From a virus: a DNA stretch of 39,290 nucleotides. Every line of letters starts with the position of its first letter. Within the stretch, counting starts at the first letter, position 1. The stretch is from positions 1 to 39,290 of IMG/VR virus record IMGVR_UViG_3300042562_000542; one strand, written 5' to 3'. The notes beneath the pieces were generated by a model, which was given only the letters and a program-made list of their open reading frames with translations, had not been told where the DNA came from and did not search any database. Both the position numbers and the translations under genes were made by a program. Shown in pieces: positions 1-39,290 of the stretch.

Positions 1-127
1 GCAAGTGTTTCAACGCCTGCATCTGTTTCATGCCACACATCAATCTGTATTGTATCAACATCGCTGCATGGCGTACCACTAATTTGAATCTCAGGGATAC
101 CTGAAATAACAAACCATGTTATATAAG
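1..127. repeat. Terminal direct repeat, copy 1 (circular assembly overlap)
   Basis: Bases 1-127 are identical to 39164-39290. The repeat lies inside a coding frame that reads straight across the join, and its length equals a common assembler k-mer (127). It is best read as the overlap left when a circular or circularly permuted genome is written as a linear contig. The unique genome length is therefore about 39,163 bases. Confidence 0.95.
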
Positions 128-233
128 GTTTTAACACATCTTGTGGCGCAGCACCATGCCTGTAAATTCTTGTGCTAACCGTACTCAAAACGGTAGAGTT
201 AGCACGCAAAATGGCGTAAATGTTTGGCAGCAT
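1..233 (-). CDS. Tail completion/terminator protein, DUF3168-like (5' part; continues across the contig join)
   Basis: The ATG at 233-231 overlaps the stop of the upstream gp10-like gene by one base (TAATG). The frame runs off the left edge and resumes at 39163, ending at the TAA at 39042-39040. Joined, it gives 118 residues, beginning MLPNIYAILRANS and ending ADIIQSR. Small proteins of this size and pattern (DUF3168 family) sit between the gp10-like protein and the tail tube gene in siphoviruses and are thought to close the tail tube at the head end. The family call rests on length, order and general pattern, not on a catalytic motif. Confidence 0.75.
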   Translation of the reverse strand, partial: MLPNIYAILRANSTVLSTVSTRIYRHGAAPQDVLKPYITWFVISGIPEIQISGTPCSDVDTIQIDVWHETDAGVETL

Positions 234-724
234 TACCTTACCCCTGCTTTTTGTTGACCAAGTTTGGCTACGATCGTATCAATTCTGCGCTTTAAGTCTG
301 AGACAACAAGATCAATTGTTTGCTGTGCGTAGCTGTTAAAAGCAGGCCGCAGCCAAGGTGTAGCAGGCTGATGCTCTGAGCCGTACTCCATTAGGTTCGC
401 CGTTTTAAGCGTTGTGACTTTGCCGCCACTTTGTTTATTGTATGACTTGTTTTTCACACGAACTAAATAACGCTCGCCCTTGCCGTCTAATGGCGCTTTG
501 CCGCGACTAGAAATAACGCTTTTTTCAAGTAATCCGGTTGATTGATCGCCGTTTTTGGCAATTTGTACGCCAAGATTTGCTTTGGCTTTGTCTTTCAGAA
601 AGCGTGCACCTTTGCCAAGCGCAAGTTTGACCGGCCCACCGCGCTTAGAGACTATCTCAGGTGGCAAAGATTGCAGGGTTTTCAACACTCCTGTTAATCC
701 GGATAATTGCATATCCACTTTCAT
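233..724 (-). CDS. HK97 gp10-like head-tail connector/tail component
   Basis: This 163-residue protein begins MKVDMQLSGLTGVLKTLQSL, typical of the HK97 gp10-like family, which works at the head-tail joint or as a tail completion factor. Near the C-terminus it has the family pattern 'ATPWLRPAFN' (about residues 121-130), followed by a helix rich in Asp and Arg. It lies between the class I methyltransferase gene and the DUF3168 gene. The start overlaps the methyltransferase stop as ATGA, which suggests translational coupling. Length is normal for the family. Confidence 0.85.
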   Translation of the reverse strand: MKVDMQLSGLTGVLKTLQSLPPEIVSKRGGPVKLALGKGARFLKDKAKANLGVQIAKNGDQSTGLLEKSVISSRGKAPLDGKGERYLVRVKNKSYNKQSGGKVTTLKTANLMEYGSEHQPATPWLRPAFNSYAQQTIDLVVSDLKRRIDTIVAKLGQQKAGVR

Positions 725-1344
725 ACCGATCTCCTAAACGCATAAGTCACAATGCCTTGCCTGCCTAAGTCGGATTCTTGCGTATTAAATTCGACTAAAT
801 CAAATCCTTGTGCAGCGCACCATCTGATAAAACCATCATGGGTAAAATACCACAGATGCTCGCTTGGCTTGTAATGTTTGCTTTGTGGTATTGCCTCAGG
901 GTGCGTGAAAATCGGCAGCGACACAAAGAGCCACTTTTTAACCCGTTTAAGCAGCTTTTCAGGCTTTGGCATGTGTTCTAGTGAATCCCAACACGAAATC
1001 GCCTCAGGTTCGATTGTAAGGGGATTAGTGAACGATCCGCGAGCCTTTAGCCACTTGATCGCTTGCTCGTTTATATCAAAGCCCCAACAGTTTGCATCTT
1101 GCACAAAGCGACCACCACCGATCCCAACGTCAACCAAGGCGTTGATATCATTGCCCATGTGTTTGCGCACAAAGTTAACACGCGCTTGCGTCAATACCGC
1201 CCCCATGTGCGAGGCATCGCGCTGCAAGTAGTCTTGCCAGTAGTCCTCTTGATAATCCATTGGTGGCGCAGGGTGAAACCCCATGCCGCGTTCAGGCCAC
1301 CAAATCAGGCAATTGTCGAATCCAATCGGTAAATTTATCTGCAT
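721..1344 (-). CDS. Class I SAM-dependent methyltransferase-like protein
   Basis: This 207-residue protein has a clear SAM-binding motif I, 'ALVDVGIGGGRFV' (about residues 69-81). An acidic strand end 'CWGFDINE' follows, then the motif IV-like 'ISCWDSLEHM', the arrangement of small-molecule or sugar methyltransferases of the Methyltransf_11/23 type. The N-terminal 'WWPERGMGFHP' looks like part of the conserved region, so I keep the ATG at 1344, although it makes a 53-base overlap with the upstream gene; Met21 (1284) is the alternative. The substrate is unknown. It sits with a GT9-like gene and an MptE-like gene inside the head-tail connector cluster, so modification of a glycan or of the virion is possible but not shown. 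Confidence 0.75.
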   Translation of the reverse strand: MQINLPIGFDNCLIWWPERGMGFHPAPPMDYQEDYWQDYLQRDASHMGAVLTQARVNFVRKHMGNDINALVDVGIGGGRFVQDANCWGFDINEQAIKWLKARGSFTNPLTIEPEAISCWDSLEHMPKPEKLLKRVKKWLFVSLPIFTHPEAIPQSKHYKPSEHLWYFTHDGFIRWCAAQGFDLVEFNTQESDLGRQGIVTYAFRRSV

Positions 1345-2131
1345 GGTGGCTTATCGTTTTATCACAATGATGTATCGGTTGAGTGCATTTGCAAAACTTG
1401 TCAGGTTCAATAAATTCAATTTTACTTAGATTCATGCAAGGGTCGGTGATTTTATTCTTGCTGTTATAACCACCATTGCCACCGTTGATAATCCATGCAG
1501 GCGTTTGGTAAGCAATTGCAGCCGGTACAATCCAACCAACGCCACCAACTACAACGCTTGCATGCTCAATTAGCGCCATTAGTTGGCGTACATCAAGCTC
1601 GCCTTTATGGTAAGTCACATCGGCATAAGGTAAAGGATTCTCTGCCCACTCTTTGCCATCTTCCAAGTCTGCGACAGAAACGACACAAAACCCCATTTCC
1701 CGTAAGATTTGTGCCGCCTCTGCCACATACTCAGGCTTGGGACTGCGCGTTTGTGCCATCCACTCCGCACGATGCGTGACAGGGCGAACGACAGCATACT
1801 TTTTGCCAAACTCAATAAGACCAAAGCTAGGCAAATCAAACTCTACAGGCTTGACACCACAAGTGTGTGTCATGCCCTTAATAATTCCATCAACACTGTA
1901 CTGAATCAGTCGCGCATGACCGTGTGGTTCTTTGTGCCACTTGTCATATCGAGCAACGTTCTTAGCCTGAGTACGCAGCGTGGTGTTTGACTTCACACAA
2001 TACACGCCCTCTAAATCTTCGTACAGTTCCGGCCAAGGCGTTTGTAAATACAATGGTTTTAAAGCCGCTTTAATAAAAGCGCGTTGATAAATGTTATCGC
2101 CTAGCCCTTTCATGCCATGATAAATTCTCAT
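1292..2131 (-). CDS. Glycosyltransferase-like protein (GT9/heptosyltransferase-like GT-B fold)
   Basis: This 279-residue protein opens with 'MKGLGDNIYQRAF', the Gly-rich loop that begins GT9-like enzymes. It later has 'ASVVVGGVGWIVPAAIAYQTPAW' in two stretches (about residues 191-213), resembling the nucleotide-sugar binding half of the GT-B fold, followed by 'INGGNGGYNSKN'. The C-terminus has a Cys/His cluster (C247, C249, H254, H255, C256) that could bind a metal. ATG at 2131 overlaps the upstream head-closure stop by four bases. Phage proteins of this kind usually modify host surface glycans, DNA or virion proteins; which applies here cannot be told. Confidence 0.7.
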   Translation of the reverse strand: MRIYHGMKGLGDNIYQRAFIKAALKPLYLQTPWPELYEDLEGVYCVKSNTTLRTQAKNVARYDKWHKEPHGHARLIQYSVDGIIKGMTHTCGVKPVEFDLPSFGLIEFGKKYAVVRPVTHRAEWMAQTRSPKPEYVAEAAQILREMGFCVVSVADLEDGKEWAENPLPYADVTYHKGELDVRQLMALIEHASVVVGGVGWIVPAAIAYQTPAWIINGGNGGYNSKNKITDPCMNLSKIEFIEPDKFCKCTQPIHHCDKTISHHADKFTDWIRQLPDLVA

Positions 2132-2484
2132 TGCCCGTCATTTACGCCCGCTGTGCATTTAAGGCGGTACTCTTGCCGACCACTAAGGTCAGTTTCAATG
2201 CTGTGAATGTTAAACACTTTGCCATCCCACAAAATGCGCATTGCTTGGGTAAGGTCAGGAAACCATCGCATGTTAATCCTTGCGACAATCTCGCCCTGCA
2301 TTGCACTTGCCTGATTAAACTCGCGCCCCGCGCCTGTCAGAACCTCGGCAGGCACAGCATCAAGCACCGTGTCAGTATTGAGCATAACGTTTTGCCATGC
2401 AATCGACATGGCGCCCGTAGTCGTGTTTTGCGTCTCGATCTGCTCTTGTACAGCGACTCGATGACGTAACCTATAAGTTAACAT
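2128..2484 (-). CDS. Head closure protein (head-tail joining, SPP1 gp16/HK97-type)
   Basis: This 118-residue protein starts MLTYRLRHRVAVQEQ. It has the pattern of the Phage_H_T_join family: an N-terminal 'LRHRV..QE' strand, a central 'GREFNQASAMQGEIVARINMR' region (two short stretches here) and a C-terminal 'DGKVFNIHSIETD'. Such proteins form the ring that closes the portal channel after DNA packaging. It lies directly after the gp6-like connector and shares one base with it, the usual order portal, protease, capsid, connector, head closure, gp10. Confidence 0.85.
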   Translation of the reverse strand: MLTYRLRHRVAVQEQIETQNTTTGAMSIAWQNVMLNTDTVLDAVPAEVLTGAGREFNQASAMQGEIVARINMRWFPDLTQAMRILWDGKVFNIHSIETDLSGRQEYRLKCTAGVNDGQ

Positions 2485-2786
2485 TAAACACCCATTTCTA
2501 AACGATAAGGCATAAGTTTAATCTCTGCCGCACGCCGCAGCTTTTCAGCATCGTCAGGGCTTGCCTCATAATTTGCTTGAAGTAACAGCAGCACGCCAAT
2601 CTTAATGCTCCCTGGCACTGGGTCTGTTGTACTGATGTTTGAATTCCACTCAATCAAATCATCGCGATTCATAAACATTCGCGCCTCATCCTCTGCCGCA
2701 TCAAGCAGTAATTGCAACTTGGAATCGTCAGAATTATGAATGACGTCTAAAAATGATTTAGCTTCAGATAATGTAATTACGCTCAT
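2484..2786 (-). CDS. Head-tail connector protein (HK97 gp6-like)
   Basis: This 100-residue, mostly helical protein begins MSVITLSEAKSFLDVIHNSD. It has the family features: 'LSEAK.FL' at the start, 'DD.KLQLLLDAAEDEA' (about residues 20-34), a central tract often carrying charge changes, and a C-terminal 'RRAAEIKLMPYR'. Family members assemble as a ring under the portal (adaptor). Its ATG overlaps the stop of the upstream virion protein as ATGA. Length is normal for gp6-like connectors. Confidence 0.85.
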   Translation of the reverse strand: MSVITLSEAKSFLDVIHNSDDSKLQLLLDAAEDEARMFMNRDDLIEWNSNISTTDPVPGSIKIGVLLLLQANYEASPDDAEKLRRAAEIKLMPYRLEMGV

Positions 2787-3403
2787 GGTCTTTCTTCCCA
2801 GCGTGTTCTAAATACTCCGGTAGCGGTTGCCCCGTCAGTATTTTGCATTGAAATGTAAATGGTAGTAGGTGCAAATCCTTGAGGGTTTGCGTCATCCACA
2901 TGTTCGCCTTGTGCTTTATTTTGGTTTGTTCCAGAATAAAGTTTATACAAGTCGACAACTGTACCGCCGGTATGTGTGCCGCCCGTTGTCATAGTGACTT
3001 GTGGAGCATAAGATGATGCGCTTGTCATAGAGTTAGCTGCAATAATCGGCAAGCTTGTTGCCCACGTTCCTGATGCTGTACCACCTGTGCGCAATTCAAC
3101 GCGCAACTCAGCTAATTCAAGTTCAAATTGCAGCATTTGCAAAATAGTATTTACCGGAGATACCATGCGAATCACTCTAGTCGTGCCTGTCGGTATACTG
3201 TATTCGTAGAACGATCGAAACTCTCGCCCTGCAAAGAACCCAGTCTGTCCAACGTCTACGCGCATACGTGCGTAAGCGCCATCGCTATCGGTCATCAAGA
3301 CTTTAGGAGGATATGCCTCTACGCGCTCTGCCCAAGTGCCATCATTGCGATCCACAAGGCGCTTTGTAATGTCTTGCCAAAATCGCCAGTTTATATCCGA
3401 CAC
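2783..3403 (-). CDS. Putative virion structural/decoration protein
   Basis: This 206-residue protein has no enzyme motif. It is rich in Thr, Gly and Ser in beta-type stretches (about residues 105-185) and ends 'GVFRTRWEERP'. The first third is more charged and includes 'FFAGREFRSFYEY'. Proteins with this pattern and position between the capsid genes and the gp6-like connector are found in many siphoviruses and are thought to be virion components. The start overlaps the end of the MptE-like frame by 13 bases. The function is not known; structural role is inferred from context. Confidence 0.5.
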   Translation of the reverse strand: MSDINWRFWQDITKRLVDRNDGTWAERVEAYPPKVLMTDSDGAYARMRVDVGQTGFFAGREFRSFYEYSIPTGTTRVIRMVSPVNTILQMLQFELELAELRVELRTGGTASGTWATSLPIIAANSMTSASSYAPQVTMTTGGTHTGGTVVDLYKLYSGTNQNKAQGEHVDDANPQGFAPTTIYISMQNTDGATATGVFRTRWEERP

Positions 3404-3999
3404 AATGCCGCCTCTAAAGTGATTCGATCAAAACATTCTAACGCTGTTTCTCGCGTTGCGTTCACTATTTCAACATGCGCAAAATCATTTTTGAGTTTTA
3501 AAAACTCATCATGCCACGCCTCAATGCGCCCCGCATTACCAAGATGCTTAGGATGATCGCCATGCCAATGCGATTTACCGCCTGTTTTCTGACAATCAAA
3601 GCCAAGCAAAATAACCTTCTTTGCGCCTGCGTGCACTGCCGCACTAATTGCCCCCGCGCCGGAATTGGCGTAAGACCGCACCTTAGGCAGTTTGGTTACA
3701 TTAAAGCGCAAATCAATGCTATTTGTAGATAGCTTTCTACCCGTAAAATTGGCATTGACCTCATCACCATACGTTTGCCACCATTCTCGATCAATCGCAA
3801 ATAGTGCATCTGCCCATAAAGCAATGCGGAAAGTGGTATTAGCAACAATTACAAATCTTTTTTCGGTCTGCCGCGTTTCTTTGCGCCATCTTCTGACAAG
3901 CTCGGTGTCTGTTGGGGTAAGACTAGGGCCACTGGCGATACAGACGATTGTTCCACCAGTCCAGCAGCCTTGTAAGGGTTTTCGCGTATTACCTTTGTT
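3391..3999 (-). CDS. MptE-like (6-hydroxymethylpterin diphosphokinase-like/DUF115-type) protein, start codon unresolved
   Basis: The open frame runs from after a TGA at 4002-4000 to the TAA at 3391. It reads ...GGTIVCIASGPSLTPTD, then FVIVANTTFRIALWADALFA (about 3852-3793), then a C-terminal half with 'VILLGFDCQKTGGKSHWHGDHP'. These blocks (GPSL nucleotide loop, 'NTTFR..WADALFA D', 'GFD') are the pattern of phage MptE-like proteins. No ATG, GTG or TTG lies upstream of the GPSL block; the first is a TTG at 3711, which would remove it. The frame overlaps the preceding 93-residue gene by about 150 bases in the -1 frame. Either a non-standard start (an AAAGG at 3996-3992 precedes an ACG codon), a -1 frameshift, or a base error explains this. 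The biochemical role in the phage is unknown. Confidence 0.65.
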   Translation of the reverse strand, partial: NKGNTRKPLQGCWTGGTIVCIASGPSLTPTDTELVRRWRKETRQTEKRFVIVANTTFRIALWADALFAIDREWWQTYGDEVNANFTGRKLSTNSIDLRFNVTKLPKVRSYANSGAGAISAAVHAGAKKVILLGFDCQKTGGKSHWHGDHPKHLGNAGRIEAWHDEFLKLKNDFAHVEIVNATRETALECFDRITLEAALCRI

Positions 4000-4130
4000 T
4001 CATAAAGCTCAACATCTCCACGCTCTAAAAAAAAGCGTGCTTTGTGTTCGGGCAAATCGACAATATCGCCGTATATTAGCCGACCAAGTTTGTCATCAAG
4101 TAAAGTTTTTTTCAAAATTGATACTTTCAT
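3849..4130 (-). CDS. Small conserved phage protein of the capsid region
   Basis: This 93-residue protein begins MKVSILKKTLLDDK and has 'GDIVDLPEHKARFFLERGDVE' (two adjacent stretches). A low-complexity Pro/Ser tail follows, ending in a basic 'KKRGRPKKDL'. Short proteins with 'VDLP..A.F...G.VE.YETKV' directly after the major capsid gene are common in phages of Proteobacteria; their role is unknown, and a small head or connector component is likely. Its C-terminal half shares DNA with the MptE-like gene in another frame. No good Shine-Dalgarno site is seen: the nearest G-rich run is locked in the hairpin at 4140-4161. Confidence 0.65.
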   Translation of the reverse strand: MKVSILKKTLLDDKLGRLIYGDIVDLPEHKARFFLERGDVELYETKVIRENPYKAAGLVEQSSVSPVALVLPQQTPSLSEDGAKKRGRPKKDL

Positions 4131-4139
4131 TGTGTGAAA

Positions 4140-4161
4140 GCAAGGGGGCGAACCCCCTCGC
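4140..4161 (-). terminator. Strong hairpin between capsid gene and the next gene (terminator/attenuator or mRNA stabiliser)
   Basis: On the minus strand the sequence folds as AGGGGG-UUCG-CCCCCU, with a G-C extension below one mismatch. It begins about 20 bases after the capsid stop codon. Only a weak T-rich tail follows (TTGCTTTC), so partial termination or protection of the capsid mRNA end is more likely than a full stop. Confidence 0.55.
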
Positions 4162-4180
4162 TATTCTCCCTCAAAGGTTT

Positions 4181-5320
4181 CTAGACGGTGAAGTTACCAT
4201 ACAACAGACCGGCAGGGCGATCAACGCCCAAACCAAGTCTTTCTTCAGCCCTAATTGTAACGAGGTTGTTGGTAAAATCAGCATTGATGTAGCCCATTTC
4301 AACGGTAGCGCCTTGGCGGTTGTACAGCACGCAAGATGCATCGATTGCGCCAACCAAGAATTTGCCCGAAGCCATGTTGTTAGACAAGACCACACGCAAA
4401 CCGAAAGGATTAGTACCAGCATCCATCCCTGGCATACCGTAGAGATACTCACCTTTACCGCCGGTGTATGTCTCGCGTGTACGCTCCATTGCGCCCCAAT
4501 TGGCAGGGTTAACGATAACTGTGTCAGGCATATTGCCGGTTGCCCACAATGCATATTTAGCGCGGTTAATCGCATCAACAAGCAAATCGCTAGTCGATGG
4601 AGTGTATGCGGTAAAGTTGCCGCTGTCGGTCAAGCCTGACAGGTTAGGTGATGTACCGTTACCGTTAAGCAATTGGGCATCAACACGTTGAGCCAACCCA
4701 TCGCGCAAACGTGTGTCAATGTAAGCCATGATCGCAGGCGCATCAGCCAAAAGCTGATTCGATACTTTGATCCAATGTGCCACGGTAGTGATCGGCACAT
4801 TGTATTGCTCAAAAGTCACATCCGATTCAGCTTTGGCAGAACCTTGGCTTGCCTCAGCAGCATCGTTTGTCCATGAGGCTTCACGCAGGCTATTAACCAT
4901 GTTTGAAGTAACAGGGATTGCGCGGAAAAGCTCGCGGATTGTCAAAGGAGCAAAGTTGCCACGAATAATCGCAGGCTGATTCTGTGCAAACACAGTAGTC
5001 GAACCGGAGGTTACAGTGTTCTTTACTTCAATGCGAGCACGTTGTGTCTGACCAGCCATCAATTGCTTGAATTGCTCAGACTTCACAAACTCAGCCCCCG
5101 CCGACAACATAGGCGCAGATTCTTTTTTAGCCGAATCCATTTTCTGAGAAATTTCGGTAATGGTTGATTCAAACTTTTCGCTTAGTGCGCGAAGTTCGCC
5201 CTTTACCAATTCATCGGCTTTGCCCAAGTCAGAGACCTGTGCATCATATTTTGACATTGCGTGCTCGATAGCTTTACCGTGAGCGTCAAGTGCTGCTTTG
5301 ATTTCGATTTCAGTAGACAT
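4181..5320 (-). CDS. Major capsid protein, HK97 fold
   Basis: This 379-residue protein has the HK97 gp5-like layout. The first ~95 residues form a charged, helical delta-like domain (for example 'LRALSEKFESTITEISQKMD'), which acts as internal scaffold. Then comes the mature part with 'TVTSGSTTVFAQNQPAII' (about 104-121), the N-arm region 'TIRELFRAIPVTSN' and the E-loop/P-domain. The C-terminal part has 'NPFGLRVVLSNNM' and 'RAEERLGLGVDRP'. Cleavage of the delta domain by the protease encoded just upstream is expected from the family; the exact site is not evident. The ATG at 5320 is preceded by AAGGA at good spacing. Confidence 0.95.
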   Translation of the reverse strand: MSTEIEIKAALDAHGKAIEHAMSKYDAQVSDLGKADELVKGELRALSEKFESTITEISQKMDSAKKESAPMLSAGAEFVKSEQFKQLMAGQTQRARIEVKNTVTSGSTTVFAQNQPAIIRGNFAPLTIRELFRAIPVTSNMVNSLREASWTNDAAEASQGSAKAESDVTFEQYNVPITTVAHWIKVSNQLLADAPAIMAYIDTRLRDGLAQRVDAQLLNGNGTSPNLSGLTDSGNFTAYTPSTSDLLVDAINRAKYALWATGNMPDTVIVNPANWGAMERTRETYTGGKGEYLYGMPGMDAGTNPFGLRVVLSNNMASGKFLVGAIDASCVLYNRQGATVEMGYINADFTNNLVTIRAEERLGLGVDRPAGLLYGNFTV

Positions 5321-5323
5321 GAT

Positions 5324-5974
5324 TTATTTCCTTAGTTTGAGTGATGCTGATTGAATGTATTTCAATAGTTCGCTGGCATCTTTTTCTGCATCACGATCCC
5401 CGTGAGTCAGTGCTTTGATACGACTTACCAGTGCAGTCGCATCAGCCCTAGAGAACCCGCCAGCATCGCGCAGTAAGGTTTCGATTTCTTTCAGCGTCTT
5501 GACTTCATCAAGTGCCGATTTAATATTACCAATTTGTGCATTAAGATCAGCCGGTGATTCGACTACGCTGATCTCAATTAAAGAGATTTCCTCAAGATCG
5601 AGGCCACCCGTTTGATTTGGTGTAAATTTAACAGGGCGATAGCCAATTGACAAGCCACTGATTGCACCGTGCATTAGGCTTGCGTACACATCCATCGCTT
5701 TTGAGTGCCCAGGGGTTAGTTCGCCCTCAACATATAAGCCTTTCTCATCTTCTTCCATGCGAGTCCATTTACCGATCACACCCGACTCATGGTTAAAGCG
5801 CAACTGTACAGGTCGATCACGATTTGCAATTGTCGAGGCATATGCACCCTCGATGATCGTATCACCGTAAGAGTCTACGCCACCATAAACAGAGGCATAG
5901 CCACTAAATAAGCCTTGTTTGCCCTCGTAGAATTTAAAGTCTACGGTTTCAATTGCATTAAGTTTGTGTAACAT
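5324..5974 (-). CDS. Prohead maturation protease (HK97 family, peptidase S78/U35)
   Basis: This 216-residue protein shows the family motifs: 'FSGYASVYGGVDSYGD' near residue 23, 'RFNHESGVIGKW' with the probable catalytic His62, and 'ISGLSIGYRP' (about 105-114) with the catalytic Ser, followed by 'EISVVESPADLNA'. It is a serine protease that trims the capsid protein scaffold domain and itself during head maturation. The start overlaps the end of the portal gene by 17 bases. The C-terminal ~60 residues are charged and helical. The gene stops three bases before the capsid start. Confidence 0.93.
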   Translation of the reverse strand: MLHKLNAIETVDFKFYEGKQGLFSGYASVYGGVDSYGDTIIEGAYASTIANRDRPVQLRFNHESGVIGKWTRMEEDEKGLYVEGELTPGHSKAMDVYASLMHGAISGLSIGYRPVKFTPNQTGGLDLEEISLIEISVVESPADLNAQIGNIKSALDEVKTLKEIETLLRDAGGFSRADATALVSRIKALTHGDRDAEKDASELLKYIQSASLKLRK

Positions 5975-7181
5975 TTGCCACTCCCTGCGAAGTCTGACCC
6001 AATTTGCTTAATTGCGTCATGTTCACTTGTGATAATAGATCGTCACCGCCTGCCATTTCAGGCCATCCCTCGATTCTGCGCACCTCGTTTGGTGTCAAAA
6101 TCGTGCCTGCAATCGCAGTCCGATAGCCTTCTAGCCTAGATTTTAAATCAGAACGTAGCAAACCCTCAAAATCAAACTCGAATTCGTATTCGTCTGCCTC
6201 TTCCGCTGAGAATAGATTAGCAGAAACAGATGCCTCGAAACGTTCAAGGTAAGGACGCAAGTTAATTTTATAAAAGCCGCTAACTAATTGCTCAATGCCG
6301 CTGCCCCAAGTGGTCGAGCCACTTGTGTCATTGACCAACACGCTCGGCACGCCAAACCATCGGCAGATTTCCTCAAGCTGAAACTTGCGCGACGATAATA
6401 GCTCAATGTCCTGAGGTGACATGGCCACAGGATCAAACTTCATGCCCATCTCAAGCACCAAGAGGCGTTCATCTGTGCCGGTGGTGAGCGTACTAAAGTT
6501 TGCGCGTACTTGATCTCGTTGTTCAGGTGTCAGCAAGCGATCGAGCGACAAAACACCGCTGCGCTTACCACCGTTTGTGTAGATTTTGGTGACAACTTGC
6601 TCGGCAGCTTGCGCAATACCAATCATATTGCGACCAAAAGCGAGAGGTGATTTGCCTACAATGCCGTTACCGTAAAGTTTAATATGCCAAATGGATGATT
6701 CTGCATATACATCTACGTTACCGTCAGCCTCATAAGCGTAGGCAATTGATCCATCATCGAGCAAGGACGGGGTTACTTGCGCGGACATTAGCGGCATAAT
6801 AGAGCGAATTTGACCGCCTAACCGGTCAATTTTTGCGTAAGCGTTGCCATGTAGCGACAAATTCAGCATCATGGTTTCAAAGAACTCTAGCCTAGTTTGG
6901 TATCTGTTTGGCTTTCGCGCCATCAATTTAGCAAACCAAAAGTCAGGGGCAAGTTCTCGCCCGTCTGAAGTCTTGCGATAAACGTTAACCGGTAAACTCG
7001 CTACGGTTTCTGACAAAAGCCGCACGCAAGCCCATACCGCTGATACTTGCATTGCCGTATCTTCTGTGACCGCGACCGCTGAGGGTGCTTCATAGCCTGG
7101 GGTCGGATACTGCACGCCACGGTTGCGTTGCGTAGTGTTACCACCTAACCACGACCACATTGATTGCCAAAAGGTTGCCAT
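5958..7181 (-). CDS. Portal protein, HK97 family
   Basis: This 407-residue protein has the portal pattern: 'VTEDTAMQVSAVWACVRLLSETVASLP' (given here as one motif of two halves, about residues 38-64), 'NLSLHGNAYAKI' near residue 110, 'IWHIKLYGNGIVGKSPL' near 165, and 'SRKFQLEEICRWFGVPSVLV' near 265. The dodecameric ring at one head vertex is the entry for DNA and the docking site for terminase and connectors. Spacing to terminase is six bases. Length is normal for the HK97 portal group. Confidence 0.95.
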   Translation of the reverse strand: MATFWQSMWSWLGGNTTQRNRGVQYPTPGYEAPSAVAVTEDTAMQVSAVWACVRLLSETVASLPVNVYRKTSDGRELAPDFWFAKLMARKPNRYQTRLEFFETMMLNLSLHGNAYAKIDRLGGQIRSIMPLMSAQVTPSLLDDGSIAYAYEADGNVDVYAESSIWHIKLYGNGIVGKSPLAFGRNMIGIAQAAEQVVTKIYTNGGKRSGVLSLDRLLTPEQRDQVRANFSTLTTGTDERLLVLEMGMKFDPVAMSPQDIELLSSRKFQLEEICRWFGVPSVLVNDTSGSTTWGSGIEQLVSGFYKINLRPYLERFEASVSANLFSAEEADEYEFEFDFEGLLRSDLKSRLEGYRTAIAGTILTPNEVRRIEGWPEMAGGDDLLSQVNMTQLSKLGQTSQGVANVTQT

Positions 7182-7186
7182 ATTTT

Positions 7187-8716
7187 TTAAATCCCTATTG
7201 GTCTGGCGAGAAAGTCATTAAAAGCGTCGGTGTCATCAATCTCATGCTCCGCATTTGCCACGCCAAAAGCCATTGCCATCGCAACCAATCCGTCAATTCG
7301 ACCGGTTGCCTTGTGTTTGTCGAGCTTGCGATTACCCGCAGCGTCTCTTGATATTACCGCATTAGCCGCGCACATGGTTAATACCGGATGGTTACCGTGT
7401 GCGATTCTGCCGTTTAATAACTCAGATTCAAGCATGTCAATTGCCGGTGACATATCCTTAAAACCCTGCCCCCACTCGACCAAAGGCAGAATAATTCCAA
7501 GCGAATCAAACTCTTTCTTTAATATTGTAATGCGCCATCTGTCATAAGCGATAGATTGAATGTTTAAATTCGCCAAAATACTGCCAATATCCTGCGCAAC
7601 AAACTCATAATCCACGGTTGAGCCAGGGGTTGTGTGCAGATAATCCTGCTTTGCCCACAGATCATAGGGTTGCCGATCGCGCTTTGAGCGATCAATTAAG
7701 CCGTTTTCAGGTGTCCAACAGTGTGTATGTGTGTGCCAAACGCCTGCAATTTTGCCGATTACCACCAGTGCAGTGAGGTCAGTGCGTGCAGACAAGTCAA
7801 GTCCCGCCCATACAGGCGCGTCACCAAAGTCTAAAACCTTACCTGCGTTGCTGTCCCACACGTTCTTACTAATAAAAGGTGTCACCGTTGAGACGCGCTG
7901 ATTTAAGATCAGGTTTCTAAAGGTGTTCTCGCTCGATGGCATACGTGCTGCTTGTTTGGCTTGTTCCTCTAGATCGGGCAATGATCGAAATATACCTAGC
8001 GCAGGGTTAGCATCTTTCCATGCTTGCGTGTCCATCACATCCGCGCTTGCCTTGGCAGCGTAGAGGTGAGAGACGATCTTAGGGTCGTGTGAGTTTGCCG
8101 CATCATCTAGCCATTGGCTAAAAAGGTCAGCATCGCTTGCCGCTTGAGTCGAAATGGCCACTAAAAGAGGTGATTTATGCGCACCTTGCGCCGTAGTAAT
8201 GGCATCGATAAAGTCATCTTGCATGCCGCGAACCTGCCCAACCTCATCCAAGATAGCCAATATAGGGGATAACCCGTGTGCCGTTGTACCATCTGCCGCT
8301 AGTGCGCGGTACTCAACATTAAGAGGCAAGCCAATTAAGCGCTTGCCGGATGGAATAATGCGCACAATCCCTGACAATTGCGGGGATAATTGCACCATCT
8401 TGGCAGCTAAGTTAAAGACTAAGGCAGCCTGATCCCGTGATTGCGCACCGGAAATGATCTGTGAATTAAGCTGTGCCTCCGGCCCAACCAAGTGCGCAAG
8501 CAGAATACCCGCGATCAATCCGGTCTTGCCATTCTTTCGAGCGATCGACAAGTACGCCCTGCGTGTGCCGATAGGGTTATCGTAAATTGCTTTGATAAAT
8601 TTCTTTTGAAATGGTGCCAGCACCATAGGCTTGCCGACATGCTCGCCCTCGGGTGTCAAACAATAGCCCTGAATAAAACGTATAACCTTTTCGCCGCGTG
8701 TTTCTTTTTTAGCCAT
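7187..8716 (-). CDS. terL: Terminase large subunit (ATPase/nuclease)
   Basis: The packaging motor has an N-terminal ATPase with 'SIARKNGKTGL' as the Walker A-like loop (Lys-Asn-Gly-Lys-Thr) and 'ILAILDEVG' as Walker B with the catalytic Glu. The C-terminal RNase H-like nuclease has 'WAGLDLSARTDLTALVV', 'AYDRWR' and a final 'GRIDGLVAMAMA'. About 509 residues, normal length. I prefer the ATG at 8716, just after the small-subunit stop; a TTG at 8725 would add three residues. It works with the P27-type small subunit upstream and the portal downstream. Confidence 0.95.
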   Translation of the reverse strand: MAKKETRGEKVIRFIQGYCLTPEGEHVGKPMVLAPFQKKFIKAIYDNPIGTRRAYLSIARKNGKTGLIAGILLAHLVGPEAQLNSQIISGAQSRDQAALVFNLAAKMVQLSPQLSGIVRIIPSGKRLIGLPLNVEYRALAADGTTAHGLSPILAILDEVGQVRGMQDDFIDAITTAQGAHKSPLLVAISTQAASDADLFSQWLDDAANSHDPKIVSHLYAAKASADVMDTQAWKDANPALGIFRSLPDLEEQAKQAARMPSSENTFRNLILNQRVSTVTPFISKNVWDSNAGKVLDFGDAPVWAGLDLSARTDLTALVVIGKIAGVWHTHTHCWTPENGLIDRSKRDRQPYDLWAKQDYLHTTPGSTVDYEFVAQDIGSILANLNIQSIAYDRWRITILKKEFDSLGIILPLVEWGQGFKDMSPAIDMLESELLNGRIAHGNHPVLTMCAANAVISRDAAGNRKLDKHKATGRIDGLVAMAMAFGVANAEHEIDDTDAFNDFLARPIGI

Positions 8717-8717
8717 A

Positions 8718-9188
8718 TTAAGCAATGCGCAGCTTAGGTATTAGGTCATCATTCGTATCGGCATTGGCTTTGCGTGCAGTCTTTTCTGCCTTGAGTACCT
8801 TTGCGGCATCCTCAGACTTTCCCACCGTAGCCTCTGCATGCACATGGATAGCGCGTGACAAGGCAATCTCGCGCCGTGTCAGCGTTTCTAATAGGTTGTG
8901 CTTGGGGTTTACCACCACAGTGCCGCGCTCATTCACAAGCGTGTCACCCTCGCCATTGAGTTCAATGCTGATGCGCTCAATATCCGCTTGGCAACGCGCA
9001 AGGTTAGCCGCTTTCGCTAAGTCCACATTTGTCCACGTATCATACGCGCGCGCGCACACAATAGCCTGCCAAAAAACTACATCACACTCGCGTAAAGTGA
9101 CATATTTTGGGGGTTGAATTTCACCTTTTGCAGCGTTTTGAGCCGCCGCAATTTGTGCTGTGGTGCTGTCTGAGCGTATACGTTTCAT
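8718..9188 (-). CDS. terS: Terminase small subunit (P27-like)
   Basis: This 156-residue protein starts MKRIRSDSTTAQIAAAQNAA. It has the P27-like order: a basic N-terminus, a helical DNA-binding core with 'DVVFWQAIVCARAYDTWTNVDLA' (two neighbouring stretches), then 'TLVNERGTVVVNPKHNLLETLTRREIALSRAI', the hallmark region of this family ('G...NP....L......L.R'). It recognises the packaging site and loads the large subunit. Its C-terminal tail 'DDLIPKLRIA' ends just before terL. The gene lies next to HNH genes, a neighbourhood typical of cos-type packaging. Confidence 0.88.
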   Translation of the reverse strand: MKRIRSDSTTAQIAAAQNAAKGEIQPPKYVTLRECDVVFWQAIVCARAYDTWTNVDLAKAANLARCQADIERISIELNGEGDTLVNERGTVVVNPKHNLLETLTRREIALSRAIHVHAEATVGKSEDAAKVLKAEKTARKANADTNDDLIPKLRIA

Positions 9189-9290
9189 GGGCTTTGTTCG
9201 GTTAGCAATAAAGAAAGAGTTAGCGTCCGGTCTAGAAAAAAAAAAACCTTTTTACTTTTTTAAGACCCCCATCCATCTTAAAAATAAATA
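9189..9290. other. Homopolymer-rich gap between terS and the A+T-rich HNH gene
   Basis: This gap of about 100 bases holds an 11-A run (9236-9246), T runs near 9249-9261, and A+T-rich sequence continuous with the HNH gene. The change from ordinary to A+T-rich composition occurs near 9230. It may mark one edge of the inserted HNH block, and could also contain the packaging site. No gene is seen here. Confidence 0.4.
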
Positions 9291-9977
9291 TTAAAAAAAT
9301 TTTAATTGTCCAAAAGATTTACTACTTTTCTTTTGATTGCATAATCTACAACAACAAGCAACATTATTAAAAGTATGTGTTCCACTTTCTGCAAGTGTAA
9401 TAATATGATCTAACTCTGGCGCATTGTCATCATAAGTTCCACGTTTACTTTTTGGTGTCTTGCAATTACATATATGACATCGCCATTTATCTCTAGCAAA
9501 TATAACAAAAGGATCAATGTTGTCTGCTTTTAATCCTATTTCAATTGATCTTCTTTTTGCTTTTGATATTCTTCTCCATTTTTTTAACGTTTGATTACGT
9601 TTTATTTCTCTACAATCATTGCAATAAATTGGTCTTCCACCTTTTTTTTCAATATATATAAATTTATTATGACAATGATTACATAATTTTATATTTTTAG
9701 TTCCAATGTTATTGCTATATTTCTTTTTATTTTTCTTTTTTATTCTTATTAATGAAGCAATCTCAATAAGAACATTATAAGAATAATTTACATAAACATT
9801 TTCTTTTATTTTTTTTAACAATCTTATTTCTTTATTTACAAGTAAATAATATTTTTCCCATTTTGCTTTATTCTTAAAAAAACATTCTCTTGAACAATAT
9901 TTCAACCTATCTGCTTTTTTAGGCTTAAAAAGTATTTCACACCCTTTGCATTTACATATACAATTCTTTGTAGCCAT
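9291..9977 (-). CDS. A+T-rich HNH endonuclease with extra zinc-ribbon segments (probable mobile/homing gene)
   Basis: This 228-residue protein carries a C-terminal HNH domain: Cys pair in 'RDKWRCHICNCK' (about 163-174), 'ELDHIITLAESG' with the Asp-His of the active site (about 188-199), an Asn in 'FNNVACCCRLCN', and a second Cys pair. The N-terminal half has two further Cys-rich zinc-knuckle pairs ('KCKGCEILF' with 'YCSREC', and 'LCNHCHNK' with 'YCNDC'). Codons are extremely A+T rich and Lys/Asn heavy, unlike every neighbour, a sign of recent transfer. It separates terS from the usual packaging HNH gene. I start at the ATG with AGGG upstream; a GTG three codons earlier is possible. Confidence 0.85.
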   Translation of the reverse strand: MATKNCICKCKGCEILFKPKKADRLKYCSRECFFKNKAKWEKYYLLVNKEIRLLKKIKENVYVNYSYNVLIEIASLIRIKKKNKKKYSNNIGTKNIKLCNHCHNKFIYIEKKGGRPIYCNDCREIKRNQTLKKWRRISKAKRRSIEIGLKADNIDPFVIFARDKWRCHICNCKTPKSKRGTYDDNAPELDHIITLAESGTHTFNNVACCCRLCNQKKSSKSFGQLKFF

Positions 9978-10003
9978 GCTTATCACCCTAAGTATTGGTC
10001 AGA

Positions 10004-10034
10004 AGCCAGATAAGTGTTAGTGCACTTGCTGGCT
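10004..10034. other. Stable hairpin between the two HNH genes
   Basis: AGCCAG pairs with CTGGCT, and inside it AAGTG pairs with CACTT, leaving a six-base loop and small bulges. On the plus strand a T-rich tail follows, but the flanking genes are on the minus strand. It could be a transcription or packaging signal (cos-like) next to the terminase genes, or the edge of the HNH insertion. Confidence 0.4.
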
Positions 10035-10050
10035 TTGTTTATTGTATTCG

Positions 10051-10356
10051 CTATTTGTACCAGTGAGAATTTTTATCAATCGGATTGCCTTGTGCATCGC
10101 CTCCTATTTCTATCTGTCTGCGTTCCATGCGCTGCTTGGTGCTGTCGTGGTGCAGCTTGCATAGGGATTGAAATGGCCCTGCATAGAACATCACCTCATT
10201 GCCTTTGTGTGGCACAACATGATCGCATATCTTAGCCAATACAATCTTACCATCTGCCTCGCACATCACACACAATGGGTACTGATCCATGTGTTGCTTG
10301 CGTACCTTTTGCCATCTATATGTTCTATATAGATAGCCGTACTCATGCTTACTCAT
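10051..10356 (-). CDS. HNH endonuclease of the packaging module (HK97 gp74-like)
   Basis: This 101-residue protein has the compact HNH fold: a Cys pair in 'YPLCVMCEADGK' (C29, C32), 'ICDHVVPHKG' with the active-site Asp-His (D45, H46), and 'QSLCKLHHDSTKQ' with the second Cys and the last His. Small HNH proteins next to terS are known partners of terminase in cos phages, where they nick near the packaging site. Its ATG overlaps the stop of the upstream 70-residue gene. Composition is like the rest of the genome, in contrast to the A+T-rich HNH gene downstream. Confidence 0.88.
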   Translation of the reverse strand: MSKHEYGYLYRTYRWQKVRKQHMDQYPLCVMCEADGKIVLAKICDHVVPHKGNEVMFYAGPFQSLCKLHHDSTKQRMERRQIEIGGDAQGNPIDKNSHWYK

Positions 10357-10565
10357 AGCGTGTCATGCCCGTTACGCTCGCGCCCAAATGGTGTGATGTC
10401 AGCATCGTCGCACTCATCTGCCTCCATATCATAGTGAATGATCTCGATCATGTGGTCTATCTTCTGCTCCAGCATATCCATCTTAGCCTGCATACGCTCA
10501 AGGGTATCGAGCATGCGACCAAAGAGATTAGCCACATGGTTAGCGTACTGTTGCTGTTCATTCAT
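10353..10565 (-). CDS. Small coiled-coil protein of unknown function
   Basis: This 70-residue protein begins MNEQQQYANHVANLFGRML. A long amphipathic helix, 'LERMQAKMDMLEQKIDHMIE' (about residues 18-37), has heptad spacing and likely forms a coiled coil. An acidic tail, 'DMEADECDDADITPF', follows. GGGGAG lies at good spacing before the ATG at 10565. It overlaps both neighbours (ATGAATGA junctions). I do not recognise a family; the acidic tail suggests a protein-binding role. Confidence 0.6.
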   Translation of the reverse strand: MNEQQQYANHVANLFGRMLDTLERMQAKMDMLEQKIDHMIEIIHYDMEADECDDADITPFGRERNGHDTL

Positions 10566-10875
10566 TCGGTTCTCCCCAATATCTAATGTTGCTGTTCATA
10601 CTAATTAGTACAGGTTGCACGCTTGCACGCGCCTGCGCTACCTGTAGCTGTCTATCTAGTGTATATGCCCTGATGTTTCTATTACCCACCTCAAGCGACT
10701 GTGCACGACCATATCCAAGTAAGTAACCATATAAGTCTTTGCCATGTGTCACTCCCGTCTGCTCAAAGATAGCATCGAGTATGGCTGCATGTTGAAAGGC
10801 TTTCTTGCCGGTGTCTCTTAGTATCCGATCACGCGCCAAGATGTAGGCTGTCGCTAACTCTTTCTTTGTTGCCAT
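10558..10875 (-). CDS. Hypothetical phage protein, about 105 residues
   Basis: The protein starts MATKKELATAYILARDRILR. A helical N-terminal part has 'AFQHAAILDAIFEQTG', then 'HGKDLYGYLLGYGRAQSLEVGN'-like sequence in two stretches, and a C-terminal segment with 'VQPVLISMNSNIRYWGEPNE'. No catalytic motif is visible. AAGG lies seven bases before the ATG. It sits between RusA and a coiled-coil gene in the leftward operon. The function is unknown. Confidence 0.6.
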   Translation of the reverse strand: MATKKELATAYILARDRILRDTGKKAFQHAAILDAIFEQTGVTHGKDLYGYLLGYGRAQSLEVGNRNIRAYTLDRQLQVAQARASVQPVLISMNSNIRYWGEPNE

Positions 10876-10884
10876 GTCAGCGCC

Positions 10885-11250
10885 TTAAACAATGTCAGTA
10901 TCGGGTTTATATTCAGATAAATATATTCTACATTTACCGCCTTTAATAATAATATCTCGCTCTATTATTAGTTTATCTATTAACGAATCATCTTTAATAA
11001 TATCTGCATGCGTTAATGAATCTAATAATGCCTTACAGATATTATCAACATCGCGCCTGCGTTTATCAGGTGGATATAATTTAACTGATAATAATAATCT
11101 ACCATCAGGTGCTTTCAATCCGTAGAGCTTGGCTGCCGTTTGCACCGCTGCCCTGAATGCTAAGCCATTAGGTGAGATGTAGTGCCTTCCTCTAGCGTGA
11201 CGCCAGTATGCATTAGCCGATGGTGGATATGGCAAATCCATAATTATCAT
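10885..11250 (-). CDS. rusA: RusA-like Holliday junction resolvase
   Basis: This 121-residue protein opens with 'MDLPYPPSANAYWRH', the RusA hallmark. Its metal-binding acids lie in 'KRRRDVDNICKALLDSL' (D67, D69) and 'IIKDDSLI' (D87, D88). RusA cuts four-way junctions and branched DNA, clearing recombination and replication intermediates before packaging. AAGGA lies six bases before the ATG at 11250. The C-terminal two-thirds of the gene are clearly richer in A+T (many ATA, AAT and TTA codons) than its first third, which hints at a mosaic. Confidence 0.9.
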   Translation of the reverse strand: MIIMDLPYPPSANAYWRHARGRHYISPNGLAFRAAVQTAAKLYGLKAPDGRLLLSVKLYPPDKRRRDVDNICKALLDSLTHADIIKDDSLIDKLIIERDIIIKGGKCRIYLSEYKPDTDIV

Positions 11251-11413
11251 AAGAAATCCTTTGCTTACTTGAAACTTACAAAATAGATATTGGAGTCAGT
11301 AAATCTTTGTTGTTACCTTGTTAGCACTTACTATAGTAAAGTGCTAACAGTGCTAACAGTAAAACACGCTGTTAGTATTGTTAGTGCTAACAGTTTGCTA
11401 ACAGTGCTAACAC
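11251..11413. repeat. Iteron-like repeat block with consensus GTGCTAACA
   Basis: Copies of GTGCTAACA start at 11341, 11350, 11384 and 11404, with a variant GTTTGCTAACA at 11393 and reverse copies near 11319-11328. An inverted repeat (TTAGCACTTACTAT against ATAGTAAAGTGCTAA, 11320-11347) and CTGTTAG/CTAACAG arms (11369-11393 region) add to the symmetry. The block fills the gap between the primase-helicase stop and rusA. Such arrays bind replication initiators or repressors; an origin role next to the primase-helicase gene is a reasonable inference. Confidence 0.6.
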
Positions 11414-13429
11414 TTAGGAATTCTTAACCATCAAATACAGGGCTGCTTTCATATCGCCATCTATGACCACATAACCCGCACCCTTTTGCTCGATCATTGA
11501 CTCATCTACTAACTTTTTCTTGGCTTCAGAGATGGCGGTACGCCTTGCACTGTCCGATGGCCAAGTGCTTTCCTTGGTAAATTCGTTCCACGCATCAGCC
11601 GTTAAATACAGATCATTATCATTATCTTTTCTGCCATATTTTAATAATGCATCTTCAAATAATTTACGCAATCGAGTTAATGATTTGGTTTCTTTTCTTG
11701 GCAAAAGATAATCGCCATCTGATTCAATTACTACACAAGTGGATGCCGTATCACCCCATTTTGTGACACCCATTTCAATCACTTGAAGATCAAAATTTAT
11801 AATCTTATTCTTACTAGATAATTCTCTTTGCTTAGTAACTTCCATCGTGCGTATGCCGTTGTTCTCGACCACCTCAATCTCAGTATCAATGTGTGCGCGT
11901 ATGCCTGACCACCCACGAGCCCCCTTGGCGTGATCCTTACCCATGTGATGAATGGTGAGAATGTGAGCGCCGGTAGCCTTACCAATGCGTTCGATCCGGT
12001 TCAGAATTGGTGCCATATCCTGCCCGCTATTCTCGTTCGCCCCCGCAGAGATGCGTGAGAAAGTATCCAAAATGATAAGTGCAGGGTTTTTGCCAGTTTT
12101 TGCTACCATTGCTCGCGCCACATCAATAACTAGGTTTGCATCGCTTTCGCCATCAAAGAAGTTCATCGGTGATTGAATAATCGCCATGTTATTGATGACT
12201 TTGGAGTGATGCTTGCGGTAGGCTTGCACGCGAGTACGGATCGAGGCAGGCGCTTCTGCCGCCACATAAAGCACACTGCCTTGCTCAGTTCTCATGCCAA
12301 GCCACGGTTCACCGAGTGCAATCGCGCACGCCAAACCCACGCCTAGAAAGGTTTTGCCTGAGTTGCTGTCACCATACAAAAAGCTCGATGATCCTTTGGT
12401 GATAAGCCCTTGCACTAGTTCATCGGGCATGTAGTAATCATTGCCGATCTCATCAACAAAGATGGCATCAGCCATTGCAAAGGCTGTCATGTCTTGCGCG
12501 GGTGGTTCTAGCAATGCCGCTAGATCACCGCCTGCCTGCACATAATCGTTTGCATCGCCTATCATGGGTGGCATTATCATGGTGCAATGTGCTGCCTCGC
12601 AGGCTTTGAGTGCCTCGCGCTCTCCTGTGCCTGATTCGTCGTTATCGGCAACGATCACGATGTCGCGCTGATCGCCGGAAACGTGCCGCACATACTTAGC
12701 CGTTGCTGTCATATTTTGTGCTGAAAACGACACAATTACGCATTTGCCTGTGACCTCATGGATAGTGCTCGCAGTTGCCGCCCCCTCCGCAATATAGACC
12801 ACATCGCCTGAGTGCAAAAGATCGCCACCCAAAAGCCACAAGCCGCCCGCCGTTTTGCCACCCTTTAAAAACAACTTACCGCCCTGCGCATCGATGTACT
12901 GCAAGCTAGTAATCTCGCCATCAATCATCACCGGTGCAATTAGCCTGCCATCGCTTGCAATGCGAAAGCCGTGATTCTTGATGCCTTTTTTAACCAAATA
13001 GGGGTGATCGTCGCTGGCCATCGCAGCGCTTGACCAAATGCTTGCTGCACTCTCTGCAGCCAATGCCCTAGACTGCGCAAGCTCACGGTCTCGTATGCGT
13101 TTAAGCTCACTTACCTGATTCATGTGCTCGATGTTTTCGACCGTGGTGAGTGTGCGCCCAATGTCAGCACGCCATGTCTGGCTCATATTGCTGCGCCAAC
13201 AGCCAAATCCCGCAGCAGGCACAACGCCACCAAAAGCTACATACCACCCACTAGTGTCGCGTGCTTTTCCGTTGGTGCTAAACCTGTGCAGGCTGCCATC
13301 CATGATGATGCTGTCCGGTGGCGTTAACCCCGCATCCGTGATGGCTTGATAAAGTTGTGTCTCAGGTGGTGCAAGCACTTCATTCTTGAGGGTAAAAACG
13401 CCCCCGAGTGCTTTTGTTAAATCTGCCAT
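11414..13429 (-). CDS. Primase-helicase: TOPRIM domain plus RepA/AAA_25-type ATPase
   Basis: About 671 residues. The first ~110 residues are a primase-associated region with 'SGWYVAFGG' and 'GCWRSNMSQTW'. A TOPRIM domain follows: 'VVYIAEGAATAST' with the catalytic Glu (about 210-222) and 'DIVIVADNDESG' (about 256-267). The hexameric helicase-type ATPase has Walker A 'GDSNSGKT' (about 353-360) and Walker B 'ALIILDTFSRISAGANENSG', then 'HILTIHHMGKD'. The C-terminal ~80 residues look like a winged-helix region. It likely primes and unwinds DNA, recruiting host polymerase, as no phage polymerase is present. ATG at 13429 has GAGG upstream; a TTG at 13453 would add eight residues. Confidence 0.85.
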   Translation of the reverse strand: MADLTKALGGVFTLKNEVLAPPETQLYQAITDAGLTPPDSIIMDGSLHRFSTNGKARDTSGWYVAFGGVVPAAGFGCWRSNMSQTWRADIGRTLTTVENIEHMNQVSELKRIRDRELAQSRALAAESAASIWSSAAMASDDHPYLVKKGIKNHGFRIASDGRLIAPVMIDGEITSLQYIDAQGGKLFLKGGKTAGGLWLLGGDLLHSGDVVYIAEGAATASTIHEVTGKCVIVSFSAQNMTATAKYVRHVSGDQRDIVIVADNDESGTGEREALKACEAAHCTMIMPPMIGDANDYVQAGGDLAALLEPPAQDMTAFAMADAIFVDEIGNDYYMPDELVQGLITKGSSSFLYGDSNSGKTFLGVGLACAIALGEPWLGMRTEQGSVLYVAAEAPASIRTRVQAYRKHHSKVINNMAIIQSPMNFFDGESDANLVIDVARAMVAKTGKNPALIILDTFSRISAGANENSGQDMAPILNRIERIGKATGAHILTIHHMGKDHAKGARGWSGIRAHIDTEIEVVENNGIRTMEVTKQRELSSKNKIINFDLQVIEMGVTKWGDTASTCVVIESDGDYLLPRKETKSLTRLRKLFEDALLKYGRKDNDNDLYLTADAWNEFTKESTWPSDSARRTAISEAKKKLVDESMIEQKGAGYVVIDGDMKAALYLMVKNS

Positions 13430-13526
13430 ATTGCCCTCGTATGTGATCCTCAAAAAAAGACTATTGGCAGGGCTTGAGGGAAAGCCTTTTCAAGAGCGAC
13501 TCTAGCCAAAGTCAAAACATATTACC

Positions 13527-13706
13527 TCAAGCTGTGTGCTTTTCTAGTAAAAAATCGCTCAAGGTTTTAACAACTTCGTATTTAATTGCCGTGTTCCCCT
13601 TGCGCACTGATCGCCACAGAATAGAGTATGGCAAGCCTGTTTGCCCTGCGACAGCGCGTAAGTTGTAGAGCTGTAATTTATTTCGGATTTCCTCAATTGT
13701 TAACAT
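13527..13706 (-). CDS. Small Cro-like helix-turn-helix regulator
   Basis: This 59-residue frame starts MLTIEEIRNKLQLYNLRAVA. The next stretch, 'AVAGQTGLPYSILWRSVRKG', fits a helix-turn-helix (Ala-x-x-x-Gly turn, Ser/Arg-rich recognition helix), then 'EVVKTLSDFLLEK' closes the fold, as in lambda Cro-type repressors. AAGGTG stands five bases before the ATG. It lies directly downstream of a leftward promoter that overlaps the early rightward promoter, so it probably controls the switch between the two arms. About 100 bases separate it from the primase-helicase gene it precedes. Confidence 0.75.
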   Translation of the reverse strand: MLTIEEIRNKLQLYNLRAVAGQTGLPYSILWRSVRKGNTAIKYEVVKTLSDFLLEKHTA

Positions 13707-13732
13707 TTTCGCACCTTATGTAAAAAAACTTG

Positions 13733-13759
13733 TTGACAGCGCGAATTGTATGCTAATAT
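13733..13759 (+). promoter_or_regulatory. Rightward early promoter
   Basis: A perfect -35 box TTGACA (13733-13738) is followed after 15 bases by TAATAT (13754-13759), with an upstream TGC forming an extended -10. Transcription would start near 13766, about 45 bases before the Sak4-like gene. Confidence 0.6.
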
Positions 13760-13762
13760 TCG
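13742..13762. promoter_or_regulatory. Pseudo-palindromic operator candidate over both promoters
   Basis: CGAAT and ATTCG flank an 11-base centre with further matched TA pairs. The site covers the -10 regions of both divergent promoters. It is the natural binding place for the Cro-like protein encoded at 13527-13706. Confidence 0.45.
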
Positions 13763-13773
13763 TTCACTCGCAA
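13745..13773 (-). promoter_or_regulatory. Leftward promoter for the Cro-like/primase arm
   Basis: On the minus strand TTGCGA (13773-13768) and TACAAT (13750-13745) are 17 bases apart, a near-consensus sigma70 promoter. It overlaps the rightward promoter, so the two cannot both be occupied at once. Confidence 0.6.
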
Positions 13774-13800
13774 CCGGAATTAGCCGACAGTGAGATTTTT

Positions 13801-13814
13801 AGGAGGCCATAATG
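13801..13814 (+). promoter_or_regulatory. Strong ribosome binding site of the Sak4-like gene
   Basis: AGGAGG (13801-13806) lies five bases before the ATG at 13812. It is a full match to the 16S anti-Shine-Dalgarno sequence and the strongest site seen in the window, fitting high early expression. Confidence 0.8.
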
Positions 13815-14483
13815 GCTATCAATCTACGCAGTACAAAAGGGCTACACGCCAATGGTGTCAAGCTCTTGGTGTACGGCAATGCAGGATCGGGAAAGACTAG
13901 CCTGATCCCCACTTTGCCAACACCGATTGTGTTATCAGCCGAGGGTGGTTTGCTCTCGATTGCCGATGCTGATGTGCCGTTTATCGAAGTCAACAGCTAC
14001 GACACCCTTATGGAGGCGTACCGTTGGATTACGGAATCAGACGAATCTAAACACTTTGAGAGCATCGCGCTTGACTCGATTAGTGAGATTGCTGAGGTTG
14101 TGCTGAATTACGAAAAGAAGATCGCCAAAGACCCAAGGCAAGCTTATGGTGCAATGCAGGAACAAATGACCGATTTAATTCGTGCGTTTCGTGACATTCC
14201 AAACAAGCACGTTTACTTTACAGCCAAGTGCGAGAAAGCAACCGATGAAGCAGGGCGATTGTTGTATGCGCCGAGCATGCCAGGGAACAAGACGGGGCAG
14301 CAGTTGCCCTATTTCTTTGACGAAGTGCTTGCGCTCAGAGTTGAGAAAGATGCAGATGGCAATCCACAGCGTGCCTTGATGTGTGACAGTGATGGGATTT
14401 GGTTAGCCAAAGACCGATCCGGCAAGCTGGATGGTTGGGAAGCGCCTGACCTTGGTGCAATTATTGCAAAGATAGGGTGTTGA
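13812..14483 (+). CDS. Sak4-like RecA-fold ATPase (single-strand annealing recombinase family)
   Basis: This 223-residue protein has Walker A 'VYGNAGSGKTSL' (about residues 20-31) near the N-terminus and 'ESIALDSISEIAEVV' (about 82-96) as Walker B region. 'HVYFTAKCEKATDEAGR' and the family motif 'APSMPGNKTGQQLPYFFDEV' follow. These match phage Sak4-like NTPases (AAA_24 group), small RecA-like proteins that promote annealing and recombination. First gene of the early arm, followed within about 1.2 kb by a DUF669 ssDNA-binding protein, its normal partner. Confidence 0.85.
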   Translation: MAINLRSTKGLHANGVKLLVYGNAGSGKTSLIPTLPTPIVLSAEGGLLSIADADVPFIEVNSYDTLMEAYRWITESDESKHFESIALDSISEIAEVVLNYEKKIAKDPRQAYGAMQEQMTDLIRAFRDIPNKHVYFTAKCEKATDEAGRLLYAPSMPGNKTGQQLPYFFDEVLALRVEKDADGNPQRALMCDSDGIWLAKDRSGKLDGWEAPDLGAIIAKIGC

Positions 14484-14484
14484 T

Positions 14485-14712
14485 ATGAGAAACGACCAAA
14501 ATGCATTTCCAGTTACTTACGGCAGCGACGGAGTAGAACATGGCATGACCTTGCGCGATTATTTTGCCGCAGCAGCGCTTCAAGGTTTGATTGTAAGTAA
14601 TCCTGATTGGGAGGAGGATTGGGTTGCACACAACGCATACCTATATGCCGATTGGATGTTAAAGGAACGCAACGAAAAAAACAAAACACGCATCGCAAAG
14701 ATAGGGGCTTAA
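14485..14712 (+). CDS. Small conserved phage protein with 'MTLRDYFAA' motif
   Basis: This 75-residue protein has 'GMTLRDYFAAAALQGLI' (about residues 20-36) and a C-terminal helix 'AYLYADWMLKERNEKNK'. Short proteins with this central motif are very common in phage early regions; their role is not known. The start is one base after the Sak4-like stop, and the stop is two bases before the next ATG, so it is part of one operon. The basic C-terminus could contact nucleic acid. Confidence 0.7.
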   Translation: MRNDQNAFPVTYGSDGVEHGMTLRDYFAAAALQGLIVSNPDWEEDWVAHNAYLYADWMLKERNEKNKTRIAKIGA

Positions 14713-14714
14713 TC

Positions 14715-15107
14715 ATGGAGAAAAACCGTTTGTTTAATTTGGTCGAAACTTGGGCACAAGCCAAGCAAGCCGAGACAATGGCTATCGAGACTCGCCGCAA
14801 AGCCGAGGATGAGATTAGCAAAATCTGCGACATTAACCCCGCGCATGAGGGCACAGTGAGCCTTGAGCTTGACCAATACAAGGTCAAGATCGTGTCCAAG
14901 CTCACGCGCAAAATCGATCCTGACAAACTGCAAGAGATTGCAGGCGAGTCGGGGTTAACCGACCATCTATTTACGCTATTTCGTTGGAAACCTGAAATAG
15001 AAATGAAAACGTGGAAAGCTGCCGATCCGGCAGTCACTAGCGTTTTGATTAAAGCAGTCACCACAAGTGCAGGCCGCCCGAGTTACTCAATCACAACCGA
15101 GGAATGA
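14715..15107 (+). CDS. Conserved recombination-operon protein of unknown function
   Basis: This 130-residue protein begins MEKNRLFNLVETWAQAKQAE, an amphipathic helix followed by 'ETRRKAEDEISKICDINP'. The second half is beta-rich, with 'YKVKIVSKLTRKIDPDKLQ' and 'LFRWKPEIEMKTWKA'. Proteins of this layout often lie between the Sak4-like ATPase and the DUF669 ssDNA-binding protein in phages; the tight spacing here (four bases to the next gene) repeats that order. A role in recombination is inferred from neighbours only. Confidence 0.65.
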   Translation: MEKNRLFNLVETWAQAKQAETMAIETRRKAEDEISKICDINPAHEGTVSLELDQYKVKIVSKLTRKIDPDKLQEIAGESGLTDHLFTLFRWKPEIEMKTWKAADPAVTSVLIKAVTTSAGRPSYSITTEE

Positions 15108-15111
15108 CATC

Positions 15112-15597
15112 ATGTCACAATTTGAAACCATTAACCTGAACGATCTGCCTGAGCAAACCAATGACTTTGCACCGATCCCCGCCGGTGATTACACCGTATC
15201 CATTAAAGATGCCGAGTTAAAGCCCACCAAAGACGGATTGGGTCAGTACATTAAGCTCAAACTCCAAGTGCAAGGCCCTGCCCACGTTGGTCGCGTGATT
15301 TTCTCAAACCTAAACATCCGCAACAAGAGCCAAGCCGCCGAGACAATCGGCAGGCAACAGCTTGGCGCGATCATGCGTGCGTTAGGCATCGCAAGTGTAA
15401 GCGACACAGATCAGTTAATCGGTGCAACTATTGGCATTAAGGTAGCCATTAAAGAGGCGCAGAATGGATATGAGGCGCAAAACGAAGTTAAGGCATACAA
15501 AGCTTTGACCGGCAGCGTGCCAAGCCCCGCGAGTGCTGCGCAAGCGCCTGCACAAGCTACCGGCAAAGCTGCACCGCCCTGGCTTAAAAAGCAATAA
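15112..15597 (+). CDS. ssDNA-binding protein, DUF669 family
   Basis: This 161-residue protein has the DUF669 opening 'FAPIPAGDYTVSIKDAELKP' (about residues 19-38), then 'GQYIKLKLQVQGPAHVGRVIF', an OB-like beta core, and 'GRQQLGAIMRALG'. The tail is Ala/Pro-rich and ends 'PPWLKKQ', which resembles the exposed tails of SSB proteins but is not acidic. DUF669 proteins bind single-stranded DNA and work with Sak4-type annealing proteins. The ATG at 15112 follows GAGGAATGACATC. Confidence 0.85.
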   Translation: MSQFETINLNDLPEQTNDFAPIPAGDYTVSIKDAELKPTKDGLGQYIKLKLQVQGPAHVGRVIFSNLNIRNKSQAAETIGRQQLGAIMRALGIASVSDTDQLIGATIGIKVAIKEAQNGYEAQNEVKAYKALTGSVPSPASAAQAPAQATGKAAPPWLKKQ

Positions 15598-15613
15598 CTT
15601 GGAATAAATAACC

Positions 15614-15724
15614 ATGAATGACTACTACTCAACGTCTGAAGAAGAAATAGCGATTGTTTGGAAAGCGTGGGGCGTAGTCATTTCTTCAATTACTTTAATT
15701 GTGAGCATTTTATGGATGAGTTAA
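15614..15724 (+). CDS. 36-residue single-span membrane protein
   Basis: The frame starts MNDYYSTSEEEIAIVWKAWG, and its second half, 'VVISSITLIVSILWM', is a clear membrane segment of about 17 residues. The acidic start and short tail suggest a small inner-membrane protein. It overlaps the next gene by 13 bases. No family is recognised. It is one of three tiny membrane proteins in the early arm. Confidence 0.55.
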   Translation: MNDYYSTSEEEIAIVWKAWGVVISSITLIVSILWMS

Positions 15725-15951
15725 AAAAATACGCTGAGTTGTGCAAGGCACAACAGCTTTCTATTGATAATTATGCGCGTGTTGTTAACGCGCTCAAAGA
15801 CGATTTCGACAAACTGCAAGGCGCTGTGCTTGCAGAGCGTGAGGCTTGTGCCGTATTGGTAGAGGGTGGTAATCATGTGCATCCGAAAGCGCCGGATGCT
15901 GTTTGGGCAAAAACAATAGCAAAGTTAATCCGCGCAAGGGGCAACGCATGA
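15712..15951 (+). CDS. Hypothetical helical protein, 79 residues
   Basis: It begins MDELKKYAELCKAQQLSIDN and continues with helical 'YARVVNALKDDFDKLQGAVL'. 'AEREACAVLVEGGNH' is a motif seen in many small phage proteins ('REACA...'), followed by a C-terminal helix 'KTIAKLIRARGNA'. I chose the ATG at 15712, since the part upstream is the end of the small membrane protein in another frame. The role is unknown. Its stop overlaps the start of the winged-helix gene as ATGA. Confidence 0.65.
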   Translation: MDELKKYAELCKAQQLSIDNYARVVNALKDDFDKLQGAVLAEREACAVLVEGGNHVHPKAPDAVWAKTIAKLIRARGNA

Positions 15952-16205
15952 CTACCGCCAACAAGATACTAGCCTTTTGCACGACTCCGCGCACGGCATC
16001 CGAGATTGCCACGCATTGCAAAGTACAGCGTAGCTCGATCTATAGCGCTTTAGGGCGCATGCAAATGAAAGGCATTGTGGTACGCATCGGTGATGGCAAA
16101 GAGCGTGCTACCTATGTGTTAAACGATCCGACCCTAGTAAATATGGATGAGTATGAAAACTTAGTGATTAAACACGCACATAACCCTTTTGGATTAAGAG
16201 CATGA
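15948..16205 (+). CDS. Winged-helix DNA-binding protein
   Basis: This 85-residue protein has 'FCTTPRTASEIATHCKVQRSSIYSALGRM' (in two halves, about residues 10-38), a helix-turn-helix of the MarR/ArsR type. A wing, 'KGIVVRIGDGKERATYVLN', follows. It likely binds DNA as a small regulator of the early arm, though a structural or replication role cannot be excluded. Its start and stop both overlap neighbours by four bases (ATGA). Confidence 0.7.
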   Translation: MTTANKILAFCTTPRTASEIATHCKVQRSSIYSALGRMQMKGIVVRIGDGKERATYVLNDPTLVNMDEYENLVIKHAHNPFGLRA

Positions 16206-16396
16206 CACCTGAAAAGATACTACGCAATTTAGAAAATGGTTATTGGATGAACCATGAAGAACAAGCCAAAACAGCCGCTTTTATACGTGAATTGCAAGCA
16301 TGCAACGCTACCCTAGCGGAGAGCATGATTCGCTTTGCTGAGGAAATTGTTGCGCTGCGCCGTGATTTAAATGAGATAAAAATGGGTGAGAAATGA
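16202..16396 (+). CDS. Hypothetical helical protein, 64 residues
   Basis: It begins MTPEKILRNLENGYWMNHEE and is almost all helix, with 'IRFAEEIVALRRDLNEIK' near the end, likely a coiled coil. No family is recognised. It overlaps the winged-helix gene before it and the nuclease gene after it by four bases each, so all three are probably translated together. Confidence 0.55.
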   Translation: MTPEKILRNLENGYWMNHEEQAKTAAFIRELQACNATLAESMIRFAEEIVALRRDLNEIKMGEK

Positions 16397-17424
16397 AAAT
16401 CCCTGAACCAACACACAGCACCGTTGCTGAGATATATAACATTTACACTAAGCGCCGAGAAAAGCCACGGCAGTATCTTGGTTGGTCGCAGATAGGCAGA
16501 TCGTGCGAGCGTGAGTTATGGCTATCCTTTCGCTTTGCGTTTAACAACACTTTCGATGGTCGCATGTTGCGCCTCTTTGATACAGGCTTTCGTGAGGAAG
16601 CACGCATTATCTCTGAGCTGCGCGATATTGGATGCACCGTTGAGTGCGTTGACAAGGCTACCGGCAAGCAGATTGGCGTGGAATCTTTCGGGGGTCATTT
16701 TCGCGGACACGTTGATGCGATTGTGACGGGATTTGTTGAAGCGCCCAAGACACCGCACTTGATGGATGTGAAAACGTGCAGCGTGAAAAACTTTGAAAAG
16801 GTGGTCAAGGATGGGATGCAAAAGACCTATCCGGTGTATTGGGCACAGGCACATGGATACATGGGCAAGCTAGGCTTATCGCGTGGCGCGTACATCTTTG
16901 TTTGCAAAGACGATGAACGTATCCATATTGAGCGTTTTGAGTACGATGCCGCCGTATTTGAAAAGTACGAAAAGCGTGCCGAGTCGATTATCTTTTCTGA
17001 CAGAATCCCGCCCCCATTAAGCACAGATCCATCATGGTATGAGTGCAAATGGTGCTCCGCGCACGACCTGTGCCACGGCAGCAAACTTACGCAAAACGTG
17101 AATTGTCGCACTTGTGCGCATAGCACCGCCGAGCGTGATGGCACTTGGTCGTGTGCGCAATATGAGGCAACCATACCCGACCTCGATGCACAGTTAGCGG
17201 GATGCTCTGCACACATCTTGCACCCTGACCTGACACCTTGGCAATACAAGCCGAGCGATCATGGCGTGATTTGGATGACACCGCATGGAGAAATTGAGAA
17301 TGGCGTAAGTCAGGCAGGCGTGTTTGAGTCGCTTGAGATTGTTGCAAATCCGCAAGCGTGCGCACAGCCTGATAAGTTTGTGGCAGAGACACGCGATATT
17401 TTTGGCGCGAAGGTAATTGGATAA
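16393..17424 (+). CDS. Cas4-like PD-(D/E)XK nuclease with a 4Fe-4S cluster
   Basis: This 343-residue protein has 'GRSCERELWL' with C38, 'FRGHVDAIVTG' (D108), and 'HLMDVKTCS' (D125, K127) forming the PD-(D/E)XK core. A Cys cluster, 'ECKWCSAHDLCHG' (C218, C221, C227), completes a Cas4/AddB-type iron-sulphur cluster with C38. The 110-residue C-terminal part has a second Cys set ('NCRTCAH', 'WSCAQY', 'AGCSAH') and is not seen in short Cas4 proteins. It probably resects DNA ends for the Sak4/DUF669 recombination system. No CRISPR genes are near, so a CRISPR role is not suggested. Confidence 0.85.
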   Translation: MKIPEPTHSTVAEIYNIYTKRREKPRQYLGWSQIGRSCERELWLSFRFAFNNTFDGRMLRLFDTGFREEARIISELRDIGCTVECVDKATGKQIGVESFGGHFRGHVDAIVTGFVEAPKTPHLMDVKTCSVKNFEKVVKDGMQKTYPVYWAQAHGYMGKLGLSRGAYIFVCKDDERIHIERFEYDAAVFEKYEKRAESIIFSDRIPPPLSTDPSWYECKWCSAHDLCHGSKLTQNVNCRTCAHSTAERDGTWSCAQYEATIPDLDAQLAGCSAHILHPDLTPWQYKPSDHGVIWMTPHGEIENGVSQAGVFESLEIVANPQACAQPDKFVAETRDIFGAKVIG

Positions 17425-18365
17425 TGGAGAATTTACATGAGTTGGCTCTTTTCGCAGGCGCTGGTGGAGGAATACTTGGGGGACACTTGCTTGGATGGCG
17501 AACAGTTTGCGCCGTTGAGTGGGAACAATACCCAGCAAGCGTATTGTGCGCCCGACAAAATGACGGGATTTTGCCGCCTTTCCCGATTTGGGATGACGTA
17601 CAAACTTTTGACGGAAAGCCGTGGCGAGGAATTGTTGACGTTGTATCTGGAGGATTTCCATGCCAAGACATTAGTTCAGCGGGAAAAGGTGCAGGAATTG
17701 ACGGAGAGCGATCAAGTATGTGGAAACACATGGCAAGGATCATTGGCGAGGTTAGACCCCAATACGTCTTTGTGGAAAACAGCCCAATGCTCACTACTAG
17801 AGGACTTGGAGTTGTCCTTGCAGACCTTTCCAAGATGGGGTTTGATGCAAAATGGGGCGTTGTATCCGCAGCAGACGTTGGTGCAAACCATCAGCGTGAA
17901 AGAATCTGGATTAGAGCCGAACAACGAAACTTTTTTTCACACACCAAACACAACGGGGATGGACGGAGGCAGCAACAGTCGGAAAGCCTTGAAGAAAAGG
18001 ATGTGGTTAACACCCAGAGTTGTGGAGGTGGACGAATCACCGGAGAATTTCAGGCGCAGAATGAACAACAAACGACCAAACGACAGGAAAGACGGTTTTG
18101 GCAGTCTGACAATGCAAGTGAAATGGCCTACACCAGTAGTACGAGATTACAAAGATTGTGGGACACAAGAAGCAATGGTGAGAGCATTTCAAAACAGAGA
18201 TTCTCCTGGGGTGGCTTTGATAGTGGGAGCAACTCTTGGTGGGAAGTTGAACCCAACATTTCCAGAGTGGCTAATGGGGTGGCCGCTAGGGTGGACAGAC
18301 TTAAAGCCATTGGAAATGGACAAGTCCCATTGTGCGCCGCAACAGCATGGGAGTTATTAAAATAA
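17424..18365 (+). CDS. dcm: DNA cytosine-5 methyltransferase
   Basis: This 313-residue protein has all key C5-methyltransferase motifs: motif I 'LFAGAGGGILGG' (about 9-20), motif IV 'SGGFPCQDIS' with catalytic Cys80, motif VI 'VFVENSP' (ENS for the usual ENV), motif VIII 'QRERIWI' (about 157-163), and motif X region 'LKAIGNGQVP'. The target-recognition part (about 165-270) is short, polar and Gln/Asn/Ser-rich. It probably methylates phage DNA against host restriction. Its ATG is inside the nuclease stop (TAATG). Almost the whole gene is also open in another frame (17437-18360), which may explain the odd target region. Confidence 0.9.
   Translation: MENLHELALFAGAGGGILGGHLLGWRTVCAVEWEQYPASVLCARQNDGILPPFPIWDDVQTFDGKPWRGIVDVVSGGFPCQDISSAGKGAGIDGERSSMWKHMARIIGEVRPQYVFVENSPMLTTRGLGVVLADLSKMGFDAKWGVVSAADVGANHQRERIWIRAEQRNFFSHTKHNGDGRRQQQSESLEEKDVVNTQSCGGGRITGEFQAQNEQQTTKRQERRFWQSDNASEMAYTSSTRLQRLWDTRSNGESISKQRFSWGGFDSGSNSWWEVEPNISRVANGVAARVDRLKAIGNGQVPLCAATAWELLK
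17437..18360 (+). CDS. Conserved-looking overlapping frame inside the cytosine methyltransferase gene
   Basis: A 307-codon frame starts 13 bases after the methyltransferase ATG and ends five bases before its stop. GGAG lies seven bases before this ATG, so it can start translation on its own. The product begins MSWLFSQALVEEYL, has 'DPNTSLWKTAQCSLLEDLE', 'TFPRWGLMQNGALYPQ', 'KWPTPVVRDYKDCG' and 'LNPTFPEWLMGWPLGWTDLK'. These read like protein motifs rather than frame noise; I recall similar 'PEWLMGWPIGWTDL' proteins next to or over phage Dcm genes, but cannot verify this here. The function is unknown. A simple 61/64-per-codon chance of staying open for 307 codons is about 4 in ten million. Confidence 0.65.
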   Translation: MSWLFSQALVEEYLGDTCLDGEQFAPLSGNNTQQAYCAPDKMTGFCRLSRFGMTYKLLTESRGEELLTLYLEDFHAKTLVQREKVQELTESDQVCGNTWQGSLARLDPNTSLWKTAQCSLLEDLELSLQTFPRWGLMQNGALYPQQTLVQTISVKESGLEPNNETFFHTPNTTGMDGGSNSRKALKKRMWLTPRVVEVDESPENFRRRMNNKRPNDRKDGFGSLTMQVKWPTPVVRDYKDCGTQEAMVRAFQNRDSPGVALIVGATLGGKLNPTFPEWLMGWPLGWTDLKPLEMDKSHCAPQQHGSY

Positions 18366-19957
18366 TGCTGCGTGATTATCAACAAAAATCCATCGATGAC
18401 CTTTATGCATGGTTTGCCGAGCATGATTCCGGTAATCCATGTGTAGTCTTGCCCACAGGATCAGGCAAAAGTCACGTTATCGCGGCACTTGTCAAAGATG
18501 CCGTGCAAAACTATCACGGCACGCGAGTGCTTATGCTTACGCACAGCAAGGAGTTGATTGCACAGAATCTAGAAAAGCTGCGCACGCATTGGTCTAACGC
18601 GCCTGTGGGGGTCTATAGCGCAAGCCTTGGCAGGCGTTGCCTAAGCGAGCCGATTACGTTCGCCGGTATTCAATCGGTCAGAAATAAAGGCGCACAAATC
18701 GGACACATTGACCTGTGCATCATTGATGAGTGTCATTCGATCTCCCCTACACAAACGGGGGGCTATCGAACACTTATATCATCCTTGCTTGCAATTAACC
18801 CTGACATGCGCGTCATAGGTTTGACCGCCTCGCCGTATCGTCTTGGTCACGGCATGATCCATGAGGGTGACGATGTGATCTTTGATGATCTCATCGAGCC
18901 TGTGAGCATCGAGCAATTGGTGGCTGATGGTTATCTATCCACCCTGCGCAGCAAACACACAAACCTGACATATTTAACGACAGGAGTTAAAAAATCAGGG
19001 GGCGAGTTTGTCGCAGGCGAGCTTGAGCGTGCCTTAGACACAAGCGATAATAATCAGGCGGTGGTGGCAGAGACAATTGACCGCGCACAGGATCGCAAGT
19101 CGTGGCTAATCTTTTGCAGCGGTGTTAAACATAGCGAACATATTGCGCAATTGTTAAATGAAAATAACATTACTGCCGCCTGTGTAACCGGTGAAACGCC
19201 GAGTGCCGAGCGAGATCGGATCATTCGCGACTTTCAAGCAGGCAAGATTCGTGCGCTAACAAATGTCAACGTGCTAACCACAGGATTTGATTACCCATCG
19301 ATTGATTGTTTGGTGTTCTTGCGCCCCACAATGTCACCAGGGCTTTATTACCAGATGGCAGGCAGGGGCTTGCGTATCGCCCCCGACAAATCAGATTGCC
19401 TAGTCTTAGACTTTGCCGGTAACGTGTCGCGGCATGGCCCGATCACAGCGATTGTGCCACCGAGCAAGCGTGGCAAAGATGATGGCAAAGCGCCCACAAA
19501 ATCATGCCCACAGTGTGATGAGATCGTGGCGATACAGTTGCGCCAATGCCCTCAGTGTGGCTTTGAGTTTGGCGAGGATAAAGAAAAAGAGCCGTTAGTT
19601 TTGCGCAATGATGACATTATGGGCATCGAGTCGTTAGACATGGATGTCAAGCTATGGGCATGGCGCACGCACACAAGCCGCACTAGTGGTAAAGAAATGC
19701 TCAAGGTTACTTATTATGGCGAGTTATCCGACCCACCGATCACCGAGTATTTTCCCGTCTTGCATGATGGCTATGCAGGCGATAAGGCACGCGAAAAGGT
19801 GTCATCTATTGCGACCAAAGCAGGTATAGATTCTAGTACTTTGAACGATCTAGAATCATCTGTCGAGCAAATGCAGCAAAGCTTGCCACCTATTACCATT
19901 AAATACCGCCGTGATGGTAAATTTTTCAAGGTTGAGCAACGTATTTGGGCTGATTAG
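18365..19957 (+). CDS. Superfamily 2 DEAD/DEAH-type helicase with C-terminal zinc ribbon
   Basis: This 530-residue protein starts MLRDYQQKSIDDLYAWF, with the Q-motif-like 'RDYQQ'. It has Walker A 'LPTGSGKSHVI' (about 29-39), 'IIDECHSIS' (DECH box, about 119-127), 'GLTASPYR' (motif III), and the second RecA domain 'FCSGVKHSEHIAQLL' with 'QMAGRGLRIAPDK' (motif VI). Two Cys pairs, 'SCPQCDEIV' and 'QCPQCGFEF', form a zinc ribbon near residue 385. It resembles phage SSL2/RecG-like helicases used in replication or recombination restart. The ATG overlaps the methyltransferase stop; an ATG at 18347 is also possible. Confidence 0.9.
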   Translation: MLRDYQQKSIDDLYAWFAEHDSGNPCVVLPTGSGKSHVIAALVKDAVQNYHGTRVLMLTHSKELIAQNLEKLRTHWSNAPVGVYSASLGRRCLSEPITFAGIQSVRNKGAQIGHIDLCIIDECHSISPTQTGGYRTLISSLLAINPDMRVIGLTASPYRLGHGMIHEGDDVIFDDLIEPVSIEQLVADGYLSTLRSKHTNLTYLTTGVKKSGGEFVAGELERALDTSDNNQAVVAETIDRAQDRKSWLIFCSGVKHSEHIAQLLNENNITAACVTGETPSAERDRIIRDFQAGKIRALTNVNVLTTGFDYPSIDCLVFLRPTMSPGLYYQMAGRGLRIAPDKSDCLVLDFAGNVSRHGPITAIVPPSKRGKDDGKAPTKSCPQCDEIVAIQLRQCPQCGFEFGEDKEKEPLVLRNDDIMGIESLDMDVKLWAWRTHTSRTSGKEMLKVTYYGELSDPPITEYFPVLHDGYAGDKAREKVSSIATKAGIDSSTLNDLESSVEQMQQSLPPITIKYRRDGKFFKVEQRIWAD

Positions 19958-20033
19958 GGAAAACACCTAGTTAATATATTTGTATTTGGTGTAATATTCT
20001 TTTCACGCACTTAACAAAACAAAGGATTACAAA

Positions 20034-20168
20034 ATGAAATATCAACGACACGGCACATGGCACAAAGCCACAGGTGGTTATGCTAAAGGCAGCGAGCGCA
20101 TCCCGCCGGTTGCCTATATTATTGGCGCAATCTTTTTCTGTGCACTTGTTTCGCTTAACTACGTTTAA
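20034..20168 (+). CDS. 44-residue membrane protein
   Basis: The frame starts MKYQRHGTWHKATGGYAKGS, basic and Gly-rich, and continues 'PPVAYIIGAIFFCALVSLNY', a clear membrane span. AAAGGA is placed seven bases before the ATG at 20034. It follows a gap of about 75 A+T-rich bases after the helicase, in which a promoter may lie (TTGTAT and TAATAT near 19979-19996 are weak matches). Function unknown. Confidence 0.6.
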   Translation: MKYQRHGTWHKATGGYAKGSERIPPVAYIIGAIFFCALVSLNYV

Positions 20169-20177
20169 GGGGTCAAC

Positions 20178-20351
20178 ATGGATAAGCCCTATACCACGGC
20201 AGCCGCCACAGACATAGCACGCGCATGGCGCGAAAAGTATGCTTATGTGCCTGCAAGCGAATTGCCTGAGATCATCGCTAAACACACGATGTTTAAGCGC
20301 CACGGCTATGACATTACAAAGGTCGATCATGAGCAAACGCAAAGCGTATAA
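20178..20351 (+). CDS. 57-residue hypothetical protein
   Basis: The frame starts MDKPYTTAAATDIARAWREK and goes on 'YVPASELPEIIAKHTMFKRH', a helical, slightly basic protein. AAGGGG lies five bases before the ATG, a strong ribosome site. The C-terminus overlaps the next gene by 23 bases. No family is recognised; its strong ribosome site and fit in the operon support a real gene. Confidence 0.6.
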   Translation: MDKPYTTAAATDIARAWREKYAYVPASELPEIIAKHTMFKRHGYDITKVDHEQTQSV

Positions 20352-20718
20352 ACCAAGGTTAATACGCATCCCGATGACTAAACAGTTGTACGATGAGTTT
20401 GGTTTGCAGATGCACTCTGCTTTTGCAGAGCTTTGCCGACAGCCTTGTGAAGAACATTTCTGCGCACTTGGCACAATTATGAACGTGGTGAGTATCGCCA
20501 TTGATAAGGATGCAAAGTTTAAAGACGATTTATTGTTTATTCGATCAGGCGTAAACATGATGAGCCAAATAGCCAATAAATGCGTAGCTGGCTTACCGCT
20601 TAAGGATTATGAAATGGACTGCATAAAAATATCTTTGAACCGAATTGATGACATACTGCCTTACATGGATGTAACAAAACTTCACATGGCCAATTTGACG
20701 CTAAAGGGGTTAAGATGA
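20329..20718 (+). CDS. Hypothetical early protein, 129 residues
   Basis: It begins MSKRKAYKPRLIRIPMTKQL, a basic N-terminus, followed by 'LYDEFGLQMHSAFAELCRQP' and helices through 'GVNMMSQIANKCVAGLPLKD'. The C-terminal half holds 'NRIDDILPYMDVTKLHMANL'. No known motif is seen. AAAGG lies before the ATG at 20329. It overlaps the previous frame by 23 bases and the next by four. The basic start could bind nucleic acid; this is only a guess. Confidence 0.65.
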   Translation: MSKRKAYKPRLIRIPMTKQLYDEFGLQMHSAFAELCRQPCEEHFCALGTIMNVVSIAIDKDAKFKDDLLFIRSGVNMMSQIANKCVAGLPLKDYEMDCIKISLNRIDDILPYMDVTKLHMANLTLKGLR

Positions 20719-20828
20719 TTAGCTTTTTATACGCTTGCTTTTTAGTGGCGCTTGGAATTGGTCTGTTTGTTGCCGGTTTGCTTGGTGTGGCTTACCTAAC
20801 TATTTATTTAACAAAGGGCATGAAATGA
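20715..20828 (+). CDS. 37-residue membrane protein
   Basis: The frame starts MISFLYACFLVALGIGLFVA and continues 'GLLGVAYLTIYLTKGMK', so nearly the whole protein is one long or two short membrane segments. AAAGGGG stands before the ATG, and ATGA junctions join it to both neighbours, which supports translation. Function unknown; it is the third tiny membrane protein in this arm. Confidence 0.6.
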   Translation: MISFLYACFLVALGIGLFVAGLLGVAYLTIYLTKGMK

Positions 20829-21076
20829 AGTGTTTAACTGAGTTTGCACGTTGGAAGTTAAATATTAGTATTGATGCCATTGTTCACCCATCCGAGATTT
20901 GGTCATCGTCTTGGGATGCGTGCGAGCAATATTACGCGCCATACTTGTCTGGCCTTGAAAGCAAAATTGCCGAACTTGAGGCAGCAAACATAAAACTAGC
21001 GCGTCACAACGATGAGCTTATCCTTGATCTTCACTTATATGAGTCACATCATGCAAACAGAAACAGCGTTAAATAA
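20825..21076 (+). CDS. Hypothetical protein with coiled-coil C-terminus, 83 residues
   Basis: It begins MKCLTEFARWKLNISIDAIV and has the phrase 'SSWDACEQYYAPYLSGLESK', then 'IAELEAANIKLARHNDELIL', a heptad-like coiled coil. Similar small proteins with 'AW.AC...Y...I..LE..' are common in phage early operons; their role is unknown. The gene overlaps the DUF3310 gene by 26 bases. Confidence 0.65.
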   Translation: MKCLTEFARWKLNISIDAIVHPSEIWSSSWDACEQYYAPYLSGLESKIAELEAANIKLARHNDELILDLHLYESHHANRNSVK

Positions 21077-21275
21077 TCAGATCGGGGGAGATCACTACAG
21101 CAAGCTCAAGATTCAGCCAATGGAGTATTCCATGGCCAATGGGCTTGATGCCTGCCAGCACACGATCGTCAAGTATGTCACAAGATTCCGTGACAAGGGT
21201 GGACTGCAAGACTTGCACAAAGCACAGCACACCTTGCAAATGCTGATCGAGTTTGAAAAAGCAAAAAGAGAATGA
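21051..21275 (+). CDS. DUF3310 (SaV-like) protein
   Basis: This 74-residue protein has the family pattern: 'GGDHYSKLKIQPMEYSMANG' (about residues 12-31), then 'CQHTIVKYVTRFRDKGGLQD' and 'LHKAQHTLQMLIEFEKAK'. DUF3310 proteins are widespread in phages and are sometimes annotated as nucleotide kinases, though the activity is not established. I start at the ATG at 21051. It ends the rightward arm; the convergent metallophosphoesterase gene stops one base away, with no room for a terminator. Confidence 0.85.
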   Translation: MQTETALNNQIGGDHYSKLKIQPMEYSMANGLDACQHTIVKYVTRFRDKGGLQDLHKAQHTLQMLIEFEKAKRE

Positions 21276-21276
21276 T

Positions 21277-22458
21277 TTAATCTCCCGCGAGCATTTCAGG
21301 TATCACTGTAATCTTTGATACCTGACCCCATTTTGCATGGTAAGTAATTGCGCTTACTTGCCTTTCAGCAAGCCAACCACCACGCGCAGCATAGGCATCC
21401 CGAGCCGCTAAAGTAGGATGTTGCACGACCGTCATGCCGCTGTGCTCTTTTTCCTCTACATGATGCCGGTGTCCGGTGTGCGCATAGCGCTTGGTCGTTG
21501 TTCCCCATATTGTCGGAAATTGTGCAGCAAATAACATTGGTAACACATCATTCTTTTTAATGTGGCCATGATGAAATGCAATCATAGTTTCACCATGTTG
21601 ATGCACATAATAAGGAAGTTCCGAATCAATCACAAATACTCTAGGTTCGTTTTCGTATAGCGCCTTAAACATAGTACGTAGCCAAATGCTTGATACAAGG
21701 TCGTGATTTCCTTCTGCCATCAGTACAACGACCTTTTCATGGCGAGCAAGTGCAAAATCAACAAGCCTGCGAAGAATCCTAACAGAAACCTCCACAATCT
21801 TACTAAAGCGCCCATCCGCATCGAGTGGATGCCCTGATGAAGGCGTGGCCGCAACCATTCCGTCAAAGTGCAACCAATCACCGAGCTGCGCCACGATGCC
21901 TGTGCCTGCTTCTGGTGATGATGTAACCATTTGCTCAAAACAGCCGGTAAGCGTGCGCTCTGCAATCTTTAAATCCCAATCAGCACCACCTTCACGATGC
22001 CATGCCAACATCCCAACGTGGCAATCGGTCATCGTGTACAGATTACAAAGCGTCTGCAATGGCACACCGTTGTATACAATTTTGTCGACTCGCGGCAAAT
22101 CATTAGCCATGGCATCAAAGGTGGCTTGAATAATCTCCTGCCTGCGTTGCTCATCAGCGCTTGATTTAACCCATTGCCCTGATGGTTTGCCTTCTGCATT
22201 GTAATAAGTGGATACGCCTTTGACTTGGTAACCATCCGGCACTGTGCGAGTCATGTCGTGGTTTGGCGAATATCCTCGCAATGCTGCTTTCTTTTTAACT
22301 TGCTCAATGGATGTTTGAAAAGTTTTTCTATGCACGCCCTCAGCGCGTGCGGCAGACGCAAAGCTAACATGCTTGTTTAACAAATCAATGCGCCGCGCTT
22401 GCACTTCTGTTGCAAACTCTTTTAGCTTTTCATCAATCATCATAGTTTTTTGCGCCAA
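21277..22458 (-). CDS. Metallophosphoesterase with an N-terminal helix-turn-helix-like segment
   Basis: This 393-residue protein has the calcineurin-type metal motifs: 'MTDCHVGM' (D145, H147), 'LGDWLHFDG' (D194), 'AEGNHDLV' (N251, H252), 'AFHHGHIKK' (H297, H299) and 'HTGHRHHVE' (H330, H332). The first ~60 residues include 'SFASAARAEGVHRKTFQTSI', which looks like a helix-turn-helix. The substrate is unknown; phage members may act on nucleotides or DNA. TTG at 22458 has AAAGG nine bases upstream; ATG at 22443 is the alternative. It is the last gene of the leftward series, after the lysis genes, an accessory location. Confidence 0.85.
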   Translation of the reverse strand: MAQKTMMIDEKLKEFATEVQARRIDLLNKHVSFASAARAEGVHRKTFQTSIEQVKKKAALRGYSPNHDMTRTVPDGYQVKGVSTYYNAEGKPSGQWVKSSADEQRRQEIIQATFDAMANDLPRVDKIVYNGVPLQTLCNLYTMTDCHVGMLAWHREGGADWDLKIAERTLTGCFEQMVTSSPEAGTGIVAQLGDWLHFDGMVAATPSSGHPLDADGRFSKIVEVSVRILRRLVDFALARHEKVVVLMAEGNHDLVSSIWLRTMFKALYENEPRVFVIDSELPYYVHQHGETMIAFHHGHIKKNDVLPMLFAAQFPTIWGTTTKRYAHTGHRHHVEEKEHSGMTVVQHPTLAARDAYAARGGWLAERQVSAITYHAKWGQVSKITVIPEMLAGD

Positions 22459-22862
22459 TAAAGAGTACCTTTCGCACCGTACTGATACGTTGGCACATAC
22501 ATTGTGAAACCACAGCGAATAAGCGAGTTTGCTGATGCGGGGTTGTGGTAAGTGTCAGAAATTAGCCAAGTCATGCCAAACTTAAGCGCTTGGCGCGTGC
22601 GTACTCTAATTAACTTACGCTGTAAGCCCTTGCCTCGATGCTTGGGTAATACGCCTGCCCTGTGCAGATAAATGGTATCCGACCACTTTTGTGAGTGTTT
22701 CATGGCGCAAAAGCCGATTGCATCGCCGTCTTCAAACGCGACCCACCAATATCCTACAGTTATATCGGCAGGATCGTCAGCGGGCAATATCTCAAGTTGT
22801 AGCCAATTTAAAAGTGCTGCGTTGACGGGCTTTGATGTATCAATACGCCTGATAATAATCAT
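22440..22862 (-). CDS. GNAT-family N-acetyltransferase
   Basis: This 140-residue protein has the acetyl-CoA loop 'VLPKHRGKGLQRKLIRVRTR' (about residues 71-90), with the R-x-x-G-x-G-like 'HRGKGL', and the preceding strand 'IYLHRAG'. The later 'YHNPASANSLIRCGFTMY' matches the GNAT 'N..A...Y...GF' segment. The substrate is unknown. A G-rich run lies directly before the ATG. It overlaps the metallophosphoesterase start by 19 bases. Both follow the lysis genes and may be accessory functions, for example against host defence. Confidence 0.85.
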   Translation of the reverse strand: MIIIRRIDTSKPVNAALLNWLQLEILPADDPADITVGYWWVAFEDGDAIGFCAMKHSQKWSDTIYLHRAGVLPKHRGKGLQRKLIRVRTRQALKFGMTWLISDTYHNPASANSLIRCGFTMYVPTYQYGAKGTLYWRKKL

Positions 22863-22963
22863 GCCCGCCCCCCGCTTGCGAAAATATCAGTATTCGATAT
22901 TAAGAGTATATGTAACGTTAATAGGACATTAAGGCGCTTTATGTACCATTTATGATACAGATA
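22863..22963. promoter_or_regulatory. A+T-rich gap with two palindromes between endolysin and GNAT genes
   Basis: AATATC and GATATT arms flank a seven-base centre (22883-22901), and GTACCATTTATGATAC (22943-22958) is an imperfect palindrome. No strong terminator is present. The gap is the largest in this part of the leftward arm and may hold a promoter or operator for the two accessory genes. Confidence 0.35.
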
Positions 22964-23428
22964 TCACTGACCTTCTGAAAGTTCAAAGTGCACAGCGTCG
23001 ATAAATGGCTTTTGCCCTTGGCGTCTACGTGTGTCTACATAATCTGTGATTGCTGCCTGCATCGAGCCATTCCAATCACGAATATCTGAGATATGCCAAG
23101 CACAGCCCCACCGCAAACCAACGTTTAACTCAATGGCAGCCGTGCGCATTGCCTCCGCAATGTCATCGTAATATGTCAAATCCCAAGAGCCTTGCCCGTC
23201 ATGGATCGCCATTAGATCGACAGCCCTGCCTTCGCAGTGCGTGCCGCCTACCGCGATTTGGCTAGCGCCCTTGTTGTAATACTCCATCTGCTTTTCGGCA
23301 CTACGCAAACCCTCGATGACTGCAAAGTCAATAGTGCTTACCTCAATCGCTCGATGCACGACTTGTACAAGTCTTGGGTCTACGCCACGAAGATTATTAA
23401 GCGAACGCTGCGAAAGTGAGAATATCAT
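22964..23428 (-). CDS. Endolysin, peptidase M15-type (L-alanyl-D-glutamate peptidase-like)
   Basis: This 154-residue protein begins MIFSLSQRSLNNLRGVDPRL, the usual opening of T5 Lys-type enzymes. The zinc site is 'GGTHCEGRAVDLMA' (H64, D71) plus 'FIDAVHFEL' (H147, with D144 as catalytic acid). It cuts the peptide bridge of host peptidoglycan at lysis. No signal peptide or membrane segment is seen, so it needs a holin to leave the cytoplasm. It follows the spanin and DUF7338-type genes. Confidence 0.92.
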   Translation of the reverse strand: MIFSLSQRSLNNLRGVDPRLVQVVHRAIEVSTIDFAVIEGLRSAEKQMEYYNKGASQIAVGGTHCEGRAVDLMAIHDGQGSWDLTYYDDIAEAMRTAAIELNVGLRWGCAWHISDIRDWNGSMQAAITDYVDTRRRQGQKPFIDAVHFELSEGQ

Positions 23429-24042
23429 TTTGGATAACTCCGAAATGGTGTGAATTGAATCGCCACGAATTTCTTGCCGTTAATGCTGTCCGCGTGTACT
23501 TTATAGCCTAAATACATTTCAAGACAATGACGTTTGAAATAATAAAGCTGCGCTCTGACACACCAACCAATGTCACCGGCATCGTTTTTGCATACCCAAT
23601 ACGAAAAGCAATTAGCGCCGGTGCGCCATAAAATCTCTTTGTCGCGTTGGCTTGTGATAGTCAAACCTTTGTCATCGTAGCCGATCTTGGCGCCAAAGCC
23701 ATAGGCTGCATTACGCTGTAGCCATGTCACGCGACACAGATATCTAAACCATGCCGATCGATCGTAATCAGCCTGAGTTTTGCCGAGCACAGGCCACACA
23801 TGATAATCCTGTGCATACCAAAGCTCATCAACCGGCGCGTCGGGGGTTTGCCATGAGCGTAGAAAAGGGATTAAAAAATCTCGCGGCATGCCAGGGTGCA
23901 AAGAGGGAAAGCCTGTAACCTCGCTTTCCTCCGCTTTAACAATAAACAATGCCAAGACATAAGACAATGGATAAGCCAAGATCGTGAGCGCGATTAAGTA
24001 GATTGCCTTTATTGCCCATAGTGCGACTGATTTAATCATCAT
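23425..24042 (-). CDS. DUF7338-like phage protein with N-terminal membrane segment
   Basis: This 205-residue protein has a strong membrane span near the start ('LWAIKAIYLIALTILAYPLS', then 'YVLALFIV'). After it comes a conserved-looking soluble part with 'WYAQDYHVWPVLG', 'RSAWFRYLCRVTWLQRNAAYG', and 'NCFSYWVCKND'. Such proteins are very common in phage lysis regions and carry the DUF7338 label as I recall it; the function is unknown. It overlaps the endolysin start and the spanin stop by four bases. Confidence 0.7.
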   Translation of the reverse strand: MMIKSVALWAIKAIYLIALTILAYPLSYVLALFIVKAEESEVTGFPSLHPGMPRDFLIPFLRSWQTPDAPVDELWYAQDYHVWPVLGKTQADYDRSAWFRYLCRVTWLQRNAAYGFGAKIGYDDKGLTITSQRDKEILWRTGANCFSYWVCKNDAGDIGWCVRAQLYYFKRHCLEMYLGYKVHADSINGKKFVAIQFTPFRSYPK

Positions 24043-24533
24043 TTAACCCCTAGTTTTTTAACCCATTCGTAGCAAGTCATCGCGTAGTTGGCTGCTTCAT
24101 CTGCTCGCTTGGATTCGGTAAGAAGTAATTGCGTAAGCGAATTTGAAAGTCTTGTGCAGGAGGTGGCAGAAGCAGGCTTGGTGGTGGTGGTGGCATTGGT
24201 GGACACGCTGCAATCACTTGGGGTGACGCGACTGTCGAACAACCCTGCACGCTCATCAACAAGCCGCAAATTATCAGCGTATAACTCATCAATCTTTTGT
24301 CTATTTTTTGCACTTTGCACCTCGATCTCTGTGGCCAAACGGTTGTTTTCTCGCTCAACGACAAGCGCCTTTTGCATGGATTCCTGAATAGCTTTTTGCC
24401 CATCGATCTGCATCTTACTGATGATAGCCTGATACTTTGACTCTTTGAAGTCAGCCGTAAGCCACCAAGAGGCAAGCGAACCAATCGAGAAACTAGCCCC
24501 GACCGCGATCAGAATAAGTTTCAGGTCGAACAT
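24039..24533 (-). CDS. Rz: i-spanin (Rz-like)
   Basis: This 164-residue protein has one N-terminal membrane span ('LILIAVGASFSIGSLASWWL', about residues 5-24) and then a long periplasmic coiled coil ('VERENNRLATEIEVQSAKNR', 'KIDELYADNLRLVDER'). This is the Rz layout for fusing inner and outer membranes at the end of lysis. AAGGA lies five bases before the ATG at 24533. The o-spanin gene is nested fully inside it in another frame, as in lambda. The spanin pair implies a Gram-negative host. Confidence 0.88.
   Translation of the reverse strand: MFDLKLILIAVGASFSIGSLASWWLTADFKESKYQAIISKMQIDGQKAIQESMQKALVVERENNRLATEIEVQSAKNRQKIDELYADNLRLVDERAGLFDSRVTPSDCSVSTNATTTTKPASATSCTRLSNSLTQLLLTESKRADEAANYAMTCYEWVKKLGVK
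24077..24289 (-). CDS. Rz1: o-spanin lipoprotein (Rz1-like), nested in Rz
   Basis: This 70-residue frame lies inside Rz, in another frame. It starts MSYTLIICGLLMSVQGCSTV: a short lipoprotein signal ending in a 'VQGC' lipobox with Cys17 as the lipid site. The mature part is proline-rich ('CPPMPPPPPSLLLPPP'), the Rz1 hallmark. Rz1 sits in the outer membrane and joins the Rz tip. The Gln in the lipobox is unusual but tolerated. I start at the ATG at 24289; the longer upstream frame is only overlap with Rz. Confidence 0.85.
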   Translation of the reverse strand: MSYTLIICGLLMSVQGCSTVASPQVIAACPPMPPPPPSLLLPPPAQDFQIRLRNYFLPNPSEQMKQPTTR

Positions 24534-24756
24534 AATTGTCCTTTTGCCAGTGATCGTCAACGACCGCCGCACCGATGTAGGTTGCGACCACCATGCCAAC
24601 GAATATGTAAAATGGCCCTGCAATGGCGCCAAGCTGACTTGAGTTGGTAAATAAAAGCAATGCGGGAAACAACAAACCCGCGCCCATTGCGAGCCACGCC
24701 ATTTTGCGCCTATTGCGCCAACGATCAGCCTCGATGATTGGCGTTAGCGTTTCCAA
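24493..24756 (-). CDS. Holin/antiholin-like membrane protein
   Basis: The frame holds 'TPIIEADRWRNRRKMAWLAM' and then two membrane spans ('GAGLLFPALLLFTN' and 'AGPFYIFVGMVVATYIGAAV'), ending in a charged tail. It lies between another membrane protein and the spanins, the usual holin place. I prefer a TTG start at 24756 (87 residues); a GTG at 24768 or the longer TTG at 24804 are possible. It overlaps the upstream membrane gene by 13 bases and the spanin gene by 41. Which of the two neighbours is the holin is not certain. Confidence 0.65.
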   Translation of the reverse strand: METLTPIIEADRWRNRRKMAWLAMGAGLLFPALLLFTNSSQLGAIAGPFYIFVGMVVATYIGAAVVDDHWQKDNYVRPETYSDRGRG

Positions 24757-24971
24757 AACTCTGACCACAGCAGGGTGATAGCAGAGCCAACGCCGAGCAC
24801 CCAAATGATCGGTTTGGCTATCTTACCGAGCATCTCTAGCACGACAAACGCACCCTCAGCAGCTTGAAAAGCAGTTACGACTTTGCCTGTTTTTTTGTCT
24901 AAGCCGTCGACTTTTTCCTCAACGCAAATCAGGCGTTCGTAAATCTCTTTGTGCGTTACATCGTGATCCAT
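24744..24971 (-). CDS. Small holin-like/XhlA-like membrane protein
   Basis: This 75-residue protein begins MDHDVTHKEIYERLICVEEK, a charged helix likely to form a coiled coil. A membrane span near the C-terminus follows ('AKPIIWVLGVGSAITLLW'), and the tail is 'SEFWKR'. This is the XhlA-type layout of phage lysis proteins. It likely works with the next membrane protein to open the inner membrane for the endolysin. Confidence 0.65.
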   Translation of the reverse strand: MDHDVTHKEIYERLICVEEKVDGLDKKTGKVVTAFQAAEGAFVVLEMLGKIAKPIIWVLGVGSAITLLWSEFWKR

Positions 24972-24979
24972 AAGCCACC

Positions 24980-25492
24980 TTAGACACTAGGTTCAATGAA
25001 ATTGGGGTCGTTCGCCCATTGTACCGGCGCAAGCGTTGCAATACCATCAACCGTATCAATTGATGCGATTAAAGCCTTATGTGCCTTGGATTGTGCGCGG
25101 ATCTCTTTGCGCCATGCTAACCAATCAGGTGACACAGTAGAACCATTTTCAAAGGCTTTTAGGATCATGTAATCGCTTGGCGCTAGTAAGCTACCCACCG
25201 CAGCGTTTACAGACTCTGTGGCGTGATCTTGTAAGCCCTTAAGGTCTTTGGGTGTCGCTGTGTACTCAACGCTTACAGCGCCATCTTTAACGACTGGCGC
25301 ACCCTCAGACACCCAATAATATTTATCATCAGGTCGTGGCGTGTATGTCACATCGACAATGCCGAGTTTTGATTTTTCTTCAACGCTTGAAAGGTTTAAA
25401 TAATTTGCCGGATAGCGCAAGCCGTTAATCTCAAATGGCGTGTCGCTTGGCAGAAATTTAATAAATTTATTGTCTTTGATTATTGCAAACAT
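24980..25492 (-). CDS. Tail fibre assembly-type protein
   Basis: This 170-residue protein starts MFAIIKDNKFIKFLPSDTPF. It has 'LGIVDVTYTPRPDDKYYWV', then 'VEYTATPKDLKGLQDHATES', and ends with 'APVQWANDPNFIEPSV'. This is the pattern of small proteins that follow fibre genes in siphoviruses and are often called tail fibre assembly proteins. AAGGTG lies five bases before the ATG at 25492, which I prefer over the longer frame from 25525. It lies directly after the fibre gene pair and before the lysis genes, a typical border. Confidence 0.7.
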   Translation of the reverse strand: MFAIIKDNKFIKFLPSDTPFEINGLRYPANYLNLSSVEEKSKLGIVDVTYTPRPDDKYYWVSEGAPVVKDGAVSVEYTATPKDLKGLQDHATESVNAAVGSLLAPSDYMILKAFENGSTVSPDWLAWRKEIRAQSKAHKALIASIDTVDGIATLAPVQWANDPNFIEPSV

Positions 25493-25671
25493 ACAGTCAC
25501 CTTTTTTAATATTTGAAACAAACATTTTTTAAGTGTTTCGTTTTCCTCACGCAAACGGAAAAGTTCGGCTGCGGTTTCTTCTTTCCGTCGTTCTGTCCAA
25601 TCTATAAAGTCATCATTTTCAGACTCATCAGGCAAGCGCAATGCTATAGGCTCTTTTAGTCGAGTATTCAT
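25480..25671 (-). CDS. Small hypothetical protein with coiled-coil, 63 residues
   Basis: It begins MNTRLKEPIALRLPDESEND, then 'ERRKEETAAELFRLREENET' with heptad spacing, and ends with a hydrophobic stretch. AGGT lies six bases before the ATG at 25671. It shares 13 bases with the fibre-assembly gene. No family is recognised; a chaperone or connector role between the fibre genes and lysis genes is only a guess. Confidence 0.5.
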   Translation of the reverse strand: MNTRLKEPIALRLPDESENDDFIDWTERRKEETAAELFRLREENETLKKCLFQILKKVTVCLQ

Positions 25672-25675
25672 TTGA

Positions 25676-27697
25676 CTACCTAGCTAGACTATTTTTGAAT
25701 GGCGTTTCTGCAAACGCCATGTAGATAAATGTGCCGCCGTTAGTATTGGGTTGATATGTAGCTAAACGCAATTTAAACCCGTTACTTAAATAATCAACGG
25801 TTGCGCCATTGTTAGCTTCAACCGCAGACGTATCTGCATACAACCCTTGCGTCATTACGTTGTATGTATCTCTTGCGGTGTCAAATATCCACCAATTACC
25901 TACACCATCAGTGCGTTTCATCATCACAAATTTTGGCTTAAACCCCGTGTACACAAACGTACCATCAGTCGAGCCATTCCCCGTGTAGCTACCAAACGCT
26001 GAATATCCTGCTATGGGTGTCCAGCAGTAGGCAACGTAGGTTGAACCGCTTGCGTTATTAACTCCGTAATTACCAACAGTGAAAACGGATGAAGATGGCG
26101 CTGTGTTGTTCCAAACGCCTGTATTGTTTGCTTGAGCTTCAGTAGTATTTAAACTTAAATAATATGCAGCAGAAGTTAAATTGCTATGCCATACAGTCCA
26201 GTTTGTCGCACCACCACGCTGTTTGACAATAACCAAACTAGGCACAACACCCAACCCATGCCCAACAGTCGCATTAACACCTGTACCCGTATACGTCACC
26301 ACACTAAACCCAGCACTAGCATTGACGCTTACAGTCGATGTGATTGTGCCGTTGGTGTTTGATGATGAGCTAGAGCCTGCTTTCCATGCAAATCCTACAG
26401 AATTACCGCTAGGTGCGCTATAAGTTGTTTCAGCAGCCGTGGTGTTTGATTGCAAGACCGCTGATAATCCTGTCACGCCATTGAGTAGCTGATGGTTGTT
26501 TGCGTTTGCTCTGTCTTTAATCCACTCAAGAAACTGACCTGTAAACAATGCCTCAGTATTGGCCTTGATGCTTGCACCCGCAGCGAGTGCGATGTTCATG
26601 TTATCGCTGCCATTCTTAATAGTGCTATCAGGCAAGTTGTAGCAATTTAAAAGTGTTCCCGTGGGCGTATTAGTAAACGGGCGTTGTCCAAAATTGTAAT
26701 TACCCGCAGCAGCAGGAAACGCAGCAGGAAGTGTCCACGTTTTGCTTACGCCGTCAATCTCAAAATACCATGTGCCGCTTGTCGGAATAATAGTTGGTGT
26801 GTCGGTTGTCCCCGAAGCGGTCAAATTGCCATTAGTTAATGTTGAGCGTGACGGGTTCAACGGATTCAACACAGCAAAGTTAGCCGCCGTAGCAGACGTC
26901 AACGTAGGCACATCGAGCATCGAGTCATACGTCACACCAGCCGTGATGCTGATATTGTTCGTAGTCCAGTAATTGCCATTGCCTGAGAAGTCTTTACCCA
27001 AGCCTACGTTTGACGAAGTAGTCAGCGCAGAGTTGTCTGTGAACGGCAAATAGAAACCGTTTGCGCCGTATGTGCCTGTGTATCGTGCGGGTTGCCATAC
27101 GCCTGTGGTGGTGTTGGTTGAACCGAAGGATGATGGGGTTAGTTGTAAAGCGTTGACAAAATTTGTTTCAGCCAAATACCCATCTGTGTAATTGGTAGCG
27201 GCTGGCGCAGCATTATTAAACAGGGTGTGATTAACCGCGCTGTTAAGGTTTAAGTTTGTGTTTTGTGCAGGGTAAGTCGATGACGCAAACGCCGTGATTT
27301 GCACGTTGTTTACATAAAACTTAACTCGGTTTGCCGCAGTTGCTTGAGTCGTGTCAATGGCTACAACAATGTGATACCAAGCAGATGGGTCACGAAATAC
27401 TTGCGTTGACAACAAGTTAGTTGCGCTTGCTGCGTCAGCAAAACCAATTTGATCAGTTGATTCAATGTAAAGGTTAGAAAAAGCAGACCCACTTGAATAA
27501 GAACCGAATATGTATTGGGCAACACCTAACACGCCTCGTTTAAACCAAAAACTAAGCGTCATTATTTGTTGATTGCCAGCACCCGCAGTTCGACTTAAAT
27601 ACCCGCCCGCAGACCGCCTAAACCGCAACGAGCGTGTGAGGTTGTAGCCTGCATCACCGGCACTTGCTAGTAAAAGATTGCCTGCGCCTAAGCTCAT
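25676..27697 (-). CDS. Tail fibre/receptor-binding protein with LamG-like lectin fold
   Basis: This 673-residue protein has an N-terminal concanavalin A-like (LamG) domain: 'IMTLSFWFKRGVLGVAQYIF' (about 45-64), 'WYHIVVAIDTTQATAANRVKFYVNN' as two stretches, then 'DGYLAETNFVN'. The C-terminal part has 'NATVGHGLGVVPSLVIVKQR' and 'FVYTGFKPKFVMMKRTDGVG', a repeated 'G..P..V..K' pattern of phage fibre domains (DUF7483-type as I recall it). It probably binds host surface sugars. It starts on the stop of the preceding gene (TAATG-like overlap of one base). Confidence 0.8.
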   Translation of the reverse strand: MSLGAGNLLLASAGDAGYNLTRSLRFRRSAGGYLSRTAGAGNQQIMTLSFWFKRGVLGVAQYIFGSYSSGSAFSNLYIESTDQIGFADAASATNLLSTQVFRDPSAWYHIVVAIDTTQATAANRVKFYVNNVQITAFASSTYPAQNTNLNLNSAVNHTLFNNAAPAATNYTDGYLAETNFVNALQLTPSSFGSTNTTTGVWQPARYTGTYGANGFYLPFTDNSALTTSSNVGLGKDFSGNGNYWTTNNISITAGVTYDSMLDVPTLTSATAANFAVLNPLNPSRSTLTNGNLTASGTTDTPTIIPTSGTWYFEIDGVSKTWTLPAAFPAAAGNYNFGQRPFTNTPTGTLLNCYNLPDSTIKNGSDNMNIALAAGASIKANTEALFTGQFLEWIKDRANANNHQLLNGVTGLSAVLQSNTTAAETTYSAPSGNSVGFAWKAGSSSSSNTNGTITSTVSVNASAGFSVVTYTGTGVNATVGHGLGVVPSLVIVKQRGGATNWTVWHSNLTSAAYYLSLNTTEAQANNTGVWNNTAPSSSVFTVGNYGVNNASGSTYVAYCWTPIAGYSAFGSYTGNGSTDGTFVYTGFKPKFVMMKRTDGVGNWWIFDTARDTYNVMTQGLYADTSAVEANNGATVDYLSNGFKLRLATYQPNTNGGTFIYMAFAETPFKNSLAR

Positions 27698-28530
27698 TAT
27701 TTAACATCCGCAAGTAAGCGAGCCGTGATGCTAGTCGCTGAGTTGACATAGTAGGCAAGCACATCGACTGCGCTGTTGGTCGCTGTCATCGTTGGCACTG
27801 TGCCGCTAGGGAAATCCCAATAAGACGCAAAGGCTAATGTCTTAGGTGAGCTTGCGTGCTGCGTGAATACGATCACACCTGACTGACCCTGCACCAAGTT
27901 GGTAGGGTTTGCCAAGGTCGTGTTTTCTGTAAACGTGTGCGTAAAGTTGTTTGAGGCAGAAGCATCGACTGCAATGGATGCCGAGGTGCTTGTGAGTGCG
28001 CTTGCCTCACCCACACTGCGTTTTTTAACCGTCACTGTACCGTTTGCAGCAATGCTCATGCGCTCTAAGGCGCTTGTGTAAAACAAGACCGGCAAGTATG
28101 ACCCTGTGCCTACCTTGTCAGCCGAGACACGCATCTCTGTGGCGGTAACGTCTAAGATCGCTTTCGCAGCGTTTGCGGCATCGCTGTTATTGAAAGCGTT
28201 AAAGCCGCTAGTGGTCGCTGTGCCGTTTGGCAAGACCGACTCGATGGTCGCAGCGTTTGAGGTCAAGTTTTGAATGTATCCCGCTGCGTTTTCAGCCGTA
28301 GCAGGGTAGATACGCGCAATGCTACTCCATGCGTTATTAGCCGCGTTGCGCCGCTTTAAGAAACCTGTTGAGGTATCTGCCCATGTCATGTACGCGCTTG
28401 CGTAGGCAGCCGGATCAGTCGAGCCTGCGAAGTCAGTTGCTATTGTCAAGTTTGCGCTATTAATCGCATTGACAAGCGTAAGCCCTGGCAATGGTGGCGT
28501 GGTCGTAACTTGAATTGCCGCTTGCGTCAT
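27697..28530 (-). CDS. Tail fibre-like structural protein
   Basis: This 277-residue protein is Thr/Ser/Ala-rich and beta-like, starting MTQAAIQVTTTPPLPGLTLV. It has 'GFNAFNNSDAANAAKAILD', 'RMSIAANGTVTVKKRSVGEA' and 'TFTENTTLANPTNLVQGQSG', as found in fibre shafts. The end, 'ALAYYVNSATSITARLLADV'-like sequence (VLAYYVNSATSITARLLADVK), is typical of distal tail proteins. It lies between the J-like protein and the lectin-fold protein, which suggests a fibre linking both. No enzyme motif is seen. Confidence 0.65.
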   Translation of the reverse strand: MTQAAIQVTTTPPLPGLTLVNAINSANLTIATDFAGSTDPAAYASAYMTWADTSTGFLKRRNAANNAWSSIARIYPATAENAAGYIQNLTSNAATIESVLPNGTATTSGFNAFNNSDAANAAKAILDVTATEMRVSADKVGTGSYLPVLFYTSALERMSIAANGTVTVKKRSVGEASALTSTSASIAVDASASNNFTHTFTENTTLANPTNLVQGQSGVIVFTQHASSPKTLAFASYWDFPSGTVPTMTATNSAVDVLAYYVNSATSITARLLADVK

Positions 28531-28531
28531 A

Positions 28532-31500
28532 TCAGTACCCCTGAGAAATCCAATTTATAGCGCGAGATACCGCAGTCGCACCGTTGTATATCGTAATGTC
28601 AAAAGATGAAAAGGTCGAATTTGTAAGCTCTATCCAATCACCGTCTATTGCGTCTAGAATCGTAATCTGCACGTTTGGCACTGCGTGAAAGTCTTTTGCA
28701 TAAGATATTGTCGAACCGAGCACAGAAACCGTCACGCCCTCGCCCTTTTGAATCATATCCGGTACATCGACTGACCAAGTAAACTCATCCACAAAAGGCA
28801 CGATCAAAGGGTCACTTGTCTCTAGCACTAAGCGAACATCAAAATATCGCGCATTAACTAAGCCTCGCGTGTAATTTACCCAATTGCCATATATAGCATC
28901 ATCACCGGCAAAGCGTATCTGTGGTGTAACAGAATAATATTGCCGGTTTGAATCATTGAGCATATCAGGCCATGCTAAAACATCTTCAATGGCTAAGATG
29001 TTCTCATGGAAGTTAAACGCATAATGATTAAGTTCAAAGTCTATTTTAACCGTTGTCGGATAGCCAATATCAATAATATTAGCCGAATTCGTCTCATAAG
29101 TGCCATAGGTGGCTGTTGTGCCTGCCCAAAGGATGTCATCAGGGGCAAAGATGTCATCTAATGCCAAAATATCACCCGTTGAGCCTAGCGTAAGTTGATC
29201 TCCCACAATTGCAGCGTCATCAGTTACATAACCCGACCACGTTGGGTGCTCATTGGTGATGTCTAACAAGTTGCGCACGATGGTTGCGCCCGTCACCGTC
29301 ACCGTATCAGCCGCGCCATAGACTAGTAAACCCCACGGAGTCGCAAAACGTGCTGCGACAAAATATGTCCCATTACCAAAAGAATAAAGCTCAGATGAGT
29401 TTGTGACCGCAATGGTGCGCGAGTTGACCCAAGAACTGCCGATCCTGACTTCATACTGGATGGTGCGAATGTCTATTGGATCATTCCAATCTAGCACCGT
29501 CAGATTGTCTCGATACACTTGTGTTAAACCCGTGATCGTTGGCATCGGTAGGGTTAACCCGATCACATCGTAAGTTTCGGTTCTAGGCGTACCTGCGTTT
29601 GTTACGCTCTTTGGCAGAACCGTAAACTCAATTACGTCATAAGTTCTTGCAGTAAATGAATATTTACGCTCGATGGTGTCTAAAGCAGGCTGTGCCACAC
29701 CGTTGATTGAGTAATTGATAGTATTTGTATTGCCGGTGATCGATGATGCCCAATATGCCGTTACCTCAATCAAATCCTCAGAAACAACCAAAATGCGTTC
29801 TGAAAAAGAAATATCAAAAATAATTCCTGCAAGCAAATACCCGTCTCTTGGGGGCGTGTAGGCATAGGCATTATCTTCGCAAGCGTAATAATCCTCGCTG
29901 TCATCTATGCCATTAAATTTAACCGTATCCATGCCGTTGGGCTGTACGTCAACGATCTTAATGCGCCGCCCAGGGGTTTCCAGTGGGTCAAACTGCCATG
30001 CCCAATCAAATGCCACCATATCAGGGTTTTCACTAGGTACAGGGAAACTTTCCGGCAAAGGTGTCACGATGTTAAGTGTATTAAATTCGCCCGAGCCTGA
30101 TGTAGACACCTCGATCAATTGCATGGTGTTATCAGGCGCACGCAAATAGAGCCATCCTGAGCCGTCAGAAGGCACGCTTGCATCGAGTTGTAATGTAGTT
30201 CTAGTACCACCAATTAAACGCCCTGAGTAGCCCCATACGGTTAAATCATGGCTAAATTGCACCACATCACCGCGTGTGGCAATCATGCCTTCAATATCCA
30301 TTTCCCAAGATACGCGCCGACGATGAAAGGCTTGGCTTGCTGCAATTAGGTTAGCCTCGCGCCCTGCCATATCCACATCGGTGCAGCCATCGAGATCGAG
30401 CGTGACCGTGGTGTTTGTCTTGGATACGTTTGGCACATCCACGCGCACAGTGTCCAATTCCCAATTACGCGCCGGATTGATAAAGTTAACGATAATCTCA
30501 TCTGCCGTTGCCTCATTCATGTAGCCGACTTCAAACGTGCCTGACTTGATGTTATATGGCCCGATCATCGCCACTGCGGGCAAATTAGCAGCATCCCAAA
30601 TAATACCGAGTTTGCCTGTCTGCCAAGTGTAAGAGCCACGCCCTGCGCGTGCGATTGTGACTAAAACGCTGTGCACTGTACTTTTTTGAGTCAGCACATA
30701 GTTAAAGCTAAGTTTTTTCACATCACAAAATAATGCCCATGCCTTGATCGAGTCTACATCAAGCTGCGAATCTACTAAGCCGCCGCCAAAGATACGATCA
30801 CCGTTTGCTTTGCGTGCACCTCTTGCGTACCAAAGAAACCACCATGCAGGGTTACTTGTTTGCGCCATGACCCAAGCTGTGCCATCCCACACAGGACAAC
30901 TTGCCGAGGCGATAGCGTTCAAATCCTCAATGTTGCCTTGTAATTGCGCTGATGCTTTGATACGCACCGCTAAGCGTGCTTGTTGGTCATAATCGCCATC
31001 GTCAGGTTGATAGCAAAGGATTTGGCTTACCGCTGATTCGTTTGTCTCGCGTGTGTTCTTAATGTCAGCCGTGTTTTTACGTATGCGTAACTCATACTGA
31101 CCTTTTGTAACGTTAAACGATACAGTCCTGCGTGTAGGCGATTGGTTCGCGCCACTGATGACAATATCAGAGGTTGAAATGGTTGAGCCTGCCTTGAGTG
31201 GATCAGGCGCAAAGCCCTGCCAAGGTTTGCCTAAAGTGTGTGGGTGAGGTGTCCAAACCCATTTGCCGTACAAGTTTTGACTAACCGAGGCATCAACCAC
31301 AAAATTGTTGTTAATGTCAAAAGATGTGGCCACCGGATAACTAAACGTGCCATAGGTCACGACTTCGTTTTCTGTGTGATCTGCTTTGGTGGTTGAGCCA
31401 TAATTGACTTGACCGCGCACCTCTGTATCGGTAGCCGAGTTTAAGCGCTGCAAAGACCAATAAAACGAGGCGTAATCGCCTGTATCCTTTTCATCACCCA

Positions 31501-32548
31501 CTTTTACCCAATCGACTGCGCCCACTGCACGATATTCGATACTAAACGATACTGATCGTGTGGCAAGCCCACCGTCATCTTGAAAGTAATAGAGCTGCGA
31601 GGCAAGCTCAATATCAATATGAGTGGTGTTGATCGGAGTTGTGCGCTGTGTCCATGAATCAGCGTTTTGAACGTTAAAGCCTTGGATGGTATCAACGTTC
31701 AGCGGAAACATGGTCAGTTCGCCATCTGCCTGCGCACGCTGGATGTCGATGCCTTTGTAGTTTGCCAAAGGAGTATCACCGATTGATAATTCATCAATGT
31801 CGATACCTTCGCCTTGCAAGCCAAGGTGAAAGGCTTGGTTTAGGTATTGATCCGCGCCGATATACTGCGTGTATGAGTTGGCAGCCAAGTCAGGCACAAT
31901 TTTATGACGCCCGAAAACAATACCCATTGCCTCCCAAAGGCGTGCACGATTTTTGCCGCCCGCAATGGCATAGGTCGGGTTAATGTCAAAGGCACGCATA
32001 CTGCCCACGCCGCCAATACTGCCATACTTAGCCGCGCTCATGCTTGGTGCGCTAATGCCGATAGATGGTAATTGCGTGCCGGTAAAGCCTGATTGCTCGC
32101 CCACGCGAGGCAATGGGATTAAAGCGTTAATCAGCAAGCTGCCACCGATCATGATTGCAGCCATTGCCAAACTAGTTGCTACAGCAGCAGTTACACCGGT
32201 TGCCGCTACAATCGCAGGCGCTAAATATGGAGCGACCACAATTGCAGTCACAATCAGGGCAATTGTTGCAACAGTGCGAATAATCTTTGCACCACCACCA
32301 CCGCCATGCACTCGCGCACGAATAATAATCTGATCGCCTGCGCGAGGGATTAAGTATGGCCACAGCTTATCAGGCACTCGATGCCCATTATGCCAAACAG
32401 CACATTCATGGTTAGGTATGGCAATATTGGTGCGACGCATAAAAGCGCGTAAGGTTTCGCGCTCTTTAAATGGTTCAAACGTCAATTCACGACCTGCGCC
32501 GATCAGCGGATGCGGATTTGATACAAGGCTTGGTCGGTTCATTTCCAT
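28532..32548 (-). CDS. Central tail hub/host-specificity protein, J-like
   Basis: This is the largest protein, 1338 residues. It begins MEMNRPSLVSNPHPL, then a ubiquitin-like N-terminal region ending 'RARVHGGGGGAK'. Unusually, a long hydrophobic segment follows (about 89-146, for example 'VATIALIVTAIVVAPYLAPA'). The middle has the phage-tail_3 type core around 'SADEIIVNF'-like sequence (ATADEIIVNFINPARNW) and 'RRRVSWEMDIEGMIATRGDV'. Fibronectin-like domains follow near 1040-1110, and two similar short blocks near the C-terminus ('DDIFAPDDILW', 'EDVLAWPDML'). It forms the tail tip and guides host binding. ATG at 32548 or 32542. Confidence 0.88.
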   Translation of the reverse strand: MEMNRPSLVSNPHPLIGAGRELTFEPFKERETLRAFMRRTNIAIPNHECAVWHNGHRVPDKLWPYLIPRAGDQIIIRARVHGGGGGAKIIRTVATIALIVTAIVVAPYLAPAIVAATGVTAAVATSLAMAAIMIGGSLLINALIPLPRVGEQSGFTGTQLPSIGISAPSMSAAKYGSIGGVGSMRAFDINPTYAIAGGKNRARLWEAMGIVFGRHKIVPDLAANSYTQYIGADQYLNQAFHLGLQGEGIDIDELSIGDTPLANYKGIDIQRAQADGELTMFPLNVDTIQGFNVQNADSWTQRTTPINTTHIDIELASQLYYFQDDGGLATRSVSFSIEYRAVGAVDWVKVGDEKDTGDYASFYWSLQRLNSATDTEVRGQVNYGSTTKADHTENEVVTYGTFSYPVATSFDINNNFVVDASVSQNLYGKWVWTPHPHTLGKPWQGFAPDPLKAGSTISTSDIVISGANQSPTRRTVSFNVTKGQYELRIRKNTADIKNTRETNESAVSQILCYQPDDGDYDQQARLAVRIKASAQLQGNIEDLNAIASASCPVWDGTAWVMAQTSNPAWWFLWYARGARKANGDRIFGGGLVDSQLDVDSIKAWALFCDVKKLSFNYVLTQKSTVHSVLVTIARAGRGSYTWQTGKLGIIWDAANLPAVAMIGPYNIKSGTFEVGYMNEATADEIIVNFINPARNWELDTVRVDVPNVSKTNTTVTLDLDGCTDVDMAGREANLIAASQAFHRRRVSWEMDIEGMIATRGDVVQFSHDLTVWGYSGRLIGGTRTTLQLDASVPSDGSGWLYLRAPDNTMQLIEVSTSGSGEFNTLNIVTPLPESFPVPSENPDMVAFDWAWQFDPLETPGRRIKIVDVQPNGMDTVKFNGIDDSEDYYACEDNAYAYTPPRDGYLLAGIIFDISFSERILVVSEDLIEVTAYWASSITGNTNTINYSINGVAQPALDTIERKYSFTARTYDVIEFTVLPKSVTNAGTPRTETYDVIGLTLPMPTITGLTQVYRDNLTVLDWNDPIDIRTIQYEVRIGSSWVNSRTIAVTNSSELYSFGNGTYFVAARFATPWGLLVYGAADTVTVTGATIVRNLLDITNEHPTWSGYVTDDAAIVGDQLTLGSTGDILALDDIFAPDDILWAGTTATYGTYETNSANIIDIGYPTTVKIDFELNHYAFNFHENILAIEDVLAWPDMLNDSNRQYYSVTPQIRFAGDDAIYGNWVNYTRGLVNARYFDVRLVLETSDPLIVPFVDEFTWSVDVPDMIQKGEGVTVSVLGSTISYAKDFHAVPNVQITILDAIDGDWIELTNSTFSSFDITIYNGATAVSRAINWISQGY

Positions 32549-32925
32549 TCGTAAAAACCCTCTAATTGGTACAAGATGCGAGTCATGTTGCGCAATTGTT
32601 GACGCACCACAAAGCGCGAACCCTCATCATTATGCAATACCCACCAATCGCCCTCGATCCAACACATAACACCAATGTGGCACAGTCTGCCGCGACCGTA
32701 AAACAGGGCAGGGCAGCCATCTACGGGTTTATCTATTTTATCCGCTAAGTCATCCCTGTGCCGCAAGATTTGCTTACTTTGCCCACGGTAAGTATCACCG
32801 TGTGAGTCAGGTAAGCCAATCTCTTTATTAAATACCTCTTTGCTGACCGTTGCCGCAAGTGATGCGCAATCAAATTGCGCAGGCAAATAAGCTAGCCCGA
32901 GGTATTTATCAGACCAATGCGGCAT
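32539..32925 (-). CDS. NlpC/P60-type peptidase of the tail tip
   Basis: This 128-residue protein begins MPHWSDKYLGLAYLPAQFDC. Cys20 in 'FDCASLAATVSKE' is the likely nucleophile, and His83 in 'LCHIGVMCW' the base, with His98 ('VLHNDEG') as third residue. Tail-tip NlpC/P60 enzymes cut peptidoglycan during entry. I start at the ATG at 32925; the longer frame to 33048 overlaps the DUF7936-like gene and looks like its shadow. Its stop overlaps the J-like start as in lambda's L-K-I-J order. Confidence 0.8.
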   Translation of the reverse strand: MPHWSDKYLGLAYLPAQFDCASLAATVSKEVFNKEIGLPDSHGDTYRGQSKQILRHRDDLADKIDKPVDGCPALFYGRGRLCHIGVMCWIEGDWWVLHNDEGSRFVVRQQLRNMTRILYQLEGFYEWK

Positions 32926-33235
32926 CGTCTGCCCAAGGCAAAGGCGCAGTCTGTGGGCTTGGGATTCTTTGCGCGTCGATCTGAGCATCAACCTCAGCCT
33001 CCATTGCCGCGCATCGCGCCGCACCGAGTGCCTCTTGAGTCCATGCAATAGCTTGAGGCTGCGTGACCTCTGCGTATGGCGTGTAATGGCTTGGATCAGC
33101 AGGCAAAAGATTTACCGAGTAACTCACCTGACCTGTTAGCCCATCTTGCGTGTCACTAATTGTAAAGTTAGTCATTGTCACCATGTCCGGCGCAACGTCA
33201 TTGGTAACCATCATTGAGTTAATTGACCATTTCAT
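32909..33235 (-). CDS. DUF7936-like small tail-region protein
   Basis: This 108-residue protein begins MKWSINSMMVTNDVAPDMVT. It has 'NFTISDTQDGLTGQVSYSVN', 'LLPADPSHYTPYAEVTQPQA', and a C-terminal helix 'ALGAARCAAMEAEVDAQIDA', ending 'PLPWADDAALV'. Proteins with the 'DTQDG....YSV.L..AD...F.PF' pattern are common in phage tail regions; the role is not known. It overlaps the NlpC/P60 gene by 17 bases and the small upstream gene by four. Confidence 0.6.
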   Translation of the reverse strand: MKWSINSMMVTNDVAPDMVTMTNFTISDTQDGLTGQVSYSVNLLPADPSHYTPYAEVTQPQAIAWTQEALGAARCAAMEAEVDAQIDAQRIPSPQTAPLPWADDAALV

Positions 33236-33387
33236 TGCTTGACCTCGGCGTGTGTGATTAAGGCAGCATCTGCTTGCTGTTTAAATTTAATCATAATTGG
33301 ATATGAATTGCTTTTATTTGGTTGTTCGCCAAGCAATTGCAATACATAGTTGATTTCTTCAATTGTCAATTTGAAAGGTAAGTCCAT
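33232..33387 (-). CDS. 51-residue hypothetical protein
   Basis: The frame starts MDLPFKLTIEEINYVLQLLG, then 'EQPNKSNSYPIMIKFKQQAD', ending 'AALITHAEVKQ'. AGGA lies six bases before the ATG at 33387. This 'L...E...V...L...P......L...I..Q' pattern is found in many tiny phage tail-region proteins. The stop overlaps the DUF7936-like start as ATGA. It is normally left out of gene calls because of its size. Role unknown. Confidence 0.65.
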   Translation of the reverse strand: MDLPFKLTIEEINYVLQLLGEQPNKSNSYPIMIKFKQQADAALITHAEVKQ

Positions 33388-33389
33388 TG

Positions 33390-34868
33390 TTATCCTACAA
33401 GTAAACGGCGGGAAGTGCCGCCTGCGTCTGTGATTGTGATGTAACCCGTTTGTGCAATGATGCCTGCCGTGTATGTGCCAAATTGCAAAACGCCTGTGCC
33501 TTTTGTGCTCAACTTTAAGTTGATGTTTGGGTCTGAGCCTTGGGCTGAAAGTTCAGGTGCGCTTCCTGCAATTGCATTTGTAAATCTAGGAAAATTAACG
33601 CCAAAGCCTAAATACGTGGGAAGAAAATCCGCTATGTTAGAACCGGCAGATGATTGAAAAGTAACGCCAAACGTGCCTTTAGACCGCAGGGTAAATGCAA
33701 TGTTTGATTCAAAACCCTGCGCCGACATGATCGGGCCAAATCCAGCTGTATTGCCGCTTATTTGTGTGTAGTTAATACTTGATGCAACAGGCACAACTTG
33801 CAAAGAACTACTGCCAAGTGAAGTGCCGCCTAGCGAAACAACACCTGTACCTAGCCCCGAAATTCTTATAGCTATATTTGCATCAGCACCCGCTGCAACA
33901 AGAGAAGCAGCAGCGCCTGAACCACCGCCTGAAAAATCAATGAAATTAACACCACCAAAAAATCTAGTAGCAGTGCCGCTTCCATTTGTGACCGAAACAG
34001 CGCTAGTACCTTTAGCAAATAAAGTTAAACCAATATTCGCATCACTACCCTGCGCCGAAATTGTAGGGTTTGCGCCTGTCGCTGCGCCTACAACTCGTGC
34101 AAAGTTAACTGATGTTGTTGTGCCGCCAATGTCGGTTTGCCCGTTCATTGTTGTCGTGCTTGTACCCGCAACAGCGCCGACTGTGATGGCTGTGGTCGAT
34201 CCGCTTAAACCGCCTGTGCCGAGGTTTACGGTTTTGGTTGCGCCTGACACGGTTGCGCCCGTACCAAACGCTTGAGTACCAGTAATTGTGCTTGCCCCAA
34301 ACGTATTAAACGATGCTGTAAAGCTGTTAACGGCTGTAAAAGTTTGCGTTGCATTTAACGCCGCAATTGTTCCCGTAACAGCAGGCATCGTATAAGTAGC
34401 CGTAACCCCTGTGCCAATTGCACTCAACTGAAACTGCGCTTGCTTAGTCGGGTCTACGTTGTCTTGCAGCGTGAATACGTTGTCTGCAACTGTGATGCTT
34501 GTATTGCTAATCGCACCGCCTGTGATTGCTACGCTGTTGGCTTCTTGCGTGGCAATGGTGCCAAGTCCCAAGGCTGTGCGAGCTGTTGCATCTGTGCTTG
34601 CACCTGTGCCGCCGTTAGCAATAGCTACAATACCTGTGACGTTTGCCGCTGTGCCGGTAGTGTTTTGATTAAGCGTGGGTACGTCTGCCGCTACAATTGC
34701 GCGAAACGTAGGCACACCCGCTGATCCGTTAGGCGCTGCATAAACAGTATTTGCAGTTTGTGAACCAAACACTTCTAGCTTGGTGCTGTTCAGATTGTTA
34801 AAGTTAGCATCCACCTCATTATTGGTAAGTGGGCTACCTTTGCCTGCGCGTGTAATGATTGTTGACAT
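33390..34868 (-). CDS. Fibre-like protein with four 39-residue repeats
   Basis: This 492-residue protein starts MSTIITRAGKGSPLTNNEVD, the opening of many phage tail fibres, and carries 'IVAIANGGTGASTDATARTA' (about 80-99), a fibre motif. Four 39-residue repeats occupy residues 255-293, 308-346, 366-404 and 425-463. Each opens with N-F/Y, has S/V-A-Q/A-G-x-x-x-N-I in the middle and ends in a K/L-G-T pattern. The protein is a Gly/Thr/Ser-rich beta-structure. It lies between the DUF1833 gene and NlpC/P60, inside the tail-tip module, not among the distal fibres. Likely an accessory tail fibre; no receptor is known. Confidence 0.7.
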   Translation of the reverse strand: MSTIITRAGKGSPLTNNEVDANFNNLNSTKLEVFGSQTANTVYAAPNGSAGVPTFRAIVAADVPTLNQNTTGTAANVTGIVAIANGGTGASTDATARTALGLGTIATQEANSVAITGGAISNTSITVADNVFTLQDNVDPTKQAQFQLSAIGTGVTATYTMPAVTGTIAALNATQTFTAVNSFTASFNTFGASTITGTQAFGTGATVSGATKTVNLGTGGLSGSTTAITVGAVAGTSTTTMNGQTDIGGTTTSVNFARVVGAATGANPTISAQGSDANIGLTLFAKGTSAVSVTNGSGTATRFFGGVNFIDFSGGGSGAAASLVAAGADANIAIRISGLGTGVVSLGGTSLGSSSLQVVPVASSINYTQISGNTAGFGPIMSAQGFESNIAFTLRSKGTFGVTFQSSAGSNIADFLPTYLGFGVNFPRFTNAIAGSAPELSAQGSDPNINLKLSTKGTGVLQFGTYTAGIIAQTGYITITDAGGTSRRLLVG

Positions 34869-34880
34869 TGTTTTATCCTC

Positions 34881-35402
34881 TTACCAAAGCCCAGGCGCGT
34901 TTTGTGGCGTGAACGTTGGAATTGTTCCGGTACGATTAAGCATATTCTCAAAGCCAAGCGACCCGCTAACCGTTTCGTTTGTAATCTTCATGTTTGTTAA
35001 ATCAAGCGTCATATCAAATTCTATATCGGTTAGGTTTTCTAGCACATAATCTTCTGCAAAATAATCTAATGCATAATAGCCCGATGATCTCAAGACTTGC
35101 ATAATGCGACAGCGTGCGCCTTGACCACCACGCGAATACTCAAGCCATTGAGTTAAATCACGCCCGATATTGTCTACCTCTAATTGCGCTTGCGGCATTT
35201 GTCCGGCAACATCATCAGGCAGTGTTACGGTAAACGGGCAGCCGATAAACTCAATGCCATTTAATGTGATGTTTTGCGTGTCGTTAACTACGCGCACCGG
35301 TACAGCAAGATCAGCGTGCGTGATCTCAAGCAACACCAAGAAAGGTTCATTGGCGCTTGTGGCAAGTAGATTTTCTCGCGCCGATGCGGAAAAGTCTCTC
35401 AT
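34881..35402 (-). CDS. DUF1833 tail protein
   Basis: This 173-residue protein begins MRDFSASARENLLATSANEP and has the family core 'FLVLLEITHADLAVPVRVVN' and 'DTQNITLNGIEFIGCPFTVTLPDD' (in two stretches), followed by 'MPQAQLEVDNIGRDLTQWLE'. It is a beta-rich protein of the tail tip, taking the place of lambda gpL-type proteins. The start overlaps the upstream tail gene as ATGA. The length is normal for DUF1833 proteins. Confidence 0.82.
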   Translation of the reverse strand: MRDFSASARENLLATSANEPFLVLLEITHADLAVPVRVVNDTQNITLNGIEFIGCPFTVTLPDDVAGQMPQAQLEVDNIGRDLTQWLEYSRGGQGARCRIMQVLRSSGYYALDYFAEDYVLENLTDIEFDMTLDLTNMKITNETVSGSLGFENMLNRTGTIPTFTPQNAPGLW

Positions 35403-35746
35403 CCCACAGTTTCCAATTTAATATCCGCAAACCAAATAACGCCAGGGCTTGACCAAGTGACCTCACCCGACACAATACGCGCTTGCTTGGTCGCGCCATC
35501 TAGCGGATCGGTATAGTCAAACCATGCTGTGCCGCCATCAAGATCGGTGCGCACCCAAGTATCGAAAGATGCTTTTTCTGTCTTATCTGCCACGCGCACA
35601 CGTACTTCGCGTGTCACCATTGGCAAAGATCGTCGGGGGCGTTGCTTTGGCACGCCGTTATCCATTTCAGAACGTAAGACAGAATAGCTTGCTTTCTCTT
35701 TGTAGCCCTCAAGCAACACGCAAGCGTATACCGGAAATGTTGCCAT
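35399..35746 (-). CDS. Minor tail protein (distal tail region)
   Basis: This 115-residue protein has 'YSVLRSEMDNGVPKQRPRRS' near the start and 'LDGGTAWFDYTDPLDGATKQ' in the second half. The 'S...R..MD.G..KQR' pattern is typical of small minor tail proteins that follow the tape measure gene in siphoviruses (gpM-like place). It starts two bases after the tape measure stop. No enzyme motif is seen. Confidence 0.7.
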   Translation of the reverse strand: MATFPVYACVLLEGYKEKASYSVLRSEMDNGVPKQRPRRSLPMVTREVRVRVADKTEKASFDTWVRTDLDGGTAWFDYTDPLDGATKQARIVSGEVTWSSPGVIWFADIKLETVG

Positions 35747-35748
35747 GC

Positions 35749-37944
35749 TTAACCCCTAATCGCTTGCCCGATTGGGCCATTACGTTTTAAGTCGCTCAAG
35801 ATAATGTCTTGCACGAATTTTTGACCGTCAAACTTAGGCGCTGATTGATCTGCTTGCAATGGTTGCTTAGATTGATTAACTAAGTTAATGGTCACACTTG
35901 GCCCACCCATATCAGGCGTAGGTGTGCCTGAGCCGACATAGCCACCCTCTGCATAACCTCTCATACGATTAAGCGCCCCAACGCCGATCCTGCGCGTGCT
36001 TGCGGCATCAAATACATATTCGCCTTTGTGTACTACACCGGCAGCGTCATACTTGCCACCGTCTCCCGTATAGCCACCGTCTGCGTAACCTGCCGCAGTT
36101 AATGCGTCGATGCTTTCGTATTGTGCGCCAACTTCTGCACCGCCAAAAATTGCTGAACCAATCGACCCAATAACCCCGCCGATCTGACCTGTCGAACCAA
36201 AATTACCAAACAGTGCGGCAGACAATTGCGAGGCTGCAAGTTGAGCAATCATCTTGTTGAGCATTTGTGTAAACATATTGCCAATATTGTTAAAGTTACC
36301 GGCAAGCACTTGCTCCATTGCATCGCCTAAGACGTTTTGAATGTTGTGGGCTGCTTGCACAGCAAACTCGCTCATTTGATTTGTGGTTTTTTCAAAATCT
36401 TTATCTAGCTTTTTAACGGCATCGTTATACTCACCAAATGACAATCTGCCATCTTTAAGCGCACGATTTAGCATTTCAAACTTATCAATAAATTCTTGTA
36501 TTTTTGTTTCGCCGGTAAACTCTTTAATAAATTGATCGTACTTAACCCATTCTTCAGAACTTTTCTTAGTTGCATCAAGCGTTTCTGCAAGTTGTTGCAA
36601 ATTCAGCTTTTGCGCGTCATCGAGCTTACCAAACTTATCAAGTTGGATTTGCTCTAGCATTTTTTCTGCTTCTGTCTGTCTACCAACAAGCGCGATTGTT
36701 TCACGCAAACGCTTAACCTCTTGATCGTACTCAGACACTTTTGCTGCACCGCCACCACCTGCAAGTTGTGGCGCTTGTGGTTTAGTTGTTGTTGCACTTG
36801 CTACAGGATCAAAAATATCCACAATGGTAGGCATGTTGCCGACCGCCATTGCCTGTCTCATCATATTAGTAATTCTTGCACCGTCATATTCCCATAAATC
36901 GATAAAACCCTGATTCGCCTTAGCCGCTACTTTGTTGCGCTCCTCTAACGCTGCTTTAAATTCTTCAATCACTTGACCCGTCATAAACGGGTTAACTGCG
37001 TTCATAATTAACTTATTGGCAGCCACAAACAACTTTGCATCTTCAAATACCGATTCAAAGCTGCCGCCAATAGCACGCATGGCTTTTGCCACACCAATAG
37101 CGGCATCAATAATATGAGCCAACCCAAGCGCAACATCAAGTACAAAGTCTTTAAAGTCTGTCTTAATAATGTCTTTGATTGAATCTCTAAGCCCGTCTGC
37201 CTCTGTAGTAGTGTCGGTCAGCTTGCCTAAAAAGGCGTTAAACGTTGGTAGTAGCTCGATGGCAAGTTGATTAGTTAAACCCTTGACCACAGTATTTAAT
37301 TTCGTTAGCGTGTCATTAAACACCTCTGCCGCCTTGGCATCTTCTTCTTTAAATACCACACCTAAGCGCTCTGCCTCTTTGACTAATTCGCCAATGCCTG
37401 CCGCACCTTGATTTAAGAATGGGATTAATTCTGCGCCTGATTTGCCAAAAAGTGCGGTAGCCAAAGCTGTTTTATTTACGCCATCGGCATAACCCTCAAA
37501 CTGCTCTGCAATGGTTAAAAGCGTGTCTTTGACCGTAGCAGTCTCTAGGCTGCTAACACTAATACCAAGCGCCTCAAAAGCTGTGCGCGTGTCACCTGCC
37601 GCTTGTCGTGCCTCGCTCATGTTCTTGGCGAGTTTAACTAAGCCTGAACCTAATTGCTCTTGATTTGTACCGGCAAGTTGAGCAGCATACGCAAGCCCTG
37701 ACAGTTCTTCGACTGTCGTGCCGGTAGTCTGCGCGAGCTTATACATCGAGTCCATTGCATCGATGGATTGCTTGACCATGTAGCCAAGCGCGACCGTTGC
37801 AACCGTAGCAGCACCGGCAACAGCCTTGCCCCATTGGGTAGCTGTTTTCTCAAACTCTTTTAGGGCTTTTTCTGCACGCTTTGTGTCTGTCTCAAAGCTG
37901 CCTGTTCGCATGAGCAAATCGATTACGATGCTGCCAGCCGCCAT
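35749..37944 (-). CDS. Tape measure protein
   Basis: This 731-residue protein sits where the tape measure always sits, after the chaperone pair. It begins MAAGSIVIDLLMRTGSFETD and is mostly helix, with long coiled coils ('RETIALVGRQTEAEKMLEQI', 'EFTGETKIQEFIDKFEMLNR'), hydrophobic spans near 570-610, and a Gly-rich end ('VGALNRMRGYAEGGYVGSG'). At about 1.5 Å per residue this implies a tail of roughly 110 nm. AAGGAG stands before the ATG. Confidence 0.93.
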   Translation of the reverse strand: MAAGSIVIDLLMRTGSFETDTKRAEKALKEFEKTATQWGKAVAGAATVATVALGYMVKQSIDAMDSMYKLAQTTGTTVEELSGLAYAAQLAGTNQEQLGSGLVKLAKNMSEARQAAGDTRTAFEALGISVSSLETATVKDTLLTIAEQFEGYADGVNKTALATALFGKSGAELIPFLNQGAAGIGELVKEAERLGVVFKEEDAKAAEVFNDTLTKLNTVVKGLTNQLAIELLPTFNAFLGKLTDTTTEADGLRDSIKDIIKTDFKDFVLDVALGLAHIIDAAIGVAKAMRAIGGSFESVFEDAKLFVAANKLIMNAVNPFMTGQVIEEFKAALEERNKVAAKANQGFIDLWEYDGARITNMMRQAMAVGNMPTIVDIFDPVASATTTKPQAPQLAGGGGAAKVSEYDQEVKRLRETIALVGRQTEAEKMLEQIQLDKFGKLDDAQKLNLQQLAETLDATKKSSEEWVKYDQFIKEFTGETKIQEFIDKFEMLNRALKDGRLSFGEYNDAVKKLDKDFEKTTNQMSEFAVQAAHNIQNVLGDAMEQVLAGNFNNIGNMFTQMLNKMIAQLAASQLSAALFGNFGSTGQIGGVIGSIGSAIFGGAEVGAQYESIDALTAAGYADGGYTGDGGKYDAAGVVHKGEYVFDAASTRRIGVGALNRMRGYAEGGYVGSGTPTPDMGGPSVTINLVNQSKQPLQADQSAPKFDGQKFVQDIILSDLKRNGPIGQAIRG

Positions 37945-37946
37945 CT

Positions 37947-38258
37947 TTATCTCCTTGGTGGCTTCACGCCAAACGCTTTAAAAGTAGCCATATCAGCGGC
38001 AGAGAATTCGTGCTCATCGTCTTTTGGCGTTGGTTGTAGCCACTCTAGCAAACTATCTATCTCTGCACCTGCCATTGATCTAGCAACCAATGCGGCAGGC
38101 CGGTAATGCCTGTGATAATCATCAAAAGGATGCTCTTGGTAATAATCCACCCAAGCATCAAACTCGCGTTGTGACATTGTAGCTTGCCATTCCGCGACCG
38201 TTCTACCACCAAGGGCTAAAGCAAGGATATGCCAAATCTTATCCTCTTGCCTTAATCC
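37947..38258 (-). CDS. Tail assembly chaperone GT extension, reached by -1 frameshift
   Basis: After the slippery site at 38258-38264 a second frame is open without break: 'GLRQEDKIWHILALALGGRT', 'VAEWQATMSQREFDAWVDYY', then 'ALVARSMAGAEIDSLLEWLQ' and 'FKAFGVKPPRR'. This DUF4035-type part has no good start of its own before an inner ATG at 38177, well into the domain. It is therefore made as a fusion with the upstream chaperone (about 207 residues in all), as lambda gpGT. It precedes the tape measure gene, its binding partner. Confidence 0.85.
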   Translation of the reverse strand, partial: GLRQEDKIWHILALALGGRTVAEWQATMSQREFDAWVDYYQEHPFDDYHRHYRPAALVARSMAGAEIDSLLEWLQPTPKDDEHEFSAADMATFKAFGVKPPRR

Positions 38259-38569
38259 TTTTTTTTATTGTCTTGCCCATTGACGATCAACACTTGCGAA
38301 AAGATAGCGTTCATCGCACCCGCCTTGAGCGTCATTGCTTGCTCAAACGTAATGCCTGCGCTGCCATCTTCATTGCACAAGCTCGCACAAATCAATTTTG
38401 CAATTGAGCCAATGCGAACGTTTTCGTCTGCCGATTGTTCCGCAAGAGAAAAGCGGCGAAACTCTACCGCCGGAATCTCTTTAAAAAACATATCGTATTT
38501 CTTTCCATCGGGCAGCTCAACAGTGCATTTTTGCGCTGCCGAGCTTACAAAAAACGATGCGTCAATCAT
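38252..38569 (-). CDS. Tail assembly chaperone (lambda gpG-like)
   Basis: This 105-residue protein begins MIDASFFVSSAAQKCTVELP and has 'EIPAVEFRRFSLAEQSADEN' and 'IAKLICASLCNEDGSAGITF', the TAC pattern. It ends 'VNGQDNKKKD' on the frameshift site. The TAATG junction with the tail tube stop decides the start at 38569; the longer frame from 38587 overlaps that gene. It helps the tape measure and tail tube assemble. Confidence 0.85.
   Translation of the reverse strand: MIDASFFVSSAAQKCTVELPDGKKYDMFFKEIPAVEFRRFSLAEQSADENVRIGSIAKLICASLCNEDGSAGITFEQAMTLKAGAMNAIFSQVLIVNGQDNKKKD
38258..38264 (-). other. Slippery heptamer A AAA AAG for -1 frameshifting
   Basis: The minus strand reads AAT AAA AAA AAG GAT TAA in the zero frame, so the heptamer A AAA AAG is in exact phase and two codons before the stop. 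It is among the most efficient bacterial -1 slip sites. The run of eight A residues is also an assembly risk point. Confidence 0.85.
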
Positions 38570-39027
38570 TATGCTTTCCACGACCACGCAACGTTACCCG
38601 AGCGTTGCAGTGTCAGCGTGCCGCGAACGATTTCGTTGGTTGCTACGTCAATGTTAACGTCAGACACGAAAGCAGAAAACTGAGCCGCTGAACGTGTGCT
38701 TGCCATTGTCAAAACGCCCGAAACGATTGTAGGCGCTGCCGTACCGTCGCTGAACCCGACTAACCAATTGATGATCTCGCCTGAATCATGCAAAGCGTAA
38801 AGCAATTTTTGATCCGCTGCGCTTGGGTCAAACACGAAAGGCACAGAGACTTGCCCAGGGTTGCCAAGACCGGCAAGATAGGTTTTATCGTCAGTGTTCT
38901 CTAAGCAAGTCGTTTCGATCTGATCGCGTGCGCCACCGAGACCTGTAATGCCGGTCGGGCAAGTCAGCGTCTTTACGGTAGCCGAGCTTACAAAAAATAG
39001 GTTAGTGCCTTGGGTCTTAATTGCCAT
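38569..39027 (-). CDS. Major tail tube protein
   Basis: This 152-residue protein starts MAIKTQGTNLFFVSSATVKT. It has 'ITGLGGARDQIETTCLENTD', 'AGLGNPGQVSVPFVFDPSAA' and 'GVLTMASTRSAAQFSAFVSD', typical of siphovirus tail tube proteins. The last part, 'EIVRGTLTLQRSGNVAWSWK', is the final strand. AAGGAG stands eight bases before the ATG at 39027; the frame from GTG at 39036 is less likely. It lies directly between the DUF3168 gene and the chaperones. Confidence 0.9.
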   Translation of the reverse strand: MAIKTQGTNLFFVSSATVKTLTCPTGITGLGGARDQIETTCLENTDDKTYLAGLGNPGQVSVPFVFDPSAADQKLLYALHDSGEIINWLVGFSDGTAAPTIVSGVLTMASTRSAAQFSAFVSDVNIDVATNEIVRGTLTLQRSGNVAWSWKA

Positions 39028-39039
39028 GTTAATCACTCC

Positions 39040-39290
39040 TTAACGTGATTGAATTATATCCGCTTCAAAACTGATGCGATAAAGCCGTGTATCAGTTTCG
39101 CGTAAATCTTGAATCATTCGATTGGCGTATCCTGCCGAATCTATTGCAGTCCTGACAGCATAAGCAAGTGTTTCAACGCCTGCATCTGTTTCATGCCACA
39201 CATCAATCTGTATTGTATCAACATCGCTGCATGGCGTACCACTAATTTGAATCTCAGGGATACCTGAAATAACAAACCATGTTATATAAG
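39040..39290 (-). CDS. Tail completion/terminator protein, DUF3168-like (3' part; start is at base 233)
   Basis: This is the C-terminal part of the gene that starts at 233. Its frame covers 'AYAVRTAIDSAGYANRMIQD' and 'LRETDTRLYRISFEADIIQS', with the TAA at 39042-39040. Bases 39164-39290 duplicate 1-127 and should be counted once. The stop is 13 bases before the tail tube ATG. Confidence 0.75.
   Translation of the reverse strand, partial: YITWFVISGIPEIQISGTPCSDVDTIQIDVWHETDAGVETLAYAVRTAIDSAGYANRMIQDLRETDTRLYRISFEADIIQSR
39164..39290. repeat. Terminal direct repeat, copy 2
   Basis: Identical to bases 1-127; it marks the assembly overlap of the circular map, not a biological repeat. Confidence 0.95.

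Follow-up and report, generated by a model that had tools for sequence, protein, structure and literature searches.

Overlapping divergent promoters, exchangeable Cro-like regulators and a conserved hairpin at the predicted 5′ end of an early transcript in phages with no recognisable integrase

How do a regulator and its operator stay matched when unrelated Cro families occupy the same position beside an unchanged promoter? The question is raised by a short control segment in IMG/VR virus record IMGVR_UViG_3300042562_000542 and by its counterparts in related phages. The window analysed here is the whole record of 39,290 nucleotides. Its first 127 bases (1–127) recur exactly, in the same orientation, as its last 127 (39164–39290), and a 118-aa tail-terminator-like ORF runs across the joined ends. 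We conclude that the genome is complete and circularly assembled, with a length of 39,163 bp. It encodes a terminase, a portal, an HK97-type head, a tail tape measure and an endolysin, together with a primase-helicase, Sak4, a DUF669 SSB-like protein, a Cas4-type exonuclease, a helicase, RusA and a DNA methyltransferase. The rightward early arm also carries a TrmB-like winged-helix protein (15903–16205, plus strand; PF01978 above cut-off), possibly a second regulator, and an HNH/endonuclease VII-like gene (9291–9986, minus strand), possibly a homing-type insertion, adjoins the terminase genes.

An earlier reading of this DNA from its letters, hereafter the sequence-only reading, had both arms of the whole genome departing from the control segment. 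This holds for the early arms but not for the late genes, which form a separate block, again on the minus strand, with genes from 22458 leftwards and on to 39036. The features of the segment and its flanking genes are as follows (basis in brackets).

11414–13429, minus strand: TOPRIM/AAA_25 primase-helicase, second gene of the leftward arm (profile matches)
13527–13706, minus strand: gene of 59 codons for a 59-aa Cro-like helix-turn-helix (HTH) protein (phrog_18104, predicted fold, pN/pS)
13714–13717, minus strand: AAGG, ribosome-binding site for the HTH gene, with 7 nt between it and the ATG (sequence)
13733–13738, plus strand: predicted rightward -35 box, TTGACA (conserved in relatives)
13742–13762, no strand: pseudo-palindrome CGAAT-N11-ATTCG, candidate operator (sequence)
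13745–13750, minus strand: predicted leftward -10 box, TACAAT, spacer 17 (promoter scoring)
13754–13759, plus strand: predicted rightward -10 box, TAATAT, TG-extended, spacer 15 (weight-matrix scoring, relatives)
13766, plus strand: predicted rightward transcript start, an A, 7th base after the -10 box (6-nt gap as in relatives)
13767–13794, plus strand: hairpin CTCGC-AAC-CGG-AATTAG-CCG-ACA-GTGAG, predicted to be 5′-terminal in the RNA (models R1/R2, register, covariation in relatives)
13768–13773, minus strand: predicted leftward -35 box, TTGCGA (promoter scoring)
13801–13806, plus strand: AGGAGG, ribosome-binding site of sak4 (sequence)
13812–14483, plus strand: sak4-like AAA_24 ATPase, first gene of the rightward early arm (phrog_124, E 2e-54; PF13479)

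Translation of the primase-helicase probably starts at ATG 13429 (MADLTK..., relatives beginning MADL), not at TTG 13453, to which the open frame reaches.

The HTH gene, flagged in the sequence-only reading as easy to miss, proved real. Its product matches PHROG 18104, a transcriptional regulator (E 3.4e-12, residues 1–57 against profile positions 1–56 of 57), relatives carry a counterpart in the same position, and a pN/pS of 0.127, pooled over relatives with the same type of regulator (type A, below), indicates purifying selection. An AlphaFold (AF2) model, a check which that reading had proposed, gave a four-helix HTH (pLDDT 85) closest to phage and self-repressor folds: Aca11 (Z 8.6), the N-terminal domain of AcrIIA15 (Z 8.2), SinR and other phage/XRE repressors, with weak Foldseek E-values, as is usual with a domain of this size. 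A further fold hit, PDB 8rc5, contains a phage Sak4 bound to the SaPI2 Stl repressor, which demonstrates that binding between a Sak4 and an HTH repressor is possible. TALE repeats, which the HTH alignment hit among PDB profiles, were set aside as repeat similarity.

Relatives were retrieved chiefly with sak4 as the query, which returned 80 IMG/VR loci and the isolates 1N2-2, CGphi29, PB15 and XX1924; the HTH protein as sole query retrieved few. No matches came from searching IMG/VR with the primase, the named phages with the HTH protein, or by megablast with the DNA, the four isolates included. In all four isolates sak4 diverges from a gene annotated as a transcriptional regulator followed by a TOPRIM primase, and the same HTH/primase-versus-sak4 synteny occurs in a Manatee Spring genome and in most of the IMG/VR loci. 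In three distant loci from Stenotrophomonas, Sphingomonas and Klebsiella phages (L248, L249 and L253) we observed a primase/small gene facing a sak4 arm, with no hairpin. More distant Sak4 phages likewise often keep the primase/small-gene versus sak4-arm layout, and none of PaMx42, Bhz54, Kimi, RHEph05, JenK1, Kmi2C and Mcat31 gave a hit to the hairpin model.

Two promoter-like sites lie where they had been placed before, overlapping and each reading outward. All promoter positions, those of the relatives included, are weight-matrix calls and thus predicted, sigma70-like sites. The score of the rightward site was reached in 0/60 dinucleotide shuffles of the intergenic stretch, that of the leftward site in about 2%; as shuffles rarely reach these scores and the pair recurs in relatives, we take it to be more than chance. 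In about 45 of 52 distinct intergenic sequences of relatives the -35 boxes are 34–35 bp apart (5′ end to 5′ end), a geometry in which each -35 box falls between the -10 box and the start of the opposing promoter. The genome studied here is an outlier, with -35 boxes 41 bp apart and a rightward spacer of 15 bp with an extended -10 box. Its predicted rightward start, A13766, coincides with the value proposed in the sequence-only reading.

The strongest feature of the segment, a hairpin at 13767–13794, had gone unmentioned. We found it in about 100 members of a comparison set of more than 100 relatives. Nearly every aligned relative has the same form, an outer stem of 5–7 pairs, a 3x3 internal loop (4x4 in 1N2-2 and CGphi29), a 3-pair inner stem and a loop of 4–6, giving a single stem-loop of 28–32 nt. 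In a first, ungapped MAFFT alignment, whose input sequences were cut out by a structure parse, compensatory changes were seen in all six outer pairs; 46 cells were doubly changed where shuffles gave 12, and slid registers of this alignment carried no covariation signal. Among 41 distinct copies aligned to the model, where the six outer pairs again all had compensatory changes, there were 124 doubly changed cells against 37 in shuffles, in an alignment that is fitted to the structure and hence favours covariation. The letters A9, C11, G13, A14, C19 and A22, in the internal loop and the inner stem/loop, are invariant or nearly so. A CsrA-type ANGGA site was rejected because hairpins with CTG or CAG as inner stem lack it.

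The hairpin keeps a fixed place after the predicted -10 box. Counted from the -10 box to the A before the stem, the gap measures 6 nt in 39 of 43 distinct loci and 7 nt in the remaining 4. Two sets of hairpin-only patterns found 113 and 19 matching stretches, in part at loci already in the set, and among the distinct pattern-found loci examined 87/89 have the same 6–7 nt gap. This constancy suggests that the A is the natural +1 of these predicted promoters and that the hairpin is 5′-terminal in the RNA. In the genome studied here the hairpin is the top place of the whole 39-kb genome for both models, R1 and R2, with filters off, at low scores (12.8 bits, E 0.57; 11.9 bits, E 1.3) that mark it as a divergent member. 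The lineage form, with a 3x3 loop and a 3-bp inner stem, one base after +1 and 6–7 nt after the -10 box, is nevertheless what stands at 13767–13794, and a structure of this kind would arise at precisely this register with a chance of 0.0004. No Rfam 15 family matches this genome at gathering score, the five relatives searched gave only unrelated sub-threshold hits elsewhere, and we found no report of the hairpin in the open-access literature.

The hairpin goes with the promoter. The model's hits, in general a single one per genome, share their strand with the early gene that follows; complete or long records carry one copy, rarely two, and no copy was found on the leftward arm of the records searched with the model. 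The first gene after the hairpin is sak4 in most loci and different small genes in others. Six loci (L067, L068, L074, L075, L077 and L081) have two promoter-plus-hairpin units roughly 285 bp from each other; where examined, the two stand before different genes, as in L077, whose units at 5228 and 5516 each precede a different small gene. We conclude from the other downstream genes and the tandem units that the hairpin belongs to the promoter rather than to sak4, which dismisses a sak4-specific leader; a left/right pair of nut or put type was likewise dismissed, as the left arm holds no copy.

On the other side of the promoters it is the regulator that changes. The HTH gene was directly recognised in 61 loci, 35 of type A, the kind found in the genome studied here, and 26 of type B. 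Type A corresponds to HTH_26/HTH_3 (Cro/C1-type, PF13443/PF01381), type B to P22_Cro (PF14549, best E 2e-17); the protein of XX1924 falls in YdaS. The 59-aa protein itself has no Pfam hit, the P22_Cro profile included, and its close relatives in the same slot exceed the HTH_3/HTH_26 cut-off. With at least three HTH families in the same position, the slot is a Cro slot; together with the four-helix model, this supports the Cro-like label given to the protein from its sequence. Three independent pairs of loci (L006/L007, L029/L014 and L038/L035) have identical promoter cores and near-identical hairpins with a type A regulator in one member and type B in the other, from which we conclude that the regulator was replaced while the promoter core stayed unchanged. 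Around the control segment, then, genes are exchanged on both sides: the left side holds one of three Cro-like kinds, the right side sak4 or one of a variety of small genes.

Such swaps would be odd if each HTH protein read a site within the promoter core, and they argue against the simple model in which the 59-aa protein reads the palindrome. Both kinds of protein may recognise one and the same DNA, the operator may lie beyond the core, or the swaps may be recent; our data accommodate all three. The pseudo-palindrome that the sequence-only reading had offered as operator is present at 13742–13762, its centre (13752) exactly midway between the two -10 boxes, which is suggestive only. It is neither in excess of chance, since the 105-bp intergenic stretch should hold about 1.7 dyads with 5-bp arms (for the 41-bp core, P = 0.31), nor conserved, being absent from the aligned relatives, and we rejected it as a conserved operator. 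A family-wide dyad at the centre of the promoter pair was also rejected, since the symmetry was mostly confined to the -35 hexamers. Between the -35 boxes of 31 de-replicated cores, with shifted centres, own-half complementarity was 0.555 against 0.501 ± 0.018 with the halves of other cores (6/2000 permutations). This excess lends modest support to putative dyad operators in some clades, such as TAGCA-N7-TGCTA or TACC-N9-GGTA.

We consider that the segment is probably a compact early control device, combining overlapping promoters, shut-off by a Cro-like protein and a 5′ hairpin on the rightward RNA, in phages without a recognisable integrase. The two sigma70 promoters would overlap almost fully and read outward, so that one RNA polymerase could be accommodated at a time. 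Leftward transcription would yield the small Cro-like HTH protein and then the primase-helicase; rightward transcription would yield the recombination/replication genes, in this genome sak4 first. The Cro-like protein would most likely accumulate and repress both promoters at or near their -10 boxes, bringing about early shut-off and self-limitation. The rightward transcript would start with one unpaired A followed by the conserved hairpin, acting on the transcript itself, most simply by shielding the 5′ end from decay, or else through a contact with RNA polymerase or a protein that sustains output from the early arm.

What the hairpin does can be read in several ways. Our leading, still tentative suggestion, to which we give somewhat less than an even chance, is that it protects the mRNA, the single unpaired 5′ base blocking pyrophosphate removal and 5′-dependent decay and so giving a long-lived early message. 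This agrees with the exact +2 placement after each promoter and with stem letters that vary while pairing is kept, and the 5′-terminal stem-loops that stabilise ompA and papA mRNA are precedents (PMC3997798). Bacillus subtilis RppH needs at least two unpaired 5′ nucleotides (PMC3997798), so that with only one, protection from RppH-type enzymes is a simple reading. Protection alone, however, has no need of the conserved letters in the internal loop and inner stem/loop, and stability is therefore unlikely to be the whole story.

Unpaired positions conserved in sequence, within a structure whose outer stem varies freely, would suit recognition by an RNA-binding protein of phage or host that controls translation or transcription of the early arm, a possible though rather doubtful reading. 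The HTH protein is unlikely to be the sequence-specific partner, and the hairpin was rejected as its specific site, because the same hairpin stands beside unrelated HTH families.

A put-like role is an alternative that we set beside protection, though we rate it as unlikely: folded at the 5′ end of the early transcript, the nascent RNA would remain attached to RNA polymerase and, unaided by any phage protein, reduce its pausing or termination in the right arm. In HK022, putL is found immediately after PL, has A3 as its first paired base and acts from the nascent RNA (PMC9378689), and the present hairpin resembles it in beginning at +2 and in keeping unpaired A/C positions in its 3x3 internal loop. 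A put element, however, is about 70 nt with two stem-loops, where this one is 28–32 nt with one, and HK022 has put on both early arms, where here the left arm has none.

We think it quite improbable that the inverted repeat acts as DNA, as an operator or replication signal. Its position between the primase and sak4 genes and the few G-U pairs of the model-based alignment (2/369 cells) would fit such a role, but G-U pairs reach 8% in a broader set of 60 distinct hairpins, the conserved unpaired bases are not dyad-symmetric, the repeat recurs at tandem promoters, and model hits share the orientation of the early gene after them and keep a constant distance to its -10 box.

The sequence-only reading had seen no integrase and had left open a Cro-only timing switch or a remnant of lysogeny control. 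PF00589 and PF00239 are indeed absent from the genome, an informative absence as the genome is complete, and profile searches that detected their positive controls found no tyrosine or serine recombinase (integrase, resolvase) in it or in 19 related records, isolates included. No CI-like repressor occurs among its annotated proteins, some small ORFs having no assignment; the gene opposite the Cro-like gene is sak4. That a lysogeny switch kept its Cro side and lost CI and integrase is thus very improbable: Cro-family proteins and divergent overlapping promoters do recall immunity regions, but the 20 genomes hold no integrase or resolvase, no CI-like gene was seen, the HTH gene is under purifying selection, and a similar primase and small gene versus sak4-arm layout extends to distant phages. 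The Cro-only timing switch is plausible, being consistent with the evidence, and is the reading we prefer.

More speculatively, and again with somewhat less than an even chance, the hairpin may represent an uncatalogued class of small structured RNA that is 5′-terminal in early phage transcripts, located at +2 of particular promoters, a cis-acting, portable "start tag" that modifies RNA polymerase or mimics a 5′-end cap; promoter pair and tag would then be the constant unit, with regulators and cargo genes changing places around it. What looked like an ordinary Cro-like switch becomes a testable module of many uncultured phages without a recognisable integrase, made of a fixed double promoter, a hairpin at the exact predicted 5′ end of an early transcript and exchangeable regulators. 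Absent from Rfam and small enough for a reporter, the hairpin could reveal how these phages protect or propel their first transcripts.

Several known systems share parts of this arrangement. Aca proteins are autorepressors, and they and the N-terminal domain of AcrIIA15 are, like the 59-aa protein, small single-domain HTH folds, at a sequence identity of 10–12%; no anti-CRISPR gene was recognised here. Salicola phage CGphi29, Idiomarinaceae phage 1N2-2 and the Alteromonas phages PB15 and XX1924 share the sak4 versus HTH and TOPRIM primase arrangement and have a like-shaped hairpin after the rightward promoter, too divergent for the covariance model, with a different HTH family in CGphi29 (type B, P22_Cro-like sequence) and XX1924 (YdaS). 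HK022 putL, too, is a folded part of nascent RNA with which an early phage transcript opens (PMC9378689), but put is twice as long, with two stem-loops and copies on both arms, and so differs from the single 28-nt stem-loop of the right arm described here. The stabilising stem-loops of ompA and papA also place a stem at the extreme 5′ end of an mRNA (PMC3997798); the phage hairpin differs in its conserved internal-loop and inner-stem letters, its phage lineage and its fixed +2 position. In the early control of lambda and P22 at PL/PR a small Cro-fold protein is also made from an early transcript beside divergent early promoters, and members of P22_Cro (PF14549) fill the orthologous slot in relatives. 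In contrast to lambda and P22, the present phages have no CI, no integrase and no three-operator array that we could find, their promoters overlap within 34–35 bp (41 in this genome), and a hairpin stands at the predicted 5′ end of the rightward transcript.
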